A stretch of 64,000 bases of DNA from Rhizobiales bacterium IMCC20636 (lineage in GTDB: Bacteria > Pseudomonadota > Alphaproteobacteria > Rhizobiales > GCA-2746425). The DNA is taken from the NCBI GenBank assembly GCA_016865015.1, contig CP018226.1, positions 3,937,001-4,001,000 of the forward strand, given 5' to 3'. Positions 1 to 64,000 of the stretch are shown here, piece after piece (position 1 is the first letter of the stretch; each line of letters opens with the position of its first letter). Position numbers and translations under genes: made by a program. The notes beneath the pieces are model-generated. The model was given only the letters and a program-made list of their open reading frames with translations. It had not been told where the DNA came from and did not search any database.

Positions 1-486
1 GGCCCGCGCACCAATAATTGCGCCATCACCGATCGTGACACCCGGCATGATCATGGCTTCCCGGCCAATCCACACATCATTGCCGACAACTGTGTTGCCA
101 CGGTGATCCGTCGGCCATTCAAAACCCGCTTCCCAGCCTCTGCCCATGGCGGCAAAGGGATAGGTCGAAAATTCATCCATCGGATGATTGGCACCATTCA
201 TGATGAATTGCACACCGGTTGCAAATGCACAGAAGCGCCCGATGATCAGTTCATCGCCAACGAAGTCAAAATGATATTTGACGCATTTTTCCAGAAAATG
301 CTCTGGTCCCTCAGGATCATCATAATAGCTGTAGTCCCCAATCGTGACACGCGGATGATCGACCAGCCTGTTGAGAAAGCCGAGTTGCGGAAATTCCGAC
401 AGGGGAAACGGCAGAGCTGAATCCGGCCCAATCCCGGACACATCATCGGGCTGGCCGACGCTTTGTTCAGGAATATCTGCAGGCAT
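1..486 (-). CDS. CatB/Vat-type hexapeptide acetyltransferase (partial, C-terminus off the window)
   Basis: The first 162 codons of a minus-strand gene run off the left edge. The reading frame starts at an ATG at 486. It contains a motif reading NGANHPMD and a left-handed beta-helix segment with hexapeptide repeats (VVGNDVWIGREAMIMPGVTI). This combination is typical of the xenobiotic acetyltransferase subgroup (CatB chloramphenicol and Vat streptogramin acetyltransferases), which move acetyl groups from acetyl-CoA to small hydroxyl-containing substrates as cytoplasmic trimers. The actual substrate cannot be told, since most chromosomal members are not proven resistance enzymes. It lies downstream of yidC on the same strand after a 126-bp gap. 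The N-terminus is Pro/Asp-rich and somewhat longer than in CatB. Confidence 0.85.
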   Translation of the reverse strand, partial: MPADIPEQSVGQPDDVSGIGPDSALPFPLSEFPQLGFLNRLVDHPRVTIGDYSYYDDPEGPEHFLEKCVKYHFDFVGDELIIGRFCAFATGVQFIMNGANHPMDEFSTYPFAAMGRGWEAGFEWPTDHRGNTVVGNDVWIGREAMIMPGVTIGDGAIIGARA

Positions 487-543
487 TTCTATCTCGAATC
501 AGATGGGTTGATTTGGGTCCGGTGACAGTAAATCAGGTCTGAA

Positions 544-568
544 CCGGGCGATCAAACAGACCGCCCGG
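544..568 (-). terminator. GC-rich hairpin downstream of yidC
   Basis: A perfect 7-bp inverted repeat (CCGGGCG / CGCCCGG) with an 11-nt loop lies between the yidC stop and the start of the acetyltransferase gene. No strong U-tract follows on the minus strand, so it is at best a weak or Rho-assisted terminator, or an mRNA-stabilising hairpin. Confidence 0.3.
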
Positions 569-612
569 CACGAGACTTGATTCATAGTCGATCAAAGGAA
601 ATCCAATGGCTG

Positions 613-2454
613 CTAAGCCTTGTCTTTCTCATCCTTGCCGCCCAAGCCAAAGGCTTCAAGCGTATTCTTCCAGATTTCCACCGGTACACCCTGGCGACGC
701 ATGATCACCGATTGCTGGGCGATAGACAGGGTGTTGTTCCACGCCCAGTAGATCACAAGACCAGCTGGGAAGGACGACAGCATGAATGTAAAGATAACCG
801 GCATCCATGTGAAAATCATCGCCTGTGTCTTGTCGGGTGGCAATGGATTCAAACGCATCTGAACGAACATTGTGACGCCCATAATAAGAGGCCAGATGCC
901 GAGCATCAGAATTTGCGGCGGATCCCACGGGATCAGTCCAAACAGATTGAAAATTGACGTCGGATCTGGTGCCGCCAAATCCTGAATCCAGCCGAAGAAG
1001 GGCGCATGGCGCATTTCGATGGTGACAAACAGAACCTTGTAGAGCGCGAAGAACACTGGAATTTGCAAGACAACCGGCAGACAACCGGCCAAAGGATTGA
1101 TCTTTTCCTTCTTGTATAATTCCATCATCGCCTGCTGCTGGCGCGTTCGATCATCCTTGTAGCGCTCGCGCAATTCAGTCAGTTGCGGCTGAACCTTTTT
1201 CATATTGGCCATGGAGGCATATGATTTGTTGGCAAGCGGGAAGAACAAGATCTTCAGCACAACAGTCACGGCCAGAATGGCCAGACCGAAATTGCCGATC
1301 AGATTGTAGAGCCAGTCGAGCGCGACAAAAAGCGGCTTGGTGATGAAATAGAACCAGCCCCAGTCGATCATCAGATCGAAGCGTTCGATTCCCGGCGCCT
1401 CACGATAGCTGTTGATGACGCTGACTTCCTTTGCGCCGGCAAACAGGCGCGAGATGTGATCTCCGCTGCTGCCTGGCGCAATTTCCACCAGCTCACCCAG
1501 AAAGTCTGCCTGGTAAGCCGAACGGTTGTTGACCGTATGATGGAAGAATCGCGGTGTGTAGGACTCACCCGGCGTTGGAACGATGGCTGCAGCCCAGTAT
1601 TTGTCAGTAATGCCAAGCCAGCCTTGCGTCTGGGTTCCGAATTTGATTTCGCCTTCTTCCTCCAGATCGTCATAATCGACTTCCTGCAGGCCATCTTCAC
1701 CGATAAATCCGATCATCCCTTCATGAAGGATGAAAAAATTCTGCAGGTCGGGGATGCCGTGCCGTGTGACCAGAGCATAGGGAAACAGCGATACAGCACC
1801 GGCAGTGTTGTTCTCGACACTATCCGAAATGGTCACAAGATAATGCTCATCCATTTCATAGACGCGATTGAAGATCAGGCCTTCACCATTGTCCCATGAC
1901 ACCGTTATGGGAGTCTGTGGCGTCAGGCGGTCACCTTCGGTCAGGCTCCATACGGTCTGGCTGTCGGGCACAGCTGCCGTAATTCCCTGTCCCTTGACCC
2001 AGCCAAACTCCGCATAATACGGGCTTGCGCTGCCGGAGGGAGAAAACAACTGGATGATCGGGCTGTCAGGATCGATCTCTTCGCGGTAATTCTTCAGCGA
2101 CAGATCATCAACCCGGCCACCGGTCAGATTGATCGAACCGGTCAGATCGGGCGTGTCGATTGGAATACGCTGGCTGTTTTGCAACACGGTGTCACGTGAT
2201 GCACCTGATGGCGGCACCATGTTGCCGGGCGCCGCAGCACTGCTGGAAGCTCCAGGTGTTGGCACGACGCTGCCACCGGCAGATGGTGCGGCGGTTCCAG
2301 ATGTTGCGGCAGTCGATTCAGAAATTTCTGCCTGACGTTGCTCGGCCAGCAAGCGCGCTTCTTCTTGCTGTGGGCCCCAGATGAAGAACTGGGCTGCCAT
2401 CAAAACGACGGCAGATAGCGCTACGGCAAGTATGAGATTTTTAGTATCCTGCAT
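613..2454 (-). CDS. yidC: Membrane protein insertase YidC
   Basis: A 613-residue protein of the normal length for Gram-negative YidC. An N-terminal membrane anchor (residues about 7-27) is followed by a Ser/Ala/Pro-rich linker and a large periplasmic beta-domain (about 95-340). The conserved insertase core (about 365-585) has five membrane segments and the cytoplasmic helical hairpin region (NKSYASMANMKKVQPQL). YidC inserts and folds inner-membrane proteins alone or with SecYEG. It lies 14 bp downstream of rnpA in the classic rpmH-rnpA-yidC order, although the small yidD gene usually found between rnpA and yidC is missing here. Translation starts at the ATG at 2454. Confidence 0.98.
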   Translation of the reverse strand: MQDTKNLILAVALSAVVLMAAQFFIWGPQQEEARLLAEQRQAEISESTAATSGTAAPSAGGSVVPTPGASSSAAAPGNMVPPSGASRDTVLQNSQRIPIDTPDLTGSINLTGGRVDDLSLKNYREEIDPDSPIIQLFSPSGSASPYYAEFGWVKGQGITAAVPDSQTVWSLTEGDRLTPQTPITVSWDNGEGLIFNRVYEMDEHYLVTISDSVENNTAGAVSLFPYALVTRHGIPDLQNFFILHEGMIGFIGEDGLQEVDYDDLEEEGEIKFGTQTQGWLGITDKYWAAAIVPTPGESYTPRFFHHTVNNRSAYQADFLGELVEIAPGSSGDHISRLFAGAKEVSVINSYREAPGIERFDLMIDWGWFYFITKPLFVALDWLYNLIGNFGLAILAVTVVLKILFFPLANKSYASMANMKKVQPQLTELRERYKDDRTRQQQAMMELYKKEKINPLAGCLPVVLQIPVFFALYKVLFVTIEMRHAPFFGWIQDLAAPDPTSIFNLFGLIPWDPPQILMLGIWPLIMGVTMFVQMRLNPLPPDKTQAMIFTWMPVIFTFMLSSFPAGLVIYWAWNNTLSIAQQSVIMRRQGVPVEIWKNTLEAFGLGGKDEKDKA

Positions 2455-2468
2455 GAAGGGTCCAGCTT

Positions 2469-2969
2469 TTAGACATTGTCAGTGGGCTTGATGCCCTGCT
2501 CTTTAAGGGGATTTTGATCGGTTGGCGAGTGGTCAGGCGCAGGATTTTCAGGTTTTTTGCCAAGTTGACGGGTGCGGCGACCGATTTGGGCGCCAATTTT
2601 GTCAAGCGCGGCAGCAAGATCGCGCTGAATTTCTGCAAATGACATGGTAAGCGCCGACAGTCTGCCGACGACCACATAGTCTGTGTTGGGAAGAAATGCA
2701 GACTTTTGCCCGCTGGCGTTACCTGATGCTTCAAGAAGACGCACAGCTTCCTTGAGACGTCTGCGAACCCGGTTGCGAACAACAGCATTGCCAACCTTTT
2801 TGGTGACAGTGAACCCGATGCGGATCGCGCCATCAGTTGATGTCTCGCGGGCCGCTTGCTCAGGTGGCACCATCTGGTGGTGCCATGCCTGTAGCACAAG
2901 GGCGCGGCGCACCTGTTTGTGCCCCCGCGCCACACGCAGAAAATCTGAACGTTTTTTGAGCCGGTCCAT
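2469..2969 (-). CDS. rnpA: Ribonuclease P protein component
   Basis: The predicted protein has 166 residues starting MDRLKKRSDF, followed by the RNase P signature around VVRNRVRRRLKEAVRL. RnpA binds the RNase P RNA and helps it cleave the 5' leader from tRNA precursors. It is longer than the usual 110-130 residues because of a C-terminal tail rich in Lys, Pro and Asn and a central insertion rich in Ala and Ser. A TTG one codon upstream is in frame, but the ATG at 2969 is the natural start. It sits between rpmH (74 bp upstream) and yidC (14 bp downstream) and is probably transcribed with them. Confidence 0.95.
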   Translation of the reverse strand: MDRLKKRSDFLRVARGHKQVRRALVLQAWHHQMVPPEQAARETSTDGAIRIGFTVTKKVGNAVVRNRVRRRLKEAVRLLEASGNASGQKSAFLPNTDYVVVGRLSALTMSFAEIQRDLAAALDKIGAQIGRRTRQLGKKPENPAPDHSPTDQNPLKEQGIKPTDNV

Positions 2970-3043
2970 CAAAGTGCTTCTGGTCTGTATCGAATCAGAA
3001 ACGCTTTAACCCGTTGCCGACTGAATAATGTCGGCAACCCGTA

Positions 3044-3178
3044 TTAAGCCGAAAGGCGTTTACGACCTTTTGCGCGGCGAGCAGCAATCACACGTTGACC
3101 ACCTTTTGTCGCCATGCGTGCGCGAAAACCGTGACGGCGTTTACGAACCAGTCGGCTCGGTTGGAAGGTACGTTTCAT
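3044..3178 (-). CDS. rpmH: Large ribosomal subunit protein bL34
   Basis: A 44-codon gene that starts at the ATG at 3178 and ends at a TAA at 3044. The product begins [20 protein letters not shown] and ends in GRKRLSA, the standard bL34 sequence: very basic and almost entirely Arg/Lys/Gly. bL34 is a structural protein of the 50S subunit, added late in assembly. It is the first gene of the rpmH-rnpA-yidC cluster. Its length and sequence match the family exactly, so the call is secure. Confidence 0.98.
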
Positions 3179-3531
3179 CGAATCAATGCCGCGAAGGATG
3201 CGGCCCTCTTAAAAAAAGTCTATTACGACGTCGCTAGACGGGAAAACATAGAGGCAAAGTCCTCTCGGCATAGAGTCGAGCCGAGTTTTGCCAAAGTCAG
3301 CGGGCTTATAGGCAAGAATGAGGACAAAAGTCAATTGATGTGAGGTGAGAAATCCGCAATTCGACCTTTCATGGCCGATCACATTCAGCATCACAATAGT
3401 CACAGCGGCGTGAGGTCGGTTTGGCCCTTCCCTCACTTATGGGTGAGACTCGCGAATTGTGCTTTCGTTTCACCATCAGACATCTATTTAGGAGCAGACA
3501 CAACACTTGATGATTTTGAACAGGGGCACCT
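3179..3531. other. Divergent intergenic region between rpmH and the TVP38-like gene
   Basis: A non-coding stretch of 353 bp holds the rpmH promoter and a leader of about 120 nt. The leader carries a small hairpin (GCCGC / GCGGC) just before the rpmH start. On the plus side, the only recognisable signal is a purine-rich Shine-Dalgarno-like run (CAGGGG) before the ATG at 3532. The short open frames here look like chance. Confidence 0.6.
3305..3334 (-). promoter_or_regulatory. Probable sigma-70 promoter of rpmH-rnpA-yidC
   Basis: On the minus strand a -35 hexamer TTGACT is followed by 18 bp and a -10 hexamer TATAAG, about 125 bp upstream of the rpmH start. Both hexamers are close to consensus and correctly oriented. 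Assigned by eye. Confidence 0.5.
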
Positions 3532-4341
3532 ATGATGCTGTCCGAGCAATTTGAAGAGCAAACACATATGGAAAATGCCCCCACCCAGCAGAAGCCCGCT
3601 TCCAGCATGAAACGCTGGCTTCCACTGGTGGCGATTGCAGGCTTTATGGTTTTTGCGTTTTTCATGGACTGGCACAAAGCCCTGTCCCTCACGGCTCTGA
3701 TTGAAAACAGAGAGCGGCTTGGCGCTTTCGTTTCTGATAATTTTGCCCTGACCCTGCTGGCCTATCTTGGCATTTACATCGTGGTGGTGGTGCTGTCGCT
3801 GCCAGGTGCGGGCATATTGAGCATTGGTGGTGGATTTCTGTTTGGCTGGCTTGTCAGCGCACCCGCAACAATTATAGCCGCGACTGTGGGAGCAACTCTG
3901 TTGTTCATGGCCGTCACCACGTCCTTTGGAGAAGCCCTGCGCGCAAAAGCGGGACCGTGGGTCGCCAAGCTGAAACAAGGCTTTGACAAGGATGCCTTCA
4001 ATTACCTGCTGTTTTTACGCCTGGTTCCGGCCTTCCCGTTCTGGTTGGTCAATCTTGCGCCAGCCATGCTGGGTATCAAGCTTTCGACCTATGTGACCGC
4101 GACTGCCATCGGCATCATCCCCGGCTCTTTTGCCTTCGCCTTTGTTGGCGCAGGGCTGGGCAGTGTTATAGAAGCACAGCGTGCCGCGAATGCCGATTGC
4201 ATCGGCAACAGCGAATGCGCCATAGAAATCAGTACCAGTGATCTGATCACGCCCGAAATTCTGGCCGCTCTGGCAGCACTCAGCGTAGTCGCGCTGATCC
4301 CTATTGTTCTAAAACGGTTGCGCAGCCGCAAATCTGCTTAA
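3532..4341 (+). CDS. TVP38/TMEM64 family (VTT-domain) inner-membrane protein
   Basis: A 269-residue integral membrane protein with a short hydrophilic N-terminus and about five or six hydrophobic segments. Conserved VTT (SNARE-associated/DedA-like) elements include the glycine-rich segment GAGILSIGGGFLFGW and the LRLVPAFPFWLVNL motif, which in this fold lines a substrate pathway for lipids or small anions. A Shine-Dalgarno-like CAGGGG lies just before the tandem ATG ATG at 3532/3535. The FAD-dependent disulfide oxidoreductase gene starts 27 bp downstream. This pairing is common in proteobacteria and suggests a linked, still unclear redox or metal-related role. The substrate is unknown. Confidence 0.85.
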   Translation: MMLSEQFEEQTHMENAPTQQKPASSMKRWLPLVAIAGFMVFAFFMDWHKALSLTALIENRERLGAFVSDNFALTLLAYLGIYIVVVVLSLPGAGILSIGGGFLFGWLVSAPATIIAATVGATLLFMAVTTSFGEALRAKAGPWVAKLKQGFDKDAFNYLLFLRLVPAFPFWLVNLAPAMLGIKLSTYVTATAIGIIPGSFAFAFVGAGLGSVIEAQRAANADCIGNSECAIEISTSDLITPEILAALAALSVVALIPIVLKRLRSRKSA

Positions 4342-4368
4342 CCTGATATAATTGGAAAGACCTTCGAT

Positions 4369-5793
4369 ATGGCCGAGATTCTCACACCTGACATTTGCGT
4401 CATTGGCGCCGGTTCCGGCGGACTGTCCGTTGCAGCCATCGCGGCAACGTTCGGTGTTTCCGTTGTTTTGATCGAGAAGGGGAAAATGGGCGGCGACTGT
4501 CTGAATTATGGCTGCGTCCCCTCAAAGGCCCTGATCGCAACGGCCAAGAGCGCAGATGCGGTCCGGCATGCTGATCGCTATGGCATTCACGTGCCCGAAC
4601 CGGTGGTCGATTATCAGCAGGTGCATGATTATGTGCATTCGGTGATTGGCGCGATTGCGCCGAATGACAGCGTCGAACGGTTTACCTCGATGGGCGTTCA
4701 CGTGATCGAGGGCGCTGCGAAGTTCATCAACCCGCGCATGGTCGAGGTCAATGGCATTCGCATCCGGGCCAGACGCTTTGTCGTGGCCACAGGGTCCAGA
4801 GCTGCGGTGCCACCAATCAAGGGGCTGGAAGATGTTCCCTATCTCACCAATGAGACGATCTTCGAGCGCACGGAAGCCCCTGATCACCTGATCATCATTG
4901 GTGGTGGGCCGATTGGCATGGAAATGGCGCAGGCGCATCGTCGTCTTGGCGCTGAGGTCACTGTGGTGGAAGCCTTCAAGGCGCTGGCCAAGGATGACCC
5001 CGAATTGACAGAGATCGTTCTCGACAAGCTGAAAGATGACGGCATTGTCATTCGCGAAGAGGTCAAGATTGCCCGAGTTGAAAAAGCAGGCAGCGGCATT
5101 GCCGTTGTGCTGGATATGGGCAAGGGCGAAGAGGAAGTGATTGCTGGCAGCCATCTTCTGGTGGCAGCCGGGCGCAAACCCAACGTTGACGGGCTTGGCC
5201 TGAAAGACGGCCGCATCCGGTTTGACCGGGCGATCAAAGTGTCAAAAAGCATGCGCACCACCAACCGCCGTGTTTATGCCATTGGCGATGTGTCAGGCAG
5301 CCTGCAATTCACCCATATGGCGAACTATCATGCCGGTCTGGTGATCCGCGCCATTTTGTTCCGCATGCCTGTGAAGGAAAACCGCAACATCATCCCATGG
5401 GCCACCTTTACCGATCCCGAATTGGCCAATGTCGGCTTTACAGAAGAAGAGGCCCGCAAGAAATATCGTGGCATCAAGGTTCTGCGTTGGCCCTATGCTG
5501 AAAATGACCGGGCACAGACGGAAGGCAAGACCAGCGGACTGATCAAGGTCATCGTCAACAAGAGGGGCAAGATTCTTGGTGCCGCCATTGTCGGCTATCA
5601 GGCCAGCGAAATGATCAATATGTGGTCGCTGGCGATTTCCCAGAAGATGAATATCAGTGCGATATCAGGCTATATTTCGCCCTACCCGACCGTGACGGAA
5701 ATCAGCAAACGTGCGGCTGTCACCAATCTGTCCGGTGCCGCGCAGAACAAATGGGTTCAACGGGTGCTCAAGTTCCTGCGCCGCTTCGATTGA
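4369..5793 (+). CDS. FAD-dependent pyridine nucleotide-disulfide oxidoreductase (MerA/Lpd-like)
   Basis: A 474-residue class I flavoprotein disulfide reductase. The N-terminal FAD-binding Rossmann motif (IGAGSGGLS) is followed by the redox-active pair Cys44/Cys49 in GGDCLNYGCVPSK, an NAD(P)H-binding GGGPIGMEMA motif near residue 180, the second FAD motif (YAIGDVSG) near 306, and the C-terminal dimerisation domain. In lipoamide and glutathione reductases a catalytic His-Glu pair lies in the C-terminal domain. Here the equivalent stretch reads SPYPTVTE, so the His is replaced by Ser, as in mercuric-reductase-like relatives. It follows the TVP38-like membrane gene in one probable operon. It is therefore unlikely to be the E3 subunit of a dehydrogenase complex, and its substrate is unknown. 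Confidence 0.85.
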   Translation: MAEILTPDICVIGAGSGGLSVAAIAATFGVSVVLIEKGKMGGDCLNYGCVPSKALIATAKSADAVRHADRYGIHVPEPVVDYQQVHDYVHSVIGAIAPNDSVERFTSMGVHVIEGAAKFINPRMVEVNGIRIRARRFVVATGSRAAVPPIKGLEDVPYLTNETIFERTEAPDHLIIIGGGPIGMEMAQAHRRLGAEVTVVEAFKALAKDDPELTEIVLDKLKDDGIVIREEVKIARVEKAGSGIAVVLDMGKGEEEVIAGSHLLVAAGRKPNVDGLGLKDGRIRFDRAIKVSKSMRTTNRRVYAIGDVSGSLQFTHMANYHAGLVIRAILFRMPVKENRNIIPWATFTDPELANVGFTEEEARKKYRGIKVLRWPYAENDRAQTEGKTSGLIKVIVNKRGKILGAAIVGYQASEMINMWSLAISQKMNISAISGYISPYPTVTEISKRAAVTNLSGAAQNKWVQRVLKFLRRFD

Positions 5794-5894
5794 TCATTTT
5801 TTTACATGCAGTCAGCAGAGTGACCGAACTTCGGCTCTGCTGACTGGCGCTCCTGCCATCCCGACTGCCTGACCACAACCAGTTTTACGGTTTG

Positions 5895-6158
5895 TAGAGC
5901 CTTTCACGATTATACGGAAACATTTGACCGATTTGCGCGTTTGCTGGCAAGGCACAGGCCACGCGGTGGTCTTTACGACCACAAGTGGGCTGTAACGCTG
6001 TCCAGCGCGCGCGCAAATCCGGCCTTCGGTGCCCCGGAACAGCCCACCAGCTGCGTTAGCCAGCTTGCCCGATGCGCCGCATCGCGCTGCGCTGACTGCC
6101 TGGCTGGATGAACTGTTCCGGGGCATCAAATGCTTCCGTATAATCGTGAAAGGCTCTA
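5895..6158. repeat. 264-bp MITE-like element with 33-bp terminal inverted repeats
   Basis: The ends 5895-5927 and 6126-6158 are inverted copies of each other with one mismatch in 33 positions (the core reads CGATTATACGGAA). The interior has no supported gene and carries further nested inverted repeats, for example TGCCCCGGAACAG / CTGTTCCGGGGCA, and a small hairpin around 5970. A related single end occurs at 20934-20985, so this is a dispersed family. Non-coding, short and palindromic, it fits a miniature inverted-repeat transposable element or a large extragenic palindromic repeat. A target duplication could not be made out. Confidence 0.75.
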
Positions 6159-6160
6159 TA

Positions 6161-6565
6161 ATGCATAGCAGCATCAAAAAGAACGGGCTTGTCGCTGCCG
6201 GATTGATGAATATCGGTGGCGCATTGATTTGCTCACGTTTCTTTTCAAACCCCACCATAAATCAAGCTGATCCGGTGGTGATGTCCAATTTCGGGCTCCT
6301 GATGATTGTCATCTGGGGCCTCGCCTATATTGGTGCATCGAGGATCCGTGCCAACATCATGTGGCTGGTCGCAGCCTTTGCCATTGAGAAACTGGTCTAT
6401 GTTCTGGCCTGGCTGAACTGGCTGTCACACAATGATCTCAGCCCGGTTTATGCCAGTGATTTTCTGGCCGGTGTTTTCTATTCGATTTACGGGCTGAACG
6501 ACTTTGTCTTCATGCTGTTTTTTATCTGGCTGTTTGTCTCTGAAAAAACATCAGACACCAGATAA
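6161..6565 (+). CDS. Small four-helix membrane protein of unknown function
   Basis: A 134-residue protein from the ATG at 6161. It has about four hydrophobic segments (near residues 8-25, 35-52, 58-78 and 95-125) and little else, which suggests an inner-membrane protein. I do not recognise a named family. The start codon lies only 2 bp beyond the right end of the 264-bp repeat, so its Shine-Dalgarno-like GAAAGG is inside the repeat arm, and any promoter would also be in the element. The frame stays open upstream into the repeat (to about 6029), but that part is repeat DNA and is not counted here. Confidence 0.65.
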   Translation: MHSSIKKNGLVAAGLMNIGGALICSRFFSNPTINQADPVVMSNFGLLMIVIWGLAYIGASRIRANIMWLVAAFAIEKLVYVLAWLNWLSHNDLSPVYASDFLAGVFYSIYGLNDFVFMLFFIWLFVSEKTSDTR

Positions 6566-6577
6566 GCAAAAGCAGCT

Positions 6578-7231
6578 CTAATACATCGTCCTTTGATAAT
6601 CGGCCTCAAGTTCAGCGTCGATCCTTTTCATTTCCTCAGGATCGACAGGTGCCCCTGAAGTCTGATCGAATATTATCTTGCGCAAGGATGGCATTTCACT
6701 GCGATCCTGAAGCTGGGCCGGGTCCCACAGCTTTGAGCGTCGAAAAGCCTTTGCGCAATGCAGGAAGACTTCTTCGACGGTGACAACAATGGCCGCCATC
6801 GGCAGCCGGTCCTTGATCATCATCATAGCCAGCAATTCCGGATCACGACTAATTCTGGCTGTCCCGTTCACGCGCAAGGTTTCATCAAATCCGGGCACCA
6901 TGAACAACAGGGCCACGGCAGGATTGGCAATGATATTGGCTTTTGTGTCGAGGCGATTGTTTCCCGGCCGATCGGGGATCAAAAGGGTGTGTTCATCGAG
7001 AACTTTCACAAATCCACTGGGATCGCCTCTCGGGCTGACATCGGCCGAACCATCGGACGATTGCGTTCCGATACACAGAAACGGCGAACGCGCGATAAAG
7101 TCGATGGCATGTTTGTCCAGAGACTTTTGGCATTTTTCGACGGCGACGGGATGGGTTGCCGGGAAGAATGATCTCAACTCTTCCTCGGTGTTCACCAGAA
7201 ACTCCGGCTTCAAATGTATCTCTTTCGCCAT
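6578..7231 (-). CDS. Pyridoxamine 5'-phosphate oxidase-like FMN-binding protein (MSMEG_1061 type)
   Basis: A 217-residue protein with the split-barrel flavin-binding fold of the PPOX superfamily. The stretches DVSPRGDPSGFVKV and PDRPGNNRLDT are the FMN-phosphate-binding and loop motifs of the MSMEG_1061 subgroup. They are followed by the typical LRVNGTARIS strand and a C-terminal tail containing VFLHCAKAFRRSKLW. Family members are flavin- or F420-type reductases and oxidases acting on unknown small molecules. True PdxH is unlikely because the pyridoxal-binding residues and lengths differ. It converges with the small membrane protein gene, leaving only 12 bp between the stops. Confidence 0.85.
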   Translation of the reverse strand: MAKEIHLKPEFLVNTEEELRSFFPATHPVAVEKCQKSLDKHAIDFIARSPFLCIGTQSSDGSADVSPRGDPSGFVKVLDEHTLLIPDRPGNNRLDTKANIIANPAVALLFMVPGFDETLRVNGTARISRDPELLAMMMIKDRLPMAAIVVTVEEVFLHCAKAFRRSKLWDPAQLQDRSEMPSLRKIIFDQTSGAPVDPEEMKRIDAELEADYQRTMY

Positions 7232-7522
7232 ACCATGTTCCTCTCAATGCCTCGACCGCGCCCTCACCTGTGTGGGCTTATCGGCGGTTACAATCAAATG
7301 TCCTGACTAGCGAAGAAACCAGGCAGTGTCACGATAAGTCTCCATCCGTTTCAGGCGCCATGCGGCCCATAAATGGGTTCAGTGATACAGATCAAAGCGA
7401 CTCGGCCGGCTAATCAGTACGGCTATGGTTCTTACGGTTTACGCGGCAGGCAGACGGGGTCAGCCAGCTATGTACATTTGGGGAATCGTCAACATGCAAC
7501 AGAGATGCAGGATTTAATACCG

Positions 7523-8860
7523 ATGACACGTATCAGAATTAGCCTTTGGAGTTTGATCGCCACGCTAACGGCGCTTTGGATACTTGCCAATGCAACTCTG
7601 CCAGACGCCTTTGATTTCATTACGATCCGAAATCTGTTGGTGAATTACAGCGGCGTCATAGCAATTGGCGCGATGAGTGTGGCGATGGTTTTGGCAACCC
7701 GGTCAGGCAGGCTCGACACCTGGTTGGGTGGACTCGACAAATCTTACCGGCTGCACAAATGGCTGGGAATTACAGCGCTGGTCGCCGCGATATCGCACTG
7801 GATTGCGACGAGCGGGCCAAAGTGGTTGGCGGGTCTTGGCCTGCTGAATCCGCCTGCGCGCGGCGCACGCCCCGCTGAAACGGCAATGAGTACGATTGAA
7901 AGCCTGCTGTCAGGCCTTCACGACGCAGCAGAAGGCATCGCTGAGCCCGGGTTCTATGCTCTGGTCGTCCTGATCGTTCTGGCGCTGGTCAAGCTCTTCC
8001 CTTACCGCTGGTTCGCCAAGACCCACAAACTGATCGCGATTGCCTATCTCGTGTTGGTCTTCCACTCGGTATTCATGCTCGATTTCGCTGTCTGGACACA
8101 GCCGCTGGGTCTGGTGCTGGGAGTGCTGTTGACCGCAGGCGCAGTGTCGGCAGTGATGGCCCTAATCGGTCGTGTGGGCCGTGGTCGGCAGGTCGGGGGC
8201 ACGATCGAAACCCTGCGTTTCCTGCCGGATATGAAAGTGCTGCAAACAATTGTCCATATGGATGACGGCTGGAAAGGGCACAAAAGCGGCCAGTTCTCCT
8301 TTGTCACCTTTGACCCCAGGGAAGGGCAGCACCCGTTCACAATGGCTTCGGCCTGGGACCCGCATGATGCACGGATTACATTCATCACCAAGGGTTTGGG
8401 CGATCACACCAATTTTCTGCCAGAGCATCTGAAGGTCGGAGACAGGGTGACTGTCGAAGGGCCCTATGGCCATTTCACCTTTGACGATGACAACAAGCGC
8501 CAGATCTGGATCGCTGGCGGCATCGGCATTACGCCCTTCATTGCCCGCATGAAGCAGCTGGCACATGTTGAGGACAACCGGCCGATTGACCTGTTCCATT
8601 CCACAAAGACACTGGCACCTGAAGCGCTTGCAACGCTTAGAGCTGACGCCACCGCTGCCAATGTGACCCTGCACGTATTGATTGATGACGTTGATGGACA
8701 TCTGACAGGCGACAAAGTGCGTTTGGCAGTGCCTGACTGGAAAACGGCCAGTGTCTGGTTCTGCGGTCCTGCAGCATTTGGCGAAGCGTTGAGCAAGGAT
8801 TTGCACGCGCATGGCCAACCACGCCGGGCATTTCATCAGGAACTCTTCAATATGCGCTAA
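7523..8860 (+). CDS. Ferric reductase-like flavocytochrome (heme membrane domain plus FAD/NAD(P) domain)
   Basis: About 445 residues. The N-terminal half has six hydrophobic segments with spaced His residues (for example in KWLGITALVAAISHW and WFAKTHKL), fitting a two-heme ferric-reductase/NOX-type core. The C-terminal half is a ferredoxin-reductase module, with FAD-binding HPFTMAS near residue 273 and the NAD(P)-binding motif IWIAGGIGITPF near 328. Such proteins carry electrons from cytosolic NAD(P)H across the inner membrane to periplasmic acceptors such as ferric iron, methionine sulfoxide systems or oxygen. The frame is open upstream to 7373, but AGGA 10 nt before the ATG at 7523 favours that start; the ATG at 7505 is an alternative. 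A second heme-type membrane gene lies just downstream, convergent. Confidence 0.8.
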   Translation: MTRIRISLWSLIATLTALWILANATLPDAFDFITIRNLLVNYSGVIAIGAMSVAMVLATRSGRLDTWLGGLDKSYRLHKWLGITALVAAISHWIATSGPKWLAGLGLLNPPARGARPAETAMSTIESLLSGLHDAAEGIAEPGFYALVVLIVLALVKLFPYRWFAKTHKLIAIAYLVLVFHSVFMLDFAVWTQPLGLVLGVLLTAGAVSAVMALIGRVGRGRQVGGTIETLRFLPDMKVLQTIVHMDDGWKGHKSGQFSFVTFDPREGQHPFTMASAWDPHDARITFITKGLGDHTNFLPEHLKVGDRVTVEGPYGHFTFDDDNKRQIWIAGGIGITPFIARMKQLAHVEDNRPIDLFHSTKTLAPEALATLRADATAANVTLHVLIDDVDGHLTGDKVRLAVPDWKTASVWFCGPAAFGEALSKDLHAHGQPRRAFHQELFNMR

Positions 8861-8894
8861 AATTGTTCTTGTTTGCGCGGGTTGTTTGGTCGCC

Positions 8895-9497
8895 TCAACG
8901 CGGCTTCGGCCTCCTTGCAGACAGGCGCAAATCGAAAACGGCCATTCCAGTCACGACAATGATCAGCGCACACAGCACAACCTTTGAAACTGTCTCCATC
9001 GTGCCTTCGATCAGCAGGGCATGGACCACGCTGCCCACCACGATCACGACGGCTAAAGCCTTGTGACCGCGCAGCCACAATCGTGCAGCCAGTCGCCGCC
9101 GGAAAAGGGCCAGAAGCGCCGTGGCAAACAGCGCCCACATGGCGACCACGCCCCAAACCGAAAAAGGGGTCGGTGATGACAACAGCAGGGCGTCAATCAC
9201 ATCCGGTGGGCTGGTGAGCCAGAGCCCGGCGACATGAGCCACCACCGCGATCACCAGAAAACAACCGATAATGCGATGGCTGCGTCGTCCCTGCAGCGGG
9301 CGCAGCCCCGGCAAATAGTGTCTTGCGAGCAAAGGCTGAACCAGCAACAGCGCCAGTGCGACAATGCCAGCAAAGCCGGCGCCGATATAGACAGGATCGC
9401 GCCATGCCAGCAGCGGGCTGGCGGCTGCTGCAGCCAGCGCTATTGCAATGGCAGTTGCAGGAACAGCCCAAATCAGAAGTGTGCGGGCTCGGCTCAT
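8895..9497 (-). CDS. Ferric reductase-like / cytochrome b-type membrane protein (MsrQ-like)
   Basis: A 200-residue protein with six predicted membrane helices. His residues sit at the positions expected for heme ligation (RRSHRIIGCFLVIAVVAHVAGL and RGHKALAVVIVVGSVVHALL), the signature of the ferric-reductase-like transmembrane domain shared by MsrQ and NOX proteins. It has no flavin domain. The Tat-exported dioxygenase-fold protein ends 8 bp upstream on the same strand, so the two are probably co-transcribed, and a flavocytochrome gene is convergent. It may be the membrane electron carrier for the exported partner. That functional link is inferred only from gene order. Confidence 0.75.
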   Translation of the reverse strand: MSRARTLLIWAVPATAIAIALAAAAASPLLAWRDPVYIGAGFAGIVALALLLVQPLLARHYLPGLRPLQGRRSHRIIGCFLVIAVVAHVAGLWLTSPPDVIDALLLSSPTPFSVWGVVAMWALFATALLALFRRRLAARLWLRGHKALAVVIVVGSVVHALLIEGTMETVSKVVLCALIIVVTGMAVFDLRLSARRPKPR

Positions 9498-9505
9498 CCC
9501 GTCTG

Positions 9506-9994
9506 TCAGGCAGGCTCTAGAATGAAATGCGCCTCAAGGCTTTTGTCTTTCGAGCTCGACATCACCGGCCGCAGGAAGACCGTTTTAAAATCATCACTGT
9601 CATAGGCCAGATGCCCATGTGCCTGGCCAAATGCCGGGACGATCTGCGGCATATCAAGGCGGAACCGGCCATTTTCGTCGGTCAGCGTCGCACCATGACT
9701 ATGTGGGTCACGCTCGTGCCCCTCGGTTGTGTGTGCCCAGACCTGTATGCGTTGCCCCGCAAGCGGAGCCCCGTCGCCGGCACGTCGCACGGTGCCCGAC
9801 ATCAAAAAACCGCCATTGCCGATCCGCTCCACCACCGGCGCACCGGGCAGATAATTGTTGGAACCACCACGCATGGACGATGTCGGCGCAAGGCTTTTGG
9901 CGCTGGCAGGGACGATCAGGGACGCAATTCCGGTGGTCGTAATCGCACCACCAGCGGCCAAAACAGCGCGGCGGGTGACTAATCCTGAATCCAT
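9506..9994 (-). CDS. Tat-exported intradiol-dioxygenase-fold protein (short form)
   Basis: A 162-residue protein with a twin-arginine signal (TRRAVLAAGG, Arg8-Arg9, then a hydrophobic run ending in ASA). The mature part matches the beta-sandwich of intradiol ring-cleavage dioxygenases: SGTVRRAGDGAPLAGQRIQV, an HSHG stretch, TDENGRFRL, and QAHGHLAY, which corresponds to the metal-binding HxH segment. At this size it lacks the N-terminal helical domain of catechol dioxygenases, so it is probably not a standard catechol 1,2-dioxygenase. Export by Tat suggests that it folds with its metal before secretion. It is coupled to the heme membrane protein downstream. Substrate unknown. Confidence 0.7.
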   Translation of the reverse strand: MDSGLVTRRAVLAAGGAITTTGIASLIVPASAKSLAPTSSMRGGSNNYLPGAPVVERIGNGGFLMSGTVRRAGDGAPLAGQRIQVWAHTTEGHERDPHSHGATLTDENGRFRLDMPQIVPAFGQAHGHLAYDSDDFKTVFLRPVMSSSKDKSLEAHFILEPA

Positions 9995-10204
9995 AAAATG
10001 CCTCCTGACGTAAATGCGGATGCTCGGTTTTTTGAGCAGACCAGCATCAAGAATAACGCTTCTATAGACGTAATGCAGATCACAATTATGTCAAAGGCTG
10101 CGGGTGGGTTTGTGGGGAAGTGCGGGCCACAATGGCATAGGACTGAGCCTATCTAATGCTACAGCGCAACCTATCGAGAAAGATATTCGTTGAAAGCGCG
10201 AGAC

Positions 10205-10474
10205 TTAAGCTTGTTCTTCGTACCAATTACGAATGGAACCGCATAGTTGACTCATCGCAAAACCTGTTAGCATCCCGCTGCTGATAAACCCAACTTTTTC
10301 AGAGAACATCGGTTTACTTTCGCCGTCGGCGATGAACTGTAGTATGCCCGATTCTTCAATTTCATCTTTTATAAAAGCCCAATTCCCAAGATACTCTCCG
10401 TGGCGTGTGAGAACGTCGCCATTGGAAGCACCATCTTCGATTCCGATGAGATTGATAGGGTATGTAAGTTTCAT
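10205..10474 (-). CDS. Hypothetical acidic small protein
   Basis: An open frame of 89 residues from an ATG at 10474, with no recognised family. The sequence is acidic and has a hydrophobic patch (FISSGMLTGFAM). The Shine-Dalgarno is poor (GTGAAAC). It lies 178 bp downstream of the ImmA/IrrE peptidase on the same strand, in a stretch more AT-rich than the flanks, so it could be a further accessory gene of that island. It may not be expressed. Confidence 0.4.
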   Translation of the reverse strand: MKLTYPINLIGIEDGASNGDVLTRHGEYLGNWAFIKDEIEESGILQFIADGESKPMFSEKVGFISSGMLTGFAMSQLCGSIRNWYEEQA

Positions 10475-10652
10475 GTTTCACATTTGGGCTTTGCGAACCG
10501 GATAGCAGTGTTTGCGACAACTTAGTCTCGCTAAACCGTATAAAACGGCGCAATAATCCTCTCAGATAACGTCCGCTCGCTTCCGATTGGGCCGCTACAC
10601 TACTGTGAGCCACCCGAAAGCAAACTTTCATCGCGTGTTCACGTCCATTGCA

Positions 10653-11447
10653 TCACCAACGGCTATACCCAGACCTCTCTGCCTCTTCTTCAACCATTCG
10701 ATCATCTTTAACTGTGAGTAAAATAAGCGCTTCACCATCGCCAGTTTTTTTTGCTTGTTCAAAGATTTCGTAATGCCGAGCCTCAGCCCGATCAAACCAA
10801 GCGTCCGCCCCAATGACTTGGGGAGACCTGCCACCATCGGACTGGCCAAACACCACGTCAAATGCCGAAGTCTCTGGATCCAATTCGCCCTGTGGGAACC
10901 ATCTTTTGTGAAACATCGGCGCTTGGGTGAACCACTTTCGTCCTTCCTGCGCATGACAGATCAGCATGCATGGCCAGATGTCTGCCTCAACCAGTCGGAT
11001 GGCTGTGGCTGACAAACTAGTGTTAAACTCGGTTGAGAAGTGTTCAATAACTTTGAATGTCAGCTTTTTGTGATCACGAGCCCTTGGTTTAACTAAGTAA
11101 TGCGGCATCAATAGCGAAGCGGCATATCCATTAGCTACGCGTTCAGTGAGTTGCCGATGTCTCGGCTGGTAGTCTTCAACCCGACATTGAAGCTTTTTGC
11201 CTCGATGATAGTGCCAATGCCCCAGCTCATGCGCAATTGAAAACCGCTTCCGTCGATGGCTCCGACTTTGGTCTATGGATATGATAGCACTGTCGCGGTA
11301 CCCAAGAATATCAGCTTCACATCCGTGCAAAGTACAATATTTGATTTCAGCGCCCTGATCGAATGCGATGTCCTCCAGCTCGATTTCCCTAGGTTCAGTG
11401 ACGCCGAGCGACTTTAAGAGTCGCTCGGCAGGGTCAAGAACCTTCAT
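10653..11447 (-). CDS. ImmA/IrrE family zinc metallopeptidase
   Basis: A protein of about 264 residues. A gluzincin HExxH motif (AHELGHWHYH, near residues 72-81) is followed about 30 residues later by TERVANGYAASLLMP, where the Glu is the third zinc ligand and the ANxxAxxLLMP block is the ImmA/IrrE signature. These cytoplasmic proteases cut a specific repressor or regulator in response to a signal, as ImmA does with ImmR and IrrE with DdrO. The ATG at 11447 overlaps the upstream stop by one base (TGATG), so translation is coupled. It is the last gene of a sigma/unknown/peptidase trio, so its likely target is one of the two upstream proteins. It is not preceded by the usual XRE-type repressor. 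Confidence 0.85.
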   Translation of the reverse strand: MKVLDPAERLLKSLGVTEPREIELEDIAFDQGAEIKYCTLHGCEADILGYRDSAIISIDQSRSHRRKRFSIAHELGHWHYHRGKKLQCRVEDYQPRHRQLTERVANGYAASLLMPHYLVKPRARDHKKLTFKVIEHFSTEFNTSLSATAIRLVEADIWPCMLICHAQEGRKWFTQAPMFHKRWFPQGELDPETSAFDVVFGQSDGGRSPQVIGADAWFDRAEARHYEIFEQAKKTGDGEALILLTVKDDRMVEEEAERSGYSRW

Positions 11448-11869
11448 CAAATGTCATCCTTGTCTGGATCAATCACACCAAGACGTATCAAATCATTGTA
11501 TTTGCGTAGAACTTCTTCGTCCGTCAGATCGCTTTCTGTTTCATTCCGCGCAGCCATAGAAAGCCCTTCTGACCCGAAGGCCTGGTCTAAAGCACGGCGG
11601 GCAATGGAAATATCTACTATTTTTGCAGTTACGCCCGCTGGCTGCACTGCTTTGCGACCCACTCTAGCTGCTTCCATCCGCTCTTTACGCGCTAGAATCA
11701 GCGTTTCTTCAAATACGGCCCGCATACGGTCACTGATCGCGGCACCGTCAACGCCAGCTTCAGCGATTTCACTAAGAATTTCTTCATCCGACGCCGCAAT
11801 TATGTCATCGAAAAGCGCATCAGCAAGTGAAATCAACTTCCTCCGTTCGTTGCATCTATTTTTGGTCAT
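11447..11869 (-). CDS. Unknown 140-residue acidic protein coupled to the sigma-like and ImmA genes
   Basis: No family was recognised. The sequence is acidic, probably mostly alpha-helical, and divided into an N-terminal half (LADALFDDIIAASDEEILSE) and a C-terminal half (NETESDLTDEEVLRKYNDLI) joined by an Ala/Arg-rich middle. It overlaps the sigma-like gene by 4 bp (ATGA) and the peptidase gene by 1 bp. This tight coupling implies fixed stoichiometry. By position it is the best candidate for an anti-sigma factor or for the substrate of the peptidase, but nothing in the sequence proves either. Confidence 0.75.
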   Translation of the reverse strand: MTKNRCNERRKLISLADALFDDIIAASDEEILSEIAEAGVDGAAISDRMRAVFEETLILARKERMEAARVGRKAVQPAGVTAKIVDISIARRALDQAFGSEGLSMAARNETESDLTDEEVLRKYNDLIRLGVIDPDKDDI

Positions 11870-12441
11870 AGGATGAATCCATTTTCGATGGCGATGTTTA
11901 TTTTGCGCCGGACATATCGACGCTTACTGCTGAATCCAGTCTGATCCAGCCCCGTTATCTGTTGCAGTTCTGCTCCCTCTGTGCCGCTCAGCATACCGAG
12001 GACGATGAGTTGTGATTCGTCATCACCATCAAAAAGTTCCAATAGTCGGTTTTCGGTTTCTTGGTATTGCTCATTTGTAATCATCCTCGCTTCGGCAGTT
12101 GAATCCCGCTCCCTAGGGGTGATGGCATCCACGTTTTCGATTGTTTCGTCATGTATTGATAGTTCGTCGCGTTGGTTTTCAACTTTTTGAAGCTCGTCAT
12201 GAGCGATGCTACGGATAGCCTCGGCAACAAACCGGACAACACCAACTTTGCGTGGGCATTTCCGCGATCCGGCAATCGCCCGGCAAAGCGCCTCCTGAAC
12301 CAGTTCATCCGGTTCCACGGGATAAATTGCATAACACTGCGCAGCGAATCTGAGGCGCAGCCAATCAGCATCAGTGAAAGCAGCAATGCTTTCTTCAATA
12401 TCATCCCTAGTCAGCACGGTTGATGGCTCCAAGTCGTTCAT
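11866..12441 (-). CDS. Sigma-70 family RNA polymerase sigma factor-like protein
   Basis: A 191-residue protein with the layout of small sigma factors. A region-2-like segment reads PDELVQEALCRAIAGSRKCP and FVAEAIRSIAHDELQK, an acidic linker follows, and a C-terminal helix-turn-helix-like segment (LQQITGLDQTGFSSKRRYVR) stands for region 4. AGAGG lies 9 nt before the ATG at 12441. It is the first gene of the trio with the unknown protein and the ImmA/IrrE peptidase. The similarity to ECF sigma factors is clear in outline, but region 2.3/2.4 is short, so it could also be an anti-terminator or DNA-binding regulator derived from a sigma factor. Confidence 0.7.
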   Translation of the reverse strand: MNDLEPSTVLTRDDIEESIAAFTDADWLRLRFAAQCYAIYPVEPDELVQEALCRAIAGSRKCPRKVGVVRFVAEAIRSIAHDELQKVENQRDELSIHDETIENVDAITPRERDSTAEARMITNEQYQETENRLLELFDGDDESQLIVLGMLSGTEGAELQQITGLDQTGFSSKRRYVRRKINIAIENGFIL

Positions 12442-12483
12442 GCGCTAAAACCTCTTTTCATGACCCTATGCTGAAAAAAAATA

Positions 12484-12513
12484 GTGCCTCGGACAATTTT
12501 TTTGTCCGAGCAC
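12484..12513. promoter_or_regulatory. Strong palindrome between divergent operons
   Basis: CTCGGACAA at 12488-12496 and TTGTCCGAG at 12502-12510 form a perfect 9-bp inverted repeat around five Ts, extended outward by GTG/CAC with one bulged C. It lies between the start of the sigma-like gene (12441) and the Cas2-like gene (12580), so it cannot terminate a known gene. It is more likely an operator shared by both directions or a structured leader of one transcript. Confidence 0.6.
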
Positions 12514-12579
12514 CTAGAACTTCTCCGCATAGGTGGATGAGGCCAGAAATCTGACTGACAGAAAAATTGGGGTAACAAA

Positions 12580-12858
12580 ATGATATACGCAATTAACTAT
12601 GACCTGAAGCAACCAGGACAAAACTACAATAAATTGCACGAAACAATCAAGAGTTGTGGTGCGTGGTGGCACCATCTCGACAGCACATGGCTGGTAGACA
12701 GCGACATGACAGCACAGAGCATCTGGAACAAACTCTCCCGCCACACGGACAAGAATGACCATATCCTGATTGTAGGTATCAGCCGCGATTATGCTGGTTG
12801 GTTACCCCAAGAAGCGTGGGACTGGATCAAGTCTCGCATAACCAAAATGGCAGCATAG
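12580..12858 (+). CDS. Cas2-like ferredoxin-fold protein ('SinR family')
   Basis: A 92-residue protein starting MIYAINYDLKQPGQNYNKLH. The pattern is a first beta-strand ending in Asp8, then CGAWWHHLDSTWLV, ILIVGISRDYAGWLP and a C-terminal Trp-rich helix. This matches the small family often named 'SinR family protein' in genome annotation, which resembles the Cas2/VapD ferredoxin fold but is not the Bacillus SinR repressor. No cas genes or repeats are present. It is followed 13 bp later by a DUF2188 gene with a good AGGAGA ribosome site, so the two form an operon. Function unknown; the fold suggests nucleic-acid binding or cleavage. Confidence 0.7.
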   Translation: MIYAINYDLKQPGQNYNKLHETIKSCGAWWHHLDSTWLVDSDMTAQSIWNKLSRHTDKNDHILIVGISRDYAGWLPQEAWDWIKSRITKMAA

Positions 12859-12871
12859 GAGAGAAAAACAA

Positions 12872-13096
12872 ATGTCAGGCAAGAACCAATATGTCGTGAA
12901 GAATGACGACGGCTGGGGTGTTCGTGGTGAAGGTAACGAACGTCTCACAAAGAGCTTCGACACTCAGCGTGAGGCAATTGTATACGGACGTGACATCGCC
13001 CGCAATCAAAGCGCGGAACTTCGCATCCAAGGCGAGAACGGTCAGTTTCGCGAAGCTTGGAGCTATGGCAACGACCCTCATCCGCCAAAAGGCTAA
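12872..13096 (+). CDS. DUF2188 domain protein
   Basis: A 74-residue protein that is essentially one DUF2188 domain: KNQYVVKNDDGWGVRGEGNE, then FDTQREAIVYGRDIARNQ, then a strand and the C-terminal SYGNDPHPPKG motif. The family is common in mobile and accessory regions, and its function is unknown. An AGGAGA Shine-Dalgarno lies 8 nt before the ATG. It is in an operon with the Cas2-like gene upstream, and a short unknown frame overlaps or follows it. Confidence 0.85.
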   Translation: MSGKNQYVVKNDDGWGVRGEGNERLTKSFDTQREAIVYGRDIARNQSAELRIQGENGQFREAWSYGNDPHPPKG

Positions 13097-13157
13097 ACAA
13101 TGATCAAGGTGAAATATTAGGTCGGACGTTTACCAACGGAAGTTCGTTGGCAAATGT

Positions 13158-13308
13158 GATGACCCGCGACATGATTCAGCAAGTAGAACACACCGTGCGT
13201 CAAGCGGCAGCTTCGTCTGGGGTTCGCGTTCGCAAAACCCACAAGCCCTTAGAAGTTGAAGGATATTCTGATCGCATGAATCGATTTTACATATGGCATC
13301 GGAAGTGA
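13158..13308 (+). CDS. Possible small basic protein, unknown
   Basis: From the ATG at 13158 the frame gives 49 residues (MTRDMIQQVEHTVRQAAASS and then a basic stretch ending in YIWHRK). The frame stays open upstream to a TTG inside the DUF2188 gene (13057), giving up to 83 residues. There is no clear ribosome-binding site for either start. The amphipathic helix followed by a basic tail looks protein-like, but the evidence for expression is weak. Confidence 0.35.
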
Positions 13309-13462
13309 CGGTTGCTCGCACACAGGACTGGTCATTTATCGACGTTGGTTTTTACTCTTGCTTATCATTGAGACGGGGCATTTCAAAATTGGCTGTATCG
13401 GCGGCAAACACCTCAGCAGTTTGATATCAAAGTAAATTATTTTGTCAGCAATTGGAAACACA

Positions 13463-13927
13463 ATGGATACGGCGAACATTCCTCCATCAATCCGCGAGCA
13501 ATGGGCACAGCCTAAAATACCAATAATCGTCCGCTCAGGACTTAAAGGGGACAGGTTGACAGCCCGGATGCCGTACCGTCCAGATAATCGCCAATGGCTT
13601 ACACGGCTAGCAACTGGCAACCGTCGGCCCACAATCGAATTTGCACATTCCGACAAATCATGGAAATTGCCGCTCAGCTGGCTTAACCGTTTCGTAGATG
13701 GGGCTTTGGATAGATATGGTCGAGTCTATGTAGTCCAACCTTTTCGTGAAATGGAGAAATGTGCACCTGCCTGCAGAAATGCTTTGGGGCATGAGTGCCA
13801 ATGCTCTTGCATGGGAGCAAATCATGGCGCAGGCGACGGGAACGGCTGGTTTGATATATCGGACACATTCTCATTTCGGTGGGGACATCGAGAAGCCGCG
13901 ATCCGCCTCATGACAAGGCGAGGATGA
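13463..13927 (+). CDS. Unknown protein with a CxCxC cluster near the C-terminus
   Basis: A protein of about 154 residues from the ATG at 13463 (GGA 6 nt upstream); a TTG at 13442 is an alternative. The N-terminal two thirds look like a mixed alpha/beta domain with Trp-rich stretches. Residues 100-122 hold five Cys (100, 104, 112, 114, 116) in CAPACRNALGHECQCSC, followed by an NHG motif, which suggests a metal site such as zinc or Fe-S. I do not recognise a named family. It is the last intact gene of the 10-14 kb accessory island. Confidence 0.6.
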   Translation: MDTANIPPSIREQWAQPKIPIIVRSGLKGDRLTARMPYRPDNRQWLTRLATGNRRPTIEFAHSDKSWKLPLSWLNRFVDGALDRYGRVYVVQPFREMEKCAPACRNALGHECQCSCMGANHGAGDGNGWFDISDTFSFRWGHREAAIRLMTRRG

Positions 13928-14058
13928 TTCATAATTCTGTTATCCGAGATAAAAAGGAAGATTATATACGCTATTGGGTGTCAACTTTAGTTCCATATGA
14001 CAAAAGGTATTGCGCCTGCAGCGAATATCCAATTTTCGTTGCTGTTGGATGGAAGCGC

Positions 14059-14240
14059 CTAAACAGTCCCGACCATCTTCAGCTTGCATTGTGTGTGCAC
14101 TTCGGCCTGGGGTATGACCATTGTCTGATCGCGGACGCGTTCGACGATGGGGCGGACATGGACTTAGATGCCGGAGATGCCAGCAACACTGGCACTTCGC
14201 CCGTTCTTGCAGTGCTTTCGCAACTCATGGGCAAGATTTG
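14059..14240 (-). pseudogene. Decayed 3' end of a second flhA gene
   Basis: Read on the minus strand, codons up to a TAG at 14059 give VRPIVERVRDQTMVIPQAEV and then HTQCKLKMVGTV, which match the last 33 residues of the intact FlhA at 27183-29309 with few changes. Just upstream in another frame comes GEVPVLLASP, matching FlhA GEVPVLLTSP. One lost G and an in-frame TAA break the reading frame, so it is dead. The DNA alignment continues to about 14240. The plus-strand open frame across this stretch (13879-14241) is a shadow. Confidence 0.8.
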
Positions 14241-14263
14241 AGTCATAATGGTTCCCCCAAACG

Positions 14264-15157
14264 TCACAGCATCAGGTCTGTGCGGTTCTCGATGAAGTGG
14301 TCAATCAGGCGGCGGGTCAGGGCTTTTTGTGGGCCGATGTCGGGCCAGACGGCGTATATGCCCAGCATCGGCAGACTCCAGTCTGGCAGAACGCGCACCA
14401 GACGGCCCTGCGCGAGGTCCTGTTCAATTTCGCCGAGCGGGACGTGCCAAATGCCAAGCCCCGCCAGCACAGCGGCCTTGGCGGCTGTCACCGTGTTGAC
14501 CTCGACGCGGAAATTGAGTGGGTCGAACAGGATCGATTGCCCGTCGCATTCCAACGTCATCACCGATGGAATGTGTGGCACAGCGATGAAATCATTCTCG
14601 GCCAGATCATCGGGGGACTGGATCGGCGCACGCCCCGTCAAATAGTCAGGAGAGGCGACGAGCCAGCGTTCAAAATTGGCAATACGGCGGCTTTTCAGGC
14701 TGCTGCTGCGCAAGGTGCCGAGACGGATCGCCAGATCAAAACCATCTTTCACCAGGTCGGTTGGCGTGTCGCTGCAATGAAGCGAAATCGCGACCATGGG
14801 GTGAAGCTTTGCAAAATCCCATAGCGCATCGTGGAGGCGGCCTTGTTCGCCAAAAGCGGGCATTGCGACATGCAAAGCCCCAACGGGCTCTTCATTGCCT
14901 GCATTGATCGCATCAAGTGCTTCTTCACCGGCAGTAACCATTCGGCGGGCCGGATCCAGCGCAACTTGCCCCTCCGGCGTGAGCGACATCGATCTTGTTG
15001 ATCGAAAGAAAAGCGTTGCGCCCTGGCGCTCCTCCAGGCGTGACAAATGATGGCTGATGACGGAGGTCGACAATTTCAACCGTCGCCCGGCTGCGCTCAG
15101 GCTTCCGGTATCGGCAATCGCCACGAAAACGGCAAGACTGCGGTAATCGTCGATCAT
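14264..15157 (-). CDS. LysR family transcriptional regulator
   Basis: A 297-residue protein. The N-terminal winged helix-turn-helix (residues 1-60: SLAVFVAIADTGSLSAAGRR and LSTSVISHHLSRLEERQGA) is followed by a periplasmic-binding-protein-like effector domain to residue about 290, the normal LysR layout. It is transcribed away from the DUF2218 gene, with 94 bp between them that would hold a shared promoter and the usual LysR boxes. It most likely controls the divergent DUF2218/SnoaL/NmrA/MsrQ-like set. The effector is unknown. Confidence 0.92.
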   Translation of the reverse strand: MIDDYRSLAVFVAIADTGSLSAAGRRLKLSTSVISHHLSRLEERQGATLFFRSTRSMSLTPEGQVALDPARRMVTAGEEALDAINAGNEEPVGALHVAMPAFGEQGRLHDALWDFAKLHPMVAISLHCSDTPTDLVKDGFDLAIRLGTLRSSSLKSRRIANFERWLVASPDYLTGRAPIQSPDDLAENDFIAVPHIPSVMTLECDGQSILFDPLNFRVEVNTVTAAKAAVLAGLGIWHVPLGEIEQDLAQGRLVRVLPDWSLPMLGIYAVWPDIGPQKALTRRLIDHFIENRTDLML

Positions 15158-15251
15158 CTTTCTAATTCCTGTAAAAGTGATTTCTGAACTTACGGGATAA
15201 TCAAAAAGATAACTTCTGTCTATTTATAGTTTCAGCAGAAGGAAAACAGCG

Positions 15252-15545
15252 ATGTTCACAAGCACAGCCAAGATCACCTCCGAGCGCGCAAGCGGGTATT
15301 TGCAACAACTCTGCAAACATTTTGGGCACAAGCTTGAGGTTCAGTTTGATCCGCAAGCAGGCCAGATCAAATTCCCGTTCGGGCAATGCGATCTGAGCGC
15401 ACAGCAAGATGTCCTGGAGATGACGGTGAGCGCCGAAACGCAAGTTGATCTCGCCAAAACCAGCAACGTAATCGCAAGCCACCTTGAAAGATTCGCGTTT
15501 CGGGAAAAACCGAAACTGGAATGGAGACCTGCAACTGCCGCCTGA
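15252..15545 (+). CDS. DUF2218 domain protein
   Basis: A 97-residue single-domain protein recognisable as DUF2218: SERASGYLQQLCKHFGHKL, then a short beta-rich middle, then LERFAFREKPKLEWRP. The family is small and soluble, often next to redox, siderophore-related or iron-linked genes, and has no proven activity. It is the first gene of the plus-strand set divergent from LysR and is followed 52 bp later by the SnoaL-like gene. A GAAGGAAA ribosome site lies just upstream of the ATG at 15252. Confidence 0.8.
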   Translation: MFTSTAKITSERASGYLQQLCKHFGHKLEVQFDPQAGQIKFPFGQCDLSAQQDVLEMTVSAETQVDLAKTSNVIASHLERFAFREKPKLEWRPATAA

Positions 15546-15597
15546 CCGAAAACTCATTACTCCCCCCAAAACCGAAATCCTGAAACTGGAGAAAACC

Positions 15598-16068
15598 ATG
15601 ACATTCAAAGCCCTCATCGTATCCGCCGCATTCGCAACGCTCGCCACGGGCGCTTTCGCTGACGATACCGCCACTGTCACAACCTTTTACGATCTGCTGA
15701 GCAACCCTGGTTCCCAACAGCACGTCGTTGCATTCGAAGCCGCGACATCAGACGATTGGGTCAGCATGGGCGACTATTCCGGCAACGACAAAACCCGTGA
15801 GGCTTTCCTTGGTCAAATGGGTGGTTTTGCCCAGCTCATGCCTGACCTCAACTGGTCCATTGAGGACATGCACCAGGACGGTGACACTTTGATCGTGCGC
15901 AGTCGTGCAACTGGCACCCCTGTTGCTCCGTTCTTCGGGGTTGATGGTCAAGGCCGGAGCTTCGACATCATGACCATCGACATTCACGAACTTGAAGACG
16001 GTGTCATCGTTCGTACCTATCATGTGGAAGACTGGGCTGGCGCATTGCGTCAATTGTCTGGCCAATAG
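15598..16068 (+). CDS. Secreted SnoaL-like (NTF2-fold) protein
   Basis: A 156-residue protein from the ATG at 15598, preceded by GGAG. It starts with a clear Sec signal peptide (MTFKALIVSAAFATLATGAF, cleaved near AFA-DD). The mature part has the SnoaL/ester-cyclase pattern: TVTTFYDLLSNPG, a central helix, and the strands DTLIVRSRATGTP and DGVIVRTYHVEDW. Proteins of this fold bind small hydrophobic ligands and sometimes catalyse cyclisations, but the substrate is unknown. Being exported, it acts in the periplasm, unlike typical SnoaL polyketide enzymes. It is in the LysR-linked set. Confidence 0.75.
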   Translation: MTFKALIVSAAFATLATGAFADDTATVTTFYDLLSNPGSQQHVVAFEAATSDDWVSMGDYSGNDKTREAFLGQMGGFAQLMPDLNWSIEDMHQDGDTLIVRSRATGTPVAPFFGVDGQGRSFDIMTIDIHELEDGVIVRTYHVEDWAGALRQLSGQ

Positions 16069-16159
16069 ACCGAATAAACGAAAAAGACTCCAGATAATGT
16101 CGGTGCCCGGTGGCATCGGCGTTACCTGCAATTTCTTCAACGCAAGGACACGTCTCATC

Positions 16160-17005
16160 ATGACAATCGCAGTAACCGCAGTATCAGGCCAATTGGGCAG
16201 CGAAATCGCACGTAAACTAAGTGAAATGCCTATCGATGAGGTTGTCGTTGGCCTGGCAAGGACTCCAGCAAATGCCAGCAATCTGGGCATCGACATCCGT
16301 CCCGGAGATTACGGCCAACCCGACCAGTTGCGTTCATCACTCGCAGGTGTCGATACACTTCTGCTGGTATCTGGCATGGACGCGCCCGATGCGCGCATCC
16401 AACAACATCGCAACGTCATTGAGGCCGCAAAATCAGCAGGTGTGCGCAAGATCGTCTATACCAGCATTCAAGGCGTTGAAGAAGGCACGGCTTTTTCAGC
16501 TGTCGTTAAAAGCAACCGACAGACCGAAGCAGATGTGCGCGCAAGCGGACTGGACTATGCTATCGGGCGCAACGGAATTTATATCGAGCCCGATATTGAG
16601 TATATCGACACTTACAAAGCGCGGGGCGAGATTGCCAACAGCGCGGGTGCGGGAAAATGCGGCTATACCACCCGATCAGAACTGGCTCATGCCTACGCGG
16701 CGCTGTTGACCAGGGATGATCACAATGGGCAGACCGTCACTCTTTACGGCACACCGATCACCCAGACCCAGCTTGTCGAATACCTGAATGGCGCGTTCGG
16801 AACAGACCTCACATACCGTGAGATGACGCCTGAGGAGTTCATCGCGGATCGCACCGCCGAATTGGGCGCGTTCATCGGCCCGATCATCGGCGGCATTTAT
16901 GAAGGTATTCGTCTTGGTATCTATGACGCACCAAGCGATTTTGCGGCCGTTACAGGCAGACCACATCAAAGCTGGGAAGATTATTTCCGCTCAATCAACA
17001 CCTGA
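16160..17005 (+). CDS. NmrA/QorB-like NAD(P)-binding protein
   Basis: A 281-residue atypical short-chain dehydrogenase starting MTIAVTAVSGQLGSEIARKL. The Rossmann dinucleotide motif is TAVSGQLG rather than the canonical TGATG, but the following order (GDYGQPDQL, VDTLLLVSG, RKIVYTSIQ, then an LDYAIGRNGIYIEP loop) matches NmrA-like quinone oxidoreductase 2 (QorB). Such enzymes reduce quinones with NADPH or act as redox sensors without catalysis. The frame is open further upstream, but the ATG at 16160 gives the canonical N-terminus. It lies between the SnoaL-like and MsrQ-like genes. Confidence 0.85.
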   Translation: MTIAVTAVSGQLGSEIARKLSEMPIDEVVVGLARTPANASNLGIDIRPGDYGQPDQLRSSLAGVDTLLLVSGMDAPDARIQQHRNVIEAAKSAGVRKIVYTSIQGVEEGTAFSAVVKSNRQTEADVRASGLDYAIGRNGIYIEPDIEYIDTYKARGEIANSAGAGKCGYTTRSELAHAYAALLTRDDHNGQTVTLYGTPITQTQLVEYLNGAFGTDLTYREMTPEEFIADRTAELGAFIGPIIGGIYEGIRLGIYDAPSDFAAVTGRPHQSWEDYFRSINT

Positions 17006-17064
17006 ACACGATGGAAATATGGTGAAGAACCATATAGCTGACGCAACCTTTCGGAGCCGATAAG

Positions 17065-17670
17065 ATGACCACGGTGAAATCCTTCTTCAATCACCCCTAT
17101 ACATTCTGGCTGATCCTGAGCCTGCCTGGTATTCCCATTCTTCTTTCACTGACATCGGGCACCCCCGATGCTGTGGAGAGTGCTCTGCACCCAACTGGCG
17201 AATTCGCGGCACGTTTCATGATCATTTCAATGATGATCACGCCGCTGATGTTACTGTTCAAGACGGCCAACTGGCCACGCTGGATGAAGAAGCGTCGTCG
17301 TTACCTAGGCGTGGCCGCGTTTGGTTACGCTCTGGCACATACAATTCTGTATCTCATTGACGAAGGTACAATTGCCTTCACTGCCGGCGAGATTTCCAAC
17401 CTCTATATCTGGACTGGCTGGCTAGCTTTCTTCGTGTTCGTGCCTCTTGCGATCACGTCGACCGATGGATGGGTCCGCGCACTGGGAACCCGATGGAAAA
17501 CCTTGCAGCGGTTCATTTATGCGGCCGCAATCCTGACACTCATCCATTGGGCTGCGCTTCACAACTGGGGCGGCATTGGCCCGGCACTGGTCCATTTTGT
17601 GCCTCTTGGTGCGCTTGAAGCATACCGGGTCTGGTACACTCTGAAACGCCGGCAGTTGCGGACCGCCTGA
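17065..17670 (+). CDS. MsrQ-like heme-binding membrane protein
   Basis: A 201-residue protein with about six membrane helices and the layout of MsrQ/YedZ: RRRYLGVAAFGYALAHTILY and TLQRFIYAAAILTLIHWA each carry His residues placed for heme b ligation, followed by the ending LKRRQLRTA. MsrQ passes electrons from the quinone pool to the periplasmic MsrP, which repairs oxidised methionines. No msrP gene is adjacent here, so it may serve another partner in the LysR-linked set. GGAGCC lies 6-11 nt before the start. Confidence 0.8.
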   Translation: MTTVKSFFNHPYTFWLILSLPGIPILLSLTSGTPDAVESALHPTGEFAARFMIISMMITPLMLLFKTANWPRWMKKRRRYLGVAAFGYALAHTILYLIDEGTIAFTAGEISNLYIWTGWLAFFVFVPLAITSTDGWVRALGTRWKTLQRFIYAAAILTLIHWAALHNWGGIGPALVHFVPLGALEAYRVWYTLKRRQLRTA

Positions 17671-17715
17671 CAAAAAGATGCAAATATCCCGAACTGGAGT
17701 TTTCTGTCAGTCTGC

Positions 17716-17830
17716 TTGAGTTCCAGTCGGGGAAAGTTATCGACCTGCAGCCAATGTCAGATTCCTACCTCTTGCGGCGACATCGGCAGGATCGGCAGAC
17801 CGCCGCCGGGACAGCTCTTACCTGTTGTCG
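17716..17830 (-). pseudogene. Second decayed flhA fragment
   Basis: The minus strand reads PGGGLPILPMSPQ, against PGGYLPILPMSPQ in the intact FlhA (27183-29309). The DNA match is strongest around 17770-17812 and weaker toward 17716. A TGA follows soon after, so no product is possible. In FlhA this block lies just upstream of the part preserved at 14059-14240, so the two fragments are colinear. The rest of 17671-18027 holds no gene. Confidence 0.6.
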
Positions 17831-18027
17831 CCCAGCCGGCAGTCACGGCTTCCGGGGCATGCCTGTGCCGGGGCTGGCCGGCCGGTTATCTGGCCATGCT
17901 GTGAATAATCAAAAAGTTTAAACTACAGATAGATAAACCTCTTGCCTTGGTTTGAATAACATACAAGTATGGTAGTTGAGTGCGACTGCCGCGTTGGCAA
18001 GCCGCATCGCTTTTTGGGAGGAAAGAA

Positions 18028-19008
18028 ATGAATATCAAGAAAACACTTTGCGCCACAGTCTCTGCCGTTGCCATGCTCGGGCTGTTGCCCACGATGGCTG
18101 CCGCTGAAACAAAATTGAAGTGGGCGCATGTCTATGAAACAAGCGAGCCATATCACACCTGTGCCGTGGCAGCGAATGACTTGCTGATGGGGGCCACTGA
18201 CGGCCGGTATGGAATCGAAGTGTTTCCTGCCTCCTCGCTCGGCAAGGAAGTGGACATCAATGAAGGCCTGGGCTTCGGCACGGTCGATATCATTTATACC
18301 GGACAGTTGTTTGCAGGACGTTCCTATGGCCCAATCGCCATCGGTGGCGCGCCGTTCATGTTCCGCGATTATGACCATTGGGATCACTACCGTAACTCGG
18401 ATCTTTTCGGTGAATTGTCCCAGGGATATACCGACGCCACAGCCAACCACATCACAGCGATGACCTATTATGGTGCGCGCCATGTGACATCGAACAAACC
18501 GGTTCTGACGCCCGAAGATATGGACGGCATGAAAATTCGCGTGCCAAACGCACCGCTCTACATGATGTTTCCTGAAGCTGTCGGCGCAAACCCGGCTCCA
18601 ATCGCCTTTGCTGAAGTCTATCTGGCGCTGCAGCAAGGCACTGTGGATGCGCAAGAGAATCCATTGCCAACCATTCAGGCCAAGAAGTTCTATGAAGTTC
18701 AGACGAACATCAACCTGACCGGCCATATTACTGATGCGCTCCTGACCATTGTTGGTGGCCCGGCCTGGGATTCCATGAGCGAGGCTGACCGCGCAGCTTT
18801 GGCCAAGGTGACCGGGGAAACCGCCGTTTGCGCGACGGACGCCATTATCAAGGCCGAAGGTGAGTTGGCCCAATGGTTCCGTGATGAAGGTGTTCAGGTG
18901 AACGAAGTTGACCGTGGCCCATTCATCGATGCGGTCAAGAAGCTGCACAACGGACCGGCGGCAACCTGGGATCAGGCGACCTATGATCGCTTGCAGGCCA
19001 TCGAATAA
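18028..19008 (+). CDS. dctP: TRAP transporter substrate-binding protein (DctP family)
   Basis: A 326-residue protein from the ATG at 18028, preceded by GGGAGG. A Sec signal peptide (MNIKKTLCATVSAVAMLGLL, cleaved after AAA) leads into a DctP fold. Typical family features are KLKWAHVYETSEPYHTCAV at the mature start, the conserved Arg in the KIRVPNAP motif that usually salt-bridges a carboxylate ligand, and the QQGTVDAQENP loop. It captures an organic acid or related solute in the periplasm for the DctQM membrane pair encoded next. The ligand cannot be told from the sequence. Confidence 0.92.
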   Translation: MNIKKTLCATVSAVAMLGLLPTMAAAETKLKWAHVYETSEPYHTCAVAANDLLMGATDGRYGIEVFPASSLGKEVDINEGLGFGTVDIIYTGQLFAGRSYGPIAIGGAPFMFRDYDHWDHYRNSDLFGELSQGYTDATANHITAMTYYGARHVTSNKPVLTPEDMDGMKIRVPNAPLYMMFPEAVGANPAPIAFAEVYLALQQGTVDAQENPLPTIQAKKFYEVQTNINLTGHITDALLTIVGGPAWDSMSEADRAALAKVTGETAVCATDAIIKAEGELAQWFRDEGVQVNEVDRGPFIDAVKKLHNGPAATWDQATYDRLQAIE

Positions 19009-19030
19009 AGTTTCGATTTTTGAACAATGT

Positions 19031-19055
19031 GACAGGGCGCACATCGTGCCCTGTC
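19031..19055 (+). terminator. Hairpin between dctP and dctQ
   Basis: GACAGGGC and GCCCTGTC form a strong stem just after the dctP stop. There is a T-rich run about 16 nt downstream rather than directly after it. Such hairpins commonly protect or partly end the binding-protein message, so that far more DctP than DctQM is made. Confidence 0.55.
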
Positions 19056-19076
19056 CGTTTGTCATAGGGTTTTTCC

Positions 19077-19643
19077 ATGAAAACGCCTGCCGATGATAAC
19101 ACCCTCACGCCTCCGATTGAGCTTGAGGAGGACATTATTGATCTGTCCGATCAACATTGGACTGACAGCTTTGTCCTGATTTTATTCTGGGTGCTGGCCG
19201 GAATTGTATTTCTGCAATTCTTCACCCGTTATATTCTCAACGATTCCCTTGCCTGGACCGAAGAAATCGCACGGTTTTTTCTGATCGGTGTGACCTTTTT
19301 TGGTGCCATCATGGCCACGCGCAAGCAGACCCACATCGCGGTCGAATTCTTTTTTCGCTGGGTGCCGCGCACCGGCCGCAGGATCGCGCAGTTCTCGATT
19401 GATGCAATCACCACCGTGTTTTTCGTTGTGCTGGCCTTCCTGACAGCACAAATCGCCGGACGTACCCGGCAATTGATGGTCTCTGTCGAATTTCCGAAAT
19501 CCGCCCTCTACTGGATTGTTGCAGCAGCCTTTGTGTTCATGGCGCTGTACTCCGCCTGGAACATGTGGGTGCATCTGCGCGATGGCACTTCCAGACTGAT
19601 TGACCCCGAAAAATATGCGGACCAGACCCGCGCAATTGATTAG
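19077..19643 (+). CDS. dctQ: TRAP transporter small permease subunit (DctQ family)
   Basis: A 188-residue membrane protein with four hydrophobic helices. The family hallmark FTRYILNDSLAWTEEIARFF lies after the first helix, followed by ATRKQTHIAVEFFF. It forms the small membrane subunit that pairs with DctM in the sodium-driven TRAP importer. It starts 68 bp after dctP and is followed 8 bp later by dctM. Confidence 0.92.
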   Translation: MKTPADDNTLTPPIELEEDIIDLSDQHWTDSFVLILFWVLAGIVFLQFFTRYILNDSLAWTEEIARFFLIGVTFFGAIMATRKQTHIAVEFFFRWVPRTGRRIAQFSIDAITTVFFVVLAFLTAQIAGRTRQLMVSVEFPKSALYWIVAAAFVFMALYSAWNMWVHLRDGTSRLIDPEKYADQTRAID

Positions 19644-19651
19644 GAGCCTAC

Positions 19652-20932
19652 GTGGATATTATTTGGCTTTTCGTAATGCTGTTCGGAATGCTGGTTCTTG
19701 GTGTTCCTGTTGCAGTGTCACTTGCGGGCGCTTCTGCGATCTTCATCTTTTTCAACGGTACGCCGCCGCCCATGGTGGTCGCGCACAGAATGATAAATGG
19801 TGTCGACAGTTTCCCACTGTTGGCCGTGCCGTTTTTCATTCTGGCGGGAAATTTGATGAACACCGCCGGAATCACTGAGCGAATATTCAATTTCGCGCTC
19901 GCCATGGTCGGGTGGATGCGCGGTGGGCTTGCCCATGTGAATGTCGGGGCCAGTGTGATTTTTGCAGGCATGTCCGGCGCGGCAGTGGCCGATGCAGGCG
20001 GGTTGGGCGCTATCGAAATCAAGGCGATGCGCGATGCTGGCTACGACGCGAAATTCGCGGTTGGCATAACAGCGGCGTCTTCGACAATCGGGCCAATTAT
20101 TCCACCTTCGCTGCCAATGGTGATTTATGGCGTTGTCGCGGGCACCAGCATTGGACAATTGTTCGTCGCAGGGTTTATTCCCGGCGTGCTGATGGCCGTG
20201 TCGTTGATGATCATGATTGCCATAATGGCGCGCACCCGTGGTTTCGGCCGCGATCAGGCATTCTACTGGCCTGTTCTGTTTGCAACGTTCAAGCGCGCTT
20301 TTCTGTCACTGCTCACACCTGCCATCATAATCGGCGGCATTCTGACTGGCGCGTTCACGCCAACTGAGGCGGCTGTGGCAGCGTGCGCATGGGCACTGTT
20401 TCTGGGAGTGGTTGTTTACCGCACCTTGACGATCCGCAGGTTTCTGCGGGTAAGTTTTGACACCATTGAAACAACTGCGGTTGTGTTGCTGGTTGTCGGT
20501 GCGGCAGCGATCTTTGCCTGGATCTTGACCAGCAACCGGGTACCCGAGCATTTTGCCACTGCATTGCTGGCAATTTCGGACAACCCCCTGATCATCCTGA
20601 TCCTTATAAACCTGATCCTGCTGCTGGTCGGTTGCTTCATGGAGACAGTAGCCGCGATTACCATTTTGGTGCCCGTGCTTTTACCGATCGCTGCGACCCT
20701 TGGAATTGATCCGGTGCATTTTGGCGTGATAATGGTGCTCAACCTGATGCTGGGATTGCTAACGCCGCCGGTGGGCATGGTGCTATATGTGCTTGCCCGG
20801 GTTGCCAAAATTCCTTTTGAGCAATGCGTGGTCGGCACTGCACCTTTCCTTGTTCCACTGGTGATCGTGCTGTTGTTGGTGACGTTCGTTCCCGGCATCA
20901 CAATGTGGCTGCCGACCCTGATCTATCGCTAA
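19652..20932 (+). CDS. dctM: TRAP transporter large permease subunit (DctM family)
   Basis: A 426-residue protein with about 12 hydrophobic segments. Characteristic DctM motifs are GASVIFAGMSGAAVADAGGLG near residue 107, SSTIGPIIPPSLPMVIYG near 142, and LMLGLLTPPVGMVLYV near the end. It is the transport subunit and uses a sodium gradient to move the solute delivered by DctP. The start codon is a GTG at 19652, placed 5 nt after TAGGAG. No other start lies close enough to make a complete first helix. A repeat-family fragment follows the stop directly. Confidence 0.93.
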   Translation: MDIIWLFVMLFGMLVLGVPVAVSLAGASAIFIFFNGTPPPMVVAHRMINGVDSFPLLAVPFFILAGNLMNTAGITERIFNFALAMVGWMRGGLAHVNVGASVIFAGMSGAAVADAGGLGAIEIKAMRDAGYDAKFAVGITAASSTIGPIIPPSLPMVIYGVVAGTSIGQLFVAGFIPGVLMAVSLMIMIAIMARTRGFGRDQAFYWPVLFATFKRAFLSLLTPAIIIGGILTGAFTPTEAAVAACAWALFLGVVVYRTLTIRRFLRVSFDTIETTAVVLLVVGAAAIFAWILTSNRVPEHFATALLAISDNPLIILILINLILLLVGCFMETVAAITILVPVLLPIAATLGIDPVHFGVIMVLNLMLGLLTPPVGMVLYVLARVAKIPFEQCVVGTAPFLVPLVIVLLLVTFVPGITMWLPTLIYR

Positions 20933-20933
20933 A

Positions 20934-20985
20934 GGCTTTCTTGTTTATACGGAAACATTTGATGCCCCGGATCAACTGATCCGGC
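20934..20985. repeat. Partial copy of the 5.9-kb repeat family
   Basis: The stretch starting two bases after the dctM stop matches the terminal repeat at 5895-5927 and continues into the adjoining interior sequence. The block TATACGGAAACATTTGATGC is nearly identical, and GCCCCGGA follows in both. No matching inverted end was found nearby, so this is one truncated end rather than a complete element. Confidence 0.6.
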
Positions 20986-21037
20986 GCCCTTGGCGGTGCA
21001 CTGAAACGCGTCACAAGCCGCCTGAAACTGGTCCGAA

Positions 21038-21505
21038 CTACAGACCAAGCTCCGTCAAGCCAGGATGATCATCCGGCCGGCGGCCAAGGGGCCAATGGTA
21101 TTTTCGGTCTGCGTCAAGGATTGCAAGATCATTGATGCTCGCAATCCTTGACGCCATGTAGCCCTGCGCGTCGAATTCCCAATTTTCGTTACCGTATGAG
21201 CGAAACCACTGCCCCTGATCGGTACGCCATTCATAGGCAAAACGGACGGCAATGCGGTTGCCGGAGACTGCCCACAATTCCTTGATGAGCCGGTAATCCA
21301 GTTCCCTCTGCCATTTGCGGGTCAGGAAGGTTTCAATCTCCGCCCTGCCCTTTATGAATTGCGCGCGGTTGCGCCACTGGCTATCGGGCGTATAGGCCAT
21401 GGCGACTTTGCCCGGGTCACGGGAATTCCAGCCATCTTCCGCCGCGCGAATTTTTGCGATGGCGGTCTGATTGGTAAAAGGTGGCAGCGGAGGTCGCATT
21501 GTCAA
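21038..21505 (-). CDS. DUF1348 (NTF2/SnoaL-fold) protein
   Basis: A 155-residue protein whose whole length matches DUF1348: [20 protein letters not shown], then [20 protein letters not shown], then [20 protein letters not shown] near the middle. The family has the NTF2 cone fold and no proven activity. It begins 19 bp after the cyanase stop on the same strand and is probably the last gene of the cyanate operon. Ribosome-binding and operon position support expression. A link to cyanate metabolism is only by location. Confidence 0.85.
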
Positions 21506-21524
21506 ACCGTCTTTACATCGAAAA

Positions 21525-21977
21525 TCACCAGGAATTGTAGCCTAGATATTTGCCCGACATTTCGATTTTCACACGGTCCCCCTTGGGATGTTCAACGCGG
21601 TGGATCTGCATGTCAAAATCAATGGCGGACATGATGCCATCGCCGAATTTTTCTTGAATGAGTGCCTTGATGGTCGGGCCGTAAACGCCAACGATTTCAT
21701 AGAGCCTGTAAATGCAGGGATCGGTTGGCACCGCCTGCTCCCAGATCTTGGTTGGGGATTCTTCCAGAACGGAGGCAGCTTCCTGGGGTAAACCCATCGT
21801 CGCAACCATCGCCTCGGCCTTGTCCCTTGGCATGGCATTCATGCCCATGGCCGCTGAATGGGTCCAGACCGGCGACATGCCAATCTGGTCAGCGATACTT
21901 TCCCATGTCAGGCCAGCGGTTTTCTTGGCCGACAGAATCATGGCTGTTACGTCTTCTTTTGTCATCATTTCGGTCAT
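21525..21977 (-). CDS. cynS: Cyanate hydratase (cyanase)
   Basis: A 150-residue protein from the ATG at 21977, which is preceded by GGAGGAAAG. Cyanase converts cyanate and bicarbonate into ammonia and carbon dioxide, as a decamer in the cytoplasm. The catalytic residues known from E. coli CynS (Arg96, Glu99, Ser122) are present here as Arg91, Glu94 and Ser117, in [11 protein letters not shown] and [12 protein letters not shown], with a constant offset of five. The N-terminal helix-turn-helix-like domain is also complete. It is encoded downstream of the cyanate-type ABC importer, so cyanate probably serves as a nitrogen source. Confidence 0.96.
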
Positions 21978-22002
21978 GGGGTCCCTTTCCTCCGATTGAC
22001 GT

Positions 22003-22884
22003 TCAGATTGCAATTTTGGATCTGTTGGTGGCGCTGCGGGACAGTTCATCGATATGAACCGTCTGAGGCCTGTTATCGGCATTGTCTGTCTTGCCAGCCA
22101 TTTCTTTCGAACGGATGCCGAGAAACTGCACCAGGTGATTGCGAATGGCATAATAGTTGGGATGATCGACGATTTCTGTCCGGCTCCGGGGCCGCGGTAT
22201 GGTGATGTCGACGGATTCCGCGACCCGGGCGTAGGGGCCGTTGGTCATCAGCAGGATGCGGTCCGCCAGAAGAATGGCCTCATCAATATCATGGGTGATC
22301 ATGAAGACTGTCTGTTCGGTGCCGGCCCAGACCTTGAGCAACTCATCCTGAATGGTGCCCCGGGTCAGGGCGTCGAGCGCGCCGAAGGGCTCATCCAATA
22401 GCAGCAGTTTCGGGCTGATGGAAAAAGCTCGGGCAATGGAGACGCGCTGCCGCATGCCACCGGAGAGCTGGCTGGGTTTGCGGTTAAACACGTCCGAATT
22501 GAGCCCCACCATTTCAAGATGTTTTTTGGAATGCGCAATGACCTGCTCCCGTGACCAGTCCGGATAGCGGGCGGCGACGGCAAAGGTGACGTTTTTTAAC
22601 GTGCTCAACCAGGGCAGAAGCGAGTAATTCTGAAACACCACGCCGCGGTCTAGACTGGGGCCGGACAGTTCCGCGCCATCCATGATGACAACACCCTCGG
22701 TGGCTTCGGACAGCCCGGCCAGAATGTTCATGATGGTGGATTTTCCGCAGCCGGAATGCCCCAGAATGACGACGAATTCTCCTTTCTCGACGCCAAAACT
22801 TGCATTCTCGAAGACTGTCAGTTCGCCACCATCGCCATCGGGATATCTTTGGGTGAGTTGTTCAACACTGAGGAAAGATGTCAC
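22003..22884 (-). CDS. cynD: Cyanate/nitrate-type ABC transporter ATP-binding protein
   Basis: A 293-residue ABC ATPase of the NrtD/CynD/SsuB group. The Walker A motif is GHSGCGKST near residue 43, followed by a Q-loop in FQNYSLLPW, the signature [14 protein letters not shown] near 140, Walker [13 protein letters not shown] and the switch His in ITHDIDEA. It powers import through the permease encoded 12 bp upstream. The tail after residue 250 ([20 protein letters not shown]) is longer than in related ATPases. The following gene is cyanase, which supports cyanate as the substrate. Confidence 0.9.
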
Positions 22885-22896
22885 AGTTTTCTGCTC

Positions 22897-23730
22897 CTAT
22901 TCATTGTAGGCAACAAAGCGTTGCAACATGCCGAACAGGGCATCCAGAGCCATGCCGACGACACCGATCATCAGAATTGAAAAGATCACTGACGTCAGGT
23001 CCAGATTGTTCCACTCATTCCACACGTAGTAGCCAATACCGGTTCCCCCAACGAGCATCTCGGCGGCCACAATCACCAGCCATGCAATCCCGATGGAAAT
23101 GCGCATGCCTGTCACGATTGTGGGTGCGGCGGCGGGCAGAATGACCATGAAGGCGGTTCGCAATGCGCCCAATTCATGGGTGCGGGCGACATTGACCCAA
23201 TCATCGCGAACCGCTGCCACACCAAAGGCGGTGTTGATCAGCATCGGCCAGATCGAGCATATAAAGATCACGAAAATCGCGCTGCCCTCACTGTCCTGAA
23301 TGATGAACAAGGCCAAGGGCATCCAGGCCAGCGGCGAGATCGGCCGCAGCACCTGTATGAACGGGTTGAGTGCCTTGTAGGCGATCGGCGACATGCCGAT
23401 CAGGAAACCCAGGGGAATGGCGATCAGAGCTGCCAGAACATAGCCGGCAACCACGCGATAGATGGAATAGGCAATCTGAATACCGATGCCCTTGTCATTG
23501 GGTCCGGCATCATAGAACGGATTGCTCAATTGCTCCCACGCCTTGGCGATCACCTGACTGGGCGGCGGCACACCGGCCTTGGCAGATCCGGCCCCCGTCA
23601 GGCGCTCATATTCGGTCATTTCACTGGCCAGTTTCTGGGCCGGAATTGCGGCCTCCCAGATCAGGAGGCCGCCCACCAGAATGACAAGGGACAGCAGCGC
23701 TGCCCGCTGGTTCAACGACAGGACCTTCAT
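22897..23730 (-). CDS. cynB: Cyanate/nitrate-type ABC transporter permease
   Basis: A 277-residue inner-membrane protein with six or so helices and the BPD-transporter loop ARTHELGALRTAFMVILPAA (the EAA motif that contacts the ATPase) near residue 182. The sequence LRPISPLAWMPLALFI is typical of the NrtB/CynB/SsuC group. The N-terminal half has an extra periplasmic stretch after the first helix. It is placed 3 bp after the substrate-binding protein gene, in the operon leading to cyanase. Confidence 0.9.
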   Translation of the reverse strand: MKVLSLNQRAALLSLVILVGGLLIWEAAIPAQKLASEMTEYERLTGAGSAKAGVPPPSQVIAKAWEQLSNPFYDAGPNDKGIGIQIAYSIYRVVAGYVLAALIAIPLGFLIGMSPIAYKALNPFIQVLRPISPLAWMPLALFIIQDSEGSAIFVIFICSIWPMLINTAFGVAAVRDDWVNVARTHELGALRTAFMVILPAAAPTIVTGMRISIGIAWLVIVAAEMLVGGTGIGYYVWNEWNNLDLTSVIFSILMIGVVGMALDALFGMLQRFVAYNE

Positions 23731-23733
23731 GCC

Positions 23734-25113
23734 TCAGCCTTTTCCAATGGCAAAGCTGGACACATAGGCTTCCGGCTCGGCCGGATCGAAGGTCTTGCCC
23801 ATGATGGTATGAGACTTGTAGGTTTCGGTTGGAGCCTCATAGCCAAGATCAGTCATGATCTTGCGGGCGTCAGCGGCCAGATAGACCTGCTCGGCCACGC
23901 CCTTGTAGTCAACATCGCCATCAATATAGCCCCAACGCTTCATCTGCGTCAGGATCCAGACCCCCATGGAATGCCAGGGGAAGGGATCGAAATCGATGCG
24001 ATCTGGCACGTTCTGCACCGCGCCCAGCCCATCGGCATAGGTGCCGGTCAGAACCTGCTCGATCACCGGCACCGGCTGGTTGAGGTAATTGGTCGGGGCA
24101 ATGGCCGCCGAAATTTCCTTCCGGTTATCCGCATTGGAGGCGTATTGGGTTGCGTCAATGATGGATTTCAGCAGAGCGCCATAGGTGTTTGGCAATTCCG
24201 TTGCAAAGGACAGCGGCGCGGCAAAGGCGCAGCATGGGTGGCCTTCCCAGATTTCCTTGGTGAGGATGTGAATGAAGCCAATGCCTTCCCAAACAGCGCG
24301 CTGGTTGAACGGATCGGGCGAGAGATAACCATCCAGATTCCCGGCGCGCAGATTTGCCACCATCTCGGGTGGCGGCACCACACGGATCTGGATATCGACA
24401 TCCGGGTCAAGGCCGAATTCAGCCACATAATAGCGCAGCAGAAAATTGTGCATGGAATATTCGAAAGGCACACCAAATGTGAATCCCTTCCACTGTTTTG
24501 GATCGCGCTTGTCGAGATGCTCATTGGCCAGCACAATGGCCTGACCGTTGATGTTTTCAACCGCCGGCATGATGTATGGCTCGGCCACGGATCCAGCGCC
24601 AAGGGTCATCGCCAGAGGCATGGGCGTCAGCATGTGGCTGGCGTCATATTCCCCGTTCAGAGACTTGTCCCGTGCAACGGCCCAGCCTGCGGTCTTGATG
24701 ACCTGGGCATTCAGGCCGTAGCGCTCGTAAAATCCAAGAGGCTGCGCCATGATGATCGGCGTGGCGCAAGTGATCGGAACAAAGCCGATATTGAGATCGG
24801 TTTTCTCCGGCGTGCCCAGATTGTCGAGAATGGCGGCCTTGGCCTTGTCGATTGGAAATACGGAGGCAAGGGCGGAGGCTGCCGTGGCACCGCCGACCAG
24901 TCCCATGAAGGAACGGCGGCTGATATCGGATTGCCCGAAGATGGAGCGCACCACGGCACTTTCAACGGCACGTTCCAGCATTGCATCAGATGATTGCGCT
25001 GCGTGTGCCGACTCATGATGCCCTCCGGATTTGCACCCCGTACAGCCACAGTCTGCGCCGTGGCGCAGATCTGTTTCAGCTGAGAAAGGATTGTCCAAGC
25101 TTTTCACTGTCAT
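23734..25113 (-). CDS. cynA: Cyanate/nitrate-type ABC substrate-binding protein (NrtA/CmpA-like, Tat-exported)
   Basis: A 459-residue protein from the ATG at 25113 (AAGGAG 6 nt upstream). The first 60 residues are unusual: an early Cys/His-rich patch (Cys22, Cys24, Cys27, then GGHHESAH). A twin-arginine signal follows (ISRRSFMGLVGG, Arg66-Arg67). The mature part matches NrtA/CmpA proteins: LNIGFVPITCATPIIMAQPL, then MLTPMPLAMTLG, then the VVPPPEMVANLRAGNLDGYL stretch and a C-terminal Trp-rich region. It captures cyanate or a similar anion in the periplasm. A Cys patch before the Tat signal is known in some members and may bind metal in the cytoplasm before export. Confidence 0.88.
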   Translation of the reverse strand: MTVKSLDNPFSAETDLRHGADCGCTGCKSGGHHESAHAAQSSDAMLERAVESAVVRSIFGQSDISRRSFMGLVGGATAASALASVFPIDKAKAAILDNLGTPEKTDLNIGFVPITCATPIIMAQPLGFYERYGLNAQVIKTAGWAVARDKSLNGEYDASHMLTPMPLAMTLGAGSVAEPYIMPAVENINGQAIVLANEHLDKRDPKQWKGFTFGVPFEYSMHNFLLRYYVAEFGLDPDVDIQIRVVPPPEMVANLRAGNLDGYLSPDPFNQRAVWEGIGFIHILTKEIWEGHPCCAFAAPLSFATELPNTYGALLKSIIDATQYASNADNRKEISAAIAPTNYLNQPVPVIEQVLTGTYADGLGAVQNVPDRIDFDPFPWHSMGVWILTQMKRWGYIDGDVDYKGVAEQVYLAADARKIMTDLGYEAPTETYKSHTIMGKTFDPAEPEAYVSSFAIGKG

Positions 25114-25256
25114 GTCAGTCTCCTTTGTCTCGATTGACTCAATGCTATCGCGTTCCAAATCAAAGTCAGCGAAAAATTGTAAAATTCTTGTTTTTCTCAA
25201 GCGTCTGAAATACTTCATCTTTTCAGTTCTAGGCGGGTGTTGTTTTTTGCAAAATA

Positions 25257-25269
25257 TCGTAAATTACGA
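25257..25269. promoter_or_regulatory. Perfect 13-bp palindrome between cynA and its divergent regulator
   Basis: TCGTAAATTACGA is a perfect inverted repeat 144 bp upstream of the cynA start and 43 bp upstream of the regulator start. Size and place fit an upstream activator site for the NtrC-type protein, or an operator for its own gene. Not tested. Confidence 0.4.
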
Positions 25270-25311
25270 AATCTCGTTGATTTTTGCTGGCAGCTGGATA
25301 AGCTTCACAGG

Positions 25312-27174
25312 ATGGATACAAACGCGACCCCGCCCGCCTTTTTCGCCGATGCAAGCGCACTGCCATGCCTCGTTCTCAATACGTTTGACGGGGTTATTTC
25401 GGCGGCCAATGACAAGGCTGCGCTGCTGCTCAATGACGACCAGCTTGTGGGCCAGAATTTTGCAGGATTTCTGCCCGGCCTGTTGCCGCAACTGGTGGTC
25501 TTCACCGATGCGGTGGATCATTTCAATGACAGCTGGACCAGGGACCTGGTGCTGAAACCGAAGGATCAGGACCGGTTGGAGGTTGAAGTTCATGGCCGCA
25601 TGATCCGTACAGACAGCAGTGCCTATCTGCTGATTCAGATCATCGACATGACGGCCTATGAAGCCCGCACCCAAAAAGTTCTGACCAATGGCCTGCACAA
25701 TAAGGGCCTGATGGAATGGAACCGGGCCAAGGACTTTTTCCGCGAAATGGAAAACAAGAACCGGCTCATCCTGGATGCTGCCGGAGAAGGCATTTACGGA
25801 ATCAATCTTGAGGGCAAGACGACCTTTGTCAATGATGCCGCACAGAGCATGCTGGGCTGGACAGCAGATGATCTGCTGGGCGAAGACATCCATGCCATGA
25901 TTCACCACCACCGGCTGGATGGACATCTGTACCCCTCTCGCGACTGCCCGATCTATCAATCCTTTCGCAATGAGCGGGTCAACCGTGTGGAGGATGAGGT
26001 GTTCTGGCACAAGAATGGAAAACCCATTCAGGTCGAATATGTGTCGACGCCGATCTATGATCAGCAGGTTCTGGCCGGAGCTGTTGTTATTTTCCGCGAC
26101 ATTACGGAACGCCGTGAAAACGAGAAGAAACTGCATGCGGCGATGGAGCAGATTGATGCGCTGAAGACCCACCTTGAGCAGGAAAACGAATATCTTCAGG
26201 AAGAAATCCAGAGCGTCAGATCACATTATGATCTGGTTGGATCATCGCCAGCCATTTTGCGCACTCTGGCGCAAATCGATCTTGTGGCGGATACCCAGAG
26301 CAATGTTCTGATCACTGGTGAAGGGGGAACGGGAAAGGCACTGGTTGCCTCCGCCATCCACAAATCAAGTTCACGGGTGCGTCGTCCCATCATCCGGATC
26401 AATTGCGCGGGTATTTCCAGCGCAAGCTTTGAGAGCGAGTTGTTCGGGCATGTGCGCGGGGCCTTTCAGGGTGCCCTGCATGACCGCACCGGCAAGTTGG
26501 AAATTGCCAATGGCGGGACGCTGTTTCTGGATGAAATCTCTGAAATCCCGATAGAATTGCAAGGCAAGATTCTGAAAACCCTGCAGGACCAGTCTCTTGA
26601 GCGGCTTGGCGAGAACCGGCTGCACAAGATTGATGTACGTCTGATCGCCTCTTCCAGCCGGAACCTGGAAGAGAGCGTCAAGAACGGAACCTTGCGGGAG
26701 GATCTGTATTTCTATCTCAATGTATTCCCCATCGAGTGCCGCCCGTTGCGGGACCGGCTGGCTGATATTCCCGAATTGACACAGCATTTTCTCAAACTGA
26801 CCTGTGATCGCCTCAATCTGCCAAAACCAACGGTCACAAAAGCCAATATCCGCCAGTTGATGGAGTATCACTGGCCGGGCAATGTGCGAGAATTGCAGAA
26901 TGTCATTGAACGGGGCGCCATCTTGGCGCGCGGCGAAAAACTGGTGCTGGATCTGAAAAAGCCCGCCGGCCGGAAATCGGTGTCAGAGGGTTCGGATATC
27001 CTGACAGAAGAGCAGATGATCGAGCGGCAAATCAGCAATATTGTGGCCTGCCTGCGCCATTCCGGTGGCCGCGTATCCGGCGAAAATGGCGCCGCAGCCC
27101 TGCTCGGCATCAAGCCCACCACACTCTATTCCCGCATCAAGAAGTTTGAGATTTCGCCTGATCTGTGGCGGTGA
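25312..27174 (+). CDS. NtrC-family regulator with PAS domains and a GAFQGA loop
   Basis: A protein of about 620 residues. Two PAS-like sensory parts (residues about 10-130 and 155-285) precede a coiled segment, an AAA+ domain with Walker A GEGGTGKA (residues 336-343) and Walker B TLFLDEIS, and a C-terminal Fis-type helix-turn-helix (about 575-620). In sigma-54 activators the loop is GAFTGA, and its Thr contacts sigma-54. Here residues 383-388 read GAFQGA. It is divergent from the cyanate operon and most likely its regulator. The changed loop suggests weak or no sigma-54 action, perhaps working with a sigma-70 promoter. The start at 25312 is chosen over an upstream frame of doubtful sequence. 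Confidence 0.85.
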   Translation: MDTNATPPAFFADASALPCLVLNTFDGVISAANDKAALLLNDDQLVGQNFAGFLPGLLPQLVVFTDAVDHFNDSWTRDLVLKPKDQDRLEVEVHGRMIRTDSSAYLLIQIIDMTAYEARTQKVLTNGLHNKGLMEWNRAKDFFREMENKNRLILDAAGEGIYGINLEGKTTFVNDAAQSMLGWTADDLLGEDIHAMIHHHRLDGHLYPSRDCPIYQSFRNERVNRVEDEVFWHKNGKPIQVEYVSTPIYDQQVLAGAVVIFRDITERRENEKKLHAAMEQIDALKTHLEQENEYLQEEIQSVRSHYDLVGSSPAILRTLAQIDLVADTQSNVLITGEGGTGKALVASAIHKSSSRVRRPIIRINCAGISSASFESELFGHVRGAFQGALHDRTGKLEIANGGTLFLDEISEIPIELQGKILKTLQDQSLERLGENRLHKIDVRLIASSSRNLEESVKNGTLREDLYFYLNVFPIECRPLRDRLADIPELTQHFLKLTCDRLNLPKPTVTKANIRQLMEYHWPGNVRELQNVIERGAILARGEKLVLDLKKPAGRKSVSEGSDILTEEQMIERQISNIVACLRHSGGRVSGENGAAALLGIKPTTLYSRIKKFEISPDLWR

Positions 27175-27182
27175 AGTGTGTC

Positions 27183-29309
27183 TCAAACTGTCCCGACCGT
27201 CTTCAGCTTGCATTGCGGGTGCACTTCAGCCTGGGACATGACCACTGTCTGATTGCGGAAGCGTTCGACGATGGAGCGGACATACGGTCTGATGCCGGGG
27301 GATGTCAGCAGCACCGGCACTTCACCGAGTTTTGCAGCGCTTTCAAAACGCTCCTGCAAGGTGGTGACGAATTCCTGGAGCTTTGACGGGGCCATGGCCA
27401 ATTGGCGCGCCTCGCCGTCTCCGATCATGGCCTCGGCAAAGGACTGCTCCCATTGCGGTGACATTGGCAAGATCGGCAGATAACCGCCGGGCGCCTTGTT
27501 GACGTTGCACAATTGGCGGGACAATCTGGCGCGCACCTGCTCTGCCAGCCATTGCGGGTTGCGGTTGGTGCCAACGGCCTCGGCCACACCTTCCAGAATT
27601 GCGGGCAGATCCCGGATGGAAATGCGTTCGGCGAGAAGCATTTGCAGCACGCGTTGCAAACCGCTCATGGAAATCTGCGACGGAATGATGTCATCCGCCA
27701 GTTTCTTGTGCTCACGTGGCAGTTCATCGACCAGTTTTTGCACATGGGCATAGCTGAACAATTCAGCGATGTTGCTTTTTATGATCTCTGTCAGATGGGT
27801 CACGAGAACCGTGGCCGGATCGACAACGGTCAAGCCTCGGGCTTCCGCTTCATCATGCAGAGAGCCTTCGACCCAGGTGGCCGGAATGCCGAAGGTGGGC
27901 TCGGTGGTGTGATGCCCGGGCAGGCTTATCTTGCCGCCCGAGGGGTCCATCACCATCAGATGATCAGGATATAGGGTGCCGCTGCCAGCATCGATCTCAC
28001 GGATCTTGATGACATAATCCCCACCGGTCAGCTGAATATTATCCAAAATGCGCACCGAGGGCATGATGAAGCCCAGATCCAGCGCCATCTGACGGCGCAA
28101 CGCCTTTATCTGCTCACTCAGCATATCCTGCCCGGCAGGGCCGTTGATCAGTGGCACCAGACCGTAGCCCAGTTCAACCCGCAATTCATCCATCTTCAGC
28201 GCGTCGGTGATGGGTTCGTCCTTGGGTGCTGATTCAGCCGTCTCGGCCACCTTGACGGCAGCCGCGGTTGCAACTTCGTCATCCTGTTTACGCGATGAGC
28301 GGCGGGCAAAGAAAGCCGCGCCCAAGCCCAGAGCCATAAAGGGTATGAAAGGCAGACCGGGCAGAAACGCCATGGCAATCATGACAAAAGCGGACAGGCC
28401 CATGGCTTTCGGGTAGCCGGACAATTGCTTGATCAGCGCCTGATCGGCAGCACCCTTGACGCCAGCTTTGGACACCAGCAAGCCCGCAGCAACGGACACG
28501 ATCAGTGATGGTATCTGACTAACCAGACCATCACCAACGGTCAGCAGCGTATAGGCGCGCGCAGCGTCCCCAGCGGACATATCCATCTGCGCGACACCGA
28601 TAATCATGCCGCCGATGACATTGATGAATGTGATCAGAAGACCCGCAATCGCATCGCCACGGACGAATTTGGAGGCACCATCCATGGCTCCGAAAAAGGC
28701 GCTTTCATCTTCCAGTTCGCGGCGTCGCGCCTTGGCTTCATTCTCTTCGATGAGGCCAGCAGACAAATCGGCATCAATTGCCATCTGCTTGCCGGGCATG
28801 GCGTCCAGATTGAAGCGGGCAGCGACTTCCGCGATGCGGCCGGACCCCTTGGTGATAACGACAAAATTGACGATCACCAGAATGCCGAACACGATGATCC
28901 CGATAACGAAATTACCCTGCATGACAAAATTGCCGAAGGCTTCAATGACCTTGCCGGCGGCACCGGCCCCTTCATGTCCATTCGACAGGATGAGACGTGT
29001 TGATGCCAAATTCAGCGACAGGCGGAGCATGGTTGCGATCAGCAAAATCGCGGGAAAGGATGAGAACTCAACCGGTGTTTGAATGAACAAGGCCGTCATC
29101 AGGATCAGAACAGAGAAGATGATCGAGAGCGCGAGCAAGAAATCCAATGCCGCTGAAGGCAATGGCATGATCAGAACCAGAATGATGAAGATCACGCACA
29201 GCGCAAGCCCCAGATCTGCCCGCTTTGCAAGCTGATCGAGACCGGGAAACTTGAAGCCGCTACCAGATGTGGCGCCTACCGGGGAACTGTTTTGGGTGGT
29301 GTCGCTCAC
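27183..29309 (-). CDS. flhA: Flagellar export apparatus protein FlhA
   Basis: A 708-residue protein of full family length. Eight hydrophobic segments occupy residues about 25-330. The FHIPEP signature region is in IVFGILVIVNFVVITKGSGR and LIEENEAKARRRELED. A large cytoplasmic domain (about 370-700) docks export chaperones and ends in HPQCKLKTVGTV. FlhA is the main gate of the flagellar type III secretion system. It is the last gene of the fliF-fliG-fliH-fliN-flbD-flhA operon. Two decayed copies of its 3' end occur elsewhere in the window (14059-14240 and about 17716-17830). Confidence 0.98.
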   Translation of the reverse strand: MSDTTQNSSPVGATSGSGFKFPGLDQLAKRADLGLALCVIFIILVLIMPLPSAALDFLLALSIIFSVLILMTALFIQTPVEFSSFPAILLIATMLRLSLNLASTRLILSNGHEGAGAAGKVIEAFGNFVMQGNFVIGIIVFGILVIVNFVVITKGSGRIAEVAARFNLDAMPGKQMAIDADLSAGLIEENEAKARRRELEDESAFFGAMDGASKFVRGDAIAGLLITFINVIGGMIIGVAQMDMSAGDAARAYTLLTVGDGLVSQIPSLIVSVAAGLLVSKAGVKGAADQALIKQLSGYPKAMGLSAFVMIAMAFLPGLPFIPFMALGLGAAFFARRSSRKQDDEVATAAAVKVAETAESAPKDEPITDALKMDELRVELGYGLVPLINGPAGQDMLSEQIKALRRQMALDLGFIMPSVRILDNIQLTGGDYVIKIREIDAGSGTLYPDHLMVMDPSGGKISLPGHHTTEPTFGIPATWVEGSLHDEAEARGLTVVDPATVLVTHLTEIIKSNIAELFSYAHVQKLVDELPREHKKLADDIIPSQISMSGLQRVLQMLLAERISIRDLPAILEGVAEAVGTNRNPQWLAEQVRARLSRQLCNVNKAPGGYLPILPMSPQWEQSFAEAMIGDGEARQLAMAPSKLQEFVTTLQERFESAAKLGEVPVLLTSPGIRPYVRSIVERFRNQTVVMSQAEVHPQCKLKTVGTV

Positions 29310-29319
29310 TGATCAACTT

Positions 29320-30693
29320 TCACGACAAATAAGCCGGCGTAGTGCGTTGTCCGCCGGGGGCCGTCACTTCGAGCCCGGCATCCGTATACTGGTTCAATTT
29401 GTTGCGCAGCGTGCGGATGGAAATACCCAGGATGTTTGATGCGTGGGTGCGGTTGCCAAGACAGTGATCCAGCGTATCCAGAATCAATTCGCGCTCGACG
29501 TCAGCCACCGTGCGACCCACCATATTCTGCGTGGTTGCGGCTGCCATTTGGGCTGCGTGACTGCTCGCAGTGAAACCGGCTGCAGGAGCCGCTCCGCTCG
29601 ACGGCATGTTAAGTACGGCTTCCGATATGGCGTTGCCACCTGACAGGAGGACCGCCCGGTGCATGGCATTCTCCAGCTCGCGCACATTGCCCTGCCAGTG
29701 CGCGTTCATCAGCACCTCTTCCAGCTCTGGCGTCAGTGGCTGGGATGGAAATCCATTTATCTTGGCGTATTTGCGGGCAAAATGCCGTGCCAGCACAATA
29801 ATATCCTGTGGCCGTTCACGCAGAGGTGGAATGGCGAGATTGACGACATTCAAACGGTAATACAGATCTTCGCGAAAGCTGTTTTCTGCGACAGCCCGCA
29901 TCAGATCCCGGTTGCTTGTCGCCAGAATACGAATATCAACGGGAATCGACTTGTTGCCACCGACGCGATCAATCACCCGTTCCTGAAGGGCGCGCAGCAA
30001 TTTGGCCTGAAGGCGCAAATCCATCTCGCTGATTTCATCGAGCAGAAGCGTCCCGCCATCGGCTTCTTCAAACTTGCCGATGCGTCTTGATATCGCCCCG
30101 GTAAATGCACCCTTTTCATGACCGAACAATTCTGATTCCAGCAATTGCTCGGGAATTGCGGCGCAATTCAGTGAGATAAATGGCGCGTTTGCACGGCGCG
30201 ATTTGGCATGGATGTGCTTGGCGAAGACCTCCTTGCCAACACCGGACTCGCCGGTAATCAGCACTGTTGCATCAGATGGTGCAATCTGTTCGGCCAGATC
30301 AATCAGCGCCTGCGACTTCGGGTCCGCATAGACCACATCGGCGCTTTCGCGAGCCACAGCCTTCAAAATTGCTGCAATCAGTTCCGGTTCCGGGGGCAGC
30401 GGAATATATTCCTTTGCGCCAGCCTTGATGGCCGCAACAGCCACTTCAGCATCCGGGTCGATTCCACAGGCCACGACGTCCAGATGAATGCGGGCACGGT
30501 TGATCCCGTTCACCAGATCTGCAACCTCCAGCGTGACATCGACCATCACCAGATCAAAGCTGGTGCCGCCATTCAAGACCTGGAGTGCCTGTATAACCGT
30601 GTCGGCATGAACCACCTTAGCGCCCTCTGCCATGGCCATTTTGGTGGCCAGGGTCAGTTGCCCATTCAAACTGCCGATTATCAATAAACGCAT
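29320..30693 (-). CDS. flbD: Sigma-54 flagellar regulator FlbD
   Basis: A protein of about 457 residues. The N-terminus (1-120) is a degenerate receiver domain. The central AAA+ domain has Walker A GESGVGKEV, an intact GAFTGA loop for sigma-54 contact and Walker B LLLDEIS. The C-terminal Fis-type helix-turn-helix ends in ILGISIRTLRNKLNQY. In Caulobacter, FlbD turns on late sigma-54 flagellar genes and represses early ones. Placement between fliN and flhA matches that operon. ATG at 30693; a GTG lies one codon upstream. A sigma-54 promoter before fliK in this window is a likely target. Confidence 0.93.
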   Translation of the reverse strand: MRLLIIGSLNGQLTLATKMAMAEGAKVVHADTVIQALQVLNGGTSFDLVMVDVTLEVADLVNGINRARIHLDVVACGIDPDAEVAVAAIKAGAKEYIPLPPEPELIAAILKAVARESADVVYADPKSQALIDLAEQIAPSDATVLITGESGVGKEVFAKHIHAKSRRANAPFISLNCAAIPEQLLESELFGHEKGAFTGAISRRIGKFEEADGGTLLLDEISEMDLRLQAKLLRALQERVIDRVGGNKSIPVDIRILATSNRDLMRAVAENSFREDLYYRLNVVNLAIPPLRERPQDIIVLARHFARKYAKINGFPSQPLTPELEEVLMNAHWQGNVRELENAMHRAVLLSGGNAISEAVLNMPSSGAAPAAGFTASSHAAQMAAATTQNMVGRTVADVERELILDTLDHCLGNRTHASNILGISIRTLRNKLNQYTDAGLEVTAPGGQRTTPAYLS

Positions 30694-30701
30694 CACGCTT
30701 C

Positions 30702-31046
30702 CTAGTTATTTGTCTTGATAATTTCTGTCATTGTAACGCCGAGCTTGTTGTCGACGAGCACAACCTCACCACGCGCCACGAGCCGGTCATTGACATAGAT
30801 ATCAATGGCTTCACCAACCCTTCGATCCAGCTCGATGACTGCGCCCTCATCCAGTTTCAGCAATTCGGCCACGGGCATGCGGGCCCGTCCAAGAATGGCG
30901 GACACCTTGACCGGCACATCAAACAGTTTCTCCAGATCAGCCGCCGTCTTTGGTGTGTCCGGATCATTCAATTCAGGCTTCTTGCTGGACGGCCCATGAT
31001 CGTCCAGAGGCAGAGCGCCCGCAGCCTTGTCGGTGGTATCACTCAT
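30702..31046 (-). CDS. fliN: Flagellar motor switch protein FliN
   Basis: A 114-residue protein. The N-terminal third is acidic and Pro-rich, and the C-terminal 75 residues form the SpoA domain (FDVPVKVSAILGRARMPVAE, then AIDIYVNDRLVARGEVVLVD). FliN forms the lower part of the C-ring with FliM and FliG and helps dock export cargo. The start overlaps the stop of the FliH-like gene, and flbD follows 8 bp later. The length and domain are normal for the family. Confidence 0.95.
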   Translation of the reverse strand: MSDTTDKAAGALPLDDHGPSSKKPELNDPDTPKTAADLEKLFDVPVKVSAILGRARMPVAELLKLDEGAVIELDRRVGEAIDIYVNDRLVARGEVVLVDNKLGVTMTEIIKTNN

Positions 31047-31684
31047 CAGATAGCCTCAAAATAATGGTTTATCTTTTCGCGCAGGACAGCTTTCGCAGCC
31101 TCCAGATCGCGCACCAATTGTCCTTCTGACCACTCCAGACGCACATCGGAACTGTTGAAGTCCCGCTCAGACTTGATGATCAGGCGTCCGGTAAACCCGC
31201 TTTCATCCAAAAGCCGGGTCAATTGCGGCTTGATGTCATCAGCTGTTTCCAGGGGCAGATAAAGCACGAGATGCGGGGTGTCGGACAACACATCCATAGT
31301 GTCTTTCAACAACGCTTCAATTTCGGCAAAAGGCGTTTTCGCAAGGGCCGTCTCGGCCAGATGCGTGCCAATGGTGTAGGCCAGTTCGCAGGCTTCATGT
31401 TCCAGTTTATGGTTCAGCTTATCCCTTGCCCCAAGAAGGGACGCTGCACTCTTGGCAATTCTTGCCACATCGTCAGCGACTTTTTTCGCGGCGATGGCTT
31501 CGGCGGATTCCCGTCCCTTGGCTTCACTGGTTTTTCGTACAGCGGCAAGCTCGGTGCTGTGCTTTGCTTCCAGGGCAACACGTTCGGCTTCAAGGGCAGC
31601 AAGACGCTCCTGGACGGTCATTGCATTTTGTGACAGGTCCAGATCAAATCGAAAGGGCGTTGTGGCGGAGACTGTTTCGGTCAT
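31046..31684 (-). CDS. fliH: FliH-like flagellar export ATPase regulator (FlbE type)
   Basis: A 212-residue protein without strong overall motifs. The N-terminal half is a long Ala/Glu-rich helix (VQERLAALEAERVALEAKHS) that should form a coiled coil. The C-terminal half carries the FliH-like sequence LAETALAKTPFAEIEALLKD and ends with RLEWSEGQLVRDLEAAKAVL. FliH binds the FliI ATPase and controls export. The assignment depends partly on its place between fliG and fliN, the position of fliH/flbE in Caulobacter. Confidence 0.8.
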   Translation of the reverse strand: MTETVSATTPFRFDLDLSQNAMTVQERLAALEAERVALEAKHSTELAAVRKTSEAKGRESAEAIAAKKVADDVARIAKSAASLLGARDKLNHKLEHEACELAYTIGTHLAETALAKTPFAEIEALLKDTMDVLSDTPHLVLYLPLETADDIKPQLTRLLDESGFTGRLIIKSERDFNSSDVRLEWSEGQLVRDLEAAKAVLREKINHYFEAI

Positions 31685-31701
31685 GATGCGCTGCGGCTGG
31701 T

Positions 31702-32751
31702 TTAGTAAACCAACTCGTCCTCTCCCTGGTTGCTGGAGATTGCGATTTCGCCACGATCGGCCATTTCCTTGGCTTTGTTAACCATGCCACTTTGCGCTTC
31801 ATCAACGTCTTTCAGCCTGACAGGTCCCAATGCTTCCATGTCATCCTTGAGCAGTTTGGCAGCGCGCTGGGACATGTTTTCAAAGAACATCTCGCGAATG
31901 CCATCACCGGCCCCTTTCAGGGCAAGCGCCAGCTGTGGCCGTTCGATAAAGCGCAGCAGGCTCTGGATTGCCATGCCATCCAGTTTCGCCAGATCATCGA
32001 ATGTGAACATCAGATTCTTGATCTTTTCAGCCGAATCCTCATTGTCCTCTTCGAGCGATGACATGAAGCGTGTTTCGGTCTGGCGGTCGAAACTGTTGAA
32101 GATATCCGCCATATGTTCATGCGGATCACGCTTGCTGCCACGGGACAGATTGGCCATGAACTCGACCCGCAGTGTCTGTTCGATCTTGTCCAGAATCTCG
32201 GTCTGAACCGATTCCATGCGCAGCATCCTGTTCACGACTTCCAGAGAAAACTCTTCCGGCAGAAGGGCAAGGACGCGCGAAGCGTGGTCGGACTTGATCT
32301 TGGACAGCACCACTGCAACGGTTTGCGGATATTCATTCTTGAGGAAATTGGCCAGCAGGCTTTCCTGAACATTGGACAGTTTTTCCCACATGGTGCGGCC
32401 TGCAGGGCCTCTGATTTCTTCCATGATGGATTTGACCTGATCGTCGGGCAGAAAACATCCAAGCAAGCGCTCGGTAGATTCATAATTGCCCATCACCGCG
32501 CCCTTGGCGGATAATTTGGCCACGAAATCCACCAGCAAATCTTCCATCATCGACGGAGATACGGGCCCCAGACGGGCCATAGCCAGGGAGATTTCCTTGA
32601 TTTCAACTTCATCAAGGCGTTCCCAGACACCAACACCATTGTCACCACCCAGTGACAGCAACAAAACGGCGGCCCGGTCAGCTCCGGTCAATTCCCGGTT
32701 CTGCGCACTGTCCGAAATCTGCAGTTCACCAATCGCTGCAAGTTTGTTCAT
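31702..32751 (-). CDS. fliG: Flagellar motor switch protein FliG
   Basis: A 349-residue protein from an ATG at 32751 that shares one base with the fliF stop codon (TAATG) and is preceded by AGGAGG. It has the three FliG domains: an N-terminal part that binds FliF ([15 protein letters not shown]), a middle part, and a C-terminal torque-generating part with charged residues in [20 protein letters not shown]. It builds the C-ring rotor and interacts with the stator. An in-frame start further upstream at 32772 is unlikely. Confidence 0.96.
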
Positions 32752-34349
32752 TACGCAGCCTCCTGGAGCCAATTGCGCAGAATGGTTGCGGCATCATCCG
32801 GGTTGGTTTTCACCAGTTCGCTGACCTGACGCACCATGTCGGCACGCGCTGCGCCAGCAGCCTGAGCTTTCTCAAGTCTCTGATCGGGTTCACCAACTGC
32901 AACGTTTTCACCACCCTCCTGGGCAATGATCGGGCTTGCCGTTGCTGGCGTTTCAACGATTTCCGGAGTGAGAATTTTACGCACCAGCGGACGCATCACG
33001 AACAACACCAGCAACAATGTCATCAAAAGCATGACACCCAGTTCCGCGACCTGCATGACGTCGTCCATGCTGAAATCAAACAGGCCCGGCTCTACCAAAG
33101 CATTCGCATCAGGTGCCGCATTGGTCACGAATCTCATATTTACAACTTCGACCTGATCGCCACGACCTTCCTCAAAGCCGACAGCAGAGCGGACAAGTGT
33201 TGCAATTTGCGCCAGTTGCTCTTCGGTGCGTGGCGTATAGGCCAGCTCACCACCTGGCTCCTGAGTGTAAACCCCGTCAACCAACACGGCGACCGACAGC
33301 TTGCGAAGCCTGCCAGCCTCGGTCACTTCGGTTGTCGTAGTGCGGGAGATTTCGTAATTCACCACCTCTTCAGACGTTTCGCGCTGGGAGTTTGATCCGG
33401 TATCGCCACCTTCGTCAGCCCCGGGCAACTGGTTGCCAACGGTGACACCGGCATCCGCCAGATCTTCCGACGCTGTGCTGGCCTCGGAACGGGACTGGGA
33501 CGATCTGACCACCTGACCGTCAGGATCGAAGACATCAGCGGTCTGGGTAATGCGGTTGCGCTCCAGTTCAGCAGTGACCTGCACCCGTGCTCGGCCATCT
33601 CCTACAACCTGGAAAACAATCTCTTCCACAGCCCGGCGCAATCGGGCTTCCTGAGCTTCCCGTTTTTCATCCAGCACGCCCATCATGGCACCACCGACCG
33701 CAGTGTCTTCGCCATTGGCCAGCAATTGGCCGTTTTCATCGACAATCGACACGCGCGCCGGCTTCAACCCCGGCACGGCAGATGCAACGAGATGCCGGAT
33801 GGCCTGAATCTGTCCGTTGCTGAGATCACCGCGCACTTTCAAGCCGATGGAGGCCGTTGGTGATTCGGTGTCACGCTGGAACAATTGCCGCTCGGGAATG
33901 ACCAGATGGACGCGGGCCTGCACAACACGCTGCAGGGCACGGATTGTGCGCGACAATTCTCCCTCCAGAGCTCGTAACCGGTTGATATTCTGCACAAAAC
34001 TCGTAGCACCCAAAGTGTCGCCACGATCAAAAATCTCATACCCGACGCTGCCGCCGGATGGCAGGCCATTTTCGGCAAGAGACATGCGCAAACGCAGAAC
34101 ATTGTCTTTCGGCACCAGGACAACGGCCCCTTCAGCGCGCAAATCATACGGCACCGCCTGGCTTTCAAGCTGCTCGATGATGGCGGACGAATCTTCAAAG
34201 CTGAGATCAGTGAACAACGGCACCATATAGGGCGAGGTAACGCGGGATATGATCAGGGCAAAGAAGCCCATGAGGACGGCTGCGACAACGCCCATAGCGG
34301 CCAATCGCGCAATGCCAATAGATTTGAAAAAGCGAGTTAATTCCAGCAC
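32751..34349 (-). CDS. fliF: Flagellar MS-ring protein FliF
   Basis: A 532-residue protein. An N-terminal membrane helix (about 17-36) is followed by ring-building motifs including [20 protein letters not shown] and [20 protein letters not shown], then a disordered acidic middle, a second membrane helix (about 436-458) and a C-terminal tail that binds FliG. FliF forms the MS-ring, the first part of the flagellum to assemble. It is the first gene of the operon. The leader has Thr/Ala-rich spacing and a TTAAC-type motif (34441) that could be a CtrA half-site. Confidence 0.97.
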
Positions 34350-34564
34350 GAAGGCACTCTATTCACGGGTTTTGAGATGTTGTTGGCTCAGACAGTTTGT
34401 GTTGCTAGGTAAAAATTACCTACCTATTGGTAAACAAGTCCTTAACAAGCCTTAAGATTTAGTGAATGAGTTCGCGCGGTCCGGCTGCGGACATGCCCTT
34501 TCGGGCAATGTTTTCCGCTGCATATCAGACACAGCATTTCAAAGAAATCTGGAAATTTGGACGC

Positions 34565-34592
34565 AAAAAAACCGGCGTTTCCGCCGGTTTTT
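34565..34592 (-). terminator. Rho-independent terminator after sciP
   Basis: A stem of ACCGGCG / CGCCGGT flanked by A-runs on one side and T-runs on the other lies 13-40 bp beyond the sciP stop. On the minus strand it is followed by T residues, so it would end the sciP message before fliF. Confidence 0.85.
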
Positions 34593-34604
34593 TCTTTTTA
34601 TGAC

Positions 34605-34877
34605 TCAGCGATACTGCTGAATGCGCGTCGTTCGTAAACCAGCCAACCCATGGCTTTCTATTGAAAGTTGCCAGGATAAAAATTCTTCAACCGTTAACGT
34701 ATAACGATTGCAGGCTTCTTCCAAGCTCAACAGACCACCACGAACAGCGGCTACAACTTCTGCTTTGCGTCGAATGACCCAGCGACGCGTTGTCGCAGGA
34801 GGCAAATCAGCAATAGTTAGTGGCGACCCGTCAGGGCCAATCACGTATTTGACACGCGGTTTTATTCGATCGGTCAT
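34605..34877 (-). CDS. sciP: CtrA inhibitor protein SciP (DUF1153)
   Basis: A 90-residue protein from the ATG at 34877. Nearly the whole chain matches Caulobacter SciP: PRVKYVIGPDGSPLTIADLP, then RRWVIRRKAEVVAAVRGGLL, then SLEEACNRYTLTVEEFLSWQ, ending in GLAGLRTTRIQQYR. SciP binds CtrA at promoters and blocks RNA polymerase recruitment, resetting the cell cycle and flagellar genes. Its location between flagellar operons is the same as in Caulobacter. This indicates a CtrA-controlled cell cycle. A TTG further upstream (34895) is in frame but less likely. Confidence 0.95.
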   Translation of the reverse strand: MTDRIKPRVKYVIGPDGSPLTIADLPPATTRRWVIRRKAEVVAAVRGGLLSLEEACNRYTLTVEEFLSWQLSIESHGLAGLRTTRIQQYR

Positions 34878-34996
34878 CAGTACTCTCACACTCAAATCTG
34901 ATGTGACCAGACTTCATGACAATACCTGCGACGCCTTAAATTTTGCCTAAGGAGACTGTAAGGATTTGCTAAGAATTTGAACGGATGAGAATGCCG

Positions 34997-35659
34997 TTAG
35001 GAACCAAGTTCCACAGCCGTCAAAGATGTGATTGGAACACGGGTGCTGCCGACCAGCAGCGCAGAGGGAAATGTCTTGAAGTCTACTCCGGTTACCTTGC
35101 CTGAAATGGCGGTTGAAACATCGACCAGACTTCCATCTGCATCTCTGGCTTCAACAGTAATGCTGTAAAGGCCATCGGGGGCGGTTCCACCGTCATTTGT
35201 CGCACCGTTCCAGACATAGTTGGATTCGCCTGGTTCCAGCGAGCCTTCATCGCTGAAGACGATTGTTCCGGCTGCATTGCGGATCGTCACCTGTGTTTCA
35301 CTGGCATAATCCGAAGCGTCAAAATGCCATGTGGCCGAACCATTTTGCAATGTCGTTGCGGACCCTTCTGCAGTGATGTGCTGTCCCAGATAGCCAACCA
35401 TACTGGTTGCTTCATTGGAGGCACTCAGCGCAATCAGGGACTGAAGGGAATCATTGGTCTTGATGGCTTGCTCAACCGATGAGAACTGCACCAACTGGTC
35501 GGTAAACGCATTGGCATCCATTGGCTCCAAAGGACTTTGGTTCTGCAACTGAGCGGTCAGGATTTGCAGGAACTGATCGTAATTCTGGATCAATTCCGAT
35601 TGATCGGTGCTGATCGCACTGGAATTGGTCGTTAATGCGCTGATTCCGGTCAGATCCAT
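34997..35659 (-). CDS. flgD: Flagellar hook assembly scaffold FlgD
   Basis: A 220-residue protein. The N-terminal hook-cap segment is typical (YDQFLQILTAQLQNQSPLEP, then DQLVQFSSVEQAIKTN). The rest is a Tudor/FnIII-like pair of beta-domains with the FLGD insertion VSTAISGKVTGVDF near the end. FlgD forms a temporary cap that guides hook subunit assembly and leaves when the hook is done. The gene follows fliK after 16 bp, and both would be made from the sigma-54 promoter at 37175. Confidence 0.93.
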   Translation of the reverse strand: MDLTGISALTTNSSAISTDQSELIQNYDQFLQILTAQLQNQSPLEPMDANAFTDQLVQFSSVEQAIKTNDSLQSLIALSASNEATSMVGYLGQHITAEGSATTLQNGSATWHFDASDYASETQVTIRNAAGTIVFSDEGSLEPGESNYVWNGATNDGGTAPDGLYSITVEARDADGSLVDVSTAISGKVTGVDFKTFPSALLVGSTRVPITSLTAVELGS

Positions 35660-35675
35660 GTCTTTTCTCCAAATG

Positions 35676-37133
35676 TCATACGGACAGGTCCAACTGGGTG
35701 GACATTCCGATCAGTAAATTGTGGCCGTGATAGGCACTTGCGATGAGGTCAGCATGTTCCAGATGGCCCGGCTCCAGATCATCGGGCTCTGTCTGGGCAT
35801 GCCCATTGGAGTTTTGTTCAAACCCTTCATGACCTTGCGCACCGCGCTCCTGATGAGATTGCTGAAAGCCCATATCCCCAGACGAGAGCAACATGCCGGG
35901 GGCCGGACGGTCCAGTGCGCCAGTCGGAGTGGGATGGGAAGGTGTCGATTGCGCAGCAGCCCCCTGATTGTGTGTGCCGGCCTGATTTTGCGCAGCATTT
36001 TGAGCTTGGGCCTGGCTTTGATTCTGGCCCATATTCTGACCTTGCCCAAAGCGCTGGTCCGCCCCTGAGTTCATGGCAGCTTCGCCGCCACGCACGCCAA
36101 GGCTGGACGGCTTCAGGGCAATGGTCAGATCGCCATCACTGGTCGTGAAGCCTTGCGCTTTCAGCGCTTTTTCCAACCCGGCGAGATCTTTTTGCAACAG
36201 CGCAAGCGTCTCGGGTTTTTCGACCTGCAACTGAGCCGTCAGATTTGTATTGTTGGTAATGTTCAGCTTGACCGTTATCGTGCCCATGGATTCTGGCGTC
36301 AGGCGGATCGTAAACTGATTTTTGCCTTCCGCCTTGTTGCTCGCCATCTGAACGGCAATTTCAGCTGAATTTATGGCCGGATTGGACTTTCCGGCACTAT
36401 CCTGGCCCTGACCTGTGCTCTGGGATACCCCGGTTTGCGCCATCGCTGAGCGAAAGCCGCTATCTGTCGATTGCGGCAATGTCAGCAGTTGCGTCTGACC
36501 TTGCAGCAAAGCTTCGGAACTGGCCCGAGTGCCGGTGCCAAACGCATCAACCGCAGGGGATGAAAAACTGGCCGCATTCCTGACCAAAGGCTGCATCGCC
36601 TCTTTTGCCGATGCGGACATACCCAGGCGGTTCAGCGCCGTCTCGGCAGCTTCAGCATCTGATTGTGTTGATATCGCTGTGCCGGGTTTTGATCCAGACA
36701 GGAGGCTGGCCGCCTCACCGGTGTGTGCGGCACCCGACTGGCCAGCCAACTGGCCTGCTGTTTGTGTTGCAGTGTGGCCTGGCTGCGCTTCACCCTGCCC
36801 GCCGGGCTGGTTCAGCATGGAAGCTTGCAACAGCATCTCAGCTGGTGTTCCCGCGCCGCGCTGGAAACCAGTCGGCCCTGACGCGTCAGGTGTCGCCGGG
36901 TTGGGTTGGCCGATTGTTGCGGATGCAAGCAGAAAAAACTGTGTCGGCTGGGCAGCGCCCGCTTTGCCGTCAGATGGCGCTGTTCCGGCGGTGGTATCAC
37001 CGGGCACCTGCACACTGTCGTTCAACCACGCAGCAAAGCCCCCGTCAGATCCGGCTGTCGCCGGGACTGAAGGTCCGATCATTCCGGTCTGGGCTGCATC
37101 CGCAGATATCTGCGAAGGCGTGAAAACAAACAT
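35676..37133 (-). CDS. fliK: Flagellar hook-length control protein FliK
   Basis: A 485-residue protein. The long N-terminal part is Ala/Gly/Gln/Ser-rich and disordered, as expected for the molecular ruler. The C-terminal Flg_hook domain lies near residues 280-375: FTIRLTPESMGTITVKLNIT, then LEKALKAQGFTTSDGDLTIA. FliK measures the hook and switches export specificity through FlhB. A Gln/Asn-rich stretch follows (GQNMGQNQSQAQAQN). It is the first gene of the fliK-flgD operon. Confidence 0.9.
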   Translation of the reverse strand: MFVFTPSQISADAAQTGMIGPSVPATAGSDGGFAAWLNDSVQVPGDTTAGTAPSDGKAGAAQPTQFFLLASATIGQPNPATPDASGPTGFQRGAGTPAEMLLQASMLNQPGGQGEAQPGHTATQTAGQLAGQSGAAHTGEAASLLSGSKPGTAISTQSDAEAAETALNRLGMSASAKEAMQPLVRNAASFSSPAVDAFGTGTRASSEALLQGQTQLLTLPQSTDSGFRSAMAQTGVSQSTGQGQDSAGKSNPAINSAEIAVQMASNKAEGKNQFTIRLTPESMGTITVKLNITNNTNLTAQLQVEKPETLALLQKDLAGLEKALKAQGFTTSDGDLTIALKPSSLGVRGGEAAMNSGADQRFGQGQNMGQNQSQAQAQNAAQNQAGTHNQGAAAQSTPSHPTPTGALDRPAPGMLLSSGDMGFQQSHQERGAQGHEGFEQNSNGHAQTEPDDLEPGHLEHADLIASAYHGHNLLIGMSTQLDLSV

Positions 37134-37476
37134 GGCCTACTCCAAAGCGTCGACGCACGCCGACACATTCTCTATGCAAGCAAGAGGCCAGTTTTACGGT
37201 GTATTTTTATCTTTAATTATCAGATAGTTGACCAAAACCGTACGTCTTCGGAGGCTGAGACACGGCAAATTTTTCCGACCGAAGCGGCAATTGCGACCGC
37301 ATCTTCGCCATCTTCGCAGTGTCTGTATTTCCCCATATCTTGCATGGACAGTCAGTTAGGCCTAAAACGCGGCAAAATGATTGGGGCCGCTTGGGTTTTG
37401 TCATTGTCGGACTATATGCAATCCTTGTGATTGCTTTTTCTTTTGAACCATCTGGCGAACTATCTGGATCATTGCC
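37134..37476. other. Divergent intergenic region between fliK and mnmA
   Basis: A stretch of 343 bp without a supported gene. It holds the fliK sigma-54 promoter near its left side (37175-37190). Nothing else stands out. Confidence 0.5.
37175..37190 (-). promoter_or_regulatory. Sigma-54 promoter of fliK-flgD
   Basis: On the minus strand the sequence is TGGCCTCTTGCTTGCA. GG and GC are 10 nt apart as required, and the -24 TGGC and -12 TTGCA boxes are consensus. It lies about 42 bp upstream of the fliK start, at a place expected for an FlbD-controlled flagellar gene. Confidence 0.75.
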
Positions 37477-38682
37477 ATGCTGAACAGCCTAGATTTACCG
37501 GGAAAGCCGGAAGACACGCGGATTGTCGTTGCCATGTCTGGCGGCGTTGACTCCTCTGTGACCGCTGCCATTTTGAAACGTGAAGGCTATCAGGTCATCG
37601 GCATGACCCTGCAACTCTATGATCATGGCGAGGCGACCCACAAAAAGGGTGCCTGTTGTGCCGGGCAGGACATTCATGATGCCCGCCGTGTGGCTGACAT
37701 GCTGGATATGCCGCATTACGTGCTGGATTATGAGCAAAAATTTCGCGAGCAGGTGATCAACCCGTTCATGGAAAGCTATGTGGCTGGCGAGACACCGATT
37801 CCCTGCGTTGCCTGCAATCAGACGGTCAAGTTTTCCGATCTACTGGAAACCGCTCGCAGCCTTGGCGCCGCGGCGCTTGCAACCGGTCACTATATTGGCA
37901 GCCGAATGCGCACTGACGGGCACCGGGAACTCTATCGTCCGCTCGACCATGACCGGGATCAGAGTTATTTCCTGTTTGCCACGACTCAGGAACAACTCGA
38001 CTTCATCCGCTTTCCGCTTGGCGGCCTGAGCAAGGCGGAAACCCGCCAGATTGCGGAAGATCTGAATCTGCATGTTGCGCAAAAGCCGGACAGCCAGGAT
38101 ATCTGTTTCGTGCCATCAGGCCGTTATGCAGATGTGATCTCCAAGCTGAAGCCGGATGCCGCAACCGGCGGCGATATCGTGCATGTGGACGGCACTGTGC
38201 TTGGCACCCACAAGGGCATTATTCATTACACGGTCGGCCAGCGTCGTGGCCTTGGTATTTCCTCTGCCGATCCACTTTATGTGGTCGATCTGGATGCGAA
38301 AACACAGCAGGTCATTGTCGGCCCGCGTGAAGCATTGGCCACTGCGATTGTGCATCTGCGAGATGTCAATTGGCTGGACTCACAGGACCTTGCCGAGCTT
38401 CCCATTGACGGCCTGCCGGTGTTTGCCCGGCTGCGCAGTACACGCCCACCGATGCCTGCAACATTGCACGCATCGGGCGATGCTGTCTGGTGTGAGCTGG
38501 CAAATCCGGAAGATGGCATTTCACCAGGACAAGCCTGTGTGCTTTATGAAGATGACAGTGCTGGAACCCGCGTTCTGGGTGGCGGATGGATCGGCTCAAC
38601 GGAACGTCCGAACGGCCATGCAGCGGCTAAAATCAAGGAAACGCCAGCGCCAAAAACCATCTCGGACTTCCTTATCGCCTGA
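37477..38682 (+). CDS. mnmA: tRNA-specific 2-thiouridylase MnmA
   Basis: A 401-residue protein. The PP-loop ATP-binding motif is [11 protein letters not shown] (near residue 20). The first catalytic Cys lies in [14 protein letters not shown] (near 110), and the second is expected near residue 205 in the [11 protein letters not shown] stretch. The C-terminal beta-barrel ends with [13 protein letters not shown]. MnmA puts sulfur on the wobble uridine of tRNAs for Lys, Glu and Gln. It has a normal length, with the tRNA gene following about 165 bp later. Confidence 0.97.
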
Positions 38683-38847
38683 CCGGTTTGATGCGCTGAA
38701 GTGGTGCGGGCTGCTGTGATCTGAAAACGCCACCATGACAGTGCTTGACACCGATGCGCCGCGCCCTTTATATGCGCGTCATTCATTGATCAGACAATGA
38801 TTTCCAGACGTCCCATTCAGTCTTTGCTTGTGGGTGTCCCCTATCGG

Positions 38848-38924
38848 GGCGGAGTAGCTCAGCTGGTTAGAGCAGCGGAATCATAATCCGCGTGTCGGGG
38901 GTTCGAGTCCCTCCTCCGCTACCA
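38848..38924 (+). tRNA. tRNA-Met (anticodon CAT)
   Basis: A 77-nt gene folding as a full cloverleaf. The 7-bp acceptor stem starts GGCGGAG and pairs with CTCCGCT, with CCA encoded. The anticodon stem GCGGA / TCCGC closes a 7-nt loop with CAT in the middle, and the T arm is GTTCGAGTC. Elongator tRNA-Met is favoured, because initiator features are absent and the sequence resembles alphaproteobacterial elongator genes. A tRNA-Ile2 that is lysidine-modified cannot be ruled out from the anticodon alone. Confidence 0.93.
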
Positions 38925-39169
38925 ATTTTTACTTTTTGTTTTCGGTTCGAAGATCATCGGCTCAAGGCCGGTCATGCCGAACACGTCTGAGGGCTTCAGC
39001 TCACTGCAGGAGTGGCCAAAGCGGTAATGATGCCTTTGATGGCGAATACCTTGGCGAGTTCTCTATGCACAAGGTCCGCTTAGGTAGAGTAAATATTAAC
39101 CAGCAAAAAAAATCATTTCTTTAAGCCTGACACTTATTTACCTCAAAGGTAGTAACCTTAGGATTTTTT

Positions 39170-41407
39170 ATGCCCAACCTCAATTTTGGTATGCGACTCC
39201 TGGATATCGCGGAAGAATTGAGCCACAAGTCATTCTTTATTTCAGTACAACGCGGACTTTCACTGTCATTGCCGCTTATCATGGTGGGGGCACTGACGCT
39301 TCTCGTTCGCTTTCCGCCATTTCCCTGGCTGCAAACCCTGCTGACGGATAGTTTTGGTCCCCAACTCAACACTATTTGTGACAATCTGATTGCGGGAACA
39401 TTTGGCATCGCATCCCTGGTTGCCTTGTTTGGCTTCTCCACGGTACTGACTGAACAATATATTCAAAAGCATGGTCGCAGACGTGCAAATCCGACGATCA
39501 CCGCAATGATCGTCATGTCCTGTTTTTTTATCATAGTCGCGCCAAACGATGATACGACGCTGAGATCAGCGCTTTCGCTGAGCGAAGGGCTGCTGGCCGC
39601 TTTGCTGGTAGCTGCGATTGGCGGCTCGATCTTCCTCAAGCTTTCCCAGTATAAATTCTTGCAACTTCCACTGAAGGCATCGGGCCATGATCCACTTGTC
39701 GGTGATGTGTTTGCGATCATGCCTGCGGGCATGCTGACCATTGTTATATTTGCGTCCATCAAGGCCGTTTTATCTTCGGCGGGGTCGGAAAATATCACGG
39801 CAGGCCTGGATGGTATATTGTCATCGCTGTTTGCAGGTGCTGATGACAACCTCGGCTTTGCGATTGGCTATGTCTGTTTGACGCAAATCTTGTGGTTTTT
39901 CGGCATCCATGGGCCAAACCTTCTGAACAGCGTTCAGGACAGCATTCTAATCCCCGCAACTGTTTCCAACTACACCGCTGTTATTGATGGAAATGAACCA
40001 CTTTTCACATTCAGTTCACAATTTTTCGATTTCTTTGTCCGCATGGGCGGATCTGGCAGTACCTTATCGCTGATACTGGTTCTGTTGTTTGTGAGCAAGT
40101 TTACTAACAGCAGACGGTTTGCACTGATCGCGTTTTTTCCGGCATTGTGCAATGTGAATGAACCATTGCTGTTTGGCATTCCGCTGGTGCTGAATCCCCT
40201 TTACGCTATTCCGTTCATCGTAACGCCAATCGTGCAAACACTGATTGGTTACATCGCCATCGTGTTTGAATGGATGCCGAAGACTTCGTACAATACCCAA
40301 TGGACAACGCCAGCGCTGATCAGCGGCTATGTTGCGACAGGGTCTGTATCCGGGTCCATCGTGCAGTTCGCAAGTCTGGTTGTCGGGATGGCGATTTACT
40401 TGCCCTTCGTCAGATTGTCAGAGCGCATAGCGCTTCAGAGAAGCAAAAATGTGCTGTCGTCGCTGTTGGACATCGCCGAATCTCATGAAAACGGTCAGCC
40501 ATCACACCAATACCTCAATCTTCGGGGTGAAGAAGGGCGCATAGCAATTGCATTGGCGAATGATCTGGAAGTCGCCCTGGCGGATCGTGATGAACTCTAT
40601 TTAGAGTATCAACCGCAAGTCAATATTTTGACAGAACGCGTCTTTGGCGCTGAAGCACTTCTGCGTTGGAACCACAAGCAATATGGCCGGATTGCGCCTC
40701 CCATAACTGTCACCCTGGCCGAGGATATTGGTCTGATCGATGAAATGGGGCTTAAAATCCTGGAAATTGCCTGTCGCCAAAGAGTGGCTTGGCAAGGTCA
40801 GGTTCCAGACGATTTCATCATTTCAGTCAATGTGTCGCCCAAACAGCTCATAACGCCAAACTTTGATCGAAAAGTGGTCGAGATTCTCATTAAAACGGGC
40901 CTGTCGCCGAGATTGCTGGAACTGGAAATCACGGAAACAACCGTGCTCCTGCCCGAGGTCCACGCAATCGGGGCATTGAATAAACTGCATGACATCGGTG
41001 TGAAAATTGCGCTTGATGATTTCGGCATGGGCCACACCTCCCTGCATTATCTGCGCGTCTTGCCGTTTGATACTGTAAAAATTGACAAATCCCTCACTCA
41101 GGATTCTCATGACAACATCAACGATCACATCGTCAAAAGCATTGTTGATCTAGGTCAGACCTTGAATTTCAAGCTTGTTATCGAAGGCGTTGAAACACAA
41201 GAACAGCTTGATCGTTTTGCCTCCATAGGCTGCGACCAATACCAAGGTTACCTTTTCAGCCGGCCTTTGCCTGTCACAAGTATTATTCCCTTCATTTTCA
41301 GAACTATGCCTGCCTTGCTGCAAAGCTTCCTGACCAAAGGCAGCTATGAAATTGATCTTCAAAAAGACATTCCAGCTTATGCAACTCCAAACGACGGCTT
41401 TCAATAG
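39170..41407 (+). CDS. PTS EIIC-like membrane domain fused to an EAL phosphodiesterase
   Basis: A 745-residue protein joining two modules. Residues about 15-425 are a cellobiose/lactose-type PTS EIIC domain with about ten membrane segments and the sugar-binding signature CNVNEPLLFGIPLVLNPLYA. Residues about 460-715 are an EAL domain with all catalytic motifs: GAEALLRW (Glu495), NVSPKQL, ELEITET, DDFGMGHTS, KIDKS and EGVET. It should therefore hydrolyse cyclic di-GMP. No IIA or IIB partner is nearby, so it probably senses a sugar at the membrane rather than transporting it. A histidine kinase gene follows. Confidence 0.9.
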   Translation: MPNLNFGMRLLDIAEELSHKSFFISVQRGLSLSLPLIMVGALTLLVRFPPFPWLQTLLTDSFGPQLNTICDNLIAGTFGIASLVALFGFSTVLTEQYIQKHGRRRANPTITAMIVMSCFFIIVAPNDDTTLRSALSLSEGLLAALLVAAIGGSIFLKLSQYKFLQLPLKASGHDPLVGDVFAIMPAGMLTIVIFASIKAVLSSAGSENITAGLDGILSSLFAGADDNLGFAIGYVCLTQILWFFGIHGPNLLNSVQDSILIPATVSNYTAVIDGNEPLFTFSSQFFDFFVRMGGSGSTLSLILVLLFVSKFTNSRRFALIAFFPALCNVNEPLLFGIPLVLNPLYAIPFIVTPIVQTLIGYIAIVFEWMPKTSYNTQWTTPALISGYVATGSVSGSIVQFASLVVGMAIYLPFVRLSERIALQRSKNVLSSLLDIAESHENGQPSHQYLNLRGEEGRIAIALANDLEVALADRDELYLEYQPQVNILTERVFGAEALLRWNHKQYGRIAPPITVTLAEDIGLIDEMGLKILEIACRQRVAWQGQVPDDFIISVNVSPKQLITPNFDRKVVEILIKTGLSPRLLELEITETTVLLPEVHAIGALNKLHDIGVKIALDDFGMGHTSLHYLRVLPFDTVKIDKSLTQDSHDNINDHIVKSIVDLGQTLNFKLVIEGVETQEQLDRFASIGCDQYQGYLFSRPLPVTSIIPFIFRTMPALLQSFLTKGSYEIDLQKDIPAYATPNDGFQ

Positions 41408-41591
41408 AGCTTTAAACATTATTAATCTTTATTGAATGAAAAATATCAAGGACCGCAAGCCTCTGTGAATTTGCAACCTTAAATTAATACATTCAATCAA
41501 TTGTGGCCGATTAGGCAATATTATAAACTATTGTTCAGTGCATTTGTTTCATGCGGTTGCATGTTATGGCGGCATCTCGGAGACCAGATAA

Positions 41592-43898
41592 ATGCACAAA
41601 GACGTGGCAGCCGGAACGAACGTTCCGCAGCTTTGGCGGATGAACAACATCTCACTCAAAAACAAGATCATATTTCTCACATGCATTTCGGTTTTGTTGA
41701 GCACGCTTCTGGTCGGCAGCATCAACTATTATCGTCTGGAGAAAATCGTACTCGATACGGCAGTGGAGAAGCTGGCCGGAGAGACCCGTCTGATGGCCCA
41801 GCGGTTCAAGTTTTCATATGATCTGATGAAAGGTGACGTTCAGGTCCTGTCACAAACGCCTCCAGTTCAGGGAATCATACGCAGCTTAAGCGAAAATAAT
41901 ATTGATCCGTTGGATGGATCAAGCACTCGCGAATGGAGCCAACGCCTCGGCACCATCTTTGCTTCCATGATGGCGGCCAGGCCGCACTATATCCAAATTC
42001 GCTACATTGGCATTGGCGACCAGGGCCGTGAACTCGTGCGCGTCAACCGCGGAGCTTCCGGCGTCGAATTGGTCGCCAATGAAGACTTGCAGCAGAAAGG
42101 TCAGGAGCCCTATTTTGCAGTTGGCCTCAAAGCGGCCCGCGGCGAAGTTCATTTCTCGGAAGTGAACTACAACAGGGAGCGTGGCGACCTTGACAGTTCC
42201 TTGATTCCGACCGTTCGAGCCTTGGTTCCGGTCTTTGATGATAAGGATCAAATATTCGGCATGTTGGTTATCAACACCAATTACGCAGAAATGTTGCACT
42301 CAAATCTGGAAGAGATAAGGCCGCAGGAGAATACGTTCATTGTGAACAACTCCGGCGATTATATGGAGCACACCAAGGACGGGAAGATCGCGAGCTTCGA
42401 GTTTCACGACAACTATACCGTGCCGCCGCCGGGTTTCGTGAACGAGATTGTGAAATCGAGCTCGAATGAGGAAACCTTTATCTCAGATAATGCTGTTTCC
42501 TATTTTGTCCGCCTCAACGTTGATCCCAACAATCCTGATGCATTCCTGGGCATTGTGGTGAGGGTGCCCATCGAAGAATTGTTGAGAACAGCGACCGAGG
42601 CGCGCACCACGAGCCTTATCTTCGGCGGTCTGCTCGTTCTCGGCTGCCTGGTGGCATCGCTGGTATTGGCCCGTATGTTCACCGCGCCACTCAATGAGAT
42701 GACAGAAGAAATCAAACAATCCAGCGGCAACAAGAAATTGAAAAACCTGCCCCTAGAGCGCGGCGATGAAATTGGCGATCTGGCGCGTGCATTCGATCAA
42801 AAGACAATCGAACTGGCGACCAACGAAGCGACGATGGCAGCCATCGTCGATAATACTATCGACGGGATACTTTCCATCGACGAGCATGGCACAGTCGAAA
42901 CCTTCAATCGTGCTTGCGAGGCCATCTTCGGGTACAGCTCGGAAGAGGTGATTGGTCGTAACGTCAAAATGCTGATGCCCGACCCCTATCACCGAGAGCA
43001 TGACGGCTATCTCAAAAACTATCATCGCACCGGAGAGCGAAAGATTATCGGGACCGGACGCGAGGTTGAGGGGCGCCGCAAGGATGGTGACGTCTTCCCC
43101 ATGCAACTGTCCGTCAGCGGCGTCGATATCGGCAGCCGGAAAATTTACAGTGGCGTCGTTCGGGACATTTCCGAGAGCAGGCAAATGGAGATCATGAAGG
43201 ACGAATTCATTTCAACCGTCAATCATGAGCTGCGTACACCTTTGACGTCCATTCAAGGATCACTTGGCCTGCTGATGGCCAAAGTTGTCAGGGATGACCC
43301 TGTGAAAAGCCAAAAACTGCTCCAGATTTCCTATGAGAATTGTCAGCGGCTGACCCGCCTCGTCAATGACATTCTCGACATTGAAAAAATTGCCGCCGGT
43401 AAAATGGACTACCAACTGGAGGTCGTTGAAATCGGTCAGCTCGTTCGGGATATCGTTGAGAGTCAGCACTCCTTTGCCGAGAAATACAATGTGGAATTCA
43501 AACTGCAAAGCGACCTGCCGAAAGTGTTTGTGGATCTGGATCAGGACAGGTTTAACCAGGCCTTGATCAACCTTCTCTCAAATGCCGCCAAATTCTCCCA
43601 AAGTGGTGGTGTAGTTGAAATTGGCATTACCAGAAAATCCGCTTATGAAGTCATCATATCCGTACGCGATCATGGCCTCGGCATCTCCAAATCCTTCCAT
43701 TCCAAGATATTCGAAAAATTTGCCCAGGAAGATGGGTCATCCACCCGGAGGAAGGGTGGCAGCGGACTTGGACTGAACATCACCCGGAAAATCATCGAAT
43801 CGTTTGATGGAACCGTAAATTTCGAAAGCGAAGAGGGTGTGGGCTCGGTCTTCAGCTTTACTCTGCCGATCTGCGCAGCAAACAAAATGAGGGCCTGA
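41592..43898 (+). CDS. Membrane sensor histidine kinase with HAMP and FixL-like PAS domain
   Basis: A 768-residue protein. Transmembrane helices near 25-45 and 340-361 flank a large periplasmic sensing domain of cache type. HAMP (about 362-412) leads to a PAS domain (about 417-535), and HisKA has the phosphorylated His545 in VNHELRTPLTS. The HATPase domain carries DHGLGIS and GSGLGLNI. The PAS part resembles FixL (IGTGREVEGRRKDGDVFPMQ), but the place of the FixL heme His is Lys (GERKIIG), so it probably does not bind heme. The response regulator gene starts right after its stop. Confidence 0.92.
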   Translation: MHKDVAAGTNVPQLWRMNNISLKNKIIFLTCISVLLSTLLVGSINYYRLEKIVLDTAVEKLAGETRLMAQRFKFSYDLMKGDVQVLSQTPPVQGIIRSLSENNIDPLDGSSTREWSQRLGTIFASMMAARPHYIQIRYIGIGDQGRELVRVNRGASGVELVANEDLQQKGQEPYFAVGLKAARGEVHFSEVNYNRERGDLDSSLIPTVRALVPVFDDKDQIFGMLVINTNYAEMLHSNLEEIRPQENTFIVNNSGDYMEHTKDGKIASFEFHDNYTVPPPGFVNEIVKSSSNEETFISDNAVSYFVRLNVDPNNPDAFLGIVVRVPIEELLRTATEARTTSLIFGGLLVLGCLVASLVLARMFTAPLNEMTEEIKQSSGNKKLKNLPLERGDEIGDLARAFDQKTIELATNEATMAAIVDNTIDGILSIDEHGTVETFNRACEAIFGYSSEEVIGRNVKMLMPDPYHREHDGYLKNYHRTGERKIIGTGREVEGRRKDGDVFPMQLSVSGVDIGSRKIYSGVVRDISESRQMEIMKDEFISTVNHELRTPLTSIQGSLGLLMAKVVRDDPVKSQKLLQISYENCQRLTRLVNDILDIEKIAAGKMDYQLEVVEIGQLVRDIVESQHSFAEKYNVEFKLQSDLPKVFVDLDQDRFNQALINLLSNAAKFSQSGGVVEIGITRKSAYEVIISVRDHGLGISKSFHSKIFEKFAQEDGSSTRRKGGSGLGLNITRKIIESFDGTVNFESEEGVGSVFSFTLPICAANKMRA

Positions 43899-44294
43899 AT
43901 GATGTCTGAAGCACTGACAAAGATCCTGTATGTTGAAGATGATGATGATATTGCCCAAGTCGTCATGATGACGCTTGAAGACATTGGCGGTTTCACAGCC
44001 GTACATTGCAACAGCGGTCAGAAGGCAATCGACACGATTATCGACTTCGCGCCCCAACTGATTTTGATGGATGTCATGATGCCGGGATTGAGCGGCCCTG
44101 AGACTTTGAAAATTCTGGGTCAAATGCCAGTGGCGCAAGATATCCCTGTGATCTTCATGACAGCAAAAGCACAAAAGCATGAACAGGAAGCCTATCGAAA
44201 TCTTGGCGCGATCGGCGTTATCGTGAAGCCATTTGATCCATTGGCGCTGTCCGAGCAGATCACATCTTTATGGCAGCAGTGGAAAACCGCCTGA
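43899..44294 (+). CDS. Single-domain response regulator (CheY-like)
   Basis: A 131-residue protein made of one receiver domain. Acidic residues (VEDDDD) and Asp58 in LILMDVMMPG form the phosphorylation site, the conserved Thr is in FMTAKA, and the conserved Lys is in GVIVKPFDP. No output domain is present, so it acts by protein contact or as a phosphorelay step. Its ATG follows directly on the kinase stop codon (TGAATG), so the two are translated together and are a cognate pair. The first residue may be either of two Met codons. Confidence 0.93.
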   Translation: MMSEALTKILYVEDDDDIAQVVMMTLEDIGGFTAVHCNSGQKAIDTIIDFAPQLILMDVMMPGLSGPETLKILGQMPVAQDIPVIFMTAKAQKHEQEAYRNLGAIGVIVKPFDPLALSEQITSLWQQWKTA

Positions 44295-44558
44295 GACGAC
44301 CCAGGCGCATCGTTCGTTAATTGACGCCTGCTGCTGTAGGAAAGCGTTTGTGTTGGATAATTTCCGCGCAATCAGCTATTGCATGAGCTTACAGCCAAAG
44401 CAGCAAATCCGGATGCACCCTTTCCAAGCATCGCTCAATGATGAGCAGGGTTTGCCCAGGTGGATTGTCCACGGACTTTTGCCCCTGCCTTTGGCCCAAA
44501 TCGCGATCAAACCAATTGATTTCGACCTCAGGGGCAAGCCCCCGGAAATGGAACAAGA

Positions 44559-45704
44559 ATGAGCAAGCTGACCTTTGGCGTCATCGGGACATCCAGGAAG
44601 GAAGATGAACGGCGCGTTCCAATTCATCCCGAACATCTGCCGCGGCTGACTGAAGAGTACCGCAAAAGCCTGGTGTTTGAAGAGGGCTATGGCGCACCGT
44701 TTGACGTTTCGGATGCAGAACTTGCCGCCCAAACCGGCGGTGTTGCGCCCCGCAGCGCGCTGCTGTCCGACCTTGGCAATGTGATCGTCGCCAAACCCAC
44801 CCTCGCCGACCTTCTGGAACTGCGCGAAGACGGCATTCTGTGGGGCTATCCCCATTGCGCCCAACAGCGCGAAATCACACAGGCTGCCATCGACCGCAAG
44901 CTGACCCTTGTTGCCTTTGAGGACATGTTTGTCTGGAGCCCATCGGGCCAGGTGGGGCGCCATACATTTTACAAGAACAACGAAATGGCCGGCTATTGCG
45001 CCATCTTGCATGCGCTGCGCCTGAAGGGCATTGACGGCCACTATGGCAATCAGCGCAAGACCATCATCTTCAGTTTCGGAGCGGTCAGCCGTGGCGCGAT
45101 TTACGCCCTCAAGGCGCATGGCTTCAGAGACATCACCATTTGCATTCAGCGCCCTGATCATGAAGTGCGCGAAGAGGTGCTGGATTGCGATTATGTCCGC
45201 ATCCGCGAAGGCGGCGAAGGCGAACCACGCATGCTGGTTGTTGAACATGACGGCAGCGAACGGCCGCTGACCGATCTGATTGCCGAATCCGACATCATCG
45301 TCAACGGCACCTATCAGGACACAGACCATCCGATGGACTTCGTGACCGAAGCCGAGAAATCCTGTTTGAAGCCGGGCAGTCTGATTGTGGATGTCAGCTG
45401 CGATGAGGGCATGGGTTTCTATTTCGCCAAGCCGACAACCTTCAAAGCACCGATGTTCAAGGTTGGCAGAACCGATTATTATGCCGTGGATCACACCCCG
45501 AATTATCTTTGGGAAAGCGCTTCACGGTCGATTTCTGCGGCGCTCATTGTGCATCTGCCAACGATGGTTGACGGACGCACCGCCTGGCAGAAAAACGAAA
45601 CCATTCGGCGGGCTGTCAATGTCGACAAAGGCGTAATCGTCAAGCCAACTGTTCTGTCGTTCCAACACCGCCAAGCGGAATATCCGCACGCGCCGATTGT
45701 GTGA
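44559..45704 (+). CDS. Alanine dehydrogenase / N5-(carboxyethyl)ornithine synthase-like enzyme
   Basis: A 381-residue protein of the alanine dehydrogenase/PNT/saccharopine dehydrogenase fold. The N-terminus (GVIGTSRKEDERRVPIHPEH) is the substrate-binding part, and an NAD(P)-binding domain lies in the middle (KTIIFSFGAVSRGAIYALKA). The C-terminal part has LIVDVSCDEGMGFYF and TPNYLWESASRS. Annotated relatives are N5-(carboxyethyl)ornithine synthases, which link pyruvate and ornithine. The exact reaction is uncertain; a different opine or amino-acid dehydrogenase is possible. It lies alone upstream of the insertion sequence. Confidence 0.75.
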   Translation: MSKLTFGVIGTSRKEDERRVPIHPEHLPRLTEEYRKSLVFEEGYGAPFDVSDAELAAQTGGVAPRSALLSDLGNVIVAKPTLADLLELREDGILWGYPHCAQQREITQAAIDRKLTLVAFEDMFVWSPSGQVGRHTFYKNNEMAGYCAILHALRLKGIDGHYGNQRKTIIFSFGAVSRGAIYALKAHGFRDITICIQRPDHEVREEVLDCDYVRIREGGEGEPRMLVVEHDGSERPLTDLIAESDIIVNGTYQDTDHPMDFVTEAEKSCLKPGSLIVDVSCDEGMGFYFAKPTTFKAPMFKVGRTDYYAVDHTPNYLWESASRSISAALIVHLPTMVDGRTAWQKNETIRRAVNVDKGVIVKPTVLSFQHRQAEYPHAPIV

Positions 45705-45757
45705 GGTTTGGTGTGAGGGCGTGAATCGGACGTAAGTGTAACTAGGCTCAGGACTCA

Positions 45758-46195
45758 TTAAATCCACCATATGACGATAGCTGCAATGCATATGCTTGAG
45801 AAGAATGTGTGTGCGCATCTGTCATATCGAGTTGCTACGCGGCGCCAGTCTTTGAGTCTGCCGAACATATTTTCCACCTTGTGGCGTTGTTTGTAGAGGG
45901 TTTTGCTATAACCGGCAGGAAGGTTGCGTCCCTTTCGCGGTGGAATACAGGGGGTTATTCCCTTGGCTTTCAGCGCAGCTCTAAACTCATCGCTGTCATA
46001 ACCTTTGTCGCCGATCAGGTGGGATGCTTTCTCAGGAAACGCGGGATAAAGCAGTTTGGCTCCGATGTGATCGCTTAACTGGCCCTCACTCAGGCCCATG
46101 ATGATCGGACGTCCCTTGCCATCACAGACGGCATGCAGTTTGGAGTTCAATCCACCTTTTGTGCGGCCAATACGGCGGGGAACATCCCCTTTTTT
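45758..46195 (-). CDS. IS427-type transposase, second frame (OrfB, DDE domain)
   Basis: The second frame of the transposase is reached by -1 slippage at 46189-46195. An internal ATG at 46150 begins NSKLHAVCDGKGRPIIMGLS. It contains the second catalytic region (ASHLIGDKGYDSDEF, with an Asp) and a final Glu in the KQRHKVENMFGRLKDWRR motif. With the first frame it gives a full DDE transposase. It looks intact. Confidence 0.85.
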   Translation of the reverse strand, partial: KKGDVPRRIGRTKGGLNSKLHAVCDGKGRPIIMGLSEGQLSDHIGAKLLYPAFPEKASHLIGDKGYDSDEFRAALKAKGITPCIPPRKGRNLPAGYSKTLYKQRHKVENMFGRLKDWRRVATRYDRCAHTFFSSICIAAIVIWWI

Positions 46196-46515
46196 AGCAG
46201 ACTGCAGGCGGTTCGGTGGGCTTTCAGGTGCGTGGCATCAATCATAAGCGTATCAGGACTGCCCGCGTCGCTGACTAACGCACTGAAGATGCTATCAAAG
46301 ACACCCAGGCGGCTCCATCGGATGAAGCGATTGTATAGCGTCTTATGCGGCCCGTAATCCGATGGTGCATCACGCCAGCGAAGCCCGTTCTTGATCACAA
46401 AGATAATCCCTGACACCACCCGACGATCATCCACACGCGGCACACCATGAGCCAAGGGGAAATACGGCTCGATCTTCGCCAGCTGATCCTGCGAAAGCCA
46501 AAACAAGTCACTCAT
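46147..46515 (-). CDS. IS427-type transposase, first frame (OrfA)
   Basis: A 122-residue frame starting MSDLFWLSQDQLAKIEPYFP. It has the IS5-family N-terminal domain of unknown function with NGLRWRDAPSDYGPHKTLYN and the first catalytic Asp in TLMIDATHLKAHRTA. It stops shortly after the slippery site A-AAA-AAG, where a -1 shift would extend it into OrfB. Confidence 0.88.
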   Translation of the reverse strand: MSDLFWLSQDQLAKIEPYFPLAHGVPRVDDRRVVSGIIFVIKNGLRWRDAPSDYGPHKTLYNRFIRWSRLGVFDSIFSALVSDAGSPDTLMIDATHLKAHRTACSLLKKGMFPAVLAAQKVD

Positions 46516-46589
46516 GACAAATCTCCTTTGTCATGATGAATCATAATTCAGCTAAAATGGGAATCCCTTCGATTAATAGGTCCTGACCC

Positions 46590-46994
46590 TAAGTTGTGTC
46601 ACTGAAAGCTGGCATCTGCAGCCTGTTGAGAACCCACCTTGTCTTCTGGACAAGGTGGGACAAGGCTAGAACTACTTAGGCGGTATCTGAAGTCAGGCGT
46701 AGTCATTTTGAGGCAATATAAAATGCCAAGCCAATCTAATTTTAGACCTCTGAGAAGAAGCATTGATCCTGAGGGTAAAAAATTAATAACCCAAGCGGAA
46801 CGAATGTATTGGATGTCAACATGACGCGGTATATTACTATATCGTCCAACCACCCAGTTTAGGGTAACCTTGAAAACGATCCAGCATTTGATTAATATAT
46901 TGAAGCAGGACTAATAATCTTAAAGCGGAAGTCTGTTTTCAGAATACAACAACGCACTTTGAAAAAATCATGTCAATTTTTTAAAATATCTTCA
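46590..46994. other. AT-rich spacer between the IS and the nuclease-like gene
   Basis: A stretch of 405 bp with no convincing gene. It contains a short direct repeat (GACAAGG twice near 46650) and a long AT-rich part after 46830. A small plus-strand frame at 46639-46824 has no ribosome site and is not accepted. Confidence 0.45.
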
Positions 46995-47960
46995 TTATGG
47001 CTCAGGAAGGTTTTCGAATTTAATACTGTTACCCTCTATCCTAATATTTACTATTGAAATATCGAGGTCAGCGAATGTTTGCTTGACTTTGATTGGCAAT
47101 CCCTCTGGGAAAACAGCAAATTTGCGATACTTTTCCTCTAAATATTTCTCATATACAAGCAACTGGCCTACTGCCTTCAGATAATCCCCTGACAAGCACC
47201 CCGCCTTCACTTCGAACAGGCAGGGTCTCTTTGTCTCGACCGTAAAAACGTCTGGACCTAAACGGCCAACTCTTTCATTTGATGCGCGGTGGCCCAACTC
47301 CTCAAGCTGTTCCCTCAACGCGTTCGCCAGTCGCGCGTGTTGTCTAACAACCGTCCGAACGTCTTGCGCGCGCAAATCGTAACTTCCAACAGTTTCTTCA
47401 ATAAAGTTAGCCGTCTTAATTATTTTTATTTCCTTGGCAGTTGCGCCATCAGAATCCATGCGCACCTGTCGACAAGCTTCCATAAATGAAGCAGTATTTG
47501 CGACGATTGTGGAATCATCCTTGCCCAATTCGCAGACAAGGAAGCAAACTTCGGTGTTTCCATTAGGCCAATGAACAACATTCTCCGGCAGACCATGGAT
47601 ATCTAGATAGTCCCTGAGATCAACATGCTCATCAGCAAGGCTTAATCGACCACGACGAAGCAGCAGTAAAGCCCCATTTTCATTAACTGCAACGACACCT
47701 TGATTGTTACCCTGCGGCTTTCCGCCACTTGGAGGGTTTATTTCAACAATTCCGGCTCCATTTTTTGCTGAAGGGGCGCGGTTAAGGAGGCTATAGGAGT
47801 ATCTCGAATCGGGCCGACCTGCCGAAAGTGCAACCCCAAATTCTTTCGACCACAATTGCCACTCATAAGTTTGTGCTTCGCCTATTTTTTCAAATGCTTG
47901 GCGCCAACGGTCCATTGCTGCTTCAATCTCGGCAGAATCGGTGAGTGCGGTTAGTTGCAT
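46995..47960 (-). CDS. PD-(D/E)XK nuclease-like protein, unknown system
   Basis: A 321-residue protein of unknown family. The C-terminal part shows a nuclease core: Asp237 in RLGPDVFTVE, Glu250 and Lys252 in LFEVKAG, and Gln266 followed by Tyr270-Glu271 in AVGQLLVYE. The order and spacing match the PD-(D/E)XK superfamily of restriction and repair nucleases. Residues 1-225 are a separate region with an unknown fold. Codon use and base content are more AT-rich than in flanking core genes, which suggests transfer. It stands alone beside an insertion sequence and may belong to a defence function. No methylase is adjacent. Confidence 0.65.
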   Translation of the reverse strand: MQLTALTDSAEIEAAMDRWRQAFEKIGEAQTYEWQLWSKEFGVALSAGRPDSRYSYSLLNRAPSAKNGAGIVEINPPSGGKPQGNNQGVVAVNENGALLLLRRGRLSLADEHVDLRDYLDIHGLPENVVHWPNGNTEVCFLVCELGKDDSTIVANTASFMEACRQVRMDSDGATAKEIKIIKTANFIEETVGSYDLRAQDVRTVVRQHARLANALREQLEELGHRASNERVGRLGPDVFTVETKRPCLFEVKAGCLSGDYLKAVGQLLVYEKYLEEKYRKFAVFPEGLPIKVKQTFADLDISIVNIRIEGNSIKFENLPEP

Positions 47961-48042
47961 AGGAATTTCCCCCCCAGTTTAAGATTAAAGGTAAACTGAC
48001 TGGCATTGATGCTGTTTGCAACCTAGCGGCTAAACTCGCCAA

Positions 48043-48198
48043 CTAAAACTCCACAGAGACTGGCACCCAATGATCTTCAATGGCACTTTTAGCGCCTCCG
48101 ATCAAAATCGGACCACGGTAGCGCACCAGCTTCCAGACAATTTCTGGACTGGGCAAATATCGCTGTTGAATTTGATGGTGTGAAGTTTGTAGACGCGC
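48043..48198 (-). other. Orphan coding-like stretch after the AraC gene
   Basis: On the minus strand the frame continues beyond the AraC stop codon for about 51 codons to a TAG at 48043. Its latter part looks protein-like: RYLPSPEIVWKLVRYRGPIL and then IGGAKSAIEDHWVPVSVEF. There is no start codon of its own. It is most likely the 3' remnant of a lost gene. The remaining AT-rich DNA from 47961 holds nothing visible. Confidence 0.4.
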
Positions 48199-48945
48199 TC
48201 ACCCAGCATGCGCCAACACCCCTGCCAGATTACTCGGCCGCACCCCGAACTCCTTCATGAAGGCGCGGGAAAACGCGTCTGGTGCGCTGTAGCCATAGCG
48301 ATGGGCGATGCGGTCCACCCGGTCGCCCTTTTCCAGATCCATGCGCGCCAGCAACATGCGCCAGTGGCGCAGATAGCTGGCCGGGGTCGTGCCGACCGTG
48401 CTGGCAAAGAGTTCCTTGAAACGGCTTTGCGACAGGCCTGCAACATCTGCCAGCGCAGCGTTGCTCCAGGGTTTTTCCGGATTGTCATGAATGGCAACAA
48501 TGGCAGGGCTGATGCGTGGATGGGCCAGACCAGCGAGCAGCCCCGCCGTTGCAGCACCGCGCTCCAATTGCATGCGCAACATCCGAACCACCAGAACCTC
48601 TCCCAGACGGCCCAGCACAGCCGGTGCCCCGCAGCGTGCATTTTGCTGTTCGGAAGCCAGCAGAGAGACCAGATTGGACAGATCGCCATCAGGCTCGGAA
48701 AGCTCGATGACTGTTTCTGGCAGTGCCGTCTGCAATGGATTGGTCAGATTGCCAAAATCCACATGAAGGGCAAACAAAAGCGTGCCGTCACAGCCTGAAA
48801 TACCAGGTTTACGCGGCTGGAACACAAGACTGTCCTGCCCGGTTTCTGCATTTCGAAAGGCCGCCAGATTTGCGTTCTGTAACGCTGTGGGCTGCACCAT
48901 CAGGCGAAAGCGGTTCAACAGGGATGTCAGGCGATCGATTTTCAT
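48199..48945 (-). CDS. AraC family transcriptional regulator
   Basis: A 248-residue protein. The N-terminal part is a cupin-type effector domain (residues about 5-135). Two helix-turn-helix motifs form the C-terminal 100 residues: NAALADVAGLSQSRFKELFA and VDRIAHRYGYSAPDAFSRAF. It is transcribed away from the peroxiredoxin-like gene with 90 bp between them and probably controls it. The effector is unknown. The reading frame runs on beyond its stop into a possible remnant. Confidence 0.92.
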   Translation of the reverse strand: MKIDRLTSLLNRFRLMVQPTALQNANLAAFRNAETGQDSLVFQPRKPGISGCDGTLLFALHVDFGNLTNPLQTALPETVIELSEPDGDLSNLVSLLASEQQNARCGAPAVLGRLGEVLVVRMLRMQLERGAATAGLLAGLAHPRISPAIVAIHDNPEKPWSNAALADVAGLSQSRFKELFASTVGTTPASYLRHWRMLLARMDLEKGDRVDRIAHRYGYSAPDAFSRAFMKEFGVRPSNLAGVLAHAG

Positions 48946-49035
48946 TATCGTCTTTAAAGTTGGTTATTTCGGATTTATCCAATCATAGAGACTGCTAAAT
49001 GTTTTGCAACACAGATTCAAACAGGAGACATATTC

Positions 49036-49572
49036 ATGCTGATGCCACGCCGTAAAACCCCGGAGCTGATGGTTCCAACCCTTGATCATGGCGACTTCAA
49101 TCTGGCCGAGGAGCAATCTGAACGCGGCACAGTGATCTGCTTTTACCGCGGCCTGCATTGCCCGATCTGCGCAAATTATCTGACAGAGCTGGACAAACGC
49201 GTTGGCGAATTTGCCGAGCGTGGGGTGACTGTCATTGCGCTGAGTGCAGACACTGAAGAGCGGACCCGGGCGATGGCCGACAAGATCGAGAACAAGAACA
49301 TTCGCTTCGGCCACAGTTTGAAACTGTCTGTCGCGCGAGACTGGGGGCTTTATATCTCGACCTCACGGGGCGCGACGTCAATTGGCATCGTGGAGCCAGA
49401 TCTGTTTTCAGAACCCGGCCTGTTCATGGTGTCCCCGGATCAAAGCCTTTATTATGGCTCGACGCAGACCATGCCATTTGTTCGACCACATTTTTCCGAG
49501 CTTGTCGGTGCGCTGGATTTTGCAATCAAGAACAACTACCCGGCACGCGGCGAATATGATGGTGAAGTCTGA
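49036..49572 (+). CDS. AhpC/TSA-like peroxiredoxin-family protein
   Basis: A 178-residue thioredoxin-fold protein. The active-site segment is TVICFYRGLHCPICANYLTE, with Cys42 and Cys45 in a CPxC pair, followed by GVTVIALSADTEERTRAMAD. The tail has FVRPHFSELVGALDFAIKNN. Such proteins reduce peroxides or act as thiol-disulfide exchangers, and the CxxC pattern suggests the atypical class. An AGGAG ribosome site lies before the start. A terminator follows. It is divergent from the AraC regulator. Confidence 0.85.
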   Translation: MLMPRRKTPELMVPTLDHGDFNLAEEQSERGTVICFYRGLHCPICANYLTELDKRVGEFAERGVTVIALSADTEERTRAMADKIENKNIRFGHSLKLSVARDWGLYISTSRGATSIGIVEPDLFSEPGLFMVSPDQSLYYGSTQTMPFVRPHFSELVGALDFAIKNNYPARGEYDGEV

Positions 49573-49594
49573 TCAATCAGACTTTCTGCCAGGA

Positions 49595-49619
49595 GGGAGC
49601 GTTGACCGCGCTCCCTTTT
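49595..49619 (+). terminator. Rho-independent terminator of the peroxiredoxin-like gene
   Basis: GGGAGCG and CGCTCCC form a 7-bp GC-rich stem with a 7-nt loop followed by TTTT, 22 bp after the stop. Confidence 0.8.
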
Positions 49620-49641
49620 CGTTTCAGTCAGAAACCGCGCG

Positions 49642-50517
49642 TCAAACCGCGTTGGCTTCCTTGCGGCTTTCGGCAGTGTCTGACACCCGCATCAGTGATG
49701 TTTTGCGGGTTATGGCGAGCCTGCGCAGGAAAGCCACGATAAATACACACGTCTGAATCAGCACGATGGTGGGTGCAGATGCGCTGTCGAGGAAGAAACT
49801 GGCATAGGTGCCCGATAGCATGGTGACGATGTTCACCAGAACTGCCACCCAGAGCATGGTGGAAAACTTGCGCACCAGCAGGAAGGCGATTGCACCGGGC
49901 GCAATCAGCAGACCGATGGCCAGTATCAGCCCAGCGGCGCTGAGGGTTGCGACAATCGTCAGGGATAAAGCCGCCAGCAAGCCGTAATGCAGCCAGCCAA
50001 CATGGAGACCGGACCCGCGCGCCTGGGTTGGATCGAACGCATGAAGCAGCAAATCTTTCCATTTCAGAAGGATGGCCATCGAGACAAACAGAGAAATCAA
50101 TCCCGAGGTCAGCAATTCGTGGGTTTCAACACCCAGCATATTGCCAAACAGAATGTGATCGAGATGGATATTGGTGTCGATGGAGACATACATCACGATG
50201 CCGACGGCGAACATGCCGGAAAACACCACACCCATGATGGTGTCCTGTTTGACCCTTGAATTATGTGACAGATAGCCGGTGGCGACAGAGCAAAACATGC
50301 CTGCAGCAAACGCACCAATGAGCAATGGAATACCCAGAATATAAGCCAGCACGATGCCTGGCAGCACAGCGTGGCTGACAGCGTCGCCCATCAAAGCCCA
50401 GCCCTTGAGCACAAGGAAACAGGAGAGCAAGGCAGTCGGGATCGCCACGATGATGCAGATGAAGAATGCGTTCTGCATGAACGGGAACTGGAACGGAAGC
50501 AGCAGCGTGTCCATCAC
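49642..50517 (-). CDS. sitD: Manganese ABC transporter permease SitD
   Basis: A 291-residue membrane protein of the ABC-3 family, with about eight or nine helices. It carries GWALMGDAVSHAVLPGIVLA near residue 38 and GLILAIGLLIAPGAIAFLLV near 200, both family hallmarks. It forms the second permease half of the SitABCD importer. It overlaps sitC by 4 bp, so the two are made in equal amounts. It is the last gene of the operon, and the stop is near the peroxiredoxin terminator, convergent. Confidence 0.9.
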   Translation of the reverse strand: MMDTLLLPFQFPFMQNAFFICIIVAIPTALLSCFLVLKGWALMGDAVSHAVLPGIVLAYILGIPLLIGAFAAGMFCSVATGYLSHNSRVKQDTIMGVVFSGMFAVGIVMYVSIDTNIHLDHILFGNMLGVETHELLTSGLISLFVSMAILLKWKDLLLHAFDPTQARGSGLHVGWLHYGLLAALSLTIVATLSAAGLILAIGLLIAPGAIAFLLVRKFSTMLWVAVLVNIVTMLSGTYASFFLDSASAPTIVLIQTCVFIVAFLRRLAITRKTSLMRVSDTAESRKEANAV

Positions 50518-51413
50518 ATCGGCTCCCCTATAATTGCGGTTTCCGAATGTTCCTGCTGAAACCGGTCCAGCGCAGCCTGGGATTTTCGGCGTGAGGCAAG
50601 AATTCCGTGTTTGGGGGCAAACACAAAGGCAATCAGGAATACCAGCGTTTGCAGTGTAACGATGATGCCGCCTGTCGCCCCGTCCAGAAAGTAGCTGGCA
50701 TAGGCACCGACAAAACTGGTGACGCTGCCAATGACAACCGAAGTTGCGATCAGGCGGGGGAAGCGATCACACAGCAGATAGGCCGTTGCGCCCGGCGTGA
50801 CGACCATGGCAATCACCAGCAATGCGCCAACGGTCTGCATCGCGGCAACGACAGACGCCGCCAACAGCGCAAAGAACACCGCCTTCAGCAGGCCCGGCCG
50901 CAGGCCAATGGAGCGGGCATGATTTTCATCAAAGAAGGTGACCATCAGATCTTTCCACTTGGCCAGCAACACCACCAGAGAGACCACAGAGATGATCACG
51001 AGTTGGAGTGTGTCTTCCGGCGTTATGGCCAGAATATTGCCCATGGTGATGGTTTGAATGCTGACGGATACCGGACTGATGGAGACGATGAACAGGCCGA
51101 GACCGAAGAACGATGTGAAGATCAGGCCGATGATGACATCAATCTTGAGGCCTGACCTGTCTGACAGAAACAGCATGGCACCAGCCGCCAAACCACCGGC
51201 GACAAAGGCACCCAGTGCAAAGGGCAGGCCCAGCATGTAAGCCACCGCCACGCCCGGCACCACGGAGTGGGACAGCGCATCGCCAATCAGAGACCAGCCC
51301 TTGAGCATCAGAAACGCTGACAGAAATGCGCAGACCCCGCCAACAAGCGCCGAGACCCACATGGCGTTGGTCATGTAATTATATGCAAACGGCTCGAGCA
51401 GAAGGCTGGTCAT
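50514..51413 (-). CDS. sitC: Manganese ABC transporter permease SitC
   Basis: A 299-residue membrane protein, a close relative of SitD. It carries [20 protein letters not shown] near residue 39 and [20 protein letters not shown] near 200. It is the first permease of the Mn(II)/Fe(II) importer and overlaps both neighbouring genes by 4 bp. Two different permeases in tandem is the normal layout for Sit systems, while zinc importers usually have one. Confidence 0.9.
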
Positions 51414-52315
51414 ACTTCTGTGTCCTGTTCGCCACGCACTGTGATGTCGCCATATTGGACGAAGGGACGCTCATCATCGGTCATGATGGATACTTGCCTT
51501 GCATCCGCATCATCATGCAGTGCATCGCCACCGATGGTGATGTGGCGCAGCACGCCGCCGAAGGCACGCTCCAGATTGTCACGGGTGAAAACAGTTTCGG
51601 TCGGGCCATGGGCAAGCACGGTTCCCTTGACAAGAATGGTCCGGTCACAGAATTCGGGAACCGATCCCAGATTGTGTGTCGAGACCAGCATCACCCGGCC
51701 TTCGTCACGCAGTTCGCGCAGGAGTGCCACAATCTGGTCTTCTGTTTTGACATCAACCCCGGTAAATGGCTCGTCCAACAGGATGATCTGGCCTTCCTGT
51801 GCCAATGCCCGCGCCAGAAAGACACGTTTGCGCTGCCCGCCAGACAATTCGCCGATCTGGCGCTTGCGGAATTCGTTCATGCTAACGCGTTCAAGCGCTT
51901 CGGTGACGGCTTCACGATCTTTTGCAGATGCGCGGCGCAACCAGCCCATATGGCCATAACGGCCCATCATGACGACGTCTTCCACCAGGACAGGAAAAGC
52001 CCAGTCGACCTCTTCAGATTGGGGGACATAAGCGACCAGATTGCTTTGCAGCGCTTCCGAGATTGTTTTGCCGAGCAGACGGATTTCTCCATGTGCTGCC
52101 GGAACAAACCCCATGATGGCTTTGAACAGTGTTGATTTTCCAGACCCATTGACGCCAACCAGCGCGGTGACAGTGCCGCGTGGTATTTCAAAGCTGGCAT
52201 TGTAAAGTGCTGTGTGACCGTTGCGATATGTGACCGTCACTTCTTTCGCACTGATCCCGCATGCATCAGCGTTGTTTTCGGAACCAGCTATGGTGTGTGT
52301 TACCTTGTCGAGCAT
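51410..52315 (-). CDS. sitB: Manganese ABC transporter ATP-binding protein SitB
   Basis: A 301-residue ABC ATPase. Walker A is [10 protein letters not shown] near residue 55, the signature is [16 protein letters not shown] near 155, Walker B is [12 protein letters not shown], and the switch His is in VSTHNLG. The tail extends to about residue 300 with an acidic His/Asp stretch ([10 protein letters not shown]). It powers import through SitC and SitD. The gap from sitA is 78 bp. Confidence 0.92.
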
Positions 52316-52393
52316 TTGTGCATTACATTTCCGCTGTTGTATTTTGTGTTGATCCCACGCATCCCGGCTTTGTCACAGCCTGGAACATGGCAT

Positions 52394-53290
52394 TCATTTC
52401 GTGCCTGCCAAACCATTGGCAACTGTCTGCGATGTCACTCTCAGAAGATCGAGATAGGTGGGAACTGGGCCATCAGCTTGTGACAGGGAGTCCACATAAA
52501 GCACACCGCCATAGGCGGCACCTGTTTCCCGGGCAACCTGTTTTGCAGGCGCAGAGTTTACCGTGGATTCACAGAAGACGACCGGAATGTTGTTGTTCCG
52601 CACGCCATCAATCACGGCACGCACCTGCTGCGGCGTGCCAACCTGATCGGCATTCATTGGCCACAGATACAATTCCTTCATGCCAAAATCCCGCGCCAGA
52701 TAGCTGAACGCGCCCTCACAGGTGACCAGCCAGCGCTCGGCTTCCGGAATTTTTGCGACCTGCTCTTTCAAAGGCTCGATGGTGGCACGCAACTGATCTT
52801 TGTAGGCCGCCGCATTCTTGACGTAGACCGCAGCATTGTCCGGATCCTGCTCTGAGAAGGCTGCGACAATATTGTCGATGTAGATCAGCGCATTCTCGAG
52901 CCCCATCCACGCATGCGGATTGGGTTTGCCCTGGTAAGACCCGGCAGCAATCGGAATCGGGTTCACACCATCGGTCAGTGTTGCAGACGGCACGTCTTTG
53001 AGATTGGAGAGAAACTGCTCGAACCACAGCTCCAGATTCATGCCGTTCCACAGGATGAGGTCGGCATCTGATGCACGCACAATGTCCTGTGGGGTCGGCT
53101 CATAGCCGTGAATTTCTGCGCCTGGCTTTGTAACCGAAACAATTTCCGCCGCCTCACCTGCAACATTGGCTGCCATATCTGCCAGGACTGTGAAGGTTGT
53201 CACAACCTTCATCTTGTCCCCGGCCATCGCACCGGACACGTTGATTGCAAACGCAGCCACTGCCGTGATGGCCAAATTGACTAAACGCAT
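52394..53290 (-). CDS. sitA: Manganese-binding periplasmic protein SitA
   Basis: A 298-residue protein from the ATG at 53290 (TTGGAG 6 nt upstream). A Sec signal peptide (AITAVAAFAINVSGAMAG) precedes the cluster A-1 fold. Metal ligands are expected at His in GAEIHGYEPTPQDIV, a His in NPHAWMGLENA, a Glu in VTCEGAFSYL and an Asp near the end (LYVDSLSQADGPVPTY). There is no His-rich zinc loop, so Mn(II) is the most likely metal. It is the first gene of sitABCD, read away from the Mur-like regulator. Confidence 0.92.
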   Translation of the reverse strand: MRLVNLAITAVAAFAINVSGAMAGDKMKVVTTFTVLADMAANVAGEAAEIVSVTKPGAEIHGYEPTPQDIVRASDADLILWNGMNLELWFEQFLSNLKDVPSATLTDGVNPIPIAAGSYQGKPNPHAWMGLENALIYIDNIVAAFSEQDPDNAAVYVKNAAAYKDQLRATIEPLKEQVAKIPEAERWLVTCEGAFSYLARDFGMKELYLWPMNADQVGTPQQVRAVIDGVRNNNIPVVFCESTVNSAPAKQVARETGAAYGGVLYVDSLSQADGPVPTYLDLLRVTSQTVANGLAGTK

Positions 53291-53343
53291 TTCCACTCCA
53301 ATTTGATTCACACTATTCTTCACTCATCTCTGAGCGCGCTATC

Positions 53344-53401
53344 TGCAAATGATTATGACAATAATTCGCAACTAGTCAATGCTCTTGCGAATTATTTGCA
53401 A
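53344..53401. promoter_or_regulatory. Two Mur-box-like palindromes between sitA and the Fur/Mur gene
   Basis: Box 1 begins TGCAAATGATTATGA and continues to TAATTCGCAA (53344-53371). Box 2 is TTGCGAATTATTTGCAA (53385-53401), a near-perfect palindrome. Both match the TGCAAAT-type recognition sequence of alphaproteobacterial Mur. They lie 42-111 bp from the two divergent start codons, where they could repress sitA and the regulator itself under high manganese. Confidence 0.7.
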
Positions 53402-53442
53402 TAAGAATTGAAAAGCCGGGTCTGGCGTGCTAGTTCGATGCC

Positions 53443-53877
53443 ATGAGCGATGCAGAATCCCCACTGATTGACGACCTTGAACATGAATTGCGCGCAGAGG
53501 GCGTGCGTATCACGCGTCAGCGTGTGGCCATTCTCTCTGCGCTTGCCAATTCTGGCGATCATCCCAGTGCAGAAGAGATTCTGGAAAGATCCAGAAAACA
53601 GGATTCCTCGGTCTCACTGGCAACCGTGTACCGCACCCTTTCCATTCTCGTGGACCGGGGAACGGTTTTGCGAAATGAATTCGACGGGACCGGAGCCAGA
53701 TTTGAATTGGCCAACAAACCGCATCATGATCATCTGATTGATGTTGATACCGGCGATGTCATTGAGTTCACCTCCCCCAGAATTGAAGAGCTTCAGGCCG
53801 AGATTGCGCGTGAACTTGGATATGACATTGTTGACCATCGTCTCGAACTTTATGGCAAGCTGCGCACACGCGACTGA
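53443..53877 (+). CDS. Fur-family metal regulator, probably Mur (manganese uptake regulator)
   Basis: A 144-residue protein. The winged-helix DNA-binding domain (residues about 15-85) has RITRQRVAILSALANSGDHP and VSLATVYRTLSILVDRGTV. The dimerisation domain carries the metal site ANKPHHDHLIDVDTGDVIEF. It lacks the extra CxxC zinc pair of E. coli Fur, and the histidine pattern fits Mur/Fur of alphaproteobacteria rather than Irr. It is divergent from sitABCD with two Mur-like boxes between, so it likely represses manganese uptake. Confidence 0.88.
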   Translation: MSDAESPLIDDLEHELRAEGVRITRQRVAILSALANSGDHPSAEEILERSRKQDSSVSLATVYRTLSILVDRGTVLRNEFDGTGARFELANKPHHDHLIDVDTGDVIEFTSPRIEELQAEIARELGYDIVDHRLELYGKLRTRD

Positions 53878-53879
53878 AT

Positions 53880-54250
53880 TGAAATCAGGCTGGCAAGGGC
53901 GCGCGCTGTGAATTGGCGCATGCGGACGGTGTCAGCCAGGCCTGGATATTGCGGATCAATGCAACATCCCCCGGAACCGACAGATCGCCGCTCTTCATGG
54001 CCCGTGTAAGCTCGATCTTCCAGACAGACTTGAGCATTTTCGTTTGCGACCACGAGCCAACAGCCGCAGCGGCAAAGCCTTGCACGCTTCAGTCGGGACA
54101 TACTCATAGCCCCTTTTGCGAAGTATCTTGCGCCGAATGACCTTGCCCTGCTGTTCAAGAGATTTCAGGCGGGCTTATCAGCAGCGCAGGAGAAATATCC
54201 TCCAGACTGCGTTGCAACTCGTTTAGACGGCATCCGCCCATGAGAAATTC
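53880..54250 (-). pseudogene. Decayed coding remnants, unidentified
   Basis: The minus strand shows broken coding-like segments in different frames: LEQQGKVIRRKILRKRGYEY, and further on KSVWKIELTRAMKSGDLSVP. No single frame holds them together and no start exists. I could not name the source. They sit between the Fur gene and a flavoprotein remnant, in a region that has lost its genes. Confidence 0.3.
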
Positions 54251-54429
54251 TGTTGCCTTGGCTATGGGGCAAAACTGATTGTACTGCATTTCTGCGGCCC
54301 GCAGCCCATTTACCCACGGGAACTCCAATATGTGTCGCGCGTAACTTTCAATTCTGTAGCGGTTTACATCATTCCCAGAAGTATCTCCGGCTCGGCTCTC
54401 CTTCTATTGGTTCGTTCATCGGCAAAAAT

Positions 54430-54783
54430 CGTGGTGCATGGTCTTGCGACAATCTGGTGATCGCCAGTGGCGCGACCGCACAAGCACACCGGCCGGATTT
54501 TGCGACGGCTGTTCCAAACCAGTTGACGCAATTGGACCCCCTTGTCTATCGCAATCCAGACCAGCTTGAACAGGGCGGTGTATTGGTGGTTGGTGGATCT
54601 GCGACAGGCGTTCAACTGGCATCCGAAATTCGGACCGCAGGCCATGAGGTGACGCTCGCTGCGGGGCAACACATTCGCATGCCGCATCACTATCACCTGG
54701 TTGCGCGAGTTCTGGAAATGGACCCATGGTTCCTGGCCCTGCGGGATGCACAGACCGTAAAGACGCACCTTGAAACAGCCTGA
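54430..54783 (+). pseudogene. Flavin-containing monooxygenase fragment
   Basis: An in-frame stretch of about 115 residues matches the middle of a flavoprotein monooxygenase: CDNLVIASGA, then DQLEQGGVLVVGGSATGVQL, containing the second nucleotide-binding motif GGSATG. The first FAD motif and the C-terminal half are missing, and the sequence before 54430 is out of frame. The product would be inactive. A full frame from 54253 exists, but its first 60 residues do not look like the family. Confidence 0.65.
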
Positions 54784-54788
54784 GTGAC

Positions 54789-56057
54789 TCAGCCTCGACT
54801 GACAGTCAGATTGCTCCAGCCGCCGTCAAGCAATTCGGCATCCATGCGCAGTTCTTCGCCTTTGAAGTGACACACCGATTTGATGAAGTCGACGATATAT
54901 TTGGGGTGATGGCCTGCCGGCGTCGCCTTGCCATTGGCGTAGTGGCGCTCGAAGAAAGCTTCAAAAACATCATTGTCATAAGGCAGGTTTGCGGCATCAG
55001 CCGCTCTGCGGAAAATGACCCGGAAATCATCAGCAGATGGTGTCGGAACATTTATCTTGTAATGCAACCGCCTCAGCGCCCCGGCATCAGCTAATTCGTC
55101 TGGTGGAAGGTTGGTTGAAAACACCGCCAATTGGTCAAATGGAACCGCGAATTTCTTGCCCGTGTGAAGGGTGAGGAAATCATAGCGGCGCTCAAGCGGC
55201 ACAATCCAGCGGTTCAGGATGGATTGTGGATCGGTGCGCTGACGCCCGAAATCATCGATGATGAATACACCGCCAATCGCTTTCAAATGAATCGGAGCTT
55301 CGTAGTATTTTGCATACTGGTTGTAAGACAAATCCAGCATATCCAGTGTCAATTCGCCCCCAGTCAATGCAACGGGTCTGCGGCAGCGGCGCCAGCGGCG
55401 ATCAAATGTCGGCCGGGCTTTCGGTTGATAATCGTCCTCTTCCGGAGTGTGCAGTATCGGATCGAACACATTGATGATCTGGCCGCCCACTTCCACACAG
55501 CTTGGAATGTAAATCAGATCGGAAAATGCCTTGCCCATTGCCTCTGCAATACTGGTCTTTCCATTCCCTGGCTCGCCGTAGAGCAGAACTGATCTGGTTG
55601 AGTTTATCGCAGGTCCAATAAGCGGAACAAGATGTTCCGGCAGCACCAGATGGGACAGAGCCTCTTCCAGAACCTGCCTGTTGATCTGCTCATAAGCGAT
55701 CGACTGATTGCGGATTTGCGCCACCCATGCTTCCAGACTGACAGGCGCCGGGCCGACATATTGGGACAGGGCACTCGCACGGTTGGCAAAGTGAACGCCG
55801 CCGCCGCCCAGTGAATAGCGAACCTCTGATCGCATTTCAAAGCCTTCAAGGCCGCGCGATTCAACATATTGAAGCTTCTGCAATTCTTTGAGAATTTCAA
55901 CGACAACGCCAGGCGACAAACGGGTCTCGGATGCAATCTGAGAGGGAGCCAGCGCTCCATGCGCCTGGAGTGTCTTGGCAACGAGCTTCATTAAAGAATC
56001 CCGATTGATTCCAGTCGCTACAACTGTCGATGGCGCTACTGGCTCGGTGATGGCCAT
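54789..56057 (-). CDS. Winged-helix AAA+ ATPase near the Tad locus
   Basis: A protein of about 422 residues from an ATG at 56057 (AGGAG 8 nt upstream). The N-terminal part (about 10-90) is a winged-helix-like domain (LAPSQIASETRLSPGVVVEI). AAA+ motifs follow: Walker A LYGEPGNGKTS (near 160), Walker B GVFIIDDFG (near 265), and a sensor region FSTNLPPDELADAGALRRLH. I do not recognise a named gene. It is next to the tad/cpa genes but read in the opposite direction from the TadD gene. It may be a regulator or a remodelling ATPase for this locus. Confidence 0.7.
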   Translation of the reverse strand: MAITEPVAPSTVVATGINRDSLMKLVAKTLQAHGALAPSQIASETRLSPGVVVEILKELQKLQYVESRGLEGFEMRSEVRYSLGGGGVHFANRASALSQYVGPAPVSLEAWVAQIRNQSIAYEQINRQVLEEALSHLVLPEHLVPLIGPAINSTRSVLLYGEPGNGKTSIAEAMGKAFSDLIYIPSCVEVGGQIINVFDPILHTPEEDDYQPKARPTFDRRWRRCRRPVALTGGELTLDMLDLSYNQYAKYYEAPIHLKAIGGVFIIDDFGRQRTDPQSILNRWIVPLERRYDFLTLHTGKKFAVPFDQLAVFSTNLPPDELADAGALRRLHYKINVPTPSADDFRVIFRRAADAANLPYDNDVFEAFFERHYANGKATPAGHHPKYIVDFIKSVCHFKGEELRMDAELLDGGWSNLTVSRG

Positions 56058-56260
56058 TATCATTTCTCCTGGAAGGTCTCGCACGCCTGCTTGTAACCAA
56101 TCATTCCTTAAGCCTAAGTAAGCCCCCGGTTTAGGGACTGTTAAGGACTATTGTGCATTATGAGGGCGTTAGAGGCGTTTCCTGTATTTTGTACCCTCGT
56201 AATCTGTAGGCCCTGTGGGATCACACCCACGCGTTCCCGCTTGGGAATCGCCTTAAGAAA

Positions 56261-56776
56261 ATGGTACAAGTCATGGTTGCAAAGCTTCTTATCTCAGTTT
56301 CAATTATCAGCCTTCTGGCCGGATGTGCTTCGGTGAGCCGTGAACTGTCCTCATTTGGCGACAGCTCCGTCTCTTCTGATGATCTGGCCTATGCATCCTA
56401 TTACTCAAACGACCAATTGGTAACAGAAGGCAAGGTTCAGTTCCGGGAACGCAATTACGGAAAATCCTACTCGCTGTTCAAAAAAGCAGCGGCAGTCTAT
56501 CCCAATGATCCCATGGCGTGGTTGGGATATGCAGCTTCAGCGGATCATCTGGCGCGTTTTGACAATGCAGATCAAGCCTACCAACGCCTGTCTTCCATGA
56601 TTCCGGATCGCCCGGCCTATCTCAACAATGTAGGATATTCCTATTTGCTGCGCGGTAATCTGGTTCAGGCGCGGCGCTATTTCCTGCGCGCCTATGAAAT
56701 TGACCCTGCCAATGAGACAACGGCGAACAATCTGGAACTGCTGCGCAACAGCACGACAAGCATACAGCGCGGCTGA
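56261..56776 (+). CDS. tadD: TadD-like TPR lipoprotein
   Basis: A 171-residue protein with a lipoprotein signal (SIISLLAGC, Cys22). Tetratricopeptide repeats fill residues about 55-160: GKSYSLFKKAAAVYPNDPMA and NVGYSYLLRGNLVQARRYFL, each with the TPR Ala/Gly/Tyr pattern. TadD is an outer-membrane pilotin-like protein that helps assemble the Flp-pilus secretin. The frame begins at an ATG at 56261; another Met at residue 5 is possible. It is the first gene on the plus strand of the pilus locus, with prepilin peptidase convergent. Confidence 0.85.
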   Translation: MVQVMVAKLLISVSIISLLAGCASVSRELSSFGDSSVSSDDLAYASYYSNDQLVTEGKVQFRERNYGKSYSLFKKAAAVYPNDPMAWLGYAASADHLARFDNADQAYQRLSSMIPDRPAYLNNVGYSYLLRGNLVQARRYFLRAYEIDPANETTANNLELLRNSTTSIQRG

Positions 56777-56801
56777 TGCGCGCTGAATCCACACTTTTTT
56801 T

Positions 56802-57317
56802 TTAAATTGTAAGTTTATAGTTAACATACAGTATCGCAAAAAATGCAGCGACCATCACAACGCCGTACGGCACTTTTCCGGTTCTCCTGATTTCATTCAG
56901 GCGCATACCGGGCCAGGTCCTCGACAGTCCGTAAGGCAATGGCATGCGCAGCAACAGCATTACCAGCAAAGCGAAGCCAATCAGGAAAAGCGCGTAAGTC
57001 ATCAAATTATGCCATCCCATAAACAGACCAATGGGAAACATCAGCTTTGCATCTCCAGCTCCCAAGAGTTTGAATTGCCACAATAAAAACCCTGTCGCGA
57101 ATAATAATGCCCCTGCCCCCACTGCGCTGAGCAGATCGACTGGAGGAAACCAGCCGATGGCAACATAAGGCCTGCATGCAGCATAGACTGCAAACAACAG
57201 GATGAGCGCCAGAACTGTCTGATTGTGTATTTTCCAGGACCGAAAATCCGTAAATGCTGCGTATAAAAAACACAGACAAGCGGCTATCAGGACCAGCGTC
57301 GCCAGAGCCTCAATCAT
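56802..57317 (-). CDS. cpaA: Prepilin peptidase CpaA/TadV
   Basis: A 171-residue integral membrane protein with about five or six helices. The two catalytic Asp residues of type IV prepilin peptidases are in AAFTDFRSWKIHN (near residue 27) and LGAGDAKLMFP (near 91). It lacks the N-methylase domain, as expected for the short TadV/CpaA form. It cleaves the leader of the Flp prepilin encoded next to it. It is on the opposite strand to the rest of the pilus genes. Confidence 0.9.
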   Translation of the reverse strand: MIEALATLVLIAACLCFLYAAFTDFRSWKIHNQTVLALILLFAVYAACRPYVAIGWFPPVDLLSAVGAGALLFATGFLLWQFKLLGAGDAKLMFPIGLFMGWHNLMTYALFLIGFALLVMLLLRMPLPYGLSRTWPGMRLNEIRRTGKVPYGVVMVAAFFAILYVNYKLTI

Positions 57318-57626
57318 GAGATCGATAAAATTCTATCGAATTGGATCACCACTAATTTACCTCTTCTGACTATCGTTTCGAAAGTGGAATTACACGTCCA
57401 TGCCCAATGGCATAAATGAAATCTTATGTCTTTGGAAATAAATCAATCCTTAGGGTCAGAACCTGAAGGGATACTAGTCGAATAGGTAGAAACCGACAAA
57501 ATACGTTTTCAGGAGATCGGGTGTCAGCATTTGTAATCTGTCAGCCGCCTCACGCAGAAAGCACTGAACACAAGACGTATCCAGTCGCCCCTAAAGTTTG
57601 AGTACAACAGAAATATAAGGTGTATC
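57318..57626. other. Intergenic region before the pilin gene
   Basis: A 309-bp stretch without a supported gene holding the pilin promoter region. At 57452 the sequence AGGGTCAGAACCT is close to the end of the 45.7-kb insertion sequence (AGGGTCAGGACCT), but the rest of the element is missing. AAGGTG before the pilin start is the ribosome site. Confidence 0.45.
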
Positions 57627-57848
57627 ATGAATAGCATTTCAAAAAATCTCCGCGCTTTTGCCGCCGACGAAGAAGGCATTGCATTGACGGAATATCTGAT
57701 CCTTCTGGGTCTGCTCGTCGGTGGTGTCATTGCAACAGTCGGTCTTGCGGGAACAAGCCTTGACGGTGCATGGACAGCTTGGTCAACCTTCTGGGACGGC
57801 ATGGGCCCAACTGGTGCCGGCGAAGAAGAAGAAGGCGACGAAGGTTAA
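57627..57848 (+). CDS. flp: Flp-type pilin
   Basis: A 73-residue prepilin. The leader ends in DEEG, and cleavage after Gly17 is expected before IALTEYLILLGLLVGGVI, with Glu at +5 and Tyr at +6 as in Flp pilins. One hydrophobic helix follows. The end is unusual: GAGEEEEGDEG, an acidic tail not found in most Flp pilins, which could coat the fibre surface with negative charge. It is followed by a hairpin and cpaB, and is likely the major pilus subunit. Confidence 0.92.
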   Translation: MNSISKNLRAFAADEEGIALTEYLILLGLLVGGVIATVGLAGTSLDGAWTAWSTFWDGMGPTGAGEEEEGDEG

Positions 57849-57922
57849 GTCCGAACCACCTTCGTTTTGTAGCTGCAAAGACACATGATCGCCTCTGCAG
57901 CTACTATTTTCTAAAAATCAAG

Positions 57923-57942
57923 GCAGCCGATTTCATCGGCTG
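57923..57942 (+). terminator. Hairpin between flp and cpaB
   Basis: A perfect 8-bp stem, GCAGCCGA / TCGGCTGC, with a TTCA loop and a short T-rich tail (TCTTT). It lies 75 bp after the pilin stop and 18 bp before the CpaB start. It likely ends or attenuates most pilin transcripts so that pilin is made far above the assembly proteins. Confidence 0.7.
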
Positions 57943-57959
57943 CTCTTTGGATAGGCGTG

Positions 57960-58844
57960 ATGAACAAATCTTCCTTGTTGAGTTTGCTGGTCGCATTTTT
58001 ACTGGCCATCGCTGCCGTTGTTGGCGTGCAATCCTATCTGCGCGGCCAACAAGCGGCACTTTTGGCTGAGAAGACTGTTGAACCGGAGGCTCCAGACAAT
58101 ACGATTGTTGTGGCCGCCGTCCCCTTGCGTTTCGGCATGACCGTTGACTCCGGCAGCCTGCGCAGTATTGCCTGGCAATCTGATGTGCTTCCCGAGGGAT
58201 CATTCCGCACCATCGAAGAAGTTATCGGTGAAACTGGCAAGCCCCGTTACGTGATGTCAGCTATTGAAGTCGGCGAACCGCTGCTGACCAACAAGATCAC
58301 CGGTCCAGGCCAACGCGCCACACTATCGGCTGCGCTTGCCCCTGGCATGAAGGCGGTTTCGATCAGCGTGAATGACGTGCTTGGTGTTGCCGGATTTGTG
58401 CTTCCCGGCGACCGGGTCGACGTCATGCTGACGCGCAGCAGTGGCAATATCAACACTTCGGCAGCAAGTGCTTCGACCGGTGTATTGTTGCAAGGTATAA
58501 AGGTTCTCGCCATTGACCAATTGGCTGATGAGCGGGCGAACAAGGCCGCTGTCGTCAAGACGATCACATTTGAGGTGTCAACCCTTGATGCCCAAAAACT
58601 GACACTCGCACAGTCCATCGGAACGCTGTCCCTGACATTGCGTGATATTGCATCGTCTGATCAAGAGACAATTGAACCGGTAAATGTCAGCGATCTGGGA
58701 GGCAACTTCACTCAGCAACCGGCTCAAACGAACCGCCGGGATCCACAGCCTGAAGTCATTATCAAACGACCTGCAACTGCCAAGGTCGCTGTTTACCGGG
58801 ATTCAAAGCGGACCGAGTATAACGTCCTCAACGAGATTAAGTGA
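57960..58844 (+). CDS. cpaB: Flp pilus assembly protein CpaB/RcpC
   Basis: A protein of about 294 residues from the ATG at 57960 (a GTG precedes it by one codon). An N-terminal membrane anchor (LLSLLVAFLLAIAAVVGVQS) is followed by the SAF domain (VVAAVPLRFGMTVDSGSL, to about residue 100) and the RcpC domain with PGMKAVSISVNDVLGVAGFV and LPGDRVDVMLTRS. CpaB is a periplasmic protein tied to the secretin CpaC. It has the normal size and order for the family. Confidence 0.92.
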   Translation: MNKSSLLSLLVAFLLAIAAVVGVQSYLRGQQAALLAEKTVEPEAPDNTIVVAAVPLRFGMTVDSGSLRSIAWQSDVLPEGSFRTIEEVIGETGKPRYVMSAIEVGEPLLTNKITGPGQRATLSAALAPGMKAVSISVNDVLGVAGFVLPGDRVDVMLTRSSGNINTSAASASTGVLLQGIKVLAIDQLADERANKAAVVKTITFEVSTLDAQKLTLAQSIGTLSLTLRDIASSDQETIEPVNVSDLGGNFTQQPAQTNRRDPQPEVIIKRPATAKVAVYRDSKRTEYNVLNEIK

Positions 58845-58907
58845 TTATTAACCACGAAATGCGAAATGTTTAACAGCGCGTAAAGGATTCGGAGCTGTTA
58901 GACAAAT

Positions 58908-60422
58908 ATGCCGTGGATTGACAGAGATTTCATCTTTGGAAGCCTTTCGAATGGAGGCATACGCAAGGCCTTTGTGGCCGGCGGGCTTGGTCTCCTGCTG
59001 TCCGGAGCATTTTCGACACTTCCATCTGTGGCGCAGGATCTGCGCATAACACTGAATGATCGGGAACGTTCAACGACGAGCGCTACGGTGCAGCCCGGAT
59101 CCTCCACCACCGTCAACACAAACAAAAGCTTTTCGGATCTTGTCATCGGAGATTCCTCGATAGCCGATGCTGTTCCGCTTTCGAATGTGTCATTTTATAT
59201 TCAGGGCAAAAAAACCGGCTTCACCAATGTCTCGATCTACGACAGCAACAAGAATTTGCTGGGCGTGGTTGATGTTCGCGTAGAACGCGATGCTGCAAAT
59301 ATTGAAAGCGCCGTCAGGGCGGTCGTCCCATACGCTGACGTTCGGGTCCGGAATTTGGGGGATCAGGTTCAGCTAACCGGCGTTGTCGCCAATGCCGTTG
59401 ATATGCAGCAGGCGCTGGCAGCGGCACAACAATTCTCCAGAAAACCCATTCTCAATGCACTGAGCATTTCCGATGTTCAGCAGGTCTCTCTGGAAGTGCG
59501 GGTACTGGAAGCCAAGCGGTCTGTTGGACGCGATCTGGGTGTCAAACTCAGTGGCAGCAACGGAAACAATACAATTTTCGGCAGCGGCACAGGACTGGCT
59601 GTGAACCCAATTGATGGCGGAGGAGCCGGCGCTTTTCTTGCTGATAATTCCTCAGGCTCCAACCGCATTCTGTCCGGCAACGCGGCTTTTGGGACCCTGA
59701 TTGCAAATGTGCTGGGCACGGCCGGGGTCCGGGTTGACCTCGTCATTGATGCGCTTGAGCAAAAAGGGCTTGTGCGGCGACTTGCCCAACCGAACATCAC
59801 GACGGTGAGCGGTGAATCCGCCAGTTTTCATGCTGGTGGCGAAATTCCTGTACCGACGAACATAAGCGATGGTGATGTGTCCTATACATACCACCCTTAT
59901 GGCGTCGTTCTGAAATTTGTGCCAACGGTCCTGGAAGACCAGAAGATCAATATTCGCGTGATGACACAGGTCAGCGAACTGGATGGCACGCTGGAAGTGA
60001 ACGGCTTTCCGGCCTTTACCTCGCGCAAGGCGGAAGCTGTGATGGAATTGCGCAGTGGTCAGAGCTTTGCGATGGCCGGGCTGTTGCAAGTTGTCAATCA
60101 AAGGGACATTGAGCAGCTCCCCTGGCTTGGAAACCTGCCAATTCTGGGAGCTCTGTTCCGCTCGACTAGCTATCAAAAGCAGGAGACGGATCTTGTGATC
60201 GTGGTCACGCCGCGCCTCGTCCGCCCTGCTGCCTCCAACGAACAATTGTTCTCGCCACTTGATCAGACCCGCCCATCAAACGATCCGGAACTGTTCCTGC
60301 TGGGCCTCATGGAAGTGGATAAAGACATGCTGCGGCAATTCAGATCCGGTGCCGGTGTTGTCGGCCCTTACGGCCATCGTCTCGATCTGGAATTCGAGGA
60401 CACATATGTTCTCAGAAAATAA
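58908..60422 (+). CDS. cpaC: Flp pilus secretin CpaC/RcpA
   Basis: A 504-residue outer-membrane secretin. A signal peptide-like segment (AFVAGGLGLLLSGAFSTLPS) leads to the N-terminal pilus_N domain (FSDLVIGDSSIADAVPLSNV), a BON-like part, and the secretin domain (about 270-450) ending in DLVIVVTPRLVRPA. It makes the channel in the outer membrane for the pilus. The following lipoprotein gene starts inside its 3' end with a 17-bp overlap. Confidence 0.94.
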   Translation: MPWIDRDFIFGSLSNGGIRKAFVAGGLGLLLSGAFSTLPSVAQDLRITLNDRERSTTSATVQPGSSTTVNTNKSFSDLVIGDSSIADAVPLSNVSFYIQGKKTGFTNVSIYDSNKNLLGVVDVRVERDAANIESAVRAVVPYADVRVRNLGDQVQLTGVVANAVDMQQALAAAQQFSRKPILNALSISDVQQVSLEVRVLEAKRSVGRDLGVKLSGSNGNNTIFGSGTGLAVNPIDGGGAGAFLADNSSGSNRILSGNAAFGTLIANVLGTAGVRVDLVIDALEQKGLVRRLAQPNITTVSGESASFHAGGEIPVPTNISDGDVSYTYHPYGVVLKFVPTVLEDQKINIRVMTQVSELDGTLEVNGFPAFTSRKAEAVMELRSGQSFAMAGLLQVVNQRDIEQLPWLGNLPILGALFRSTSYQKQETDLVIVVTPRLVRPAASNEQLFSPLDQTRPSNDPELFLLGLMEVDKDMLRQFRSGAGVVGPYGHRLDLEFEDTYVLRK

Positions 60423-60714
60423 AACTATACGTGCTCTGGCACTGTTGAGCTTGCTCGGTCTCACGGCTTGTGCTGATCATATGAACAATCGCGATAGCAT
60501 CACCGTTGGTGCCGGCAACGCCACTGAAGCCAATATGGGTATTCACACAGTCGAACCGTTCCCACCGGAAGCACTGGACACGACCATCTATTCATCTCCG
60601 GAGAAAGTGGCACAGGCGCACGCGCGCTACCTGGAACCCTGTGATCCGGATGTGGTGACCTGTGGCAGTTCAAGCGGCGAAGGTGGTGACAATTCAGTAA
60701 CCACTTCCGAATAA
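60406..60714 (+). CDS. Small Tad-locus lipoprotein
   Basis: A 102-residue protein. The lipoprotein signal is MFSENKTIRALALLSLLGLT-AC with the Cys in LTAC. The mature part is Asp/Gly-rich and has two further Cys near the end (CDPDVVTC). No family is recognised. It starts 17 bp before the cpaC stop and lies where cpaD is found in related loci, but is too short for normal CpaD. It might be a partial replacement, helping the secretin reach the outer membrane. Confidence 0.65.
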   Translation: MFSENKTIRALALLSLLGLTACADHMNNRDSITVGAGNATEANMGIHTVEPFPPEALDTTIYSSPEKVAQAHARYLEPCDPDVVTCGSSSGEGGDNSVTTSE

Positions 60715-60831
60715 TTTCGGCTGATTTCGCCAAAAAAACTGTGTGTATTGACCGACATTAAGCAATCCAAGACGTCCTGGCTCTATTTTTGAGAGAACCG
60801 GCAACAGAGCCGGAAACAGGAATGATACGTG

Positions 60832-62487
60832 ATGGATATTGCAACAAAACCCAAAATTATAAATTCCGAAAACCCCTTCTCGAGATTTGCCCGGGATCGG
60901 GATGGTTACGCTCTCGCAATGACGCTTGTTGCCCTGCCTCTGGTCGTGGGCCTCTCCGCCTTTGTGATTGATGGCTCACGCGTCGCCAATCTTCATACAG
61001 ATATTCAGAACGCCGTGGATGCGATGGCACTGGCCGGAGCACGCGAACTGGACGGAGAAGATGACGCTATCGAGCGCGCCCAGGCAGCGATCGCGGCTAT
61101 GGGCGGCAACGAAGTCTGGTTTGGCGATTACGGCATTGCCAACGGAATGGGATCGAAGGTCAAGATGACTTATGCGACCGCAGATGGCGCGCAAAGCGAC
61201 GTGACGGTTTCCTTCCTTGGCGCAATCCCGGATTCAGATGATACAGCCTTCGGAGACGGTGCCTGTGAGGCCAGTTCAGCCAATACAAGCGACTGCCTGG
61301 TCAAAGGCAACTCTGTGGCACAACGGTCCGCCAATGCGGCCTATGTTCGTGTGAAAGCGGTACCTCGGGACCTGCGCACGATTTTCAGAATTCCCGGGCT
61401 TGGCAATGATACGGTGTCAGTAGGCGCTGAAGCCGTTGCCACCTACTCGGCCACGGTCTGCGATGTAGCACCAATTTTCATCTGCAACCCTTTTGAAAAT
61501 TACAACGGGAATATCCTGAACAATGGCAAGAGCTTCGCCAAAAACTTTGGTGAAGGCGCGCTTTACGGGAGACAGATAAATCTCAGCTATGGGAAGAACG
61601 GAAAAGTCGGCCCCGGCAATTTCGGTTTTCTGAGAGTAAACGGCAATGGTGCAAGCGCTCTGGGGGAAGCGTTGGCAACCAATTCCGGATCCTGTCAGCG
61701 AAGGGGCGGCGTGGATACCAAACCGGGGGCGAATGTCGGACCGGCAACGCAAGGGCTGAATACCCGTTTCGGATTCTATACAGGATCGTTCTCATCTTCC
61801 AATCAGTCCTACGCACCGGATATCAACACGCGATCTGGCCATTCTCAGGGATACAACCAGAGCCAGGGGCGACACAGCCAGTGCAACGGCAGTTGCGGTG
61901 CTTATGACCCGGAGAGCAACTGGAGCTACTATGATGCATTGGCGTTTCCTGATGGAGACGGCAGTTTCGATATTGGCGGCGGCACTATTTCCAGTTCCAG
62001 CGAGTGGGACATAGAAACCTATTGGGATATCACCCATGGCGATTATAATTACCCACCGAGAAAGAGCAGATACAGTGCCCCCCCTCTTTCCGTCAGCATT
62101 CCAAAGAGCTTTCCGGGTCTGCCCAACGGGACAACGCCATCGCGCTTTGATGTCTACAATTACGAAATAGACAATAATCTGGTCGGTGACGCAGCGCCCA
62201 ATGGCGAGACAGGCATTTCACAATGCCACGCGCGTTCCGTCACGCCGGAGCCGAACCGGCGCGAAATTTTTATCGCGGTCATCAACTGCACAGAACACAA
62301 AAATGATCTCAAGGGTGCAGGCAGGGATATTCCAACCGAAGCGTTTGCGAAGGCTTTCCTGACAAAACCCGCTGTCGCATCGGGAAACTATCGCGAAATA
62401 TCAATGGAGATCATCGATGTCGCAGGATCTGAAGGTTTGGGCACAGCGGATGCAAACTTCCGCGAAGAAGCGGAGTTGGTACGATGA
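60832..62487 (+). CDS. TadG-like pilus-associated protein
   Basis: A protein of about 551 residues. The N-terminus is the TadG/Tad pilin-like segment, with a hydrophobic stretch (ALAMTLVALPLVVGLSAFVI) and DIQNAVDAMALAGARELDG. The rest is a large secreted region with many Gly, Ser, Asn and Tyr, especially around residues 305-385 (SSSNQSYAPDINTRSGHSQG). No clear von Willebrand A metal site (DxSxS) could be seen. The start is the ATG at 60832; a GTG is one codon before. Its stop overlaps the TadE-like gene by 4 bp. Confidence 0.8.
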   Translation: MDIATKPKIINSENPFSRFARDRDGYALAMTLVALPLVVGLSAFVIDGSRVANLHTDIQNAVDAMALAGARELDGEDDAIERAQAAIAAMGGNEVWFGDYGIANGMGSKVKMTYATADGAQSDVTVSFLGAIPDSDDTAFGDGACEASSANTSDCLVKGNSVAQRSANAAYVRVKAVPRDLRTIFRIPGLGNDTVSVGAEAVATYSATVCDVAPIFICNPFENYNGNILNNGKSFAKNFGEGALYGRQINLSYGKNGKVGPGNFGFLRVNGNGASALGEALATNSGSCQRRGGVDTKPGANVGPATQGLNTRFGFYTGSFSSSNQSYAPDINTRSGHSQGYNQSQGRHSQCNGSCGAYDPESNWSYYDALAFPDGDGSFDIGGGTISSSSEWDIETYWDITHGDYNYPPRKSRYSAPPLSVSIPKSFPGLPNGTTPSRFDVYNYEIDNNLVGDAAPNGETGISQCHARSVTPEPNRREIFIAVINCTEHKNDLKGAGRDIPTEAFAKAFLTKPAVASGNYREISMEIIDVAGSEGLGTADANFREEAELVR

Positions 62488-62945
62488 GAATGATTAGGTT
62501 CATGCAGGCTCAGCTTCGGCGTCTGCGCAATGAAAATGAAGGCAGCGCCATGATTGAAGCTCTTTTGGCGCTCCCGGTCCTGACCATGCTGACATTCGGG
62601 ATGCTGGAGTTCGGCTCCATGTTCTGGCAACGCGAACAGATTGAAACCGGGTTGCGGGATGCGGCCAGATATATGGCCCGCTGTCGGCACGAAACCAATA
62701 CGTGTCAGACAACCGCACGCAACCTTGCGTATTACGGTTCGGTCGCTGCGCAGTTGCAACCACGCGTTCCAAACTGGGAACCAGGCGACTCTCCGATAAC
62801 CTTCATTGAAACAACCGGAGAGACACAGACCGTTGTAACCGCCTCGACGACGCATCAACTCGTGAATTCACCTTTGTTCGGATTCCTGGGGATTGACGAA
62901 ATCACAATCACTTCCTGGCATGATGAACGCGTGATCGGATGGTAA
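62484..62945 (+). CDS. TadE-like pseudopilin
   Basis: A 153-residue protein. The N-terminus has the TadE pattern: ENEGSAMIEALLALPVLTML, with a Glu at the +5-like position, then FGMLEFGSMFWQREQIETGL. It is a prepilin-like minor subunit cleaved by the CpaA/TadV peptidase. The ATG overlaps the previous stop by 4 bp. A second TadE-like gene follows at once. Confidence 0.85.
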   Translation: MRMIRFMQAQLRRLRNENEGSAMIEALLALPVLTMLTFGMLEFGSMFWQREQIETGLRDAARYMARCRHETNTCQTTARNLAYYGSVAAQLQPRVPNWEPGDSPITFIETTGETQTVVTASTTHQLVNSPLFGFLGIDEITITSWHDERVIGW

Positions 62946-62947
62946 GC

Positions 62948-63523
62948 ATGTTTAATTTGAGAAGTTTCGGAAAACAGCAAAACGGCAGTGTCCTGACCGA
63001 AGGGCTGTTGGTCTTTCCAATCATGGTTCTGGCCGTGGCAGCCTGCGTTGAATTCGGGTTTCTGCTGCACCAGTGGAACTCGGGTGCAAAGGCGATGCAA
63101 ATGGGCGTCCGCAAGCTGATTGTCACCGAGCCCGTCACATCGGATTTTGATGATGTATTTACATTCAATGCCAACAAGACCGGTGAGTTGATCAATGCCA
63201 GTGCAGGCGTTTCCTCATCCTGTGGTGCAGGCACTGGCACTGTCTGCAACGCAACGATCATGCATCGGATTGTCGAAGGCAACCGCGAATGGAAAGGCTT
63301 GAAAGCCTATTTCCCGGCACTGAATGTGGAAGACATTCGCGTGACCTATGAGCGCAGCGGCCTTGGCTATCAGGGGCGCCCCGATGGACCCGTTGTCAGT
63401 GTGCGGATGGAACTCATCAGAGGGTCGGTCAATCTGCCGATCACTAGCATGGTTCTGAACCTGCTGGACATTGAGTTCCCTCCTTTCGCTGTAACAGCAA
63501 CATCTGAAGACCTTCGGAGCTGA
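62948..63523 (+). CDS. Second TadE/TadF-like pseudopilin
   Basis: A protein of about 191 residues with a type IV prepilin-like start: FGKQQNGSVLTEGLLVFPIM, and then VAACVEFGFLLHQWNSGAKA. It pairs with the other TadE-like protein in the pilus assembly. The start is taken as the ATG at 62948; an ATG at 62939 gives three further residues. The next gene, cpaE, starts 45 bp after its stop. Confidence 0.82.
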   Translation: MFNLRSFGKQQNGSVLTEGLLVFPIMVLAVAACVEFGFLLHQWNSGAKAMQMGVRKLIVTEPVTSDFDDVFTFNANKTGELINASAGVSSSCGAGTGTVCNATIMHRIVEGNREWKGLKAYFPALNVEDIRVTYERSGLGYQGRPDGPVVSVRMELIRGSVNLPITSMVLNLLDIEFPPFAVTATSEDLRS

Positions 63524-63568
63524 TCCGATGAACAAGTCCCAGCTTGCGAGGTTCGCGGGAAGCTATTC

Positions 63569-64000
63569 ATGAATGCCCAGGCAACCCAAATTGGCCGTTC
63601 ACAAATCCTGATGTTCTCTCAGGATTCCCAGGCCAGCAAAATGATGGAAAGTACCTTTTCATCAATGGCGTCCTATCAGCTGACAATTTGCTCACTGGAA
63701 GAGCTTGGAGTTGTCAATGGCGCGATAGATCCGGAGGCATTCGATATTGCGATATTGGATGTGGGAGATGGGTCTGTGCTGGATGATCCTGACTTTCTGA
63801 GAGTCCGCAACAGCCTCGGGAAATTATCAGTTCTGTTCATTTCTGATGAGCTGGATCAGCAGCATATTCGCCAATTGATGAAGCTGGATGGAGAAGACTG
63901 GCTGTCCAAACCGTTGGTTCAGCGGGCATTGATCGACACCGTCAATACGATCACGCAACGCCAGAATTCAAACAGCAACAAGGTTCATGCCGTGGTTTCC
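63569..64000 (+). CDS. cpaE: CpaE/TadZ-like pilus-localisation ATPase (N-terminal part, cut by the window)
   Basis: The first 144 codons from the ATG at 63569 run off the right edge. The visible part is the atypical receiver-like domain of CpaE/TadZ: SQILMFSQDSQASKMMESTF, then AFDIAILDVGDGSV, then LSVLFISDELDQQHIRQLMK. The last residues (KVHAVVS) match the start of the MinD-like ATPase part that should follow. CpaE places the pilus machine at a pole. A 14-codon frame at 63529-63572 overlaps the start and may couple translation. Confidence 0.85.
   Translation, partial: MNAQATQIGRSQILMFSQDSQASKMMESTFSSMASYQLTICSLEELGVVNGAIDPEAFDIAILDVGDGSVLDDPDFLRVRNSLGKLSVLFISDELDQQHIRQLMKLDGEDWLSKPLVQRALIDTVNTITQRQNSNSNKVHAVVS

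Follow-up and report, generated by a model that had tools for sequence, protein, structure and literature searches.

A conserved gene trio of an ECF-like sigma factor, an acidic protein and a CapP-like peptidase with paired promoters: a candidate local switch of bacterial immune operons

Three overlapping genes in a 64,000-nucleotide stretch of the genome of Rhizobiales bacterium IMCC20636 (the whole of this stretch is referred to as the window) encode a protein with homology to ECF sigma factors, an acidic middle protein and a CapP-like M78 metallopeptidase. The same trio is linked in the same order in relatives, where it often lies opposite an immune operon with a pair of matching promoter-like elements between the two. 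It is likely that the cassette is a self-contained switch in which the protease frees a dedicated sigma factor, turning on the cassette and the divergent operon. The sigma factor would recognise both back-to-back promoters, one serving the sigma-middle-peptidase genes and the other serving the divergent operon. In the resting cell, the sigma factor would be held inactive by the middle protein. A damage signal, most likely single-stranded DNA (ssDNA) by analogy with CapP and PprI, would activate the peptidase, which would cut the middle protein and free the sigma factor, and the freed sigma factor would set up a positive loop raising both operons. The peptidase would act as the sensor, the middle protein as inhibitor and substrate, and the sigma factor as the output.

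How potentially lethal immune operons are kept off until they are needed is an open question in bacteria. Three families of DNA-damage-responsive regulators of immune operons, CapW/BrxR, CapH+CapP and CapK+CapS, are described in the available portions of a recent article (PMC13373217, June 2026), and no mention of a sigma-based regulator of immune operons was found in those portions. No description of the trio was found in the full-text literature, a search with bioRxiv preprints and most subscription journals outside its scope. The CapP protease family and the protease/anti-sigma/sigma logic are already known separately. It is reasonably probable that the trio represents a further general family of local immune-operon controllers, and the first with an M78-released sigma factor, that is, a portable sigma/anti-sigma/CapP module with a private bidirectional promoter placed before CBASS, Pycsar, ubiquitin-like and unknown operons. 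With a sigma factor at its core, such a module would bring immune operons under positive control that amplifies itself, and its promoter signature would ease the finding of controlled operons. If the proposal is true, operons of unrecognised function under the module, for example the Cas2-like/DUF2188 operon of the window, are candidate immune systems.

The gene cassette and its products

The first-pass annotation of the window described a gene trio with overlaps of 4 bp and 1 bp, and three minus-strand ORFs with these overlaps were found (Table 1). The first and second genes overlap by 4 bp, and the second and third by 1 bp when the third gene is read from the ATG at 11447. From this start the peptidase is 264 aa long, and from the TTG at 11450 it is 265 aa long. 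Among 18 annotated plasmid loci of the trio inspected by eye, the sigma and middle genes overlap in 16, and the middle and peptidase genes overlap in 16.

Table 1. Positions of the genes and putative promoters in the window
Feature	Position	Strand	Remarks
CapP-like M78 metallopeptidase gene	10653..11450	-	PADLOC capP, solved CapP, invariant HExxH site
Middle gene, candidate anti-sigma factor and substrate	11447..11869	-	140 aa; conserved in 34/34 trio loci
ECF-like sigma factor gene	11866..12441	-	191 aa; TIGR02937, PDB profile match, Foldseek
Putative trio promoter	12465..12495	-	TGTCCGA-N17-GCATAGG; exact motif
Putative divergent promoter	12503..12533	+	Same elements and spacing; exact motif
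First gene of divergent operon	12580..12858	+	92 aa; homologues at other trio loci
DUF2188 protein, second gene of divergent operon	12872..13096	+	Pfam DUF2188 8.1e-23
Small conserved ORF, possible third gene, start uncertain	13057..13308	+	Similar 70-aa ORFs in the same place at L030, L031 and L039 (by eye)

The product of the third gene, recognised in the first-pass annotation as a metallopeptidase, matches Pfam Peptidase_M78 (E 9.4e-16) and the PADLOC capP model (E 3.3e-58). The profile of its family found the solved structure of CapP (7t5t) in the PDB at 2e-20, with IrrE weaker at 2.6e-10. As in the M78 peptidases IrrE and ImmA, a HExxH zinc site is followed by a downstream glutamate, and these residues (H74, E75, H78, and E103) are invariant in the 29 rows of the peptidase alignment. 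E103 is presumably a zinc ligand. The PADLOC capP model matches all 29 trio peptidases in the alignment, from which L004 was excluded for one TGA within the matched stretch (first search). Also invariant is R67, seven residues before HExxH, corresponding to R85 in the ssDNA patch of the ssDNA-activated PprI (accessible text of PMC10904395); an equivalent arginine is also present in other IrrE-type proteins.

In a quick tree built from 79 peptidases, those of the 34 trio loci fall on one side of a branch with SH-aLRT support of 99.8, and the trio peptidases are a single clade, a branch of CapP with other partners. A search of 398 genomes with the PADLOC capP model gave matches in 80, with loci taken from the best places only, and neither a sigma gene nor a middle gene was found in any of the 28 other capP loci (window and remnant left out). 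An upstream HTH-like (CapH-type) ORF was seen by eye in 20 of the 26 other capP loci above 125 bits, with six having no assignment, and this agrees with the first-pass annotation, which noted that ImmA/IrrE peptidases mostly have an XRE-type repressor as their partner.

The first gene had been called sigma-like, and by profile its product is an ECF-type sigma factor. The protein of the window matches NCBIfam TIGR02937 (sigma70-ECF) over residues 29-182 with an E of 9.1e-8, and among PDB entries the profile of the family found the ECF factor SigH of M. tuberculosis (E 1.5e-5). Both the sequence and the predicted fold show sigma regions 2 and 4, though the TIGR02937 score of 31.9 bits is below the curated cut-off of 42.9. 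Within the family, TIGR02937 was matched at E <=0.001 by 15 of 31 members, and Pfam Sigma70_r2 at E 0.01 by only 9 of 31. The predicted model of the protein has a pLDDT of 78.3 and a pTM of 0.45; in a Foldseek search with this model, the titles of the first 11 rows all name sigma factors or complexes that contain one, with a best E of 0.016 and none at <=0.001. The -35/-10 promoters that go with an ECF factor, including one for its own gene, are present at the level of motifs.

The middle protein had been described as acidic, which its calculated pI of 4.69 bears out, and no family was recognised for it. No match below E 0.04 was obtained for the protein of the window in Pfam, NCBIfam, PADLOC or PHROGs. 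Pfam run on all 31 rows of the middle-protein alignment gave scattered matches to 1-2 members each (best E 0.00098) and no anti-sigma family, and a PDB profile search gave one low-complexity match at E 0.0065 and otherwise none below 0.1. The predicted model is all-helical and of low confidence (pLDDT 72.2, pTM 0.32), and Foldseek with this model matched no solved fold (best E 3.2). No match to a known anti-sigma domain was thus found in sequence or fold (Pfam, PDB profile, and Foldseek with a model of this pTM). Two residues, A106 and R108, are invariant in all 31 rows; they belong to a conserved AAR motif (residues 106-108), which is a candidate region for the cut.

Alternatively, the sigma factor itself may be the target of the peptidase, or the middle protein may serve as co-activator or adaptor, in which case the peptidase would terminate the response instead of starting it. 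The lack of a match to any anti-sigma family and the fact that the three proteins are linked by operon coupling only both speak for this, but the known M78 regulators CapP and PprI remove an inhibitor upon damage (accessible sections of PMC13373217 and PMC10904395), and by analogy with them such a role appears unlikely. The middle protein is preferred here as a candidate anti-sigma factor that would be cut by the peptidase, with ssDNA as the probable trigger.

Conservation of the trio

Conservation of the trio in other bacteria had been put forward in the first-pass annotation as a check, and the three genes recur in unchanged order in 34 loci, the window included, so the trio is not a chance arrangement. 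Near copies of L034 (L035 and L036) were dropped, and close kin remain among the 34 loci (L043/L050, L046/L056, and L034/L053). The loci were gathered by similarity of the peptidase and not of the partners, which were then scored with profiles of the three proteins. The sigma and middle genes lie upstream in all 33 non-remnant loci with a peptidase of at least 217 bits (the window and 32 others), and neither occurs in any of the 24 weaker M78 loci (<=177 bits) of the order search. Three further trios (L062, L070, and L071) were added later. The trio was found in none of 40 further M78 loci in viral contigs, and phage records gave one weak generic M78 match.

Two candidate exceptions to the linkage were rejected. 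L063/L141 scores 253 bits and has no partners; profile positions 1-20 are missing from it and the sequence upstream is foreign, and L063/L116/L141 is a 5'-truncated remnant of a trio peptidase. L060 consists of broken pieces only.

The trio occurs in Alpha-, Beta-, and Gammaproteobacteria and in one Acidobacteriota MAG (L033). It is rare, with 4 of 249 genomes in the order and, at E <=1e-40, 2 of 385 genomes in the class, the genome of the window being counted in both. In the phylum, 2 of 398 genomes were found at E <=1e-40, one being that of the window and the other carrying the remnant locus.

A back-to-back promoter pair

The intergenic region between the cassette and the divergent operon of the window contains TGTCCGAG-N16-GCATAGG on each strand, back to back. 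The exact motif has two copies in the genome of 4,790,321 bases, both at this site. A relaxed motif (<=2 mismatches) gave 45 matches in the whole genome against 36 for a reversed control, a figure so near the control that weak further sites are inseparable from chance, and no wider regulon is claimed.

Of the 33 upstream regions of the trio, 18 contain the strict divergent pair, which was found neither in 606,410 control bases (103 loci) nor in any of 9,900 shuffled regions. A relaxed pair is present in 30 of the 33 regions, two of the picks (L043 and L050) being poor; in these two, the matching divergent site by eye seems to lie further upstream. No relaxed pair was found in L051, L054 and L062, and by eye L051 and L062 have a different -35 element, TTTCTGAAA-like, on both sides. 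The promoter-pair DNA pattern was also met in four viral contigs, where no trio is present and the occurrence is chance-like.

As read from the sequences, the putative promoters of one locus change together, and their pairing is conserved in layout. Among the 22 loci with a -10 pick that starts with GCA or GCC on either side, 15 have GCA on both sides, 7 have GCC on both sides and none is mixed. Within loci, the two -10 octamers have 5.53 of 8 letters in common, compared with 4.49 after shuffling (0 of 20,000 shuffles as high). The spacers agree as well, in 4.5 of 12 letters compared with 3.35 (again 0 of 20,000), and since base composition and the perfect repeat of L071 are among the sources of this, part of the -10 agreement may share that source. 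A consensus-free search gave 14.0 of 17 shared letters within loci and 12.6 across loci (p 1.1e-6). Upstream of the sigma gene of L071, both divergent promoters form a near-perfect long inverted repeat, spacer included.

The central gap, from one -35 box to the other, takes values of 1 to 57, and the -35/-10 spacing values of 15 to 19. A variable gap together with a near-constant spacing is the layout expected of a pair of promoters served by a single sigma factor, not of a fixed dimeric operator. The sigma-like protein may nevertheless be a repressor-like DNA binder on the paired sites, the peptidase cutting it or its complex with the middle protein and both operons being derepressed. This is in keeping with the paired sites being inverted copies of each other and with CapP relatives that cut a repressor, as reported in the available part of PMC13373217; it is quite unlikely, as the sites have the -35/-10 form and spacing of promoters, the alignment of the protein to ECF sigma factors covers both conserved regions, and its model ranks sigma factors first. 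Release of a sigma factor that would act on both promoters is the reading kept.

Neighbouring operons

A recognised immune-type operon lies on the divergent side of 18 of the 34 trio loci (Table 2), as judged from annotations, PADLOC and Pfam scans, and similarity. The suggestion in the first-pass annotation that the pathway may respond to phage attack fits the immune operons adjoining the trio in many relatives.

Table 2. Genes on the divergent side of the 34 trio loci
Divergent side	Loci	Locus names
CBASS	6/34	L033, L034, L040, L045, L053, L059
Pycsar cyclase and TIR effector	2/34	L004/L119, L052
Ubiquitin-like operon with E1/ThiF protein	9/34	L037, L043, L049, L050, L054 (remnant only), L055, L057, L062/L120, L071
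ThiF and patatin	1/34	L051
92-aa Cas2-like gene	10/34	Window, L002, L003, L029-L032, L038, L039, L041; also L040 before its CBASS genes
DUF2188 without the 92-aa gene	2/34	L046 (behind IS21 element), L056
Something else or nothing readable	4/34	L042 (DUF3892), L044 (Beta_protein), L058, L070 (contig edge)

In the window itself, the divergent operon consists of the 92-aa Cas2-like gene, the DUF2188 gene and perhaps a third small gene, and is not a known immune system. The name Cas2-like for the 92-aa protein comes from annotation and not from a profile match. Ten further trio loci, L040 among them, have a homologue with 61-83% identity on their divergent side, the gene being the first of the divergent operon in 11 of the 34 loci, and its family has no Pfam or PDB match. 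The alignment of the group (A6) also took in L056, an unrelated row at 18% identity. The small ORF that follows the DUF2188 gene has no Pfam match.

Several loci join features of these groups. On plasmid pDE of the laboratory strain Cereibacter sphaeroides 2.4.1 (L040, 51905-68687), the trio lies opposite the Cas2-like gene together with CBASS nucleotidyltransferase and SAVED genes. A DUF2188 gene that is 64% identical to that of the window (L119:6788-7009, minus strand) is promoter-proximal before a Pycsar cyclase. A gene for a protein with E2-ntca and E2-Crich domains (L052:2556-3350, minus strand) is flanked by the genes of a Pycsar cyclase and of a Pycsar TIR effector. At an Azospirillum trio, the divergent gene (L044:5636-6814, minus strand) encodes a Pfam Beta_protein (2.1e-33) and is a candidate immune gene by position.

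That the cassette is a plasmid addiction or maintenance module, with the immune neighbours as passengers of the same islands, is very improbable. In its favour, plasmid records make up 20 of the 34 loci, a share raised in part by the inclusion of a plasmid collection in the search, and the trio is present in one of the five genomes of the genus and absent from the other four. Against it, the neighbours start at a second, matching promoter, with the strict pair in the share of regions given above, and the peptidase belongs to the family of a known regulator of immune operons.

Relation to known regulatory systems

Several known systems resemble the trio in part. CapP has been described as an ssDNA-activated protease that destroys a transcription regulator (PMC13373217, seen in excerpt), and in the CapH+CapP pair (Lau et al., 2022, as cited there) CapP cuts the repressor CapH. 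Like the trio in many relatives, this pair has a CapP-family peptidase on the promoter side of operons of the CBASS, Pycsar and Bub types, as far as the accessible text goes. The pair has the HTH repressor CapH, whereas the trio has an ECF-type sigma factor and the middle protein upstream; the trio peptidases also form a clade of their own, and the predicted mode of control by the trio is activation instead of derepression.

CalpL/CalpT/CalpS of type III CRISPR systems is a tripartite protease/anti-sigma/ECF-sigma immune switch (available text of PMC11417357), and the trio would be like it if the present reading is right. According to the same text, CalpL is a Lon-SAVED protease triggered by cA4, whereas the protease of the trio is an M78 zinc peptidase. 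Unlike CalpL/T/S, the trio also lies beside CBASS, Pycsar and ubiquitin-like operons.

CapK+CapS and CapW/BrxR also control locally, from beside interchangeable immune operons (CBASS and Bub among them), as the trio would. They consist of a kinase with a STAS-wHTH repressor and of a WYL repressor, respectively, and neither has a sigma factor in the part of PMC13373217 at hand. PprI/IrrE of the PprI/IrrE-DdrO system of Deinococcus shares with the trio peptidase the M78 fold, the HExxH site and the arginine seven residues before it (R85, equivalent to R67 in the trio). PprI/IrrE cuts a genome-wide repressor, as stated in the accessible part of PMC10904395, and IrrE fits the trio profile less well than CapP.

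Outside the window, the same genome has a second, partial capP-like match at G000:C1:3277721-3278227, which covers profile positions 82-242 with an E of 3.5e-24.
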